44,690 nucleotides of DNA from Candidatus Hydrothermarchaeota archaeon. Lineage in GTDB: Archaea > Hydrothermarchaeota > Hydrothermarchaeia > Hydrothermarchaeales > BMS3B. Below the pieces are notes generated by a model. That model was not told the DNA's origin. It made no database searches and saw nothing but the letters and a program-made list of their open reading frames with translations. The DNA lies in the NCBI GenBank assembly GCA_015521565.1, contig WANX01000112.1, forward strand, positions 1-44,690, in the 5' to 3' direction. Position numbers and translations under genes: made by a program. How positions within the stretch are numbered: position 1 is the stretch's first letter; every line of letters begins with the position of its first letter. Positions 1 through 44,690 of this stretch are shown here, one piece after another.

Positions 1-444
1 AAGCTGAGCTTGGCGCCGGGGAGGCTCTACGCCAGGGAGCGCTGCCTGGTGGAGCTGAAGGAGCTCATCTCGGCGAGCGAGGTTATATTCCTGAACCGCG
101 AGGAGGCCTTCCACCTCACAGGCAACGAGTACCAGCGCGGGGCTGAGATGCTCCTTTATATGGGTGCAAGAATAGTGGTGGTAACCCTGGGCGAAGAGGG
201 CTGCTTCATAGCCAGCGGTGATTCAAAAATCCGCGTGCCAGCACTTAAAACGAAAGTGGTTGACACCACCGGCGCGGGCGATGCCTTCGCGGCAGGCTTC
301 CTCTATGGCCTGATTAGAGGCCACGACCTGGAGACCTGCGGGAGGCTGGGCAACTTCGTGGCTGCGAGGTGCATAGCGCAGGTGGGGGCGCGTGCGGGCT
401 TGCCGGCGAAGGAAGAGGTGGAGGAGTTTCTGGAGAGGCTTTAG
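1..444 (+). CDS. PfkB/ribokinase-family carbohydrate kinase, C-terminal part (truncated by window edge)
   Basis: Frame is open to the left edge; PfkB signature 2 'DTTGAGDAFAAGFLYGL' near the C-terminus. Confidence 0.88.
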   Translation, partial: KLSLAPGRLYARERCLVELKELISASEVIFLNREEAFHLTGNEYQRGAEMLLYMGARIVVVTLGEEGCFIASGDSKIRVPALKTKVVDTTGAGDAFAAGFLYGLIRGHDLETCGRLGNFVAARCIAQVGARAGLPAKEEVEEFLERL

Positions 445-549
445 CGGATGATAATATTTACGCTAAGGGATATTCCTAAATAGAGAAATAAGCATCACAA
501 AAAATAGGTATGAGCAAATTCTCGAAAGAGCTGAAATGCATAATCAGAG

Positions 550-711
550 GATAGGATTAAGGAAACTTTGAAAAGCTGGAAACATCACTCAGTTCGCTTT
601 TACGATGCGTATATAACCCAGGCCCAGAAATACGGCAGGCTTTTAACCAGCGATAAAAAGCAGAGCGAGATCGCACATAAGCTGGAGATGGAAGTGAGGT
701 TCTTCGGATAG
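550..711 (+). pseudogene. Remnant of a PIN-domain (VapC-like) protein, C-terminal part only
   Basis: Translation from 550: DRIKETLKSWKHHSVRFYDAYITQAQKYGRLLTSDKKQSEIAHKLEMEVRFFG*; 'YDAxxxxxAxxxGrLLTSDKK' resembles PIN C-terminal motifs. In-frame stop at 541-543, no full domain. Confidence 0.55.
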
Positions 712-714
712 GGT

Positions 715-1434
715 ATGAGAAGACACCCATGTGCTCAAGGATTTATAGAAAATTTTAAATTTGATTTTACAAAAGAAGGAATTATGAAATTAGTAAAGGA
801 GATAAAATTAACTGTTATTGAAATCAGAAGTTTAATGACAGCAGAAGAAATAGGGTTTCCAAAGTATGCCACCCCATTAATCAATTTAGCGAATAGATTC
901 GCACAGGCGACGCGCCCGAAAGTTGTTGGTCAAATGAGCGAATTGATTAAAGAGTGTCCATACAGAGATTTTGAAGGCTGGAAAAGATGGTACATGTCCA
1001 GACATCCGGATGCTATTGAAGATGCTACTGACAAGCTCATGGAGATGCTTGAAAGATTCAGAGATACTATCGATAAACTGGACAGGGATACTGTAAGAAG
1101 ATGGGTTGAGGACCTGATTTTAATCAAGACTTTTCTTGGACTGAGGGTTCAGGAGCCTATTTTGAAATATCTTTCGAATAAACTTAATGAGAAGTACAGA
1201 CTGGCAACTTCTGAAGAGGAGTCTGCAGGGATTGATGGATACTTGGGGAAATATAGTGTATCAATAAAGCCAACAACCTATAAAGAGAAGGAAGGAATAG
1301 CAGAAGAACGGCCAAAAGGGGATATACTGATTTTTTACAAAAAGGATAGAGAAAATAATATCATAATCACTGAAATTGAAAGTCTATCCAAAAAAGGAGA
1401 AAAGCTTATCGAAAAATTAAAATGGATTGTTTAG
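715..1434 (+). CDS. MjaI-family type II restriction endonuclease (CTAG-type, putative)
   Basis: Motif memory of the MjaI family ('FPKYATPLINLANRFAQATRPKVVGQMSELI'); paired tail-to-tail with a DNA methyltransferase. Start may be the ATG at about 784 (MKLVKEIKLTV...). Confidence 0.7.
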   Translation: MRRHPCAQGFIENFKFDFTKEGIMKLVKEIKLTVIEIRSLMTAEEIGFPKYATPLINLANRFAQATRPKVVGQMSELIKECPYRDFEGWKRWYMSRHPDAIEDATDKLMEMLERFRDTIDKLDRDTVRRWVEDLILIKTFLGLRVQEPILKYLSNKLNEKYRLATSEEESAGIDGYLGKYSVSIKPTTYKEKEGIAEERPKGDILIFYKKDRENNIIITEIESLSKKGEKLIEKLKWIV

Positions 1435-2366
1435 AATCTCTTTACAATTTTAACTGAGTAGTCGCTGTTTAATAATTTTTGGGTAATCCCCACCTTTTCT
1501 TTTATTACTGGTAATAAGCTTTCATCAATTTCATAGCCTATAGAGTTTCTCTTTAAGTTTATTGCAATCTTTGTAGTTGTACCTGTTCCAAGAAAGGGGT
1601 CAAGAATAGTATCTCCGATTATTGAGAACATCCTTATCAATCGATATGGTATTTCTTCTGGAAAAGCTGCAACTCTCCTTTCAACTTCTGGAAGCGTTTG
1701 TTTAATCCCTACTATATCCCATATCTGAGTAAACCAACTATCTCTTTCGTTTTTTGTGTATCTACTTGCATATCTCAGCTCATCATGTGGCTTAAATTTT
1801 CTTAATTCTCCTTTTCTAAAAATCAGAATAAATTCGCAGTCAATGGTTATATAAGCATTTGGTGGCAGAAATCCAGAACCTAGAAATGCACCCTTTCCTT
1901 TATATTTTGGTTTTGTGGTCGGTTTTTTCCAGAGTATGTAAGGTAATGTAACAAATCCTATTCTTTCGCAGTGTTCTATTACTTTTGAATGATTTGGAAA
2001 GAGTCTGAATATCCCATTAAAGCTTCTTGTTGCGTCGCCGATGTTTATACAGGCGATACCTCCTTTTACGAGAACGCGGTACGTTTCTTTCCACACTTGC
2101 GCAAGATTCTCATGCATCAGTTCATAAATCTCTCTAATATATTTCTCCTTTCTTTTTTTGCTATTTTCAACTTCCATTTTTTCCCAAGTTTTTTCTATTC
2201 TTTCATCAAGTTGCCTAAAAATATCGTCCCACATTTCTATCATAGGGTATGGTGGAGACGTAATCATAAGATGGACACTTTCATCGTCTATTTCTTCCAT
2301 GTTTCTTGAATCTCCAATTATTATCCTGTGTTTTGTTTTTAATTCTTGTATAAACTCTGTTTTCAT
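1431..2366 (-). CDS. Site-specific DNA methyltransferase (amino-methyltransferase, M.MjaI-like)
   Basis: Catalytic motif 'TSPPYP' and SAM-binding motif 'DPFLGTGTTTKIAI'; order (SPPY before FxGxG) fits a beta-class amino-MTase. Confidence 0.88.
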   Translation of the reverse strand: MKTEFIQELKTKHRIIIGDSRNMEEIDDESVHLMITSPPYPMIEMWDDIFRQLDERIEKTWEKMEVENSKKRKEKYIREIYELMHENLAQVWKETYRVLVKGGIACINIGDATRSFNGIFRLFPNHSKVIEHCERIGFVTLPYILWKKPTTKPKYKGKGAFLGSGFLPPNAYITIDCEFILIFRKGELRKFKPHDELRYASRYTKNERDSWFTQIWDIVGIKQTLPEVERRVAAFPEEIPYRLIRMFSIIGDTILDPFLGTGTTTKIAINLKRNSIGYEIDESLLPVIKEKVGITQKLLNSDYSVKIVKRF

Positions 2367-2372
2367 CTAATA

Positions 2373-2564
2373 TCACCTAAATTTCTTTTTTATTATTTCA
2401 GAAACTATAGATTTTTCTGAAAGCCATGCTATGACAATGTTTCTAACTATCTCTGCATCTGTATTTCCCATTTCCCCCTTCATATTCTCTATAATTTCCC
2501 ATTGCTCCTTAGTAAAGGTTATCTGTATCCTCTTTATGTTTTCTTTATCACCCATACAACACAC
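2373..2564 (-). CDS. Ribbon-helix-helix (CopG-like) small DNA-binding protein
   Basis: 63 aa 'RIQITFTKEQWEIIENMKGEMGNTDAEIVRNIVIAWLSEKS', RHH-like pattern; 6 bp upstream of the MTase on the same strand. Confidence 0.6.
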   Translation of the reverse strand: MCCMGDKENIKRIQITFTKEQWEIIENMKGEMGNTDAEIVRNIVIAWLSEKSIVSEIIKKKFR

Positions 2565-2612
2565 ATATGTAACACAATTTAAATAGATTTCGTTAATGTG
2601 ACTGGTGGGATA

Positions 2613-3146
2613 TTACGGGATAGCAGCTCTGTAGATACTCTCCCCATGCGCATCCATTGCGACGACGAGGGGGCCGAACTTCTCCACCTCCAGCACCCAC
2701 AGCGCCTCGGGAATCCCCAGCTCCAGCCAGTGCACCTCGCGCACGCGCTTTATTGCTCGAGCAGCGAGCGCCCCCGCTCCGCCGGTGAAGGCGAGGTAGG
2801 CGCAGGCGTGCTTTTTTAGAAGCTCTATTGCCGCTTTTGAAAAACCGCCCTTGCCTATTACAAGCCTTGTGGAGAACTTTTCAAGAAGCTGCTCGAGGTA
2901 AGGCTCCATGCGCGCGCTCGTCGTGGGCCCTGCGGAGAGCACCTCCCAGGCGCCGCGCCTTTTCCTCACCAGAGGTCCGCAGTGGTACACCACGTTGAGG
3001 CTTACCGGCACATCCTCCGGCTGCTCTACCGCGCGCCGGTGAGCCCTGTCGCGGGCGGTTACGAGCACGCCGCTCAGGTAGAGCACATCCCCTGCACGAA
3101 GCGAGAGCACATCCTCCTTGCTCACCGGGGTGCGAATCTCCTTCAC
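2613..3146 (-). CDS. Class I fumarate hydratase / tartrate dehydratase, beta subunit
   Basis: 'GDVLYLSGVLVTARDRAHRR', 'YHCGPLV', 'GKGGFSKAAIELLKKH', adjacent to alpha subunit. Confidence 0.9.
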   Translation of the reverse strand: MKEIRTPVSKEDVLSLRAGDVLYLSGVLVTARDRAHRRAVEQPEDVPVSLNVVYHCGPLVRKRRGAWEVLSAGPTTSARMEPYLEQLLEKFSTRLVIGKGGFSKAAIELLKKHACAYLAFTGGAGALAARAIKRVREVHWLELGIPEALWVLEVEKFGPLVVAMDAHGESIYRAAIP

Positions 3147-3976
3147 TGCTCCACCACCCAGGCGTTTCTAACCCTGCGCAGCCTCGCGTAACGGTGCGCC
3201 CAGCACTGCACGCTCACCGCAACGGGCAGCGAGGCTGTGTGGCAGGCGGAGGCGAGAACCTTCACCGCTAAGCACGTTGTATTGCCACCCATTCCCATCG
3301 CTCCTATTCCGAGAGCGTTTATCTCTTCCAGAAGCTCCTCCTCCAGCTCCGCAAGCTCCTCCCGCGGGTTTCTCTCGCTTAGCGGTGCAAGCAGCGCCTC
3401 CTTTGCGAGCATGGCAGCATGCTCCAGAGTGCCGCCTATGCCCACACCCACAATCACAGGCGGACACGGCTTCGCACCGGCGCTGCGCAGCGTTTCGAGC
3501 ACAAAGCGCTTTATCCCGGCGATGCCCTTGCGAGCTGGCAGCATCTGTGCGCGCGAGACGTTCTCGCTTCCGGCGCCTTTCGCGAGGAAGGTGATGCTCT
3601 TCTCATCTCCCGGGAGGAAGTGAATCACCGGCACGCCCTCGCCCGTGTTGTCTCCCGTGTTTCTCCTTGTGAGCGCATCCACGATGCTGGGGCGGAGGGG
3701 AACCTTCAATGTGGCCTCCCTCACCGCCTGTCTTATCTCCTCCGCCACCTCGCCCGGGTTGCTGAAGCCGCGCACAAGGAAGATCGGCACACCGGTGTCC
3801 TGGCAGAGCGGCAGGCTGTGCTCCCTCGCGTAGGCGACGTTCTTTAAAATCGTCTCAAGCTGCAGCTTCGCAAGAGGATTCTCCTCCCTATCAAGAGCGT
3901 GATGCAGCGCCTTCTCAACGTCCTCTGGCAGCGAGGTCACCGCAACGCGTATAAGCTCTACCAGCTCAGAGCGCAT
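3143..3976 (-). CDS. Class I fumarate hydratase / tartrate dehydratase, alpha subunit
   Basis: 'LPLCQDTGVPIFLVRG', 'RRNTGDNTGEGVPVIHF', 'GVGIGGTLEHAAMLAKEAL'. Start placed at MRSELVELIR (cat 3974-3976); upstream ORF extension looks antisense to the next gene. Confidence 0.9.
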   Translation of the reverse strand: MRSELVELIRVAVTSLPEDVEKALHHALDREENPLAKLQLETILKNVAYAREHSLPLCQDTGVPIFLVRGFSNPGEVAEEIRQAVREATLKVPLRPSIVDALTRRNTGDNTGEGVPVIHFLPGDEKSITFLAKGAGSENVSRAQMLPARKGIAGIKRFVLETLRSAGAKPCPPVIVGVGIGGTLEHAAMLAKEALLAPLSERNPREELAELEEELLEEINALGIGAMGMGGNTTCLAVKVLASACHTASLPVAVSVQCWAHRYARLRRVRNAWVVEQ

Positions 3977-4027
3977 CGCAGGTAACTCGAAGCAAGAAAA
4001 TAAAAAGCTTTGGCAGAAGATAAAAGC

Positions 4028-4753
4028 ATGCTTCCTCGTACCACCGTTGCAGGCGAGGTAGAAGTAGAATATCTTCACATTTCTCCGGCGGAGGGGCTGA
4101 GCATCAACGGGATAGACGCGAAAGTGGAGAATGTTGTCCGCGCAGACACGCGCGTTGACCTCGCCTCTGGAGGGAGGAAAGCCTACCTGGTGGAGCACGC
4201 CCTGGGCTGCCTTTATCTCGCCGGTGTAACCTGTGCCTCTGTGAGAGGGCTGAGCAGGAGCTACGATCTCAGCAGGCGCAGCTTTCGCGACGCCCTGCGA
4301 GAGGGACACCCCCCGGCTGCAGTGCTTGGCAACGCCTCGGGTACGCTTGATGAGAAGCTTTACCTTGCGCTGCTGAAGGCGGGCATCAGGAGGCTGCCCG
4401 GCGGGCTGCGCAGGGTTGAGCATGAGGTGGCGCTCAGCATGCGCGAGGGCGAAATCCGCGTCCTGCCCAGCGAAAGCGTTGAGGTGTACGTAGCCGCCGA
4501 GGGTGAGGAGTTCGAGCTGGTGCTGGAAGAGGCGAGCGAGGAGGAGAAGCTCCGCATCGCGAGGGCACCGACGCCCTACCTGAGGGGCTACTCCGCCGAG
4601 ACCCTGCCCCACGTCGCTGGCGACGTGCTCGGCGACATCTTCGCCCTGGGAGGCTTCGGCTCGGGCAGGGTGGAGATTTTCCCGCAGCGAAGGTACCACC
4701 GCCTGACCACAGGTGCGCTGAGGAGGCTTAGCTTTTTATCAGGCGGAGACTAA
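4028..4753 (+). CDS. LpxC-like UDP-3-O-acyl-GlcNAc deacetylase-fold protein, unknown substrate
   Basis: N-term 'RTTVAGEVEVEYLHISPAEGLSINGIDAKVENVVRADTRVDLASGGRKAYLVEHALGCL' (LpxC 'TVEHLLAAL' equivalent), 'LPHVAGDVLGDIFALG' (HxxxDxxGDL motif), 'RYHRLTTGALRRL' (terminal His region). Confidence 0.6.
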   Translation: MLPRTTVAGEVEVEYLHISPAEGLSINGIDAKVENVVRADTRVDLASGGRKAYLVEHALGCLYLAGVTCASVRGLSRSYDLSRRSFRDALREGHPPAAVLGNASGTLDEKLYLALLKAGIRRLPGGLRRVEHEVALSMREGEIRVLPSESVEVYVAAEGEEFELVLEEASEEEKLRIARAPTPYLRGYSAETLPHVAGDVLGDIFALGGFGSGRVEIFPQRRYHRLTTGALRRLSFLSGGD

Positions 4754-4759
4754 ACAGAG

Positions 4760-5704
4760 GTGGAGCTGGCGGGAATGCTCAGACTCAGAGATGATGCAAG
4801 GGTGGTGATGTTCGCGGGCAAGGGCGGCGTTGGCAAGACAACGCTCAGCGCTGCTACTGCTCTGCACTTCGCCGGCGAGGGGCACAGAACCCTTATCCTG
4901 ACTTCAGACCCCGCACCCTCGCTGGGGGACATCTTCGAGCGCAGCGTTGGCGACCGCGTGGTGGAGGTCGCACCTGAGCTTTATGCCCTTGAGCTGAGCT
5001 CAGAGGAGGTGCTGCGCCGCTGGAAGCAGAAGTTCGGTGGCGAGGTGTACGAGGTGCTCTCCTCTCTGGTACCCGTGCAGGAGGAGATTATAGACTACAT
5101 CGGCAGCGCCCCCGGCATAGACGAGGAGTTCATGCTGGACTACATCGCCGGCATCGTGAAGAGCGGAGAGTACGACAGGGTGGTGTGGGACACAGCTCCG
5201 GCGGGGCACACGCTGCGCCTTCTTCGAATGCCAATAATCTTCATAGAGCACCTGGACGAGGCGGCGAGGGTTTACCTGCGCCTGTACTCGGCGATGCAGA
5301 AGATTCGAGATACCCTTGGTCTCAGAAAGCCGAGAAGGGAGATATTTGATATTATCGCTGGCTGGAGAGAGCTCAGCGAGCAGCTCCTGAGCTTTTTAAG
5401 GTCGCCGCAGGTGGAGGTTGTGCCGGTTGCCGCGCCTCAGGGGCTGAGCGTGGCACAGCTCAGGCGTCTTATGCAGGAGCTTGAGAACTTTGGCATCACA
5501 GCTGAGAAAATTGTGGTGAACGGAATAGTGAAACCGGATTGCGAGTTTCACCGGCGCATGGCAGAGGTGCAGAAGAGGTATATAGAAGAGCTCAGACGGA
5601 GCTACCCGGAGGTGGGACTCGTAGAGGTACCTCTCCTGCCTCAGGAAGTAAAAGGTCTGAAAAGCATAAAAAAGATTGAGAGCCTCCTCTTTGACATGCG
5701 GTAG
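4760..5704 (+). CDS. arsA: ArsA/GET3 (TRC40) family ATPase
   Basis: Deviant Walker A 'FAGKGGVGKTTLSAATALHFA', 'SDPAPSLGDIF', 'WDTAPAGHTLRLL'. Confidence 0.92.
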   Translation: MELAGMLRLRDDARVVMFAGKGGVGKTTLSAATALHFAGEGHRTLILTSDPAPSLGDIFERSVGDRVVEVAPELYALELSSEEVLRRWKQKFGGEVYEVLSSLVPVQEEIIDYIGSAPGIDEEFMLDYIAGIVKSGEYDRVVWDTAPAGHTLRLLRMPIIFIEHLDEAARVYLRLYSAMQKIRDTLGLRKPRREIFDIIAGWRELSEQLLSFLRSPQVEVVPVAAPQGLSVAQLRRLMQELENFGITAEKIVVNGIVKPDCEFHRRMAEVQKRYIEELRRSYPEVGLVEVPLLPQEVKGLKSIKKIESLLFDMR

Positions 5705-5710
5705 GGTAAC

Positions 5711-5728
5711 CAAAAATTATATAAGTTT
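5711..5728 (+). promoter_or_regulatory. Archaeal BRE/TATA-like promoter for the cytochrome gene
   Basis: 'caaaaattatataagttt', about 55-65 bp upstream of the ATG; RBS-like 'aagaggagg' follows. Confidence 0.5.
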
Positions 5729-5779
5729 TTTTAATGTATTGTTAAGCATATTTTCACAAAAAGAGGAGGTTGGTAAAAC

Positions 5780-6388
5780 ATGACGAGCAGGGTAACGGGA
5801 ATAATTATTGCGGTTCTGGCAGTGGCTCTGGTGGGGACACTCATCTACATGGGAAATGTCTCCTCCACGTACTCGGAGCAGCTCCAGAAGAAGGAGAAGC
5901 AGATAGCCTCACTGGAGGCAGAACTCAACAAGCTCAAGGCAGAGCTGATAGCTGCAGAGGAGGAGAAGCCAACCACCGGCGAGGCGCAGACTACTGCAGC
6001 TGCTCCCCAGATAAACTGTGCGGACTGCCATGGTGATGTATCAGGCTTCCACGAAATCGGCACGCTGATGAAGATTGACCAGGAGAAGGGTATTGAGCCA
6101 CCCAGAATATGCACCACCTGCCACGGTGACAAGATCCACAAGATACACGAAAGGAAGATCGAAGAAAAGGGTGTGCAGATGTGCCAGACCTGTCACATGA
6201 CCAAGGAGGGAGAGTTCCGCGTGCCGGAGAAGCGTCCCGACGACGTGCTTGTGTGTCAGCTGTGCCACTTTGATGGCAACTACATAAAGATACACAAAGG
6301 AAAGTGTGAACGCTGCCACTACGGAAAGCCAAACGAGATACACCAGCCAGCGCTGCAGAAGAGATACGAAGAGATAGCCTCGCTGTAG
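5780..6388 (+). CDS. Membrane-anchored pentaheme c-type cytochrome
   Basis: N-terminal TM segment, Glu/Lys-rich coiled-coil linker, five CxxCH motifs (CADCH, CTTCH, CQTCH, CQLCH, CERCH). Confidence 0.93.
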   Translation: MTSRVTGIIIAVLAVALVGTLIYMGNVSSTYSEQLQKKEKQIASLEAELNKLKAELIAAEEEKPTTGEAQTTAAAPQINCADCHGDVSGFHEIGTLMKIDQEKGIEPPRICTTCHGDKIHKIHERKIEEKGVQMCQTCHMTKEGEFRVPEKRPDDVLVCQLCHFDGNYIKIHKGKCERCHYGKPNEIHQPALQKRYEEIASL

Positions 6389-6480
6389 GGTTCCTCCCTA
6401 CTTTTTCTATTTCTGTAAATTTTTACTTTCGGCCTGCACATCAGATAAAAAATTAAATATTTGAAACTTTTTTAAACCGG

Positions 6481-6681
6481 TCACCACTGCAGTGTTATTG
6501 CACCCTCCGGGCAGGCGGCGACGCATTTTGCGCAGGCGAGGCACCAGCTTAAATCTTTTACAACACATTTTTTCTCGTCACCTTCTTCCCGAATTTCCCA
6601 TATTCTGGCACCTTTAGGACATGCCGCCTTGCAGGCACCCACCCCGCGGCACTTCTCTGCATCCACGACTATGCTGAACAT
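6481..6681 (-). CDS. 2[4Fe-4S] ferredoxin
   Basis: 'CRGVGACKAACPKGA' and 'CLACAKCVAACPEGAI'. Start taken at MFSIVVDAEKC; upstream in-frame ATGs exist. Confidence 0.85.
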   Translation of the reverse strand: MFSIVVDAEKCRGVGACKAACPKGARIWEIREEGDEKKCVVKDLSWCLACAKCVAACPEGAITLQW

Positions 6682-6730
6682 GCCGTGCCTCCTTGAAAGC
6701 TTTATATCTTCCGCAAGCATGGTTATTCTC

Positions 6731-7516
6731 ATGAGAAAACTTTTCAATAAGGACAAGGCGATTATAGGTGTTGTTCACCTCCTCGCCCTGCCCGGCTCAC
6801 CCCGCTTTTCAAGCGATGAGGAGGTCCGCAGGCGTGCACTGAGGGATGCGTTTGCGCTCTACCACGGCGGCGTGGATGCGCTGCTCTTCGAGAACTTTGG
6901 TGATGTGCCCTTCTCCTGCAAGGCAGAGCCCCACGTCATAGCCTACCTCACCTCCATAATAGAGGAGGTCAAGCGTGAGGTTCCACTCCCCTTTGGTGTG
7001 AACGTGCTGCGCAATGACGCCCCCGCAGCTCTTGCCATAGCGAGCGCCACGCGGGGTGAGTTTATACGCGTGAATGTGCATACCGGTGCGAGGTTAGCTC
7101 CGGAGGGGATAATCGTTGGAGAAGCCCACAGGACGCTGCGCTACCGCTCTCTCCTGAGAAGCAGGGTTAAAATCTTTGCCGACCTTGCGGTTAAGCACTC
7201 TCTACCCCTCGCAAATCAGAGCCTGGAGGAGGAGGTCGCCGCCTGCGTCGAGCGCGGGCTCGCTGAGGCGGTTATTGTAACGGGTAAGGCCACCGGCGAG
7301 CCTCCCGGCATAGAAGAGCTTGAGCAGGTCAAGCGTGTGAGCAGCGTGCCGGTGATAGTCGGAAGCGGACTTAGCGCTGAGAACTGCTCTGCCCTGCTAA
7401 GCTTTGCAGACGCCGCCATAGTGGGCTCGAGCGTGAAGGAGGGCGGGGTGGTCACCAACCCAGTAAGCGAGGCGCGCGTTAGAGCGCTTATGCGGGAGGT
7501 TGCCAGGCTGAGGTAG
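6731..7516 (+). CDS. BtpA/SgcQ family TIM-barrel protein
   Basis: 'AIIGVVHLLALPGSPRF', 'GVDALLFENFGDVPF', 'ADAAIVGSSVKEGG'. Start at MRKLFNKDKAIIG. Confidence 0.88.
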   Translation: MRKLFNKDKAIIGVVHLLALPGSPRFSSDEEVRRRALRDAFALYHGGVDALLFENFGDVPFSCKAEPHVIAYLTSIIEEVKREVPLPFGVNVLRNDAPAALAIASATRGEFIRVNVHTGARLAPEGIIVGEAHRTLRYRSLLRSRVKIFADLAVKHSLPLANQSLEEEVAACVERGLAEAVIVTGKATGEPPGIEELEQVKRVSSVPVIVGSGLSAENCSALLSFADAAIVGSSVKEGGVVTNPVSEARVRALMREVARLR

Positions 7517-7609
7517 TGCCCTGTACGCCTGCACAGGCTCAATAACAGCTCTCAACTCGCCATCGAACCCCAGAAGAGAGCGGGACAGCGAAGCAGCGAG
7601 TTGGCTGAG

Positions 7610-8755
7610 CTATGCGCTCAGCCTCCACCTGCGAATAAGTACCACTGCGCTGAGAAGCGCGAGGAACACCGAGGCACCCGCAAAGCCAAAGGCCGCGGCG
7701 AAGCCGTAGTTCTCCGCTATGGCACCTGCTACAGCAGGTCCGAAGGCGAAGCCCAGCGAACCGGAAAAGTTGAAGCCTCCCATAGCTGCACCCCGTGATT
7801 CCTTCGCTGCGAGGTCGCCGCTCAGCGCAGCCGAGGCGGGGAGCATAACCGCTGCCATTATGCCGGCAACGATAAGTGCGCCCGCTATCGCTGGAGGCTG
7901 GAGCACACCCACAAGAGATATGCACACCGCGTACACCACGCTGCCGGCAATGAGGGGCTTAAGCCTGCCGTATTTATCTACCAGCGCCCCTCCAGGATAC
8001 TGCAGCAGTGCAAAGGGCATGAGGAAGGAGGAGAGGTATATCCCTATCTGCTTCGGGCTCATCCCGTAGCTCATTCCCAGCATTATGGGGAAGACACTCA
8101 CAAAGAAGCCCGCGGTGAAGCGGTCTATGAAGGAGAAGATATATGGAACCAGCAGCTGTCTTTTCTCCAGAATCAGTGAGAGGCTGCGCAGTGCTGAGCG
8201 CGAGGCTTTAACCTCGCTCTCCTTCAGAAAGAGGGCCAGGAGAAAAGCCACGAAGATTATACCTGAGGCGGCATAGAAGGGAAGCACCGGGTCGCGCTCT
8301 CCCAGAAAGCCTCCCGTGGGTGAGCCGAAGGCCATGCCTGTGGCGATGCCCATGCCCACAATCCCCATACCCCTGCCGTACCTCTCCTGTTTGGCCACAT
8401 CCAGCACCATCGCCATGGCTATGGAGTACACCATGACGGTGAATATTCCCTCCAGGAACCTGAAGAGCATCAGAAAGCCGAGGTTGGGGGCCTTTGCCTG
8501 AAGCAGGAGCATGAGGGAGTTGCCCAGGAGACCGCAGAGAATGAAGGGCTTCCTTCTTCCGAGCCTGTCAGAAGTGGTCCCCCACACCAGCGCGAAGATC
8601 GCATAGGCTATGAGATTGACAGCTACAAAAAAGCCGGCCTGGGCGATGCTTGCTCCGAACCTGTCCATGACGTAATGCTTCACAACCGGATAGATCATGG
8701 TGACGCTGAACAGGAGCAGGAAGCATATCGCCGCCAGGTGTGCAAAGGTCCGCAT
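7610..8755 (-). CDS. MFS transporter
   Basis: About 12 hydrophobic segments; 'VWGTTSDRLGRRKPFILCG' and 'GALVDKYGRLKPLIAG' MFS loop motifs. Confidence 0.9.
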   Translation of the reverse strand: MRTFAHLAAICFLLLFSVTMIYPVVKHYVMDRFGASIAQAGFFVAVNLIAYAIFALVWGTTSDRLGRRKPFILCGLLGNSLMLLLQAKAPNLGFLMLFRFLEGIFTVMVYSIAMAMVLDVAKQERYGRGMGIVGMGIATGMAFGSPTGGFLGERDPVLPFYAASGIIFVAFLLALFLKESEVKASRSALRSLSLILEKRQLLVPYIFSFIDRFTAGFFVSVFPIMLGMSYGMSPKQIGIYLSSFLMPFALLQYPGGALVDKYGRLKPLIAGSVVYAVCISLVGVLQPPAIAGALIVAGIMAAVMLPASAALSGDLAAKESRGAAMGGFNFSGSLGFAFGPAVAGAIAENYGFAAAFGFAGASVFLALLSAVVLIRRWRLSA

Positions 8756-8836
8756 GGTTTAATAAAGCTCCGTGGAGGAATAAAAGCTTATCTCAAGGCG
8801 CCAAGTATAAATAGCCAGCCGCCAAATACGCAGAGC

Positions 8837-9109
8837 ATGAGGAAGGAGCGCGCGGTTGTAACTGTTATAGGCGAGGACCACCCCGGGATAATAGCAGCTG
8901 TCACGGGTGTGTGCGCTGAGCTGGGAATAAACATTGAGGATTTAAGCCAGACGGTGGTGCAGGGGCTGCTGACGATGACCCTTATCGTTGACATCACGGG
9001 CAAAGACCTGCGCGAGCTGCAGCGACGCCTTGAGCGAGTTGCGGAGGAGCAGCGCGTCAGGATAATCGCCCAGCACGAGGATATCTTCCGCTACATGCAC
9101 CGCGTGTAG
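8837..9109 (+). CDS. ACT-domain protein (UPF0237 type)
   Basis: 'AVVTVIGEDHPGIIAAVTGVCAELGINIEDLSQTVVQGLLTMTLIVDI'; precedes the PFL-family gene. Confidence 0.9.
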   Translation: MRKERAVVTVIGEDHPGIIAAVTGVCAELGINIEDLSQTVVQGLLTMTLIVDITGKDLRELQRRLERVAEEQRVRIIAQHEDIFRYMHRV

Positions 9110-9117
9110 GTGAGGGC

Positions 9118-10482
9118 ATGCTCGACAGGGAGGAGATTCTGGAAACGCTGCGCATGCTGCTGGAGGAGCGCCTGGATATACGCACAGTAACGCTGGGAGT
9201 CAGCCTCAAGGACTGCGCCTCCGGTGACATCGAGGAGACCTGCTCCCTAATTGAGGAGAAGCTCCTGCGCGTGGCCTCCCGCCTGGTGAGCGAGGCACAG
9301 GCTCTTGAGGAGAAGTACGGCATAGCGATAGTCAACAGGCGCGTCGCAGTTACGCCGCTTGCGAACGTGCTCGCCCCTTCGCTTCGCAAACTGAGCGAGG
9401 AGGAGGCCAGAGAAGCCGCGGTGCGCGCAGCGATTGCTCTTGAGCACGCCGCGGAGAAGCTGGGCATAGACTTCATAGGGGGCTTCTCGGCGCTGGTGGA
9501 GAAGGGGTTTACCTCTGCCGATGAGGCGCTTATCAGCTCTATCCCAGAGGCGCTCTCGCGGACGCAGCGCGTTTGCAGCTCAGTCAATGTGGCAACCACG
9601 CGTGCGGGGATAAACATGGACGCCGTGCTAAAGATGGGCGGGGCTGTGAAGCGCCTGTCAGTGCTGGACTACAGGGCATGCGCCCGCCTTGTAACCTTCG
9701 CAAATGCGCCTGGGGACAACCCCTTCATGGCCGGCGCCTTCCACGGGGAAGGAGAAGGCGAGGCTGCGCTTAATGTGGGCATCTCGGGTCCGGGAGTGGT
9801 AAGAGCCGTGGTTGAGAAGCATTCCAGCGCCAGCCTGGGCGAGGTGGCGGAGGTGATAAAGCGCACCGCCTTCAAGATAACCCGCGTGGGAGAGCTGATA
9901 GGCAGGGAGCTAAGCCGCCGCCTGGGCGTGAGCTTCGGCATTGTTGACCTTTCGCTTGCACCCACGCCCTTCCCGGGCGACAGCGTGGCCGGGATTATCG
10001 AAGCAATGGGAATCTCGCGATGTGGCGCCCCGGGAAGTGTGGCCGCCCTCGCACTGCTCGTGGATGCCGTGAAGAAGGGCGGAACTATGGCGACCAGCTA
10101 TGTGGGCGGGCTGAGCGGAGCCTTTATACCGGTGAGCGAGGACGCTGGCATGGCCGAAGCTGCGAAGGAGGGCACCATAACCGCAGACAAGCTTCTCGCC
10201 ATGAGCAGTGTGTGCAGCGTGGGCCTGGACATGGTGGTTTTGCCGGCGAGCACCAGCGCGAGCACTGTCTCGGGTATAATCGCCGACGAGGCCGCGATTG
10301 GTGTGATGAACAACAAGACCACCGGCGTCAGGGTAATCCTGGCTGGCAGAGAAGGGGAGCGCGTTGAGCTGGGCGGGTTACTCGGCTACGCCTACGTCAT
10401 GCCCGTGAGCAGGCACTCCTGTGAAGCCTTCGTGAGGCGGGGCGGACGCATACCTTCGCCAATCCACGGGCACAGGAATTAG
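9118..10482 (+). CDS. PFL-family protein (UPF0210/DUF711)
   Basis: 454 aa, N-term 'EILETLRMLLEERLDIRTVTLGVSL', 'GLDMVVLPASTSASTVSGIIADEAAIGVMNNKTTGVRVI'; coupled to the ACT-domain gene. Confidence 0.9.
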   Translation: MLDREEILETLRMLLEERLDIRTVTLGVSLKDCASGDIEETCSLIEEKLLRVASRLVSEAQALEEKYGIAIVNRRVAVTPLANVLAPSLRKLSEEEAREAAVRAAIALEHAAEKLGIDFIGGFSALVEKGFTSADEALISSIPEALSRTQRVCSSVNVATTRAGINMDAVLKMGGAVKRLSVLDYRACARLVTFANAPGDNPFMAGAFHGEGEGEAALNVGISGPGVVRAVVEKHSSASLGEVAEVIKRTAFKITRVGELIGRELSRRLGVSFGIVDLSLAPTPFPGDSVAGIIEAMGISRCGAPGSVAALALLVDAVKKGGTMATSYVGGLSGAFIPVSEDAGMAEAAKEGTITADKLLAMSSVCSVGLDMVVLPASTSASTVSGIIADEAAIGVMNNKTTGVRVILAGREGERVELGGLLGYAYVMPVSRHSCEAFVRRGGRIPSPIHGHRN

Positions 10483-10578
10483 GTCGCTCATTAAACCAGT
10501 AAAGGGCTGCGTTAAAAACGGGCAATGCACCCCAAAATTTATCTATCTGCGGTGCAACTTAATCCCCGAGGGAAGCGC

Positions 10579-11295
10579 ATGATTATCACAAGGCAGAAGC
10601 CCATGGAGGAGATACTGGAGATGCTCTCCCCCTACAGGGGGGTTGCGCTGGTGGGATGCGGAGGCTGCGTGGCCTTCTACCGCACGGGGGGAGCGAAGCA
10701 GACCAGGGAGATGGCAGAGAAGCTTCGCGAGGCTGGGGTCAGCGTCGTTGCTCTGGGCATGGCCAACCGCCAGTGCTATCTGTGCGAGGAGAGCGAGGTC
10801 GCAGGCTTGAGCGACGCGGAGCGGATAAGGAAGGTTGCGCGCGAGCTTGAGGGCTTTGCGCAGCTTGAGAAAGCGGAGGCGGTGCTGAGCCTGGCCTGCG
10901 GCGTTGGCGTTCAGAACCTGGCGAACATCTTAGATATTCCCGTTCTGCCGGCGCAGAACACGCTGTTCATGGGGCGGCGCAGGGTTGAGGGCGACTTCGA
11001 CCTGGAGCAGTGCCTGGGCTGCGGGGACTGCATCCTCGCCTTCACCGGCGGAATCTGCCCCATTGCGAGGTGCGCTAAGTCTCTGATGAACGGTCCCTGC
11101 GGCGGGGTCTTCAACGGGATGTGCGAGGTGAGCAAGAGCAGGGTGAGCGAGCACCCAGTGCCCTGCGCCTGGATAGAGATCTACAGGAAGCTCAAAAAGC
11201 AGGGGCGCGTGCAGGAGCTGCGCAAAATACGCCCGCCCAAGGACTTCACCAGGGCTGCGCACATGCGCAAGGTTGCGTGGGGGGTGCAGAAGTGA
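10579..11295 (+). CDS. metV: MetV-like methylenetetrahydrofolate reductase C-terminal domain protein
   Basis: 'CGGCVAFYRTGG', 'CYLCEESEV', 'CLGCGDCILAFTGGICPIARCAKSLMNGPCGG'; immediately precedes metF. Start chosen at MIITRQKPMEE. Confidence 0.85.
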   Translation: MIITRQKPMEEILEMLSPYRGVALVGCGGCVAFYRTGGAKQTREMAEKLREAGVSVVALGMANRQCYLCEESEVAGLSDAERIRKVARELEGFAQLEKAEAVLSLACGVGVQNLANILDIPVLPAQNTLFMGRRRVEGDFDLEQCLGCGDCILAFTGGICPIARCAKSLMNGPCGGVFNGMCEVSKSRVSEHPVPCAWIEIYRKLKKQGRVQELRKIRPPKDFTRAAHMRKVAWGVQK

Positions 11296-12179
11296 AGGAG
11301 GTTTACAGCAACTTCATGCGGAGCCTGCTGAGCGGGAAGTTCACCATAAGCGGCGAGGTGGACCCGCCAAGGGATGCGAACCGTGCTGCTGTGGAGGAGC
11401 AGGTGAGGCATCTCAAGGAGCACGTGGTCGCGGCCAACGTCACCGACAATCCAATAGGCGACGTGATAATGAACACCCTTGCGCCGTGCGTCATAATGCA
11501 GGAGCTCGGCCTTGAGGCGATTTACCAGGCGACATGCAGGGATAGAAACAGGATAGCGCTGCAGAGCGACATTATCGGCGCGGCTGCGCTGGGAATTAAA
11601 AATGTGCTCGCCCTCACGGGAGACCACCCGAAGATGGGCAACCATCCGCAGGCGAAGCCTGTGTTCGACCTCGACTCTGTGCTCCTCACCCGGGTGCTGC
11701 GCCGCCTGCGCGAGGGCGAGAACATGGCGGGCGAGAAGCTGGAGCACCCGCCGAGGATACACATAGGCGTTGGCTTGAGCCCGGGTGTTGAGCCGCTGGA
11801 GCCGGAGATTATAAAGCTGGAGAAGAAGGTTGAGGCAGGCGCGGAGTTTGCCCAGACCCAGTGCATCTACGACGAGAAGGTGCTGGAGCGCTTGAGCGAG
11901 GAGACTGCGCACCTGGATATCCCGATTCTTCCCGGAATAGCCCCGCTGCGCAGCGTGGGGATGGCGAAGTTCATGCTCGCCAATGTGCCCGGGATAAGCA
12001 TACCCGAGGAGCTCATGAAGAAGCTGGAGAACAGCAGCAACCTCACCGAGACGGCGATAGACATAGCTGCAGAGCTCATAGCTGCTGTTAAGGACTACGG
12101 CTTCCCGGGTGTGCACCTCATGCCCGTGGGCATGGACGCGCACGTGGGCGAGATGATTGCGAGGAGCGGTGTGAGGTGA
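11292..12179 (+). CDS. metF: Methylenetetrahydrofolate reductase, MetF type
   Basis: 'FTISGEVDPPRDAN', 'VAANVTDNP', 'NVLALTGDHPKMGNHPQAKPVFDLDS', 'AEFAQTQCIYD'. GTG start overlaps the metV stop. Confidence 0.92.
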   Translation: MKEVYSNFMRSLLSGKFTISGEVDPPRDANRAAVEEQVRHLKEHVVAANVTDNPIGDVIMNTLAPCVIMQELGLEAIYQATCRDRNRIALQSDIIGAAALGIKNVLALTGDHPKMGNHPQAKPVFDLDSVLLTRVLRRLREGENMAGEKLEHPPRIHIGVGLSPGVEPLEPEIIKLEKKVEAGAEFAQTQCIYDEKVLERLSEETAHLDIPILPGIAPLRSVGMAKFMLANVPGISIPEELMKKLENSSNLTETAIDIAAELIAAVKDYGFPGVHLMPVGMDAHVGEMIARSGVR

Positions 12180-12427
12180 GCTCCAGGCTGCGCAGGCGCG
12201 ATGACGGGAGCTACCTCCTCGACCTCCGCGAGTACGACGATTTCTGGCTGGGGGTCAACATCTACCAGTACTTCAGGCGCTTTAAGAGGGGCGATGTGGT
12301 GGAGCTGATCTTCGACGACCTGAGCGTGGAGGAGGGGGCGATTACCGCACTCCAGGAGTGGGGCTACCGCGTGCTCGAGCGCACGCAGCGGGGCAAGGAC
12401 GTTCATCTGGTGGTGGAGAAGATATAA
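12176..12427 (+). CDS. Small conserved-looking protein translationally coupled to metF
   Basis: 83 aa, GTG start overlapping the metF TGA by 4 nt; no recognised motif. Confidence 0.7.
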   Translation: MSSRLRRRDDGSYLLDLREYDDFWLGVNIYQYFRRFKRGDVVELIFDDLSVEEGAITALQEWGYRVLERTQRGKDVHLVVEKI

Positions 12428-12458
12428 GCCTGCCTTCGTTACCTTTTCTCCTCCGCCT

Positions 12459-13601
12459 GTGCAGGAGAGAGGGAGAAGCGAGGAAGAGGTAAGAAGCCTC
12501 CTGCAAGAGGCGAAGAGGCGGGACCTGAGCTACGCCAGCGGGCGCATTCTGAGCTCGATGTGCACCTCGCCTTTAAAGGTGGCCTCCCGAGCGTTCTGCG
12601 ATTTTCTGGAGACCAACCTGGGCGACCCGGGGTTATTCCCGGGCACGCGGGAGCTTGAGGAGCGCGCTGTAAAGGCGATAGCCTCCCTCCTGGGCTTCGC
12701 CGGGGCCAAGGGCTTCATAGTGAGCGGGGGCACGGAGGCGAACATCACCGCGCTCTTCGCCGCGCGGGAGGCGGCAAAGCGCTCAAGGCCTGAGGTTATT
12801 GTGCCAGAGACTGCGCACTTCTCCTTCGAGAAGGCTGCGCGGATGCTCAAATTGAGGCTAATCAAGGCAAAAGTGGGGGAGGACAGCACCGTTCTTGTGA
12901 GCGACGTGGAGCGCAGGATAACCTCGAGCACCGTGGCAGTAGTGGGCATCGCGGGCAACACTGAGTATGGCGCCGTCGATGATATTGCGGCGCTTTCGGA
13001 GCTTGCGCTGGAGCACGGGCTCTACCTGCACGTGGACGCCGCCTTTGGCGGATTTGTGCTGCCCTTCCTCAAGGAGCTGGGCTTCCCAGCAGGGGAGTTC
13101 GACTTCTCTCTGCGAGGGGTGTGCTCCATAACTGTGGACCCCCACAAGATGGGCCTCGCTCCTGTGCCAGCGGGCTGCATACTCTTCCGCGATGCCGGCT
13201 ACCTGGAGCTGCTTCAGGTGGAGTCGCCCTACCTCACGCAGCCCAGGCAGTGCACCCTCCTGGGCACGAGAAGCGGCGCAAGCGCTGCGGCGGTGTTCGC
13301 TGCGCTCACCTTTTTGGGTAAGGAGGGCTACCGCAGGGTGGTGGAGCGCTGCATGCAGGTCACGCTTCACCTGCGAGAGGGGCTTCTCAGCCTCGGGATG
13401 CGTGTGCACGAGCCCTGGATGAACATCCTGGTCTTCGACCACCCGCAGAGGGAGGCGCTTGCCGGCGAGCTGCGCGCTCGAGGCTGGGCGATTTCCAGAA
13501 CGCGCCGCGGGGAGATACGCCTTGTAATAATGCCCCACGTTAAAAAGGAGCACGCGGAGCAGTTTCTGCGCGACGTGGAGGAGGCAGCAGAGGTTCTGTG
13601 A
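12459..13601 (+). CDS. mfnA: PLP-dependent decarboxylase, MfnA-like (tyrosine/aspartate decarboxylase)
   Basis: 'ARLAS...GFIVSGGTEANITALFAAREAAK'-type GGTEAN motif, 'LHVDAAFGGFVLPFL', PLP Lys in 'SITVDPHKMGLAPVPAG'. Confidence 0.88.
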   Translation: MQERGRSEEEVRSLLQEAKRRDLSYASGRILSSMCTSPLKVASRAFCDFLETNLGDPGLFPGTRELEERAVKAIASLLGFAGAKGFIVSGGTEANITALFAAREAAKRSRPEVIVPETAHFSFEKAARMLKLRLIKAKVGEDSTVLVSDVERRITSSTVAVVGIAGNTEYGAVDDIAALSELALEHGLYLHVDAAFGGFVLPFLKELGFPAGEFDFSLRGVCSITVDPHKMGLAPVPAGCILFRDAGYLELLQVESPYLTQPRQCTLLGTRSGASAAAVFAALTFLGKEGYRRVVERCMQVTLHLREGLLSLGMRVHEPWMNILVFDHPQREALAGELRARGWAISRTRRGEIRLVIMPHVKKEHAEQFLRDVEEAAEVL

Positions 13602-13629
13602 CTCCACCACCCAACTCGAGAACATCACC

Positions 13630-13655
13630 GGAAAATTTAAGGAAAATTTTAAATT
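13630..13655 (+). promoter_or_regulatory. Duplicated BRE/TATA-like element upstream of hemE
   Basis: Tandem near-repeat 'ggaaaatttaa|ggaaaattttaaa' about 40 bp upstream of the GTG start. Confidence 0.45.
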
Positions 13656-13688
13656 CTGACCGGCCAACTCCTACACAGGAGGAATGCG

Positions 13689-14726
13689 GTGAGCGAGAGA
13701 CAGCTTTTTATCAGAGCGTGCTGGCGCGAGGAAGTGGAACGCACTCCGGTGTGGCTGATGCGCCAGGCCGGGCGTTATATGCGCGCCTACCAGCGGATAA
13801 GGGAGCGGCATTCCTTTCTGGAAATGTGCAAAAATCCAAGGATTGCAGCAGAGGTTACTCTTCAGCCTGTTGAAAGGCTCGGAGTGGATGCGGCCATACT
13901 CTTCAGTGATATTCTGGTTCTTGTGGAGGCCATGGGTATGAGGCTGGAGTTTCATGAAGGTCTGGGCCCCAGACTGAGCGAGCCCGTGAGAACTCCTGAG
14001 GGTGTGCATAGACTGCGTGTGCCCGATGCGGAGAGGGACCTGCACTATGTGATGGAGGCTATCAAGCTCGCAAGGAAAAAGCTCCGTGGACGCGTTCCCC
14101 TTATAGGCTTTTCGGGTGCACCCTTCACCCTGGCGAGCTACGTAATAGAGGGCAGAAGCTCCCGCAGCTTCCGCTTCACAAAGGAGATGATGTTCTCCCA
14201 GCCCGAGGCGTTCTGTGCACTCATGGAGAAGCTCACCACGGCAGTAATCGACTACGTGAACGCCCAGGTGGATGCCGGAGTGCAGGCGCTTCAGATATTC
14301 GACTCCTGGGCAGGATGCCTTGCCCCGCAGGACTATGAGCAGTATGTGCTGCCGCATATGCGGCGCCTCTTCTCGGAGATAGAGGCCAGAGGGGAGGTCC
14401 CTGTAATCCACTTTGCAAATCAGGCAGGTACATTTCTCGATAAGGTGCGCCTTGCGGGAGGCGACGTTATAGGCGTGGACTGGCGCATACCTCTTGATGA
14501 GGCCTGGCGCCGTGTTGGATATGAAGTAGGGATACAGGGAAATCTGGACCCTCTCGCGCTTTTCGCTCCTCTCCACGAAATAGAACGGCGGGTACGTGAT
14601 GTTCTGGACAGAGCTGCCTCAAGGCCGGGGCACATATTCAACCTCGGCCATGGGGTACACAAAGACACACCGGAAGAAAAGGTTGTGGCGCTGGTGAAGA
14701 TGGTGAAGAGGCTGAGTGCAAGGTAG
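13689..14726 (+). CDS. hemE: Uroporphyrinogen decarboxylase
   Basis: 'PVWLMRQAGRYMRAYQRIRERHSFLEMCKNP', 'DAAILFSDILVLVEAMGM', 'GFSGAPFTLASYVIEG', 'GHIFNLGHGVHKDTPEE'. Confidence 0.95.
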   Translation: MSERQLFIRACWREEVERTPVWLMRQAGRYMRAYQRIRERHSFLEMCKNPRIAAEVTLQPVERLGVDAAILFSDILVLVEAMGMRLEFHEGLGPRLSEPVRTPEGVHRLRVPDAERDLHYVMEAIKLARKKLRGRVPLIGFSGAPFTLASYVIEGRSSRSFRFTKEMMFSQPEAFCALMEKLTTAVIDYVNAQVDAGVQALQIFDSWAGCLAPQDYEQYVLPHMRRLFSEIEARGEVPVIHFANQAGTFLDKVRLAGGDVIGVDWRIPLDEAWRRVGYEVGIQGNLDPLALFAPLHEIERRVRDVLDRAASRPGHIFNLGHGVHKDTPEEKVVALVKMVKRLSAR

Positions 14727-14745
14727 CAGCTCACCCGCCCAGTGC

Positions 14746-15807
14746 TCATCCAACCCTGTACCTGAGTATTGCTGCAATGCCGCCCACCGCCTCGAGACGC
14801 TCCCCGGCTTCATGCTCTGTGCTCACTATGAGCACCACCGCCCTTATAGCCTTTGCGCGCTCTATCAGCTCGTCACACTCTGGATGCCTTCTCAGGAAGT
14901 TATCGCTTATTAGCAGCGTATCAACTGCGCCGTATTCTATGGCCCTGCTCACCTCGGCCATACCATAGGCGGCAAGGCCACCCTTTGCCAGTTCCTCGTA
15001 GAAGCGCTCTACCTGGGCGGTTTCCTCTGAGATACGGCTCTCCTTCAGGATACGCTCTATCACCCGGCGTCTGAGCACCTCCTGCACCGCACTCCTCCCG
15101 CCGCAGCCGGTGCCCTCGAGGTAGCAGCGCTTCGCAAGCTCCGGATAGCGCTCCTTTATCGCATTGAGCAGAGCCTCCTTCCAGAAGCCCGGACCCGCGA
15201 GCACAACCGCCTCAACATTCTCCTTATCCACCACCTCCGCTATCTTCCCGGCAACTTCTGCGTAGAACTGTTTTGCGCTCGCTTCATGCTGCTTCAAATT
15301 GCGCTTTCCCGCGATGCTGCCTGTTATCCTCGCCAGGTAGTCAACGCCATACCTCCTCACCAGTGCCAGCTCAGCCTCACCCTCTTCAACAGCTGCTATA
15401 AGCACGCGCGCTTCCCTTGCGGCCTTCTCGGCCTCTGCCAGGCGCTCCAGATGCCACCTCCGCCACTCACGCTTCTGAAGTGTCACCTCGTCTCCGGGCT
15501 TAATCTCTATCGTCTGATGAGTGCCAAAGGATATCAGGTCCTCGGGGCCGGAGAAGACTTCTCCGGTGACGCGCAGCCGCATCGCATAGCTGGAGAACTC
15601 CACCTGTTTCACCTTAATACCCAGAAACATGCGCACGCGCTCGCCCTTGTCGGCGCGCACCCGCTCCTCGTCACGCACCCTGCGGTAGGCTACACCGTAC
15701 AACAGGTCGCCTTCCTCCACAATGCTCTTCAGATACCACAGGTCGTCCACATTTTCAGGGCGGAGCTTCAATATGCCCTCCTTCAGATTGCGGTGTAGAA
15801 TCTTCAT
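14746..15807 (-). CDS. pelA: Pelota (mRNA surveillance / ribosome rescue)
   Basis: 'MKILHRNLKEGILKLRPENVDDLWYLKSIVEEGD', 'VVLAGPGFWKEAL', 'AYGMAEVSRAIEYGAVDTLLISDNFLR'. Confidence 0.96.
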   Translation of the reverse strand: MKILHRNLKEGILKLRPENVDDLWYLKSIVEEGDLLYGVAYRRVRDEERVRADKGERVRMFLGIKVKQVEFSSYAMRLRVTGEVFSGPEDLISFGTHQTIEIKPGDEVTLQKREWRRWHLERLAEAEKAAREARVLIAAVEEGEAELALVRRYGVDYLARITGSIAGKRNLKQHEASAKQFYAEVAGKIAEVVDKENVEAVVLAGPGFWKEALLNAIKERYPELAKRCYLEGTGCGGRSAVQEVLRRRVIERILKESRISEETAQVERFYEELAKGGLAAYGMAEVSRAIEYGAVDTLLISDNFLRRHPECDELIERAKAIRAVVLIVSTEHEAGERLEAVGGIAAILRYRVG

Positions 15808-15933
15808 CGCCTTAGAATAGGCGCAGAGTTAGATAAAGGTAGCGACTAATAGCACGGCTGGCCTGCAACTCTCCAATGGGAGCACTCAACCGGGGTGCAG
15901 CGCTTTACCTCGTTATGCTTCCGGTGTAATTGG

Positions 15934-17142
15934 ATGCCTCTCAAGCCTGTTTCTGTAATGTGGGAGTCTACCATAGCCTGCGGCCTTGCGTGCAGACACT
16001 GCAAGGCGAGTGCCCGCAGGGAGCGTGACCCCCGGGAGCTCACCACAGAGGAGAGCTGCGCCTTTATTGACCAGATAGCGGGATTCCGCAGACCCTATCC
16101 GGTGCTGCGAATCACAGGCGGCAACGCTCTCAGAAGGGACGACATCTTCGATATAATACGCTACGCCAAGGATGCGGGATTAAAGGTTACAGTAGCACCC
16201 AGCACCACCCCCCTGCTGAACAGAAAGAATATAGAGAAGCTGAAGCGTGCTGGCTGTGATATCGTGGCAATGAGCATCGACGGTGCCACGCCGGAGCAGC
16301 ACGATGCTTTTCGTGGGGTGAAGGGAACCTTCCACAGACTGGTCAGGGCAACCAGGATAATGCAGGAGCTCCGTCTGCCTTTCCGCCTCCTGACAACTGT
16401 TACAACACACAATGTGCGCGAGCTGCCTGAGATTATGTTCCTCTCAAAGAGACTGGGCGCAATAGGCTGGTACCTGTACATGCTCATACCCACGGGCAGG
16501 GCCTCCGAGGAGCTGTCGCTTTCGCCGGAGGAGTACGAGGATGTGTTCCACTTTATCTATGATGCCATGCGCCTCCCCCTCCTTGCCGTAAATGCCATCG
16601 CCGGAAGTGAGCCCTACCGCCGCGTTGCTGTGATGCGCTACCTGGCTGAAAGGGAAATGCTTGACAGAAGTGCGCTGAAGCAGGGAGAACTTTATTCGCT
16701 GCTGAGCCGAAAGCTAAGCAGGCTCGCGAGAGAGGCGAGGGTGGAGGAGGCGGAGGTTGTTGAGGTGAGCTATTCCTCAAAGGACTCCAGCATCTTCGGC
16801 AAGGGGATATTCGTAGCGCACACTGGCGAAATATACCCCAGCAGCTTTATGCCGGTTACCCTTGGCAATGTACGCGAGGATTCGCTTGAGGAGGTGTACA
16901 CCGGTTCAGAAGTGCTCAAAGCAATGCACGACGCGAGCAGGCTCAGGGGCAGATGCGGAATCTGCGAATTCAACGACATATGCAGGGGTTCTCGCTCAAG
17001 GGCGTATGCGGTCACCGGCGACTATCTGGCGGAGGACCCATACTGCGCATACTCTCCTGGCAGTGTTGAGCTCCCGCCTGTGGACAAGGAGGCGATACTC
17101 AACCAGCTGAGGATTACCAATTTCTCAAGGAGAGTTGGCTGA
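15934..17142 (+). CDS. Radical SAM/SPASM protein, TIGR04053-like (related to AhbD/NirJ group)
   Basis: 'MWESTIACGLACRHCKASARRERDPRELTTEE' (CxxxCxxC), 'RITGGNALRRDDIFDIIRYAKDAGLKV', C-terminal 'CGICEFNDICRGSRSRAYAVTGDYLAEDPYC'. Longer GTG start at 15895 possible. Confidence 0.85.
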   Translation: MPLKPVSVMWESTIACGLACRHCKASARRERDPRELTTEESCAFIDQIAGFRRPYPVLRITGGNALRRDDIFDIIRYAKDAGLKVTVAPSTTPLLNRKNIEKLKRAGCDIVAMSIDGATPEQHDAFRGVKGTFHRLVRATRIMQELRLPFRLLTTVTTHNVRELPEIMFLSKRLGAIGWYLYMLIPTGRASEELSLSPEEYEDVFHFIYDAMRLPLLAVNAIAGSEPYRRVAVMRYLAEREMLDRSALKQGELYSLLSRKLSRLAREARVEEAEVVEVSYSSKDSSIFGKGIFVAHTGEIYPSSFMPVTLGNVREDSLEEVYTGSEVLKAMHDASRLRGRCGICEFNDICRGSRSRAYAVTGDYLAEDPYCAYSPGSVELPPVDKEAILNQLRITNFSRRVG

Positions 17143-17144
17143 GT

Positions 17145-18314
17145 TTACTTTCTCCTCCCTGCGAGCGGGGAAAGTGCGGCGAGAAGGAACACCGCGGCCG
17201 AGCAGAAAATTAAAGGTGCTGCACGTGCGTCCAATCCAGCCAGCACTTCAAAGGCATCATAGACGTAGCCTGCTGCAAGTGGAAACACAACTGCGCCGGC
17301 GCTGGAGAGGGTGTTGGAGAGTCCCACGACGCTTCCTGCACGGCTGGATGTGCCAGCCACGGCGATGCTTCGGGTTAGCGGAAGGGCCGCCTTTACAGAC
17401 ACCAGTACCAGAGCAAGGGATAGCACGACCGCCGGGGTGCTGGTAGAGGCCGCAAGGGAAAGCAGACCGCCTGAAAGCAGAAGCAGAGTCAGAGCAAGAA
17501 CCCTGCGGATGCCGAATCTGTCTGCCAGAAGGCCCGAGAGGATGCCGCTGAGGCTTGCCAGAAGGGTTGCCAGGGTTAGCGCATATCCAAGCTCAGACCT
17601 GGACATACCCTGAACCTCCCTGAGAAAGATGTAGAGGTACTCGTTCATCAGCCCCATGGCACCGCCTGTGACAAAGGAAATCCCCATTATCCAGATAGCG
17701 AGGGGCGGAAGAGAGCTGAGGCATGTGCCTCCACCGCTCTGCGGTGAATATTCTGAAAGGATGCGGGAGGAAAACAGCAGGACCGCCACCACTGCGGAGA
17801 GCGCATACAGGACGAAGCCCGTGAGTATGAGCTGTGTGCTGTTCAGTGGCAGGAGACCATAAAGGGCATAGCCTGTGCCCGAGCCCAGGGCACCGAGGGT
17901 GAAGTAGGTGCCCAGGTAGGAGCCTCTTTTCTTCTCCGGTGCGGAGAAGCCCACAATAACCTGCAGCGTGGGCCAGAGGATGCCCGAGAAGAAGCCGTGC
18001 AAGGCACTGAGCAGCACCGCCAGAATTGCTTCTGGTGCAAAAGCGTAGGCGAGGGCTATCACAGATATCGGGAAGAGGGCAAGCCGCGCAATTTTTCCCC
18101 TAACCCCCGGTGTTCTATCTCCGGCGAAGCCGGCGAGGGGTGCGGCGAGGGCACGCGCTGCCATAAAGGCAGAGGTGAGCGCTGTTACCTCAAGTGCAGT
18201 GGCGTGCAGCTCGTCTCTGAGTTTAAGTGCGAGCGCGGGTTTGATCAGGTAGAAGGCGGCGCTTGCGATGAACACCACGAGAAAGCCTCCCATCAGTGTG
18301 CGCCGGTCGCTCAT
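17145..18314 (-). CDS. MFS transporter
   Basis: Multiple TM segments, 'PLAGFAGDRTPGVRGKIARLALFP', 'GLLADRFGIRRVLALTLLL'. Confidence 0.9.
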   Translation of the reverse strand: MSDRRTLMGGFLVVFIASAAFYLIKPALALKLRDELHATALEVTALTSAFMAARALAAPLAGFAGDRTPGVRGKIARLALFPISVIALAYAFAPEAILAVLLSALHGFFSGILWPTLQVIVGFSAPEKKRGSYLGTYFTLGALGSGTGYALYGLLPLNSTQLILTGFVLYALSAVVAVLLFSSRILSEYSPQSGGGTCLSSLPPLAIWIMGISFVTGGAMGLMNEYLYIFLREVQGMSRSELGYALTLATLLASLSGILSGLLADRFGIRRVLALTLLLLSGGLLSLAASTSTPAVVLSLALVLVSVKAALPLTRSIAVAGTSSRAGSVVGLSNTLSSAGAVVFPLAAGYVYDAFEVLAGLDARAAPLIFCSAAVFLLAALSPLAGRRK

Positions 18315-18391
18315 AAGCCAGGATTATCTCTGGAGGTTATATCTTTTCTCCCGGAGCACAATTTGCGTAGGTTAATCCTTTCCATTAGCCC

Positions 18392-18997
18392 ATGCCGCGA
18401 TGTGCGGGCAGCTGTATAACAGCCGTTATATTCGACCTGGATGGTACACTGGTGGACTTTAATCTGGATATTAAGCGCATTAAAAGGGAGCTCTTTGGCT
18501 TCAACTCCACCGAACCCCTGCTGGAGACGATCTCAGCGCTGCCTCCTGAGGAAAAAAGAAGGGCGCTCGCGAGATTGGTGGAGCATGAGGTGAGCGCAGC
18601 AAGGAGGACGGAGCTGATAAAGGGCGCACGGGAGGTTGTGCAGTGGCTGCGCTCCCGGGGTGTTGCCCTCGCCCTTGCTACCAGAAACTGCAGGCGAGCC
18701 TGGAGGGAGGTGGAAAAGCGCCACGGGCTCGTATTCGATGCTGTCATAACCCGGGAGGACGCTGAACCAAAGCCCTCTCCGGAGCAATTTCTGCTCGCTC
18801 TCAGACTTCTCAGGGTTAGGCCGGAGAATGCTCTGGCAGTGGGCGACCACGCCTTCGACTACCTTGCGGCAAGAAGGGCAGGGATTAGAATAGCCCTGCT
18901 TCCCGGCAGGTTTTCAAGGGAGTACCTGAGCAGGGCGGACTTCGTGCTCAGGAGTTTAAAGGACCTGGAAGGGGTGGTACTGGAGTCATGCGATTAA
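18392..18997 (+). CDS. HAD-superfamily hydrolase
   Basis: 'VIFDLDGTLVDF', 'LALATRNCRR', 'KPSPEQFLLAL', 'ALAVGDHAFDYLAARRAGI'. Confidence 0.92.
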   Translation: MPRCAGSCITAVIFDLDGTLVDFNLDIKRIKRELFGFNSTEPLLETISALPPEEKRRALARLVEHEVSAARRTELIKGAREVVQWLRSRGVALALATRNCRRAWREVEKRHGLVFDAVITREDAEPKPSPEQFLLALRLLRVRPENALAVGDHAFDYLAARRAGIRIALLPGRFSREYLSRADFVLRSLKDLEGVVLESCD

Positions 18998-20256
18998 TAG
19001 TCACTTCCCAGCGAGATGTGGCTGGAAGAAATATATTCCGCGTATTCAGGGAGGAGATGGGCTTCTCAGAAGCCGGAGAGTTTGAGGGCATGCCCCTGCT
19101 GAAAAAGGGCAAGGTTGCTGCCATAGCGACTCGGGAGAGGCAGACAGAGGCAGAGCACCTGGATGAGCATTTCCCCGGGGCGGAGTACTACGTATTTGCC
19201 ACCCGTCACAAGGCTGTTGCAGAGAGAAAGACACTGACGGTGCACGTAACGGGAAATCTGGGAAGGGAGGCGAAGGTGGGAGGTTCGCCCGGAACACTTG
19301 CCCGTGCCCACCCGAGCGCCATGAAGGCTGCGCTGCTTGCGCTGGAACGTGAGAGGAGAAATCTGAACCTTGAGTATGGGGTGTCCTTCGAGGCCACACA
19401 CCACGGACCAACCGGACTGGAAAAGCCGGTGCTTTTCGTGGAGGTTGGCTCCACAGAGAGGGAGTGGAGGGACATGCGCGCTGTTCGCGCCGTAGCAAGG
19501 GCAGCACTCGAGGCTGCGCTCTGCGAGCGAAGTTATGAAGCCTGTGTTGGCGTAGGAGGAACACATTACGCACCGCGCCACACGGAGCTGGCGCTTCAAA
19601 CGCAGTACGCTGTGGGACACATAATACCGAGCTATGCGATACCTGAGCTCAGTGCCCGGGTTTTTGAGCAGGCTGTGCAGAAAAGCGGTGCGCGCTTTGT
19701 CTATCTGGACTGGAAGGGCATGAAGCGGGAGGAGAGGGCTCGTGTCCTTGCACTTGCGGAGGAGCTTGGCATACCTGTCAGGCGCAGACGCCAGCTTGAG
19801 AGGAGGGATGGGGATTACACACCAATTAAAGCCGACCTTAACCTTCTCAGAGCTGCGGAGAAGCTCAATTCGAGGCGGATGAAGCGGGTGCTCAGCTCTC
19901 TGGGCGTAGTCGCTGAGCGCGACAGAAGCGGTTCACTAAAAAGGCTGCTTGCAAAGCGCGATGTGGGGGAGGAGATTGTGAGCGCGTGCGTTGATATCCT
20001 TTTAGCCAGAGGCGAACTCTGCCTCAGGGGCAGAGAGCTTGTGCTGACTTACACCTCCTTTGACCCGGAGAAGGCGTCGCGGCTTGGTCTCAGGCCAGGG
20101 CCGGAGTACGCGAGGCTCAGGAGGGGCGAGAGTGTTGCTGTTGGCGGGCGAAAAATAACACCGGAGATGGTGCTCTCCAGGAGGGAAATCCGCATACCAA
20201 TAGCGGAGCCCGGTACGCTGGAAGTGCTGAGGAAAACGTTTAAATATCCAGGGTAG
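18988..20256 (+). CDS. dtdA: D-aminoacyl-tRNA deacylase (archaeal DtdA)
   Basis: 'ATRHKA', '[10 protein letters not shown]', '[23 protein letters not shown]', '[12 protein letters not shown]'. Confidence 0.95.
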
Positions 20257-20285
20257 CCATTCATAATCCAGCAGGAGGAATTGAT

Positions 20286-21407
20286 TTGGACAGCATCATT
20301 GAGGAGGCCATGAAGCGCGTAAATGAGGTTAATCACAGGAATGCATCAGTTATAAATAGGACAGGGATAGACGAGGAGCTTCAGAATATACTTTCACAGA
20401 CAAAGGCAAGAATTGTGGTCGTGGGAACAGGGGGTGCGGGAAACAACACAATGACCCGCCTGATGGAGGTGGGCATCGAAGGGGCAGAGACTGTGGCTAT
20501 AAACACCGACGCCCAGGACCTGCTCAACACCATGGCGCACAGAAAGCTGCTGATAGGGAAGGAGCTGACGGGCGGCCTTGGCGCAGGTTCTGTCCCCCAG
20601 ATTGGCGAAGAGGCTGCGAAGGAGAGCGAACAGGACATTAAGGAGGTGCTGGAGGGCGCAGATATAGTGTTTATAACCTGCGGTCTTGGAGGGGGTACGG
20701 GCACGGGGAGTGCACCGGTTATAGCGAACATCTCCCAGAAACTGGGCGCACTTACCGTGGCCATTGTCACCTTTCCCTTCGCCATGGAGGGTATGCGCAG
20801 GCGCAGCAACGCCGAGATGGGTCTGGAGAAGCTGCGCAGGGAGACTGATACAGTGATAGTTATACCCAACGACAAGCTTCTTGAGATAGCGCCCAACCTT
20901 CCCCTTCCAGCCGCCTTCAAGGTGGCCGATGAGATTCTTGTGCGCGCCGTTAAGGGCATCGCAGAGCTTATAACAAAGCCCGGACTTATAAATCTGGACT
21001 TCGCAGATGTGCGCGCGGTGATGGAGGGCGGCGGCGTTGCGATGATAGGAATGGGCGAAAGCGACACAGAAAACAGAGCCGTGGAGGCGATAGAGAAGGC
21101 GATTAACAGCCCGCTGCTCAATGTGGACATAACCGGTGCAAAGGGTGCGCTCATCAATGTGGTGGGCGGCGAAGACCTGACGCTTGCCGAGGCTCAGCAG
21201 GTGGTACAGGTGGTCTCAGAGCGTCTTGACCCGCGGGCAAATATCATCTGGGGTGCCCAGATAGAGGATGACCTGAAGGGTGTGCTGAGGGTGATGCTGG
21301 TCGTGACCGGGGTGCGTTCAAAGCAGATTCTGGGCTCGGAGGGCTTCGCAGAAGAGCCTGCGGAGGAGGATTTGAAGTCGAAGCTTGGAATAGATTTCCT
21401 GGACTGA
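20286..21407 (+). CDS. ftsZ: Cell division protein FtsZ
   Basis: '[16 protein letters not shown]', tubulin signature '[15 protein letters not shown]', '[11 protein letters not shown]'. TTG start. Confidence 0.97.
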
Positions 21408-21411
21408 TAGT

Positions 21412-21612
21412 ATGCAGGCTGCAGTGACCCAGAAGCTGAGGTTTGGTGAAAAGGTAAAGGAATGGCAGCGGGTAATAAAGCTGTCGCGCAAGCCGAGGAA
21501 AAACGAGTATCTGAGTGTTGCCAAGGTAACAGGGGCAGGAATGATTCTGGTGGGAACGCTGGCATTTATTCTGCGCCTCATTATCCATGTGGCGAGTTCT
21601 CTTGTCAAGTAA
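21412..21612 (+). CDS. secE: Protein translocase subunit SecE (Sec61 gamma)
   Basis: Small single-TM protein with 'RVIKLSRKPRKNEYLSVAKVTGAGMILVGTLAFILRLI', between ftsZ and spt5. Confidence 0.93.
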   Translation: MQAAVTQKLRFGEKVKEWQRVIKLSRKPRKNEYLSVAKVTGAGMILVGTLAFILRLIIHVASSLVK

Positions 21613-21634
21613 GTTTGCTCCCGTTAGGCAAAAA

Positions 21635-21648
21635 GTTTATATAGAATA
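21635..21648 (+). promoter_or_regulatory. BRE/TATA-like promoter of the spt5-ribosomal protein operon
   Basis: 'aaaaagtttatatagaataagg' in the secE-spt5 intergenic region. Confidence 0.5.
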
Positions 21649-21699
21649 AGGTCCCCACACTACCTAATCTGTTTTTAAATTTTTAATCCGGTGAAGGTC

Positions 21700-22170
21700 A
21701 TGGATTCTAAGATTTACGCGGTTCGCACAACAATAGGGCAGGAGAGAAACGTAGCAGACATGATGAGCGCCAGGATAGAGAAGGAGGGGTTTGAAGTTTA
21801 TGCGGTGCTTGTGCCGCACGACATCAGGGGGTACATCCTGGTGGAGGCAAAGGACAGGACAGAGATAGAGAAGGCGCTGCGCGGCGTAGCCCACAACAAG
21901 GGTATTGTGGCGGGGGAAATTCCAATAGCTGATGTGGAGAGGTTCTTTGAACCCAAGCCGATGGTGACCAAAGTGGAGCAGGGTGACATAGTGGAGCTTA
22001 TAAGCGGTCCGTTCAAGGGAGAAAAGGCACGGGTTGTCAGAGTGGACCTGAAGAAGGAGGAGATTACAGTAGAGCTTTTCGAAGCTACTGTGCCCATACC
22101 TGTGACTGTGAAGGGCGAGAGCATCAAGGTGATACGAAAGGAGGCGTCGGAAAGTGAAGCAGGTGGTTGA
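21700..22170 (+). CDS. spt5: Transcription elongation factor Spt5 (NusG family)
   Basis: NGN domain '[18 protein letters not shown]' and KOW '[22 protein letters not shown]'. Confidence 0.96.
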
Positions 22171-22633
22171 GAGTCTCGTTGAGGGCGGCAAAGCATCGCC
22201 GGGTCCACCTCTCGGTCCGGCACTGGGTCCGCTTGGCGTAAACATCTCCGCAGTGGTGGCGGCGATCAATGAGAAGACCAGGGACTTCGCCGGCATGAAG
22301 GTTCCGGTCAGGGTTATTGTTGATCCGAAAACCAAGTCCTTTGAGATAGAGGTGGGCACGCCGCCTACGAGTGCGCTCATAATTAAAGAGCTGGGAATCG
22401 AGAAGGGCTCCAGCGATGCCAGGGCGAATATAGTGGGCAATCTGAGTATGGAGCAGGCGGTTAAGATAGCCAGGATGAAGCGCGACGGCATGCTGGCAGC
22501 TGATTTGAAGGCAGCCACCAAGGAGGTGCTCGGCACCTGCGTATCCATGGGTGTGAGCGTGGAGGGCAAGCCGGCTAAGGAGGTGCAGCGGGAGATAGAC
22601 GAGGGCAAGTACGACCACCTGTTTGAGGGGTGA
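22154..22633 (+). CDS. rpl11: Ribosomal protein L11 (uL11)
   Basis: '[34 protein letters not shown]'; GTG start overlapping spt5. Confidence 0.97.
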
Positions 22634-22637
22634 AAGG

Positions 22638-23285
22638 ATGGCGATTACTGCAGAGAAGATTGTTAGGGCTGTAGCAGAGGCCAGGAAGGCCTCGAAGAAG
22701 CGCAACTTCACCCAGAGCTTTGACCTGGCGATAAATCTGCGCGATGTGGACATGTCAAAGCCAGAGAACCGCATCACAGAGGAGGTGGTGCTCCCGAAGG
22801 GCAGGGGAAAGCCGGTCAGGGTGGCCGTTATCGCGGGCGACGAACTTGCGCTCGCCGCCAGGGAGCATGCTGACCTGGTGATTACCAGGGAGGAGCTCGA
22901 GGAGATTGCCAAGGACAGGAAGAAAGCGAAAAAGCTTGCCAACGATATCGACTTCTTTATCGCGCAGGCGGAGCTCATGCCCGTGATAGGCAGATTTCTT
23001 GGCCCGGTGCTCGGCCCTCGGGGAAAGATGCCCAAGCCGGTGCCGCCCAACGCGCCAATAGCGGCGATAGTGGAGCGGCTGCGGAGAACTGCGAGGCTGC
23101 GCACAAAGGACAAGCCGGTGATACATGTCGCCGTGGGAAGTGAGGAGATGAGCGACGAAGAGGTTGCCCAGAACATAGAGGCGGTGCTATCCCATCTGGA
23201 GAGGAAGCTGGAAAAAGGGCTGGGGAATATAAAGAGCGTTTATGTGAAAACCACCATGGGGCCCAGCGTGCAGGTGGAGGTCTGA
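22638..23285 (+). CDS. rpl1: Ribosomal protein L1 (uL1)
   Basis: '[34 protein letters not shown]', '[20 protein letters not shown]'. Confidence 0.97.
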
Positions 23286-23288
23286 AGG

Positions 23289-24308
23289 ATGCGCACCTCT
23301 GGCACAGTTCCGAAGTGGAAACTGGAAAAGGTTGAGGAGCTGAGCAGGCTTATCAGGGAATACCCCGTGGTGGGGATAGTCAACATGGAGAACATTCCGG
23401 CGAGGACGCTCCAGAAGATGCGTGCCAAGCTGCGCGGTGAGGTTCTTATCAAGATGTCAAAGAAGTCCATAATGCAGCACGCCATTGAGAAGGCAGCGAG
23501 GGAGGAGAAGAGCATCGCAGGTTTGAAGGACAGGCTGCGGGGTCAGCCCGCTTTCATCTTTTCAAAGATGAATCCCTTCAAGCTCTACAAGATTCTGGAG
23601 GAGAACAAGGTTCCGGCGCCTGCAAAGCCAAACAGCATTGCGCCGCGTGACATTGTCGTGCCGAAGGGAGAAACCCCCTTCTCTCCAGGCCCCCTGCTGG
23701 GCGAGCTTCAGGCGCTGGGTATACAGACTGAGATAAAAGGCGGTAAGATAGCCGTAAAGAAGGATACTGTCGTAGCCAGGGAAGGCGAGGTGATAGATGC
23801 GAAGCTCGCAAACATCCTGAGCCGCCTCGGAATAGAGCCCATGGAGGTGGGCCTCGACCTGATAGCAGCCTACGAGGCGGGGACTGTGTTTCTGCCAGAG
23901 GTGCTTCGCGTCGATGAGGAGGAACTCAGGGGCCAGCTCGCCCTCGCCTACATGCAGGCGGTGAACCTGAGCGTTAACTCTGGCTTCCTCACCAGGGAGA
24001 CGGCTCCCATTGCAATTGCAAAGGCGTACCGCGAGGCTCTTGCGCTTGCCGTTGAGGCGGCGATACCTGAGCCAGGAGCTGTGGAAAGGCTCCTCACAAA
24101 GGCCCACTTGCAGATGTTATCCTTGGCGACTAAGCTCGACGACTCTGCGCTGGACGATGAGCTGAGGCAGAGTCTCAGCTCTGCAGCAGCATCAGCCAGC
24201 GAGAAGCCAGTGAAGGAGAAGAAGGCAAAGGAAGAGCCGGAGGAAGAAAAAGAGAAGGAGCCAGACGAGGAGGAAGCCGCCGCAGGTTTAGGAGCACTTT
24301 TCGGATAA
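23289..24308 (+). CDS. rpl10: Ribosomal protein L10 / acidic stalk protein P0 (uL10)
   Basis: '[41 protein letters not shown]' and acidic tail ending 'GLGALFG'. Confidence 0.96.
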
Positions 24309-24321
24309 TGGAGGTGAAGAG

Positions 24322-24642
24322 ATGGAGTATGTTTACGCTGCCATGCTTCTCCATGCTGCAGGGCAGGAGATAAACGAGGAGAACATCAAGGCGGTGCTGA
24401 GTTCGGCCAAGATAGAGGTGGACGAGGCCCGCGTGAAGGCACTCGTAGCCGCGCTTGAGGGCGTGGACATAGATGAGGCCATAAAACAGGCGGCTGTGGC
24501 TGCGCCGGCAGCGGCGCCTGCGGCAGCTGCAGCGGCTCCTGAGGAGGCTCCTGCAGAGGAGGAGAAGAAGGAGGAGAAGAAGGAAGAAGAGGAGCCAAGC
24601 GAGGAGGAGGCCCTGGAAGGTCTCGGTGCTCTGTTTGGCTGA
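24322..24642 (+). CDS. rpl12: Ribosomal protein L12/P1
   Basis: '[26 protein letters not shown]', Ala-rich hinge, acidic tail ending 'LEGLGALFG'. Confidence 0.96.
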
Positions 24643-24663
24643 TTTTCCTCTTCTCTTTTGTTT

Positions 24664-24942
24664 TTATATCAGGAAGTTGTAGAGTATAGTCCATACGAGA
24701 ATCCAGGCGGCAAAGAAGTAGAGGTAGCCCTTGCCGAGCCAGTCCCTGAGGGTGAATTCCTTCTCCGACAGGTTGAGGGTTCTTCTGGTGAAGATGTAGA
24801 GGGGATATGCAAGAAGAAAACCCACGATAATTACTGAGACCAAGGTTAATGTTCCCGGGATTAGGAAGGGAGAAGCTACACCGAGAGCCGCACCCGCTGC
24901 GGCATGGATAAGGCTTATCCGGCGCTCGACCTTATACTCCAT
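24664..24942 (-). CDS. Small integral membrane protein
   Basis: 92 aa from MEYKVERRISLIHAAAG; three hydrophobic segments. Confidence 0.75.
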   Translation of the reverse strand: MEYKVERRISLIHAAAGAALGVASPFLIPGTLTLVSVIIVGFLLAYPLYIFTRRTLNLSEKEFTLRDWLGKGYLYFFAAWILVWTILYNFLI

Positions 24943-24963
24943 ATTGGTTCCTCCGGTGGTGGT

Positions 24964-26952
24964 ATGAAGACCAGCATGAGCAGCTTTGATGTCATGGCGG
25001 TGGTCCGTGAGCTTCAGGAGATAATAGGTGCCAGGGTTAATAAAGTTTTTCAGCCCACCACCAGTGAGCTCAGGATGGTGCTCAACGTCAGAGGCAGGGG
25101 CAGGGAGGACCTGGTGGTGGAGGCGGGCAGGAGGGTTCATCTTACCGCCTATCCGCGACCCGCACCCAGACAGCCTTCGATGTTCGCCATGGCGCTGCGG
25201 AAACATCTGGGAAACGCTGTGCTCGAGGGTATAGAGCAGGTGGGCTTCGACAGGATAATGGTACTGAGCTTCTCACGCGGTGGGGAGGTGTTCCGTCTGG
25301 TAGTGGAGCTCTTCGGGAAAGGTAATGTGGTGCTCACAGACGCCGGATACAGGATACTGGCGGTCATGATGCCCCGGAGATACTCCACCAGGGAACTGCT
25401 GGTGGGTGCGGGGTATGAGCTGCCCCCGGCGAGGAGGAACCCCTTCGAGCTTGACAGTACGGAGATTGCGGAGCTGGTGAATGCCTCGAAGCGCAGTCTG
25501 GTTAAAACCCTCGCCCTTGACCTGGGCCTGGGGGGACTCTACGCCGAGGAGGTGTGCCTGCGTGCGGGCGTGGATAAGAACCTCGCGCAGATATCCGAGC
25601 GGGAAACGGCAGCGATTAGGCGAGCTCTGGAGGAGCTCAGGTACGGCATCGGAAGGGAGAAGCCGGAAATCATATTCAAAGAGGGGGTGGCGGTGGATGT
25701 TACGCCGGTGCCCCTGAAGATATACGCAGGGCAGGAGAGGAGGAGCTTCTCGAGCTTCAACCAGGCCCTGGACGAGTACTTCACTGTGCACGAGGTAGAG
25801 AGGGTGCAGAGGCAGAGGGAGGAGAAGTTCAGGGCAGAGCTAAACCGCCTTCTGCACCGGCTCAGGTCCCAGACGAAGACCATAAAAAAGTACCTGCGGG
25901 AGGAGAGGGAGCTGCGGAGCAGAGGAGATGCAATATACACACACTTCACCCAGGTGGAGAGGATACTCAGTGCGCTGAGGAGTGCACGGGAGAGGTACTC
26001 CTGGGAGGAGATTGAGCGCAGGATAGCCCGTGGCAGGGGCAGGATCAGGGAGGCTGAGCTCATAAGCCGCCTTCGCCCCCAAAGGGGGGAGGTGGTGCTC
26101 ATCCTCGACGGCCGGGAGGTGTGTCTGGATATAAGGAAGAGTGCGGCTGAGAATGCGGGGTACTACTACGAGAGGAGCAAGAAGTTCAGGGGCAAGGCGC
26201 TCAGCGCCAGGAAGGCAGTACAGCGCACCGTCGCCGAGATACGCAGGCTCCGGGCTGAGGGTGCCGGAGCCTTTGAGGCGGAGGTGGAGGCGCCCCGCAG
26301 GAGGACGAGGAGAAAGAGGGAGTGGTACGAGAAGTTCAGGTGGTTCGTATCCAGCGACGGCTTTCTCGTGCTGGGCGGCAGAGATGCGGTGAGCAATGAG
26401 GTGCTGGTGAAGAAGCATATGGGCAGGGGAGACGTGTTTGTGCACGCAGACCTTTACGGAGCACCCGCAGTGGTGATCAAGGCGGAGGGAAGCAGGGTTC
26501 CGCCCACCACGATACAGGAAGCCTTCGACTTCGCGGCCAGCTACTCCCGCGCCTGGAAGCACGGGTATGCAAGCATTGAAGTATACTGGGTGAAGCCCGA
26601 GCAGGTGAGCAAGCGCGCCGAGAGCGGTGAGTACGTGGCGAGAGGCGCCTTTGTTATCCGCGGCAGGAGAAACTATGGCATAGGCAGGGTGCGCATCGCC
26701 ATTGGCGTGGTTCTCAACGGGGAAGCGCGCATTATCGGCGGTCCCCCCTCGGCGGTTGAGAAGCATAGCAGCGCCCATGTAGTGCTTGTCCCGGGCAGGG
26801 GAAGAAGCAGGGACGTGGCAGAGGCCATAAAGAGGAGGCTTGCGGCCGGACTGGGTGGGGAGGCGAGGCAGAAGATAGAGGGCATCCCCATAGAGGAGAT
26901 TCAGGCGTTTCTCCCGCCCGGCACCAGCGATATTCTGGAGGAGCAGAGATGA
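24964..26952 (+). CDS. rqcH: RqcH/Rqc2/NEMF family ribosome quality-control protein
   Basis: 'MSSFDVMAVVRELQEIIGARVNKVFQP', 'LFGKGNVVLTDAGYRILA', C-terminal 'YEKFRWFVSSDGFLVLGGRDAVSNEVLVKKHMGRGDVFVHADLYGAPAVVIKA'. Confidence 0.96.
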   Translation: MKTSMSSFDVMAVVRELQEIIGARVNKVFQPTTSELRMVLNVRGRGREDLVVEAGRRVHLTAYPRPAPRQPSMFAMALRKHLGNAVLEGIEQVGFDRIMVLSFSRGGEVFRLVVELFGKGNVVLTDAGYRILAVMMPRRYSTRELLVGAGYELPPARRNPFELDSTEIAELVNASKRSLVKTLALDLGLGGLYAEEVCLRAGVDKNLAQISERETAAIRRALEELRYGIGREKPEIIFKEGVAVDVTPVPLKIYAGQERRSFSSFNQALDEYFTVHEVERVQRQREEKFRAELNRLLHRLRSQTKTIKKYLREERELRSRGDAIYTHFTQVERILSALRSARERYSWEEIERRIARGRGRIREAELISRLRPQRGEVVLILDGREVCLDIRKSAAENAGYYYERSKKFRGKALSARKAVQRTVAEIRRLRAEGAGAFEAEVEAPRRRTRRKREWYEKFRWFVSSDGFLVLGGRDAVSNEVLVKKHMGRGDVFVHADLYGAPAVVIKAEGSRVPPTTIQEAFDFAASYSRAWKHGYASIEVYWVKPEQVSKRAESGEYVARGAFVIRGRRNYGIGRVRIAIGVVLNGEARIIGGPPSAVEKHSSAHVVLVPGRGRSRDVAEAIKRRLAAGLGGEARQKIEGIPIEEIQAFLPPGTSDILEEQR

Positions 26953-27068
26953 AAACCGCAGAGTACCTGATTGAGCTTCTGCTCACTCTGATAGTGGGGC
27001 TTCTGATTGTAAATCTGATTTATCACCTGAGGAGAATTATCAGAAAGCGCAGACAGAGGGGTACTTAG
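26949..27068 (+). CDS. 39-aa single-TM small membrane protein coupled to rqcH
   Basis: MKTAEYLIELLLTLIVGLLIVNLIYHLRRIIRKRRQRGT*; ATG overlaps the rqcH TGA (ATGA). Not in the supplied ORF track. Confidence 0.6.
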   Translation: MKTAEYLIELLLTLIVGLLIVNLIYHLRRIIRKRRQRGT

Positions 27069-27310
27069 AGCCTCTCCAGCTCTCCACGGCTCTTCCTGAG
27101 TATTATGACATCGCCCAGGGATGCAATCTCATAATAGGGTACCTTCAGTGCGCTGTAGCGCTTGACCCGTTCCCTGGAGGCCAGGAACCTGCGCTCTCCC
27201 ACAAGCATGCACGGAATGTCGTCCACCAGGGTTATCTCCAGCACCTCACCGAGCAGCTCCCCGCTCGCGTCCACAACCTCCTTCCCCAGCAGCTCCTCAT
27301 CCCTGTACAT
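27065..27310 (-). CDS. PRC-barrel domain protein
   Basis: 'MYRDEELLGKEVVDASGELLGEVLEITLVDDIPCMLVG' PRC-barrel-like pattern. Confidence 0.75.
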   Translation of the reverse strand: MYRDEELLGKEVVDASGELLGEVLEITLVDDIPCMLVGERRFLASRERVKRYSALKVPYYEIASLGDVIILRKSRGELERL

Positions 27311-27350
27311 CTCATACCACCTCTGCGCAGAGGAACAAAAACTTTTTGCC

Positions 27351-28262
27351 TCAGCCAAGCACACCGCTCTTCTCTATCTTTTCTGCAATCTCCTTAAAAA
27401 CCTTCATATAGTTCTGCTCAGTTACCTCCTTCTCAAGCTTTGCTCCGGCTGCTACTTCCCTCCCGCCGCCTCCAAAGAGCTGGGCTATCAGGCGGAGGTT
27501 TATAGCGGGGTTGTTCCTCCGGAAGCTCAGCTTGCCGTCGGGATAGACCACCACCACGAAGTCAGTTCCCTTCTGCTGCAGGTGGAGGGATGCCAGTGTG
27601 GAGCTCAGGTACTTCCTGGACAGTGCCATGGCACAGGTGTAGCCGCCGATGCGGAAGGTCTCCATATGCTCCTCCAGATAGGTGTAGCCTTTCTGCTTTG
27701 CCAGCTGGTACCTGGTCCAGGCCTCTTCAAACTCCCCATTCCAGAACTCACCTCTGGAGAGAGCCTCAACGAAGCGAAGCTTATCATATCCGGAGGAGAT
27801 CACGTCGTACAGCTTCCAGGCGAGCTCATCTTCCTCCCGGAAGTCGTGGGCATGGGCGAGTCGCGCAATTTCATATGAGACCTTATCACCGGACATGAAC
27901 TCCCGCTGCACCAGTTCGGCGGCGCACAGCCTGGTGCTGTGGATGAAGCGCAGCCTCAGCTTGAGAATCTCTTCACCCCCCTGCCAGTCGTGGTGGTCTA
28001 TCCAGGTGACCTCATTTGACCTGCAGAGCTCAGAAAGCGCATCTCTGGCTGAAAGCAGGTCTGAGTTGTAGCCCAGGTCTGCTATCACCACCCTCTCCCC
28101 TCGAAGGCTTCTAGCCAGCTCCACTATAATCTCCGCCAGGTCGTCGTAGTCTGCAAAGTGGTGGACAATCTGGAGATGCGCTTTCCGGGCATACCTGCGG
28201 AGTATGGCGTGGCTGCCGAGGCCGTCCAGGTCTTTTTTGTGTGCTATGCAGTGCAGAGCCAT
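27351..28262 (-). CDS. DHH-family phosphoesterase
   Basis: 'HKKDLDGLGSHAILRRY', 'VVIADLGYN', 'WIDHHDW' (DHH-type), C-terminal 'NPAINLRLIAQLFGGGGREVAAGAKLE' (DHHA1 GGGG). Confidence 0.9.
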   Translation of the reverse strand: MALHCIAHKKDLDGLGSHAILRRYARKAHLQIVHHFADYDDLAEIIVELARSLRGERVVIADLGYNSDLLSARDALSELCRSNEVTWIDHHDWQGGEEILKLRLRFIHSTRLCAAELVQREFMSGDKVSYEIARLAHAHDFREEDELAWKLYDVISSGYDKLRFVEALSRGEFWNGEFEEAWTRYQLAKQKGYTYLEEHMETFRIGGYTCAMALSRKYLSSTLASLHLQQKGTDFVVVVYPDGKLSFRRNNPAINLRLIAQLFGGGGREVAAGAKLEKEVTEQNYMKVFKEIAEKIEKSGVLG

Positions 28263-28339
28263 GGGCAGCTTTTGCCCTGCAGATTAATAAAGGTTCTCCT
28301 TCGGCAGCAGCCGGGCAAGGCTTCCACCCCTTTTGCGTA

Positions 28340-28356
28340 ACAGCAAAGTTTGCTGT
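28340..28356. promoter_or_regulatory. 17-nt perfect palindrome (candidate operator)
   Basis: ACAGCAAA-G-TTTGCTGT, directly upstream of AT-rich 'ggttatatcttaaa' and the 48-aa ORF. Confidence 0.5.
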
Positions 28357-28402
28357 GGTTATATCTTAAACAGCTTATAAAAATATTTTAAAGGAGAGAG
28401 AC

Positions 28403-28549
28403 ATGAAGCTGAGGTTGCGTGTTGACGAGCTGATAAGCATACTGGTAAAGTCGGAGGAGTCTCTTCTGAAGAAGTATGACCTGGATGCGGCGAAGCTGAA
28501 AAAGCTTCAGAAGTCGCTGCAGGAGGGTAACTGGCGGCTTATTCCCTGA
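28403..28549 (+). CDS. 48-aa small charged protein, unknown function
   Basis: MKLRLRVDELISILVKSEESLLKKYDLDAAKLKKLQKSLQEGNWRLIP*; RBS-like 'aaaggagagag' and TATA-like sequence upstream. Not in the ORF track. Confidence 0.6.
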   Translation: MKLRLRVDELISILVKSEESLLKKYDLDAAKLKKLQKSLQEGNWRLIP

Positions 28550-29228
28550 TTCTTATTAAAACGCCTGCCACCAGCAGGCTGAGTTCGTACAGAAATATCA
28601 GGGGGAAGGAGAGGAGCAGCTGGCTCATGGGCGTGGGGTCTGCGGTGATGATGGCCGCGAGGGTGACGATGCCCACGTAGACGTACTTTCTCTTCCTTTT
28701 CAGGGATTCCAGGCTCACGATACCGCGCAGCGCAAGCCAGGTCACCGCCAGCGGCAGTTCAAAAAGCAGGCTGAATATTACCGTGGTAAGAAAGGCAAAA
28801 AACACGAACTGGTTTATGCTGTAGTAGGCAAGCACACCGGCTTCTGTTGTCAGTGCGGTGAGCACCTTTACAGCCGTGGGGAGCAGCAGAAAGTAGGTGA
28901 AGGAGAAACCCGTGGCGAGAAGCACAAGGGCGACCACCAGCCATACCAGGGTGCCAAGGCCGGGTTTAAAGCGCAGGGCGCGGGCCACAAGCAGCAGGCT
29001 CACGGCGCTGAGCACCACCGCAGTCAGCACCAGCGCAATCTGCAGCTTCACCATCACCGTCTCCAGCATTCCAGTAGCGATAAGTCTGGCGCTTTCGGGT
29101 AACAGGTCCTGCTTCATCCGCTGGATGATAAAGTCTGAGAGGTAGAAAAAGATGGCGAAGGAGGCTGTGCCAGTGCCCAGAAGCAGCCAGGCGTGTTTTC
29201 GCAGCAGTAGCAGGTATCTGAACAGCAT
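28539..29228 (-). CDS. tatC: Sec-independent translocase subunit TatC
   Basis: Multi-TM; 'FELPLAVTWLALRGIVSLESLKRKRKYVYVGIVTLAAIITADPTPMSQLLLSFPLIFLYELSLL'. Confidence 0.92.
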   Translation of the reverse strand: MLFRYLLLLRKHAWLLLGTGTASFAIFFYLSDFIIQRMKQDLLPESARLIATGMLETVMVKLQIALVLTAVVLSAVSLLLVARALRFKPGLGTLVWLVVALVLLATGFSFTYFLLLPTAVKVLTALTTEAGVLAYYSINQFVFFAFLTTVIFSLLFELPLAVTWLALRGIVSLESLKRKRKYVYVGIVTLAAIITADPTPMSQLLLSFPLIFLYELSLLVAGVLIRIRE

Positions 29229-29236
29229 GCCCCACC

Positions 29237-30322
29237 TCAGGTTATAAGCAGCTCCTCCTTCTCCTGCTCCAGGGCGAGGCGAAGCTCTCTCGCAAGCCGT
29301 CGTCCCATGCTCATTCCGTGGCCGTAGAGGAGATAACTGTAGGGCGAACCGGATATGAAGGGGTTTGTCCCCGCGACAATTCTCGCCGAAATTTCAAAGG
29401 CAATGAACTCCAGCTCGTGAGTCACCATGGTTTCGAGACAGAAGGGGCCCAGCATACCTGGCGGGGCTATCTCCCTCGCCACATCAACCAGGCGGTCGCC
29501 CATCTCCAGCACCCTCGGCAAAAGCGATTCTCTCGCCACGAGGGGTGCGTTGCCTACCACCACGTAGCTGGGCTCTATATAGCTGGTCGTCTGGTCAATG
29601 GCAGGTATCCGGGTGAGTCCGTCGATGTTCGCCTCATACCTGCGGTCGATGCCGAACAGCTCCACCTCGTCGGTGAGGGGGGAGTAGAAGTAGGACAGGT
29701 ACATATTAACCCCCGGTATGTACTCCTGAATTGTGGCCCTCTCCAGGTCCTCTCTGGTAATCCTGCCCTTGCGTATCAGACGCTCTGCCTTGCGCTTGAA
29801 ATCCTTGTAGCTGGCAACGATGAAGTATCCCCGCCCTCCGCGGGCTCCCGGGAACTTAACCAGACAGAGGCGGTCTATGTCGCGGGGGTCATGGGTCTCC
29901 TTGGGCATTTTTATCCCTGCCATGGTGAGCCACCGCCTCTCCAGAGTTCTGTCAGACTCCCAGCGCAGTATGGCACGGTTGCCCAGAAGAGGAATGCGAA
30001 GCCTGTCTTCAATGTTGCCAACCCCGACGTAGGCAATGAGCGAGCCGTGGGGCACCAGCAGGGCGTTGAGCTTCCTCAGCCTCTGAAGCATTTTATCCTC
30101 CAGCAGCTCCTGATAGCTGTCTATGGTTATTATCTCGTCCGCCACCCGGAAGCGGCGGTAAAGCTCCACACGGTCACGCTTGCAGACCACCACACTCCTG
30201 AAGCCCTCCTCCTGGGCTCCCTTGAGTATCTGGAGCGCCGAGTGGCTTCCCAGTGTGGCGATGGCAAGATTGCTCCTGTCATAACTCCTGTAGATTTCCA
30301 GAATTTCCTCTCTATCCAGCAT
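29237..30322 (-). CDS. purP: PurP family (FAICAR synthetase, formate-dependent)
   Basis: 'TLGSHSALQILKGAQEEGFRSVVVCKRDRVELYRRF', 'KFPGARGGRGYFIV', 'MLGPFCLETMVTHELEFIAFEISARIVAGTNPFISGSPYSYLLYG'. Confidence 0.93.
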   Translation of the reverse strand: MLDREEILEIYRSYDRSNLAIATLGSHSALQILKGAQEEGFRSVVVCKRDRVELYRRFRVADEIITIDSYQELLEDKMLQRLRKLNALLVPHGSLIAYVGVGNIEDRLRIPLLGNRAILRWESDRTLERRWLTMAGIKMPKETHDPRDIDRLCLVKFPGARGGRGYFIVASYKDFKRKAERLIRKGRITREDLERATIQEYIPGVNMYLSYFYSPLTDEVELFGIDRRYEANIDGLTRIPAIDQTTSYIEPSYVVVGNAPLVARESLLPRVLEMGDRLVDVAREIAPPGMLGPFCLETMVTHELEFIAFEISARIVAGTNPFISGSPYSYLLYGHGMSMGRRLARELRLALEQEKEELLIT

Positions 30323-30330
30323 GCCCTCAC

Positions 30331-31467
30331 CTACGTCACAATTTCTTCAAGTCTGTCCAGCTTCACCGCCTCGGCGATTTCCATCATCGCCAGGTCGAGG
30401 GGGTCTTCTATGCGACGCCTGTGCTTCAAGCTGAGGATGCGCATCTCCGGCGAAGTGGGACCCATGGCAGGATCTCCGGGCACGCGTGGAGAGACGTCAA
30501 ACACCACAAATTCCAGCCGGCCGTGCTCCTCGGGTGAGTAGGCAATTGCCCCCTGCAGTGCAAAGGGGCCTATCATCTTGGGCGGATACTCCCGCTCCAC
30601 CACCCTGCGGAAGCGGTAGGCTGCATCGTACACCAGGTGCTGTTTGCTCTCCCGCATGGTTACACCGAAGTGCCCAATCTCCTCATTTGTTACCGGGACA
30701 CGGATTTTGAGCTGGTCCCTTGCGGGCAGGTTCAGAAAGCCCTGCAGATTCACCTGGCGCCTGTCCGAGAAGCCCACCAGGTCAAAATCGCCGAAGATGT
30801 CCTCCAGCGCATAGCCGTGAAAGTTGGCATTGAAGCGGGCACCCAGCACATACTCCTCTATCCTCGCCCTGCTCAGCGTCTCCTCGCTTATTATCCCCTG
30901 CTTCAGCAACTCCTCCGCCTGGTGGTAGAAGTCTTCAGGCGAGTCTGCGTAGAAGAAAGCCCTCTCCAGCGGATTGGCGGCCTGCTGCACCTTGACGATG
31001 CAGAGGCGGTCTATGTCTTCGGGGCTTTCAAAGTGCTTTGGCGTGCGTATTCCGGCCTTCTTCAGCAGATAGTACTGTCCCCGTTCGTAGTCGCGCTCCT
31101 CGGCGCGCAGCATAAGGCGGTTGCCGTAGATTGGCACCCTGAACTCCCGCTCTATTCCATCGTAGCCCACATACACTGCGAAGGAGCGGTTGGGTATGAA
31201 GATGGTGCTGAGCTCCAGGAGACGCTCCTGCACCTCCTGGTTGAGCATGTCCCTGAAGCGCTCCACCTCTATTATCTCATCGTAGAGGTGGCGGTTGTAG
31301 CGGGTGTAAAGTTTGTCCCTGCCCTTTTCCACCACTATAGCAGTGCGAAATCCCGCCGCCTTTGCGGCACAGCCTATCTCCTTGGCGGAGTGGGAGCCGA
31401 ATATGCCTATGGTTATGTCCCTGTCATAGCCTGCTGCAATCTTCTGAATTTCTTCCCGCTTCAGCAT
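30331..31467 (-). CDS. PurP paralog
   Basis: 'IGIFGSHSAKEIGCAAKAAGFRTAIVVEKGRDKLYTRY', 'MIGPFALQGAIAYSPEEHGRLEFVVFDVSPRVPGDPAMGPTSPEMRIL'. Confidence 0.9.
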   Translation of the reverse strand: MLKREEIQKIAAGYDRDITIGIFGSHSAKEIGCAAKAAGFRTAIVVEKGRDKLYTRYNRHLYDEIIEVERFRDMLNQEVQERLLELSTIFIPNRSFAVYVGYDGIEREFRVPIYGNRLMLRAEERDYERGQYYLLKKAGIRTPKHFESPEDIDRLCIVKVQQAANPLERAFFYADSPEDFYHQAEELLKQGIISEETLSRARIEEYVLGARFNANFHGYALEDIFGDFDLVGFSDRRQVNLQGFLNLPARDQLKIRVPVTNEEIGHFGVTMRESKQHLVYDAAYRFRRVVEREYPPKMIGPFALQGAIAYSPEEHGRLEFVVFDVSPRVPGDPAMGPTSPEMRILSLKHRRRIEDPLDLAMMEIAEAVKLDRLEEIVT

Positions 31468-31468
31468 A

Positions 31469-31957
31469 CTATGCACCCTTCTTCTTTATCTTTATGATGT
31501 CGCCGATGGTGAGCTCACCCCCCGCTCCTCCCGGAGCAGAGAAGTCCTCTTCCTCCGGCAGCTCCTCCAGGATTTTAATGTCCAGCACCCTTTCGAGCTT
31601 CCTGGCCATTTCCACACTGGGCTTCATCTTTCCTGCTTCAAGGCGCGCTATCACAGAGACCTTCTCGCTTATCTTTCTGCCCAGCTCCTCCTGAGTAAGC
31701 TTTTTCGCCTCTCTGGCACGGCGGATTATGCTGCTGTAGTCTGCCACCACGTCTATCTCAGGAAGCGGTCTGGTGTAGGGACGCTTTTTGCGGGGGCGTG
31801 CAACCCTCCCCGCGGGCTCGCGTTTCGGAACACGGGACCAGGTCTTTGTCTCCCTGCCGAAGCGTGCACACCGGGGACAGGTCTTCATCTCGGTACCCTC
31901 AATTACGGTGGAGACAGGCTTGCCCCAGATTTTCCGCCCGCAAACTTCGCACTCCAT
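31469..31957 (-). CDS. mbf1: Archaeal multiprotein bridging factor MBF1
   Basis: N-terminal zinc ribbon 'MECEVCGRKIWGKPV...CPRCARFG' plus HTH 'IIRRAREAKKLTQEELGRKISEKVSVIARLEAGKMKPSVEMARKLERVLDI'. Confidence 0.95.
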   Translation of the reverse strand: MECEVCGRKIWGKPVSTVIEGTEMKTCPRCARFGRETKTWSRVPKREPAGRVARPRKKRPYTRPLPEIDVVADYSSIIRRAREAKKLTQEELGRKISEKVSVIARLEAGKMKPSVEMARKLERVLDIKILEELPEEEDFSAPGGAGGELTIGDIIKIKKKGA

Positions 31958-32034
31958 GCCCGGCCTTCCTCAAAAACTGACGGGTTAATTATCTGTGGAG
32001 TATTTTTAAATATTTTCCCCGGAGATATCACTGT

Positions 32035-32529
32035 ATGAAGGCCCGTGTGATAGATGACCTGGTGGTTGTGGAGGACGAAGCCTCAGTCTCCAGACTGCTG
32101 CAGAGGGGCTTCGGAAGGAGGGAGGGAAACAGGCTGCATCTTTCCCTGGTGGAGGCGGCGTACCTGCTGGAGAAGGGGAGGCTGAGAATAACCCGCGATG
32201 GACGCAGCCTGAGTGCGGAGGAGCTGCTGGGGCAGGAGGAGGGGCTTCTGACCAGGTATGCGGTTTACCGCGACCTGCGCGAGCGCGGATATGTGGTAAG
32301 AACGGGCTTCAAGTTCGGTGCCCACTTCCGTGTGTATGAGCGGGGCACGTATCCGAAAGAGCACTCCCGTTATCTTGTGCATGCTGTGCGCGAGGATGAC
32401 GGGGTGAGCTTCACCGAGCTCGCCCGTGCCGTGCGCCTTGCGCACAGTGTAAGAAAGAGGCTGCTTTTTGCCGTGGTGGATGATGAGGGAGATGTGACAT
32501 ATTACGGGGTGGAGAGGCTCACACCCTGA
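32035..32529 (+). CDS. endA: tRNA-splicing endonuclease EndA
   Basis: C-terminal 'YAVYRDLRERGYVVRTGFKFGAHFRVYERG...HSRYLVHAV...RAVRLAHSVRKRLLFAVV'. Confidence 0.95.
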   Translation: MKARVIDDLVVVEDEASVSRLLQRGFGRREGNRLHLSLVEAAYLLEKGRLRITRDGRSLSAEELLGQEEGLLTRYAVYRDLRERGYVVRTGFKFGAHFRVYERGTYPKEHSRYLVHAVREDDGVSFTELARAVRLAHSVRKRLLFAVVDDEGDVTYYGVERLTP

Positions 32530-32531
32530 GG

Positions 32532-32777
32532 CTACAGCCTGAAGCTGTGAAAGGTCTGCCAGCTGCCCTTCAGGCGGAGCGCCACTATCATGTCCCTGAG
32601 CTCCCCGTCGCCAATCTCTCTAAGGGTGTCGTCCCTTACCCTGGATGATAGCCTTTCCATCTCCCGCAGCAGGCGCATGTATTCCCTGTCGATGGTCCGG
32701 TAGTCACCCTCCAGGCTTCTGAACTCCTCCAGCAGCGCCGAGAGCCTCTCCACAAGGGCGCGCTGCTCCCTGTCCAC
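32532..32777 (-). CDS. Small coiled-coil protein, unknown function
   Basis: 81 aa, GTG start abutting the upstream gene's stop. Confidence 0.6.
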   Translation of the reverse strand: MDREQRALVERLSALLEEFRSLEGDYRTIDREYMRLLREMERLSSRVRDDTLREIGDGELRDMIVALRLKGSWQTFHSFRL

Positions 32778-34028
32778 CTACCCGCGCACCTCCCTGAACT
32801 CCAGCTCCTGCTTCAGCAGCAGAAAGCTGTTCCTGGGCACATCGCGGTACACCACCACACCGGGACCTATCCGGGAGCAGGAGCCTATCTTGCGTCCCGC
32901 ATTTATCATCACATTCAGGCCAAGTTTAACACCGTCACCCACCACTGCGCCCAGTTTGCGTTTTCCTGTATCCACAAGCTCGCCCCTTATCCGCATCTTA
33001 ACACTGGCGCCGTCGAGGCGCAGATTGCCCACCTTTGCACCAGCACCAAAGTTGCAGTTTCTGCCAACTATGGAATCTCCCACATAGCTCAGATGGGATA
33101 TGTGCGTGCTGTCCATGATTATTGAGTTCTTCACCTCAACAGCGTTGCCCACCCTGCAGCGCCTGCCCACGTAGGTGCAGCCGCGGAGGTAGGTGTTGGG
33201 TCCTATGATGCTGTCTCTGCCTATGTACACAGGGCCTTCGATGTAGCTTCCGGACCTTATAACCGCACCCTCCTCCAGATAGACCTTTCCTTTTATGCTC
33301 ACCCGTCCCTCCACCTCGCCGGCTATGCGATGGGGAAGCTCCTCCAAGAGGGCTCTGTTCGCCTCCAGATAGTGCCACGGCGTACCGATGTCCAGCCACC
33401 TGCCGCGCAGCAGAACTCCCCGGATGCCTCTATCCAGGAGCAGCTCCAGAGTTGTGGTTATTTCGTACTCTCCGCGTGGCGATAGCGGAGTGCGCTCAAT
33501 CGCCTCGTACACCTCCGGGGAGAAGACGTAGATGCCGGCGTTTATCAGATTGCTCTCTGGATGAGCCGGCTTCTCCACTATCCTCTCGACTCTGCTGCCC
33601 GTGCCCAGGGTTACCACTCCGTATCCTCGCGCGTCTTCGACCCGGCGCAGCCCCATCGTGGCAGTACCTCTGTGTTCCTTCAAAAGCAGCGCAATATCCC
33701 GGGAACTCGGGACGGTGTCCCCGTTGAGCACCAGGAAATCCTCGTTAAATTTAACCTGGGCTATCGCGTGCGCAGTACCCAGCCGCTGCTTCTGCTCCGC
33801 GTAGCTCAGTTTTACCCCAAGCTCTGAGCCATCGCCAAAATGGGCTTTTATAGCTCCACCCATATAGCCAACGACCAGGGTGATATCCCTTATCCCCGCC
33901 TCCCGCACCGCCTCGATCACGTGCTGCAGCAGCGGCTTTCCTGCGAGGGGTAGCATCACCTTGGGCTGTGTTTCTGTAAGTGGCTCCAGCCTCGTGCCTC
34001 TGCCCGCTGCAAGAATTAAAGCACGCAT
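32778..34028 (-). CDS. Bifunctional sugar-1-phosphate nucleotidylyltransferase/acetyltransferase (GlmU-like)
   Basis: 'ALILAAGRGTRLEPLTETQPKVMLPLAGKPLLQHVI' and C-terminal left-handed beta-helix hexapeptides. Confidence 0.93.
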   Translation of the reverse strand: MRALILAAGRGTRLEPLTETQPKVMLPLAGKPLLQHVIEAVREAGIRDITLVVGYMGGAIKAHFGDGSELGVKLSYAEQKQRLGTAHAIAQVKFNEDFLVLNGDTVPSSRDIALLLKEHRGTATMGLRRVEDARGYGVVTLGTGSRVERIVEKPAHPESNLINAGIYVFSPEVYEAIERTPLSPRGEYEITTTLELLLDRGIRGVLLRGRWLDIGTPWHYLEANRALLEELPHRIAGEVEGRVSIKGKVYLEEGAVIRSGSYIEGPVYIGRDSIIGPNTYLRGCTYVGRRCRVGNAVEVKNSIIMDSTHISHLSYVGDSIVGRNCNFGAGAKVGNLRLDGASVKMRIRGELVDTGKRKLGAVVGDGVKLGLNVMINAGRKIGSCSRIGPGVVVYRDVPRNSFLLLKQELEFREVRG

Positions 34029-34029
34029 C

Positions 34030-35226
34030 TTAAGCACCAAACTTTTCTGTTTTGTTAAGCAGGTCGAGCAGAATGGGCATTAAGTCCAGACCCCTTATCC
34101 TGCCCAGTCCCCCACCGGCGCACGCTCTTTCGCCAAAAGCCACCACGGTGTCTGTTCTGACTTCGGGGCCGGCGATGAGCACAGGTACAACATCGCCGGT
34201 GTGGTCGCCAACACTGCAGGGGGTGGTGTGGTCAGACATCACCACCAGGTAGTTATCCCGTACAAACTCCAGGAACTCGGCCATCATCTCATCTATCGCC
34301 TCTATTACCTCCACCTTCTTTTCCGGAGAGTGGTCGTGACCCGCCTCATCCGCCTCCTTGATGTTCATGAGCAGAAAGTCCACCTCCTCCAGAGCGGCGA
34401 GTGCCTGCTTCGCTCTGGCTGTGTACTCCCTCTCCGCCCGGAGCACCCGCATGCCCGCAAGGCGTGCAATGCCTCTGATAATCGCCGTCGTGGCAATACA
34501 TGCGCCTGTCATACCATACCTGGAGTGGAAGCTCTCAAGGTCAGGCACAACCCCTGCACCTCTGGTGAGCAGATAGTTCGCAGGAGGCAGGTTTTTCCTG
34601 CGGCGTTCCCTGTTTACCTCATGGTCCTTCAGAATCTCATAAGCCCTGGTGGTAAACTCCTCCAGAAGTCTGGCGGTGCGTCTCGCTTCGGGCGTATCCT
34701 CCAGGGGCTCTGCTGGATGCACCTTCACCCCGGTGGTGTGCGGGTCGGTATCCCCAACCCTGTGGCTCAGACCCTCTCCGCGGAACACCAGTGCGCAGCG
34801 GTACGCCAGGGAGGCGAGCTCCACCTCCACACCGGGAAGACGAATGTCGCGCAATGCCTCTATCAAACGGGAGGTGTCCTCTATCCTGCCAGCACGCCTG
34901 TCCATTACAATCAGGTTCTCATCCACAGTGGCAAAATTGCACCTCCAGGCTATGTCGCCCCGGTGAAGCTCAATCCCCATACCGGCAGCTTCGAAGGGAC
35001 CACGCCCGGTGTACACCTCGCAGGGGTCGTAGCCCAGTATTGCGAGGTGTGAGGTATCGCTTCCCGCCCTTATACCGGGAGCCACCGGGTCCACTATGCC
35101 GGTAATACCCCTGGATGCAAGCCTGTCCAGATTTGGGGTGGACGCAGCCTCCAGCGGTGTTTTCCCCCCGAGGGATTTCACAGGTCTGTCTGCGAGACCA
35201 TCACACACCACAACCAGCGCCTTCAT
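34030..35226 (-). CDS. apgM: 2,3-bisphosphoglycerate-independent phosphoglycerate mutase, archaeal type
   Basis: 'VVVCDGLADRPVKSLGGKTPLEAASTPNLDRLASRG', 'GSDTSHLAILGYDP', 'SDHTTPCSVGDHTGDVVPVLI'. Confidence 0.96.
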   Translation of the reverse strand: MKALVVVCDGLADRPVKSLGGKTPLEAASTPNLDRLASRGITGIVDPVAPGIRAGSDTSHLAILGYDPCEVYTGRGPFEAAGMGIELHRGDIAWRCNFATVDENLIVMDRRAGRIEDTSRLIEALRDIRLPGVEVELASLAYRCALVFRGEGLSHRVGDTDPHTTGVKVHPAEPLEDTPEARRTARLLEEFTTRAYEILKDHEVNRERRRKNLPPANYLLTRGAGVVPDLESFHSRYGMTGACIATTAIIRGIARLAGMRVLRAEREYTARAKQALAALEEVDFLLMNIKEADEAGHDHSPEKKVEVIEAIDEMMAEFLEFVRDNYLVVMSDHTTPCSVGDHTGDVVPVLIAGPEVRTDTVVAFGERACAGGGLGRIRGLDLMPILLDLLNKTEKFGA

Positions 35227-35282
35227 AGACCATCGGCATCCAAATGGGCAGGGGAGAACTTAAAGCTTTTGGAAAAGGTATC

Positions 35283-35717
35283 TCAAACTTCTTTAAGCTT
35301 TTCCAGAATTATCGCCGGCCTTATATGGGTGATGCCTTCCAGCTTGCCTATCTTGTCAGATATTAGTGAGGAGAGCTCCTTGCCGTTTCTGGTCCATACT
35401 TCGGCCATAATCATGTGGTCTCCCGTGGAGGTTGCGACAAAGCGCACCTCCTCGAACTCGGTGAGCTTTTCTGCAACGCTCAGAAACATGTCAGGATTCG
35501 TGTTTATCCCGACCAGCGCCACTGTGGCGAAGCCCATCTTTGCCGGGTCCACGACAATGGTGTAGCCTTTTATAACCCCCATTCTCTCAAGGGCGTCAAC
35601 TCTCTTTCTCACAGTGGCTTCGCTTACATTAAGACGCCTGGCAATCTCGGTAAAGGGCGTCCTGGCATCTCTGCGCAGAATTTCTATTATTTTTATGTCT
35701 TTTTCGTCCAGCATCAT
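35283..35717 (-). CDS. Lrp/AsnC family transcriptional regulator
   Basis: '[56 protein letters not shown]'. Confidence 0.95.
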
Positions 35718-35822
35718 ATGGTTATCGACTAAAATGTAACGATATTCATAATAATTATAACGGTGATGAGAGTACAGATTTTCTGACCATCACTTTTAAT
35801 TAGAAGAATAGGGTGCGAAATT

Positions 35823-35892
35823 CGAACTTATCTCTGTTTCAGTTTACGAATCTCATACCAAAAATTTATATATACGAACTTATAATAACGAA
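35823..35892 (+). promoter_or_regulatory. Promoter with repeated CGAA(CTTAT) motifs upstream of the oxygen-defence cluster
   Basis: CGAACTTAT at 35823-35831 and 35875-35883, ACGAA at 35846-35850 and about 35888-35892, flanking TATA-like 'aaaatttatatata'. Confidence 0.45.
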
Positions 35893-35920
35893 AACAATAA
35901 GTCAAAAGAGGTGAAAGTGT

Positions 35921-36112
35921 ATGGTGGATAAGGAAAAGGTACTGGAAGCCATGAAAAATGCGGGAAAGCCTGTAAGGCCGGGAGACATTGCCAAGGTCCT
36001 GGGCGTGGATAGCAAGGAGGTGTCCAGGGCAATTAAAGAGCTCAAGAAAGAAGGCAAGGTGCACTCCCCTAAGAGATGCTACTATGCACCTGCTGGTCAG
36101 GAGGTGATATAG
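35921..36112 (+). CDS. Small winged-HTH regulator
   Basis: 63 aa '[54 protein letters not shown]'. Confidence 0.85.
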
Positions 36113-36613
36113 ATGGGCAAGACCGGAGAAAATCTGGCAGCAGCTTTTGCCGGAGAGAGCCAGGCAAACCGCCGCTATCTGGCCTTCGCCAGGAAGGCGG
36201 AAGAAGAGGGCTACCCCAACGTTGCAAGGCTTTTCAGGGCGGCCGCGGAGAGTGAGACAATACATGCGCTCAATCATCTGCGGGTTATGGGTGGAATAAA
36301 GAGCACCGCGGAGAACCTGAAGGCAGCCTACGAGGGTGAGACCTACGAGAAGAAGGAGATGTATCCGGAGTTCATAGAAACGGCTAAGCAGGAGGGCGAA
36401 GCCGATGCAGAAAGGACCTTCACCTGGGCCATAAAAGCGGAGGAGGTGCACGCAGAGCTTTACACCAGGGCCCTGGAGGCCGTCAACGCCGGGAAGGATG
36501 CAGAGCTGGGCTCTCTGCAGGTCTGCCAGACGTGCGGCTACACCGTCGAGGGCGATGCACCCGACACATGTCCGGTGTGCGGTGCCAGAGGCATGTTCGG
36601 GGAGGTGGCATAA
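36113..36613 (+). CDS. rbr: Rubrerythrin
   Basis: Ferritin-like '[23 protein letters not shown]', C-terminal rubredoxin-like '[21 protein letters not shown]'. Confidence 0.95.
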
Positions 36614-36615
36614 GG

Positions 36616-36789
36616 GTGTGCGATCCCGCAAGGGGCCCCTCCCTGCATCTTTTAATATGCGCCAGGTGCGGCGCTGAAAATGAGGTCTTCAGCGACGAGC
36701 CGGGGGTCAGCTGTGAGGGCTGCGGTGCTGATATAGGGAACCCCTGGTACCATGTACACTCCGCGGATGCGGGGAGCAGAGGCTCATGA
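36616..36789 (+). CDS. Small zinc-ribbon protein
   Basis: 57 aa from GTG, 'CARCGAENEVFSDEPGVSCEGCGADIGNPWYHVH'; gap of 2 nt after rubrerythrin. Confidence 0.6.
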   Translation: MCDPARGPSLHLLICARCGAENEVFSDEPGVSCEGCGADIGNPWYHVHSADAGSRGS

Positions 36790-36804
36790 ACCGGAGGTTC
36801 CTGA

Positions 36805-37203
36805 ATGCTGCGCTGGAGTAGCAGACTCGCCATCGGCGTTGAGGAGATAGACGCGCAGCACAGGGAGCTTTTTGAGCACATAAATACCCTGCTGGAGGCC
36901 TGCTCCCGGCGCAGAGGGGAAGAGGCGATATTTGAGGTAATCGACTTTCTTGATGCGTACATCGCTGACCATTTTGGAACAGAGGAGGGACTGATGAGAA
37001 GGCACAGGTATCCTGATTATCACAGCCACAGGGCACAGCATGCAAAGTTTGCTGCTGAGTTCTCAGAGCTGAAAAGACGCCTTAAGAGCGGCAGGATATC
37101 TGCTGCTGTTATACCGACCAATCGCCTTCTGGTGGACTGGTGGATAAATCACATAAGCAGGTCCGACAGGGAGCTGGGAGATTTTTTGAAGAGCAGATTG
37201 TAG
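36805..37203 (+). CDS. Hemerythrin-like protein
   Basis: 'IGVEEIDAQHRELFEHIN', 'DAYIADHFGTEEGLMRRHRYPDYHSHRAQHAKF', 'WWINHISRSDRELGDFL'. Confidence 0.94.
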   Translation: MLRWSSRLAIGVEEIDAQHRELFEHINTLLEACSRRRGEEAIFEVIDFLDAYIADHFGTEEGLMRRHRYPDYHSHRAQHAKFAAEFSELKRRLKSGRISAAVIPTNRLLVDWWINHISRSDRELGDFLKSRL

Positions 37204-37253
37204 AAAGGTATTAATCTGAGGAGACCCAAAATTAGGTTAGTGGAGGTGCTGTT

Positions 37254-37757
37254 ATGAAGAAGATGACGGAGGAGAGTTTGAAGTCCGCCTTTGCAGGAGA
37301 GAGCCAGGCACATATGAAGTACCTTATATTTGCGGAGCAGGCGGAGAGGGATGGGTTCCCGAACATTGCGAGGCTCTTCAGGGCGATTGCGTATGCTGAG
37401 CAGGTGCATGCCACAAACCACTTCAAGGCTCTCGGGATGCTGGGAAAGAGTCCCGAGAATCTTGGCTCCGCCATAGAGGGTGAGACCTTTGAAGTTGAGG
37501 AGATGTACCCGGCGTACAATGCCATCGCCGAACTTCAGGGAGAGGAGAAGGCGAAGAGGAGCATCCGCTATGCGCTTGAGGCGGAAAAGATTCATGCAGA
37601 GCTCTACTCTGAAGCCAGAAAGCTGGCCGAGGATGGCAGAGACATAGAGATAGAGAAGGTGAGCATCTGCTCAGTGTGCGGCCACACGGTGATAGGTGAT
37701 GCTCCGGAGCGATGCCCTGTGTGCAACGCTGGAAAGAGCGCCTTTAAGGAATTCTGA
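37254..37757 (+). CDS. rbr: Rubrerythrin (second copy)
   Basis: '[34 protein letters not shown]', 'CSVCGHTVIGDAPERCPVCNA'. Confidence 0.95.
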   Translation: MKKMTEESLKSAFAGESQAHMKYLIFAEQAERDGFPNIARLFRAIAYAEQVHATNHFKALGMLGKSPENLGSAIEGETFEVEEMYPAYNAIAELQGEEKAKRSIRYALEAEKIHAELYSEARKLAEDGRDIEIEKVSICSVCGHTVIGDAPERCPVCNAGKSAFKEF

Positions 37758-37769
37758 AGGGGTGAGAGT

Positions 37770-38132
37770 GTGACGGAGTTTTCCCTTAAAGGTGTGAACA
37801 AGCCCCGTGACCCGGAAAATATGACGGACATGGAGAAGAAGCACACCCCCGTGATTCATCTGCCCGAGGAGATAAAGGCAGGGGAGCCTTTCAGCGTGAA
37901 GGTTGTTGTGGGGGAGCTTTTGAAACATCCCAATGAGCTCTCCCACTACATAAACTGGATTGCGCTCTACGACGAGCAGTACACCTTCCTGGGAATGGCA
38001 ACTCTTGCTCCTGTGGTGAGCCACCCCAGGGTGAGGTTCACAATAACCCTGGATGAGCCCACCACCCTGCGCGCCTTCGCCTTCTGCAACCTCCATGGCC
38101 TGTGGCAGGGCAAGCGGGAGGTAAAATTTTAA
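37770..38132 (+). CDS. Superoxide reductase (neelaredoxin/desulfoferrodoxin type)
   Basis: 'EKKHTPVIHLPEEIKAGEPFSVKVVVGELLKHPNELSHYINWIALYDEQ', 'CNLHGLW' iron-site motif. Confidence 0.93.
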   Translation: MTEFSLKGVNKPRDPENMTDMEKKHTPVIHLPEEIKAGEPFSVKVVVGELLKHPNELSHYINWIALYDEQYTFLGMATLAPVVSHPRVRFTITLDEPTTLRAFAFCNLHGLWQGKREVKF

Positions 38133-38141
38133 GGTGGGCGC

Positions 38142-39350
38142 ATGAAGGCGAAGCAGATAAAGCCCGGGATATACTGGGTGGGCGCTATAGACTGGAATGT
38201 CAGGGACTTTCACGGATACGTCACCCCCAGGGGCACAACCTACAACAACTTCCTTATAATGGACAGGAAGATAGCCCTCATTGATACTGTGAAGTACGAC
38301 TTTGCGGATACAATGTTCGAGCGCATCCGGTGCCTGACAAATCCCGAAAAGATACGTATTGCCGTGTGCAACCACATCGAGATGGACCACGCTGGCTCCT
38401 GGGACAGGGTTATGAGCCTGGCGAAAAAGGCCACGCTCTACTGCACCGAGCGAGCCAGAGAGGGTCTGGAGAGGCACTTCGATACCACCGGCTGGGATAT
38501 CCAGACGGTGGGCACGGGCGATACTGTGAAAACGGGCGAGAAGACCCTGATGTTTATAGAGACACCAATGCTCCACTGGCCGGATAGCATGATGACCTAT
38601 ATCAGGGAGGACAGGCTCCTAATCTCCCAGGACGCTTTTGGACAGCACTTTGCCCAGGCGGCACTTTTTGATGACCTGGTACAGGAGCAGGAGCTCCTGG
38701 AGGATGCGGTAATAGACTACTATGCCAACATACTCATGCCCTTTGGCAGACTGATAAAGGCGAAAATTGCAGAACTTCAGCGGATGGGGCTGGAGATAGA
38801 CATGATAGCACCTGACCACGGTGTGATCTGGCGGAAGAATCCTGAGAAGGTCATAAAAATGTATCTGGACATGGCAGAGGGAAGGGCCAGAGAGGGCATA
38901 GTGATAGTCTATGACACCATGTGGCATTCCACAGAGCGGATGAGCAGGGCGATTTTGGACGGCATTCTGGATGAGGGCGTGTATGCGGAGGTTATAAAGC
39001 TCAGGGAGACACCAATGAGCGTGGCGATAAAACAGTTCTGGAAGTACAGGGGTTTGCTTGTGGGCACGCCCACTCTGAACAACCTGATGTTTCCGACTGT
39101 GGCGGAGTTTTTGCAGCATCTGCGGGGTCTCAGACCGCAGCACAGAATAGCCAGCGCCTTCGGCAGCTACGGCTGGGGCGGTGGTGGTGTTAGGGAGGCG
39201 CTGGGCATCCTCAAAAGCATGAAGCTCGAGGTGGTTGAGCCGGGATTTGAGGTGAAGTACCGCCCAATGGGGGAGGACTACCGGCAGGGATACGACTTCG
39301 GCAGGCTTTTTGCCCGGAAGGTGGTTGAGTACCACAGCGGGTTTGAATAG
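38142..39350 (+). CDS. fprA: FprA-type flavodiiron protein (A-type flavoprotein)
   Basis: Beta-lactamase-like 'CNHIEMDHAGSW', flavodoxin domain 'IVIVYDTMWHSTERMSRAI', 'ASAFGSYGWGGGGVREAL'. Confidence 0.95.
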   Translation: MKAKQIKPGIYWVGAIDWNVRDFHGYVTPRGTTYNNFLIMDRKIALIDTVKYDFADTMFERIRCLTNPEKIRIAVCNHIEMDHAGSWDRVMSLAKKATLYCTERAREGLERHFDTTGWDIQTVGTGDTVKTGEKTLMFIETPMLHWPDSMMTYIREDRLLISQDAFGQHFAQAALFDDLVQEQELLEDAVIDYYANILMPFGRLIKAKIAELQRMGLEIDMIAPDHGVIWRKNPEKVIKMYLDMAEGRAREGIVIVYDTMWHSTERMSRAILDGILDEGVYAEVIKLRETPMSVAIKQFWKYRGLLVGTPTLNNLMFPTVAEFLQHLRGLRPQHRIASAFGSYGWGGGGVREALGILKSMKLEVVEPGFEVKYRPMGEDYRQGYDFGRLFARKVVEYHSGFE

Positions 39351-39361
39351 GAGGTGAACCC

Positions 39362-39496
39362 ATGGCAAGGTACAGGTGCACCGTGTGCGGCTATGTGTAC
39401 GACGAGGAAGCGGAGGGCAAGGCTTTCGACGAGCTGCCCGAAGACTGGCACTGCCCGGTGTGCAATGCGCCAAAGGAGGCCTTTGAAAGGGAGTAA
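39362..39496 (+). CDS. Rubredoxin
   Basis: MARYRCTVCGYVYDEEAEGKAFDELPEDWHCPVCNAPKEAFERE*; classical CxxCGYVYD...WxCPVCNAPK. Not in the ORF track as such. Confidence 0.96.
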   Translation: MARYRCTVCGYVYDEEAEGKAFDELPEDWHCPVCNAPKEAFERE

Positions 39497-39501
39497 GGCC
39501 T

Positions 39502-41013
39502 CTACCCCTCACTTTTTTCAGCAGCAAGTTTTTCCGCGTACTCCTTCTGCATCGCATCGCGGTAGTACTCGGGCAGGACGTTGAAGGCGCAGAAGGGCAC
39601 AGCGCGCAGGTCAGGCGTAACGTAGTGGATGGCGCATCTTTTAACCCTCGCTATGTCGTAGTTGTACAGGTCCATGAAGTGCATCAGCCCTATGAAAAGG
39701 GCGTTATGATGGAACTTCGCCAAGGCGCGGTAGTCGTGTCTCACCAGCGCGGCGAAGAGGATGGGATATATTTTCAGGTTCTCGGGAGCCCCTGCCGCAT
39801 CGATAAAGCGTCTTATTCCGGATAGCAGCTTTATTCTCTCTACAAGTCCACCGCCGCCCTCCTTTATGCGCTCTGCACTCTCGTTCAAATACTCCAGCAA
39901 GCCGTCGATGTCTATAAAGCGCGTTATGGGCACAAGCTTGTTGCCGTCCTTGAACACGTAGGTTGCCATACCGCAGGCAAAGTGAGTGGTGAGCTCGTAC
40001 TGCTTCACCCCAGTGAGCGCCTCAACTATGTGGGATATCGCGGCAACGCTCGGCACGGGGTAGAAGTCCTCCCGCGCTATTGCGCCGGCAGTCTGCTCCT
40101 CCAGGGCGAGAATAACGTCCGGTATCGTAATGCGGTGCTTCTCCCGCTCCTCCCGGGGCATTCTTCCGACCAGCGAAACCGGCTGGAAGTTCACACCGCG
40201 AACCACGTCAATGTTTTTAAGGGCAAATTCAACTATGTCGCCAAGCTCATGGTCGTTTTTGTTCTTTATAACCGTCGGGACAAGCACCAGGCGCATATCA
40301 GCGCGCCTCGCATTCTCCAGGATTTTCGGGATGTAGCGGTGGTTCTTCTGGTTGGTCTCTGCGGTTACCCCGTCGAAGCTCAGGTACACAACGCCCGCGC
40401 CGGCTCTTGCTATAGCTCTGGCAAGCTCCGCATCCCGGGCAAGCTTTATTCCGTTGGTGTTCAGCTGCACGTGGTCGAAGCCCAGCCGCTTCGCAAGCCT
40501 GATAATCTCCACCAGGTCCTCTCTTAGAGTTGGCTCACCTCCGGTAAGCTGCAGCGCATTGCAGGGCACCGGCTTCTGGGCTTTGAGGTAGCGCAGCATG
40601 CGCTCAATGTCCGCGAGCGAGGGCTCGTACACATAGCCCGCGCGCTCCGCGTAGTAGAAGCAGTACCAGCATGCGAGGTTGCAGCGGTTTGTTACCACCA
40701 GATTGGCGAGGGCTGTGTGCGATAGATGGGCCTCGCAGGGTCCGCAGGAGAAGGGGCAGCTCTCAAGCTTTGTGGTGGGATTTGCGAAGCCCTGGCCGTC
40801 GTGGGCAAAGCGCCGAGCCTTTTTATAGAGCCAGTAGTCCCCCCAGTACAGGTCCTCAAATTCACCGTGCTCACCACAGCGCTTTCGCATGTAAACCTTC
40901 CCGTCGCGCTCAAAAATCTCTGCCCTCACAATCTTCCTGCACTCAGGGCATAGGGAGGCGGTGGCTGTGATGAGCCTTTCAGCATGCGCCTGCCTCTGAG
41001 CTGCAAGCTGCAC
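39502..41013 (-). CDS. tes: Radical SAM protein, tetraether lipid synthase (Tes/MJ0619-like)
   Basis: 503 aa; N-terminal Cys motif 'CPECRKIV...CGEHGEFEDLYWGDYWLYKKARRF', 'CPFSCGPC', radical SAM 'NRCNLACWYCFYYAERAGYVYEPSL', 'LQLTGGEPTLREDL'. Confidence 0.8.
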   Translation of the reverse strand: MQLAAQRQAHAERLITATASLCPECRKIVRAEIFERDGKVYMRKRCGEHGEFEDLYWGDYWLYKKARRFAHDGQGFANPTTKLESCPFSCGPCEAHLSHTALANLVVTNRCNLACWYCFYYAERAGYVYEPSLADIERMLRYLKAQKPVPCNALQLTGGEPTLREDLVEIIRLAKRLGFDHVQLNTNGIKLARDAELARAIARAGAGVVYLSFDGVTAETNQKNHRYIPKILENARRADMRLVLVPTVIKNKNDHELGDIVEFALKNIDVVRGVNFQPVSLVGRMPREEREKHRITIPDVILALEEQTAGAIAREDFYPVPSVAAISHIVEALTGVKQYELTTHFACGMATYVFKDGNKLVPITRFIDIDGLLEYLNESAERIKEGGGGLVERIKLLSGIRRFIDAAGAPENLKIYPILFAALVRHDYRALAKFHHNALFIGLMHFMDLYNYDIARVKRCAIHYVTPDLRAVPFCAFNVLPEYYRDAMQKEYAEKLAAEKSEG

Positions 41014-41025
41014 TCATACCACCCC

Positions 41026-42288
41026 CTAATTTTTTGCACCTTTCACAAGTTTTGGGAACTGTATGAAGCGGTTCAGCACAACCAGATTGCATAGCACAGC
41101 CAGCAGCAGCAGCACACCAAAAAGCTGATTCGCCACACCGGCGAGAAATATCAGGAACAGCCTCACATCACGCTTCATGAGGTTCTCAGTCAGATTAAGA
41201 AAGGTGAGCCCGAAGAGCTCCGCTCTTGAGCCCGTGTAGCTTATGGAGTAGCTGCCGAGCATTGCAAGACCGCCAACCAGCCAGAGCTCCTCCGGATTGG
41301 TGGCGATTATTCCCAGGAGGATGAGCATATCCGCATACCTGTCCAGGGTGGAGTCGAGAAAGGCACCGTAGGGTGAGGCCACCCCACGCAGACGCGCAAT
41401 CTCACCGTCGCAGCCATCTATAATCGACGAAACCTGGGCCATTATTCCGCCCAGGGCAGCATACCCGTAGGCAAAGAGTCCGCCGGCCAAAGCGCCGAGC
41501 AAAAAGCTGAAGATTGAGATGGCGTTTGGAGTAACAGGCGTATCAACCAGCCTCCGGGAAATCCTGAGGGAAATTCTCCTGTTTATATACCTGGATACAA
41601 ACCCGTCCACAGGCTTTATCAGGCTCCTGAGCAGCATCTCCTCGGCACGCCTGAGTTCCTCTCTCGTGTCCACATCCCACCACACATAGCCGGTGGCGTC
41701 GAATGCGCGCAGCCTGCGTCTTCCGGCCAGGTGCTTCATAACGTCTGTGACTGTAAATCTGCCCTCAAAGCGCCGTGCTGCCTGGAGCACCTCCGGCGTG
41801 CAGTAGAAAACCCCTGTATCCAGTGCGTTGTAGCTGGAAAGCTCCTTTCCCAGGTCAGTTATCCAGCCTTCTGTGTCAACCTGCACCTTGGTCGCCTCCT
41901 CAAGGTTCCGTCCCTTAAGGCTGTAGTCAACACACAGGGTTGTCGTCTCGGGTTTCGACTCCAGGAGCTTTGCCACCATCATGTGGTCGAAGATGTGGTC
42001 GGCCATCACCAGCACAAAGGGTTCGCCTCCAGCAGCTTCCGCACCCTTGAGCAGCGAATATCCTCCCTCTCTCTCAACATCCTCGTTGTGCACAAGCCTG
42101 ACCCTGCCGTTCAGGTGCTCCCTGACGCGCGGGTCACTGTACACCACTATTATCTCCTTTATGCCCGCCTTTCTGAGAGCGTCTATAGCCCTGTCCACGA
42201 GCGCCCTTCCAAGAAGGCGAACAAGGGGTTTGGGGAGGCTCGTGCCAAGCCTCTCCCCCTTTCCAGCGGCCAGAACGACCGCCTTCAT
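41026..42288 (-). CDS. Bifunctional IPCT/DIPPS (CTP:inositol-1-phosphate cytidylyltransferase / di-myo-inositol-phosphate-phosphate synthase)
   Basis: N-terminal nucleotidyltransferase 'VVLAAGKGERLGTSLPKPLVRLLGRAL' fused to CDP-alcohol phosphotransferase 'DGCDGEIARLRGVASPYGAFLDSTLDRYAD'; next to inositol-phosphate synthase. Confidence 0.88.
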   Translation of the reverse strand: MKAVVLAAGKGERLGTSLPKPLVRLLGRALVDRAIDALRKAGIKEIIVVYSDPRVREHLNGRVRLVHNEDVEREGGYSLLKGAEAAGGEPFVLVMADHIFDHMMVAKLLESKPETTTLCVDYSLKGRNLEEATKVQVDTEGWITDLGKELSSYNALDTGVFYCTPEVLQAARRFEGRFTVTDVMKHLAGRRRLRAFDATGYVWWDVDTREELRRAEEMLLRSLIKPVDGFVSRYINRRISLRISRRLVDTPVTPNAISIFSFLLGALAGGLFAYGYAALGGIMAQVSSIIDGCDGEIARLRGVASPYGAFLDSTLDRYADMLILLGIIATNPEELWLVGGLAMLGSYSISYTGSRAELFGLTFLNLTENLMKRDVRLFLIFLAGVANQLFGVLLLLAVLCNLVVLNRFIQFPKLVKGAKN

Positions 42289-42290
42289 CT

Positions 42291-43394
42291 CTACTCCTTC
42301 AGCGCCAGCTCTGGTGCCACCCTGGTAAGGGCGTTCTCCTTTATGAACTCCTCCACCATCTGCCTGGCGACTGCATCTGGATACTGCACCGGCGGGTGCT
42401 TGAAGAAGTAAGCGCTCACACCCTCGAGGGGACCGGCGATGCCATTGTCCAGTGCCAGCTTCGTCGCACGTATCGCGTCGACGGCTACACCGGCGCTGTT
42501 GGGGGAGTCCTCCACGGAGAGGTGCACCTGGATTGTGAGCGGTATGTCGCCGAACTTCCTGCCCTTTACGTAGATGAAGGCCTGCTTGTTGTCGTTCAGG
42601 AAGGGCACGTAGTCACTTGGCCCTATTCGCGTGGGTATGTCGTAGTCCACCACACTGGTCACCGCCTCCGTCTTGCTTATGCGCTTTGATTTGAGCCTGG
42701 ACTCCTGGAGCATGTTCAGGAAGTCGGTGTTGCCGCCGATGTTGAGCTGGTAGGTCTCCTCCACCTTTACGCCCCTGTCCTTGAGCAGCTGCACCAGTGT
42801 GCGGTGGAGTATCGTCGCCCCCACCTGGCTCTTGATGTCGTCGCCCGCAACAGGCAGGCCGGCGTTTGTAAACTTCGCCGCCCACTCCCTGTCGCTGGCT
42901 ATGAATTCTGGGATGCAGTTCACAAAGCCGCAGCCAGCATCTATGGCTGCCTGGGCGAAGTAGCGCGTTGCCCTGGCGCTGCCCACCGGTAAGAAGTTCA
43001 CCAGCACGTCTGCATTAGCCTCCTCCAGCGCCTTGGCCACGTCCACCGGCTTCTGCTTTCTGCTTACAGGTACTGTGCCACGGAGATACCTGCCTATACC
43101 GTCGAGCACAGGTGCCTTGAGCACCTCTACGCCCAGCTCTGGCACGTCGCAGAACCTGGCTGTGCAGTTGGGCTCTGTGAATATCGCCTCGCTCAGGTCC
43201 CTGCCCACTTTGTTGGCGTTAACGTCAAAGGCTGCAACAAACTTTATGTCGCGTATGTGGTAGCCACCGAAGTTCACGTGCATTAATCCCGGTACGAACT
43301 CATCGTCGCGTGCATTTTTGTAGTACTCCACACCCTGCACCAGCGAAGATGCGCAGTTTCCAACACCTGCAATTGCCACTCTCACCTCAGCCAT
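42291..43394 (-). CDS. ino1: Inositol-3-phosphate synthase
   Basis: '[22 protein letters not shown]', '[18 protein letters not shown]', '[12 protein letters not shown]', '[24 protein letters not shown]'. Confidence 0.95.
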
Positions 43395-43448
43395 CGGATC
43401 ACCTCCTCTACTTTTTCTGTTCCCACAAGTTAGCGCTACAGCTCTGGC

Positions 43449-44033
43449 TCAGGTTTCAATTGTGCTCTCGAGCTTGCTGCGCTTGCCCAGCCCCACAACC
43501 TTGAGCAGAGAGCTCCTCTCCGACCGGGTGAGCCTGAGTTCTTTAACAGCCTCCCTGCCAGCCCTCCTCACCTGGTCAAGCACATCTTCTGCTCGCTGGA
43601 GGGCATCCTCGTAATATTCAATCTCCTTTTTTACGTCCTCCGCAATTTTTGTAAGAGCCGCAAGCCTCTGGAGGGGATCTGAAATCGCTCTGGCGCTCTC
43701 CAGACGGAGGGTGTGGACACTGTCCTTTTCCGCCTCTGAATGAGAGGGTGTGCGCAGCTTCATGGAAAACTCCTCGGGAGATATGTCCACCCGCAGGGAA
43801 ATGTGCTCGGCAATCTCATAATACTTTCTCGGCCTGCCACGCTTTATTCTCTCCTCCTCTACAGTGAGGATGTTTGCCTTCTTCATCGAATCCAGATGCC
43901 TCGCAAGTGCCATCTTCTCCACACCCATCTCCCTGCTGAGCTCTGACAGGCACTTCGGCTCCTGACTCACCCTTTTTATAATCTCCCTCCTGGTCCTGTT
44001 TCCCAGTATATCGAGCAGCTCATCAGCACGCAT
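43449..44033 (-). CDS. ArsR-type winged-helix transcriptional regulator
   Basis: 'LLDILGNRTRREIIKRVSQEPKCLSELSREMGVEKMALARHLDSMKKANILTVEEERIKRGRPRKYYEIAE'. Confidence 0.9.
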   Translation of the reverse strand: MRADELLDILGNRTRREIIKRVSQEPKCLSELSREMGVEKMALARHLDSMKKANILTVEEERIKRGRPRKYYEIAEHISLRVDISPEEFSMKLRTPSHSEAEKDSVHTLRLESARAISDPLQRLAALTKIAEDVKKEIEYYEDALQRAEDVLDQVRRAGREAVKELRLTRSERSSLLKVVGLGKRSKLESTIET

Positions 44034-44081
44034 TTTTCTACATATTGTTACTTTAATATCAAAAGAAAGGTTTTTTGTAGA

Positions 44082-44324
44082 CTACTCCTCGGACTCTCTG
44101 CTCATCCTGTAATCGTCGTAGCCTATCCAGGCAAGCACCAGTCCGGCAAGCAGAAGCACAACACCGAAACATGCTGCGAACACCAGCAAAAGGGCTCGCC
44201 AGAAGGGCACCATGACGCCGGAGCTGAGTACATCGCTCAGCACAGGTATGCGCACAAAATACCAGGCTATCCCCAGGATTACAAGCACCGCCCCTGATAG
44301 CATCTTCATAACTTCCCCGCTCAT
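44082..44324 (-). CDS. Small two-TM membrane protein
   Basis: MSGEVMKMLSGAVLVILGIAWYFVRIPVL...RALLLVFAACFGVVLLLAGLVLAWIGYDDYRMS; start choice uncertain. Confidence 0.6.
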   Translation of the reverse strand: MSGEVMKMLSGAVLVILGIAWYFVRIPVLSDVLSSGVMVPFWRALLLVFAACFGVVLLLAGLVLAWIGYDDYRMSRESEE

Positions 44325-44393
44325 GGCCGCCACCTCCGGAAAAAGGATGCGGAATAACATGCTAAAATTTTTTGTCACAAGATGTTACCATAA

Positions 44394-44690
44394 TCATTTC
44401 TTCAGAATTACCCTAACCTTCATAATCCTCCTCCCTCTCATCTTCTCCACTCTCAGCTTTGCATCCTCGAATTCCACTTCATCCCCCGGAGACGGTATTC
44501 TGCCCAGGGTGTTGAACAGCAATCCGCCCACTGTATCGAACTCCTCCTCGGGAAGGGCGATGTTCAGTGCCTCATTCACATCGTGGATGCTCATCCGCGC
44601 GTCAACGACAACCTCCCTCTCATTTATCCGCTCCAGCGGCTCTTCTTCGGCGAGGTCGTACTCGTCCTTTATTTCCCCCACAATCTCCTC
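44394..44690 (-). CDS. CorC/HlyC-type transporter-associated domain, C-terminal part (truncated by window edge)
   Basis: 'EIVGEIKDEYDLAEEEPLERINEREVVVDARMSIHDVNEALNIALPEEEFDTVGGLLFNTLGRIPSPGDEVEF'. Confidence 0.88.
   Translation of the reverse strand, partial: EEIVGEIKDEYDLAEEEPLERINEREVVVDARMSIHDVNEALNIALPEEEFDTVGGLLFNTLGRIPSPGDEVEFEDAKLRVEKMRGRRIMKVRVILKK

Follow-up and report, generated by a model that had tools for sequence, protein, structure and literature searches.

A gene at positions 4028..4753 (+ strand) of the 44,690-nucleotide stretch of DNA analysed here (the window) encodes a predicted metallo-amidohydrolase of the LpxC superfamily. We found good support for placing its product in an archaeal branch of this superfamily that keeps the metallo-amidase site intact but has no lipid-binding apparatus; its substrate, we infer, is a small amide. 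LpxC, the UDP-3-O-acyl-N-acetylglucosamine deacetylase (PF03331, TIGR00325), is usually discussed as the lipid A enzyme of Gram-negative bacteria and as an antibiotic target, and our literature search found no paper on archaeal LpxC homologues. The best overall explanation seems to be an archaeal LpxC-superfamily amidohydrolase that acts on a pantothenate-type amide in CoA salvage, a reading for which we judge the balance to be about even.

The open reading frame runs from an ATG at 4028 to a stop codon at 4753, encodes 241 aa, and comes from a 1.7-Mb archaeal MAG; its assignment draws on the reading frame, homologues, fold, and profile comparison. Within Hydrothermarchaeota, 5/5 genomes of one Pyrohabitans-like genus carried the gene, at 72–78% identity, and the 18 other genomes of the phylum did not. 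Relatives 72–73% identical to the window protein occur in Candidatus Pyrohabitans jungbluthii JdFR-16 and JdFR-17. It was under purifying selection, with dN/dS values of 0.19–0.22 between the window gene and three congeners (NG86), and was preceded by a 31-nt element, TAACTCGAAGCAAGAAAATAAAAAGCTTTGG, identical in the five sequences compared. Given its occurrence in all genomes of the genus, these dN/dS values, and the identical upstream element, 4028–4753 is a genuine, conserved gene. Bacterial DNA contamination was rejected, since the locus and its neighbours were the same in five MAGs, the neighbours were of archaeal type, and the sequences belonged to a single archaeal clade. We also searched for carriage of the gene on plasmids and obtained no match.

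Homology to LpxC was faint when the window protein was searched alone: its Pfam score for PF03331 was sub-threshold (14.2 bits, with the cut-off at 27; E = 0.03), the NCBIfam lpxC model did not match it, and a PDB search returned Aquifex LpxC at E = 0.11. Across Hydrothermarchaeota, the Pfam LpxC model applied at family level gave no matches, missing even the known gene, and is therefore unfit for mapping the archaeal family. Because the single-sequence signal was weak, we collected an alignment of 14 archaeal sequences from the Pyrohabitans-like genus and an Asgard-type phylum, and the resulting profile retrieved Aquifex LpxC from the PDB at E = 2.3e-7. Aligned by hhalign with a profile built from seven bacterial LpxC sequences, the archaeal profile reached 98% probability (E = 3.1e-13) over 222 collinear columns, while five column-shuffled profiles gave at most 0.6%, and these together with three unrelated profiles at most 0.8%. 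The negative shuffled controls, and the invariance of the motif residues in all 14 archaeal homologues, the most distant of them only 24% identical, led us to reject chance motif resemblance. An AlphaFold2 model built from the 14-sequence alignment had a mean pLDDT of 94.9 and a pTM of 0.92, and in a Foldseek comparison of this model with the PDB the best 50 matches listed were all LpxC (top E = 3.1e-14, TMq 0.73). The predicted fold is thus well supported as the duplicated, two-domain LpxC type, and homology of the window protein to LpxC is virtually certain. The original prediction, made from the window sequence, had recognised an LpxC-type architecture in an archaeal reading frame of about 241 aa, shorter than LpxC, and had named a departure from the duplicated fold as one outcome that would count against it; both the architecture and the fold held up in these comparisons, and the protein has 241 aa versus 305 in LpxC.

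Relatives were found in two rounds. A profile of the genus sequences detected two carrier genomes in a second archaeal phylum, evidently Asgard, and a second profile extended this to 9/228 genomes of that phylum, distributed over five families; no further carriers appeared among 394 archaeal genomes sampled from 253 genera. MAG completeness was 78–98%, and absences from single genomes carry little weight at these values. One carrier, G031, is probably Odinarchaeum. When the seven bacterial LpxC sequences were included in a tree, the archaeal proteins formed one deep clade (support 100/100), within which the Pyrohabitans group was nested among Asgard sequences with moderate support (89/78) and on a long branch. 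This placement is compatible with a transfer into Pyrohabitans from an Asgard lineage, although it is not proof of such an event. The Pyrohabitans and Odin sequences sat on long branches of 1.7 changes per site, and their function could therefore have shifted.

Despite identities of only 24–32% across the two phyla, the metal-binding and catalytic residues were invariant. The archaeal alignment had 20 invariant columns, which included E56, H57, H195, D199, D203, and H224, each conserved in 14/14 sequences; the original prediction was right about the metal ligands and catalytic residues. When residues were paired with LpxC through hhalign, E56 and H57 (4193..4198, + strand), in the VEH motif, correspond to the LpxC general base E78 and Zn ligand H79; the segment HVAGDVLGD (4610..4636, +), running from H195-V196 through D199 to D203, holds the counterparts of the Zn ligands H238 and D242 and of D246, the partner of H265; and H224 (4697..4699, +), within YHRLT, corresponds to the catalytic H265. 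The three Zn ligands H79, H238, and D242 thus aligned one-to-one with H57, H195, and D199, and from this alignment the His/Asp residues would be expected to cluster in the fold, the other point on which the original prediction could have failed. T182 (4571..4573, +), the counterpart of the oxyanion contact T191, was Thr or Ser in the archaeal family. From this conservation, and from the roles assigned to the LpxC residues (PMC6286764; PMC13333357), metal binding and activity can be predicted, and the window protein is quite probably an active metallo-amidase, in agreement with the amidase or deacetylase activity suggested originally.

What the archaeal family shares with LpxC is therefore the duplicated fold, the Zn ligands, and the counterparts of E78, H265, D246, and T191, whereas the parts that handle the lipid substrate are missing. 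A single LpxC stretch of approximately 33 residues, insertion II, which forms the acyl-chain tunnel (PMC13333357), was unmatched in the archaeal family and had no corresponding elements in the AlphaFold2 model. The position of LpxC Lys239, which contacts the substrate pyrophosphate and sugar (PMC6286764), was Val or Ala in 14/14 archaeal sequences (V196 in the window protein). In the alignment, the GLHTG motif of LpxC was not found in the archaeal family, and Asp105 of the LpxC DGS motif was not retained in the window protein, where the position reads N-A-S-G-T. Conversely, the family has gained a segment of about 20 residues following the strand after the VEH helix, a gap in LpxC, that carries the invariant arginines R83 and R87 (4274..4288, +), possibly contacts for a substrate phosphate or carboxylate. 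As for the survey of archaeal distribution and partners proposed with the original prediction, the family extends over two phyla, and LpxD did not appear above the family cut-off in any of the 14 carrier genomes, the window genome included, with positive controls.

The archaeal protein has no acyl tunnel and no lysine to bind the pyrophosphate, and the carriers have no LpxD partner above the cut-off; we therefore conclude with high confidence that it is not a lipid A enzyme, and its substrate should be smaller and non-lipid. A true LpxC of bacterial origin that makes lipid A-like molecules would account for the homology; this explanation is nonetheless close to refuted, given the missing LpxD, insertion II, and Lys239, the failure of the Pfam model to match anything in the phylum at family level, and the deep separation of the archaeal sequences from the seven bacterial LpxC sampled. 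An N-deacetylase of an unacylated amino sugar or nucleotide-sugar, for example in the synthesis of an archaeal glycolipid or S-layer glycan, has more in its favour, as all deacetylase catalytic residues are retained and UDP-sugar deacetylases were the closest characterised relatives, both in the PDB profile search and among the best 50 Foldseek matches listed. However, Lys239 is replaced by Val or Ala throughout, GLHTG and insertion II are gone, and no glycosyltransferase or sugar-nucleotide genes were recognised in the neighbourhoods examined, which leaves this alternative unlikely. The glycolipid or sugar-nucleotide substrate first suggested for the gene thus lost support with the acyl tunnel, Lys239, and LpxD, and the gene contexts in Asgard archaea point instead to pantothenate and CoA.

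In 9/9 Asgard carriers, an M20-like gene (approximately 350–430 aa) was adjacent to the LpxC-like gene or one gene away; no such gene was found in the four Pyrohabitans genomes searched. The Asgard partner resembles the M20 family (ArgE/DapE/LysK) in weak matches to the dimerisation domain (M20_dimer, 1.8e-5) and to DapE/ArgE/LysK models, but differs in that its N-terminal catalytic half was unrecognised and the LysK motif DHTPYEH, around the last metal-site His, was replaced (one alignment). Degenerate M20 genes of this kind, apparently without the M20 metal site, were located at L028 3764–5047, L029 8528–9754, and L014 7596–8642, among others. The degenerate protein is possibly a pseudoenzyme partner of the LpxC-like protein. 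The LpxC-like protein could by analogy be a catalytically dead or regulatory ligand binder like this neighbour, which has no recognisable M20 metal-site motifs; yet we regard this as very unlikely, considering that the Zn ligands, general base, acid, and supporting Asp of the LpxC-like family, residues usually lost first in dead enzymes, do not vary between the two archaeal phyla, even at 24–32% identity.

Several Asgard LpxC-like genes were embedded among genes of the archaeal PoK/PPS CoA pathway. In the probable Odinarchaeum, the gene order was M20-like, ECF transporter S component, LpxC-like, kinase, hexapeptide protein, and CoaBC, with the kinase matching the GHMP pantoate kinase type at 7e-52 and CoaBC at 4e-59. 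In G562, the order was M20-like, LpxC-like, and kinase, with the LpxC-like gene abutting the kinase. In family f153, PPS was divergent from the M20-like/LpxC-like pair in G543 and G544, while PanE, MfnA, kinase, and PPS clustered with the pair within ~10 kb in G547. Such linkage occurred in three of five Asgard families (f19, f159, and f153), although the CoA genes were singled out after viewing the neighbourhoods and we claim no formal significance for the association. It was not seen in families f139 and f156, where the pair lay away from PoK/PPS, nor in Pyrohabitans.

PPS, PanB, and PanC gave no match in the two Odin-type genomes and G562, which is consistent with a salvage pathway that leads into the kinase and CoaBC there. 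Family f153 has PanB, PanE, MfnA, PoK, and PPS and thus no obvious need for salvage, and PanB presence did not separate carriers from non-carriers. GHMP enzymes of the pantoate kinase type were observed at L014 5035–5961 and L027 4715–5638, in genomes without a PPS, PanB, or PanC match, and are candidate pantothenate kinases like that of Picrophilus. The Odin kinase scored 176.5 bits against the Thermoplasmatales model versus 143.8 against the methanogen model. The Thermoplasmatales have no PoK/PPS homologues, and one of them, Picrophilus, is reported to possess a pantothenate kinase (PMC6650551); the Odin GHMP kinase may therefore likewise act on pantothenate. The PoK/PPS pathway as described includes no LpxC-like gene (PMC6650551), and the Odin-type genomes and G562 depart from it further in having no PPS match.

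Taken together, we propose that the LpxC-like family takes part in CoA salvage by cleaving an amide in a compound of the pantothenate type, either pantothenate itself or one resembling pantetheine. As in LpxC, H57, H195, and D199 would coordinate a metal ion, presumably Zn2+; E56 would activate the nucleophilic water, H224 would serve as general acid under the influence of D203, and T182 would stabilise the oxyanion; R83 and R87 might hold the smaller, non-lipid substrate. In Asgard archaea, the LpxC-like protein would work alongside the degenerate M20-like protein and supply the GHMP pantoate/pantothenate kinase with substrate. Cleavage of pantothenate would be sensible only in PPS-bearing species, and cleavage of pantetheine mainly where the kinase accepts pantothenate. 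For the Asgards, we consider a CoA/pantothenate role to have an even chance of being correct; the same role in Pyrohabitans is a more doubtful proposition, and the exact amide as proposed is unlikely to be the right one. The known pantetheinase of vertebrates, vanin, belongs to the Cys enzymes with a nitrilase fold, and its likeness to the proposed activity, as a pantetheinase/pantothenate amidohydrolase, lies in reaction type, namely amide hydrolysis in a pantothenate compound; the analogy is functional only, and no homology is claimed.

A deeply separate archaeal branch in which the catalytic site is kept and the lipid-binding parts are lost suggests that this fold serves other amides. Tentatively, it could constitute an unrecognised archaeal family in which an LpxC fold serves CoA metabolism and, together with a pseudo-M20 partner, pantothenate-type vitamin salvage in Asgards without PPS, PanB, and PanC. 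The LpxC-like gene is thereby a testable candidate for filling the CoA-supply gap in Odinarchaeum-type Asgards, in which those three enzymes gave no match, and, if the proposal is true, Asgard archaea using such salvage might be sensitive to LpxC-type hydroxamate inhibitors. Moreover, studies of mechanism could use the archaeal family as a naturally minimal LpxC.

In Pyrohabitans, the LpxC-like gene was not near PoK/PPS genes (G000, contig 38), and its constant neighbour was fumarase. The class I fumarase alpha subunit (3146..3976, − strand) was divergent from it in 5/5 genomes of the genus, followed in the window by the beta/C-terminal subunit (2616..3146, −), and the short divergent intergenic region (3977..4027) contains an A/T-rich TATA-like element with the identical 31-nt core. 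A repurposed function tied to fumarase could be read from this arrangement, from the identical core, and from the long Pyrohabitans branch: expressed from a divergent promoter common to both, the protein might, for instance, clear an amide-linked compound of C4-dicarboxylate metabolism, either an inhibitor or a metabolite. Shared promoters are, however, common in compact archaeal genomes, and fumarase was beside the LpxC-like gene in no Asgard locus compared; we therefore consider such a function quite improbable. Downstream, an ArsA/GET3-type ATPase (4760..5704, +) lies 3′ of the LpxC-like gene, but it is no conserved operon partner, since an opposite-strand gene, CobB/CbiA-like by inspection, separates the two in 3/5 genomes. 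MfnA (window 12459–13601) was considered as a CoA link and dropped, as no MfnA was found in G006 over the ~18 kb that follow the gene. PanB was missing in nearly all Hydrothermarchaeota genomes checked (G000–G021), and the Pyrohabitans genomes keep PoK, most of them also PPS.

Several other features of the window were observed. Adjoining the fumarase genes, a convergent MjaI-type restriction endonuclease and DNA methylase (715–2366) had no counterpart in the equivalent regions of the other Pyrohabitans genomes that we compared, and the pair is therefore possibly a recent insertion. A small CXXCH-rich, cytochrome c7-like protein with an N-terminal membrane anchor (5780–6388) was conserved beside ArsA in the genus. 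At 29237–31476, two DUF1246/DUF1297 proteins, whose domains are of the archaeal PurP type, occur in tandem adjoining TatC. Finally, a nucleotidyltransferase/hexapeptide protein adjoining a phosphomutase-superfamily enzyme (32778–35226) and a myo-inositol-1-phosphate synthase adjoining a fused nucleotidyl/CDP-alcohol phosphotransferase (41026–43394) probably function in the synthesis of an inositol phospholipid or solute.
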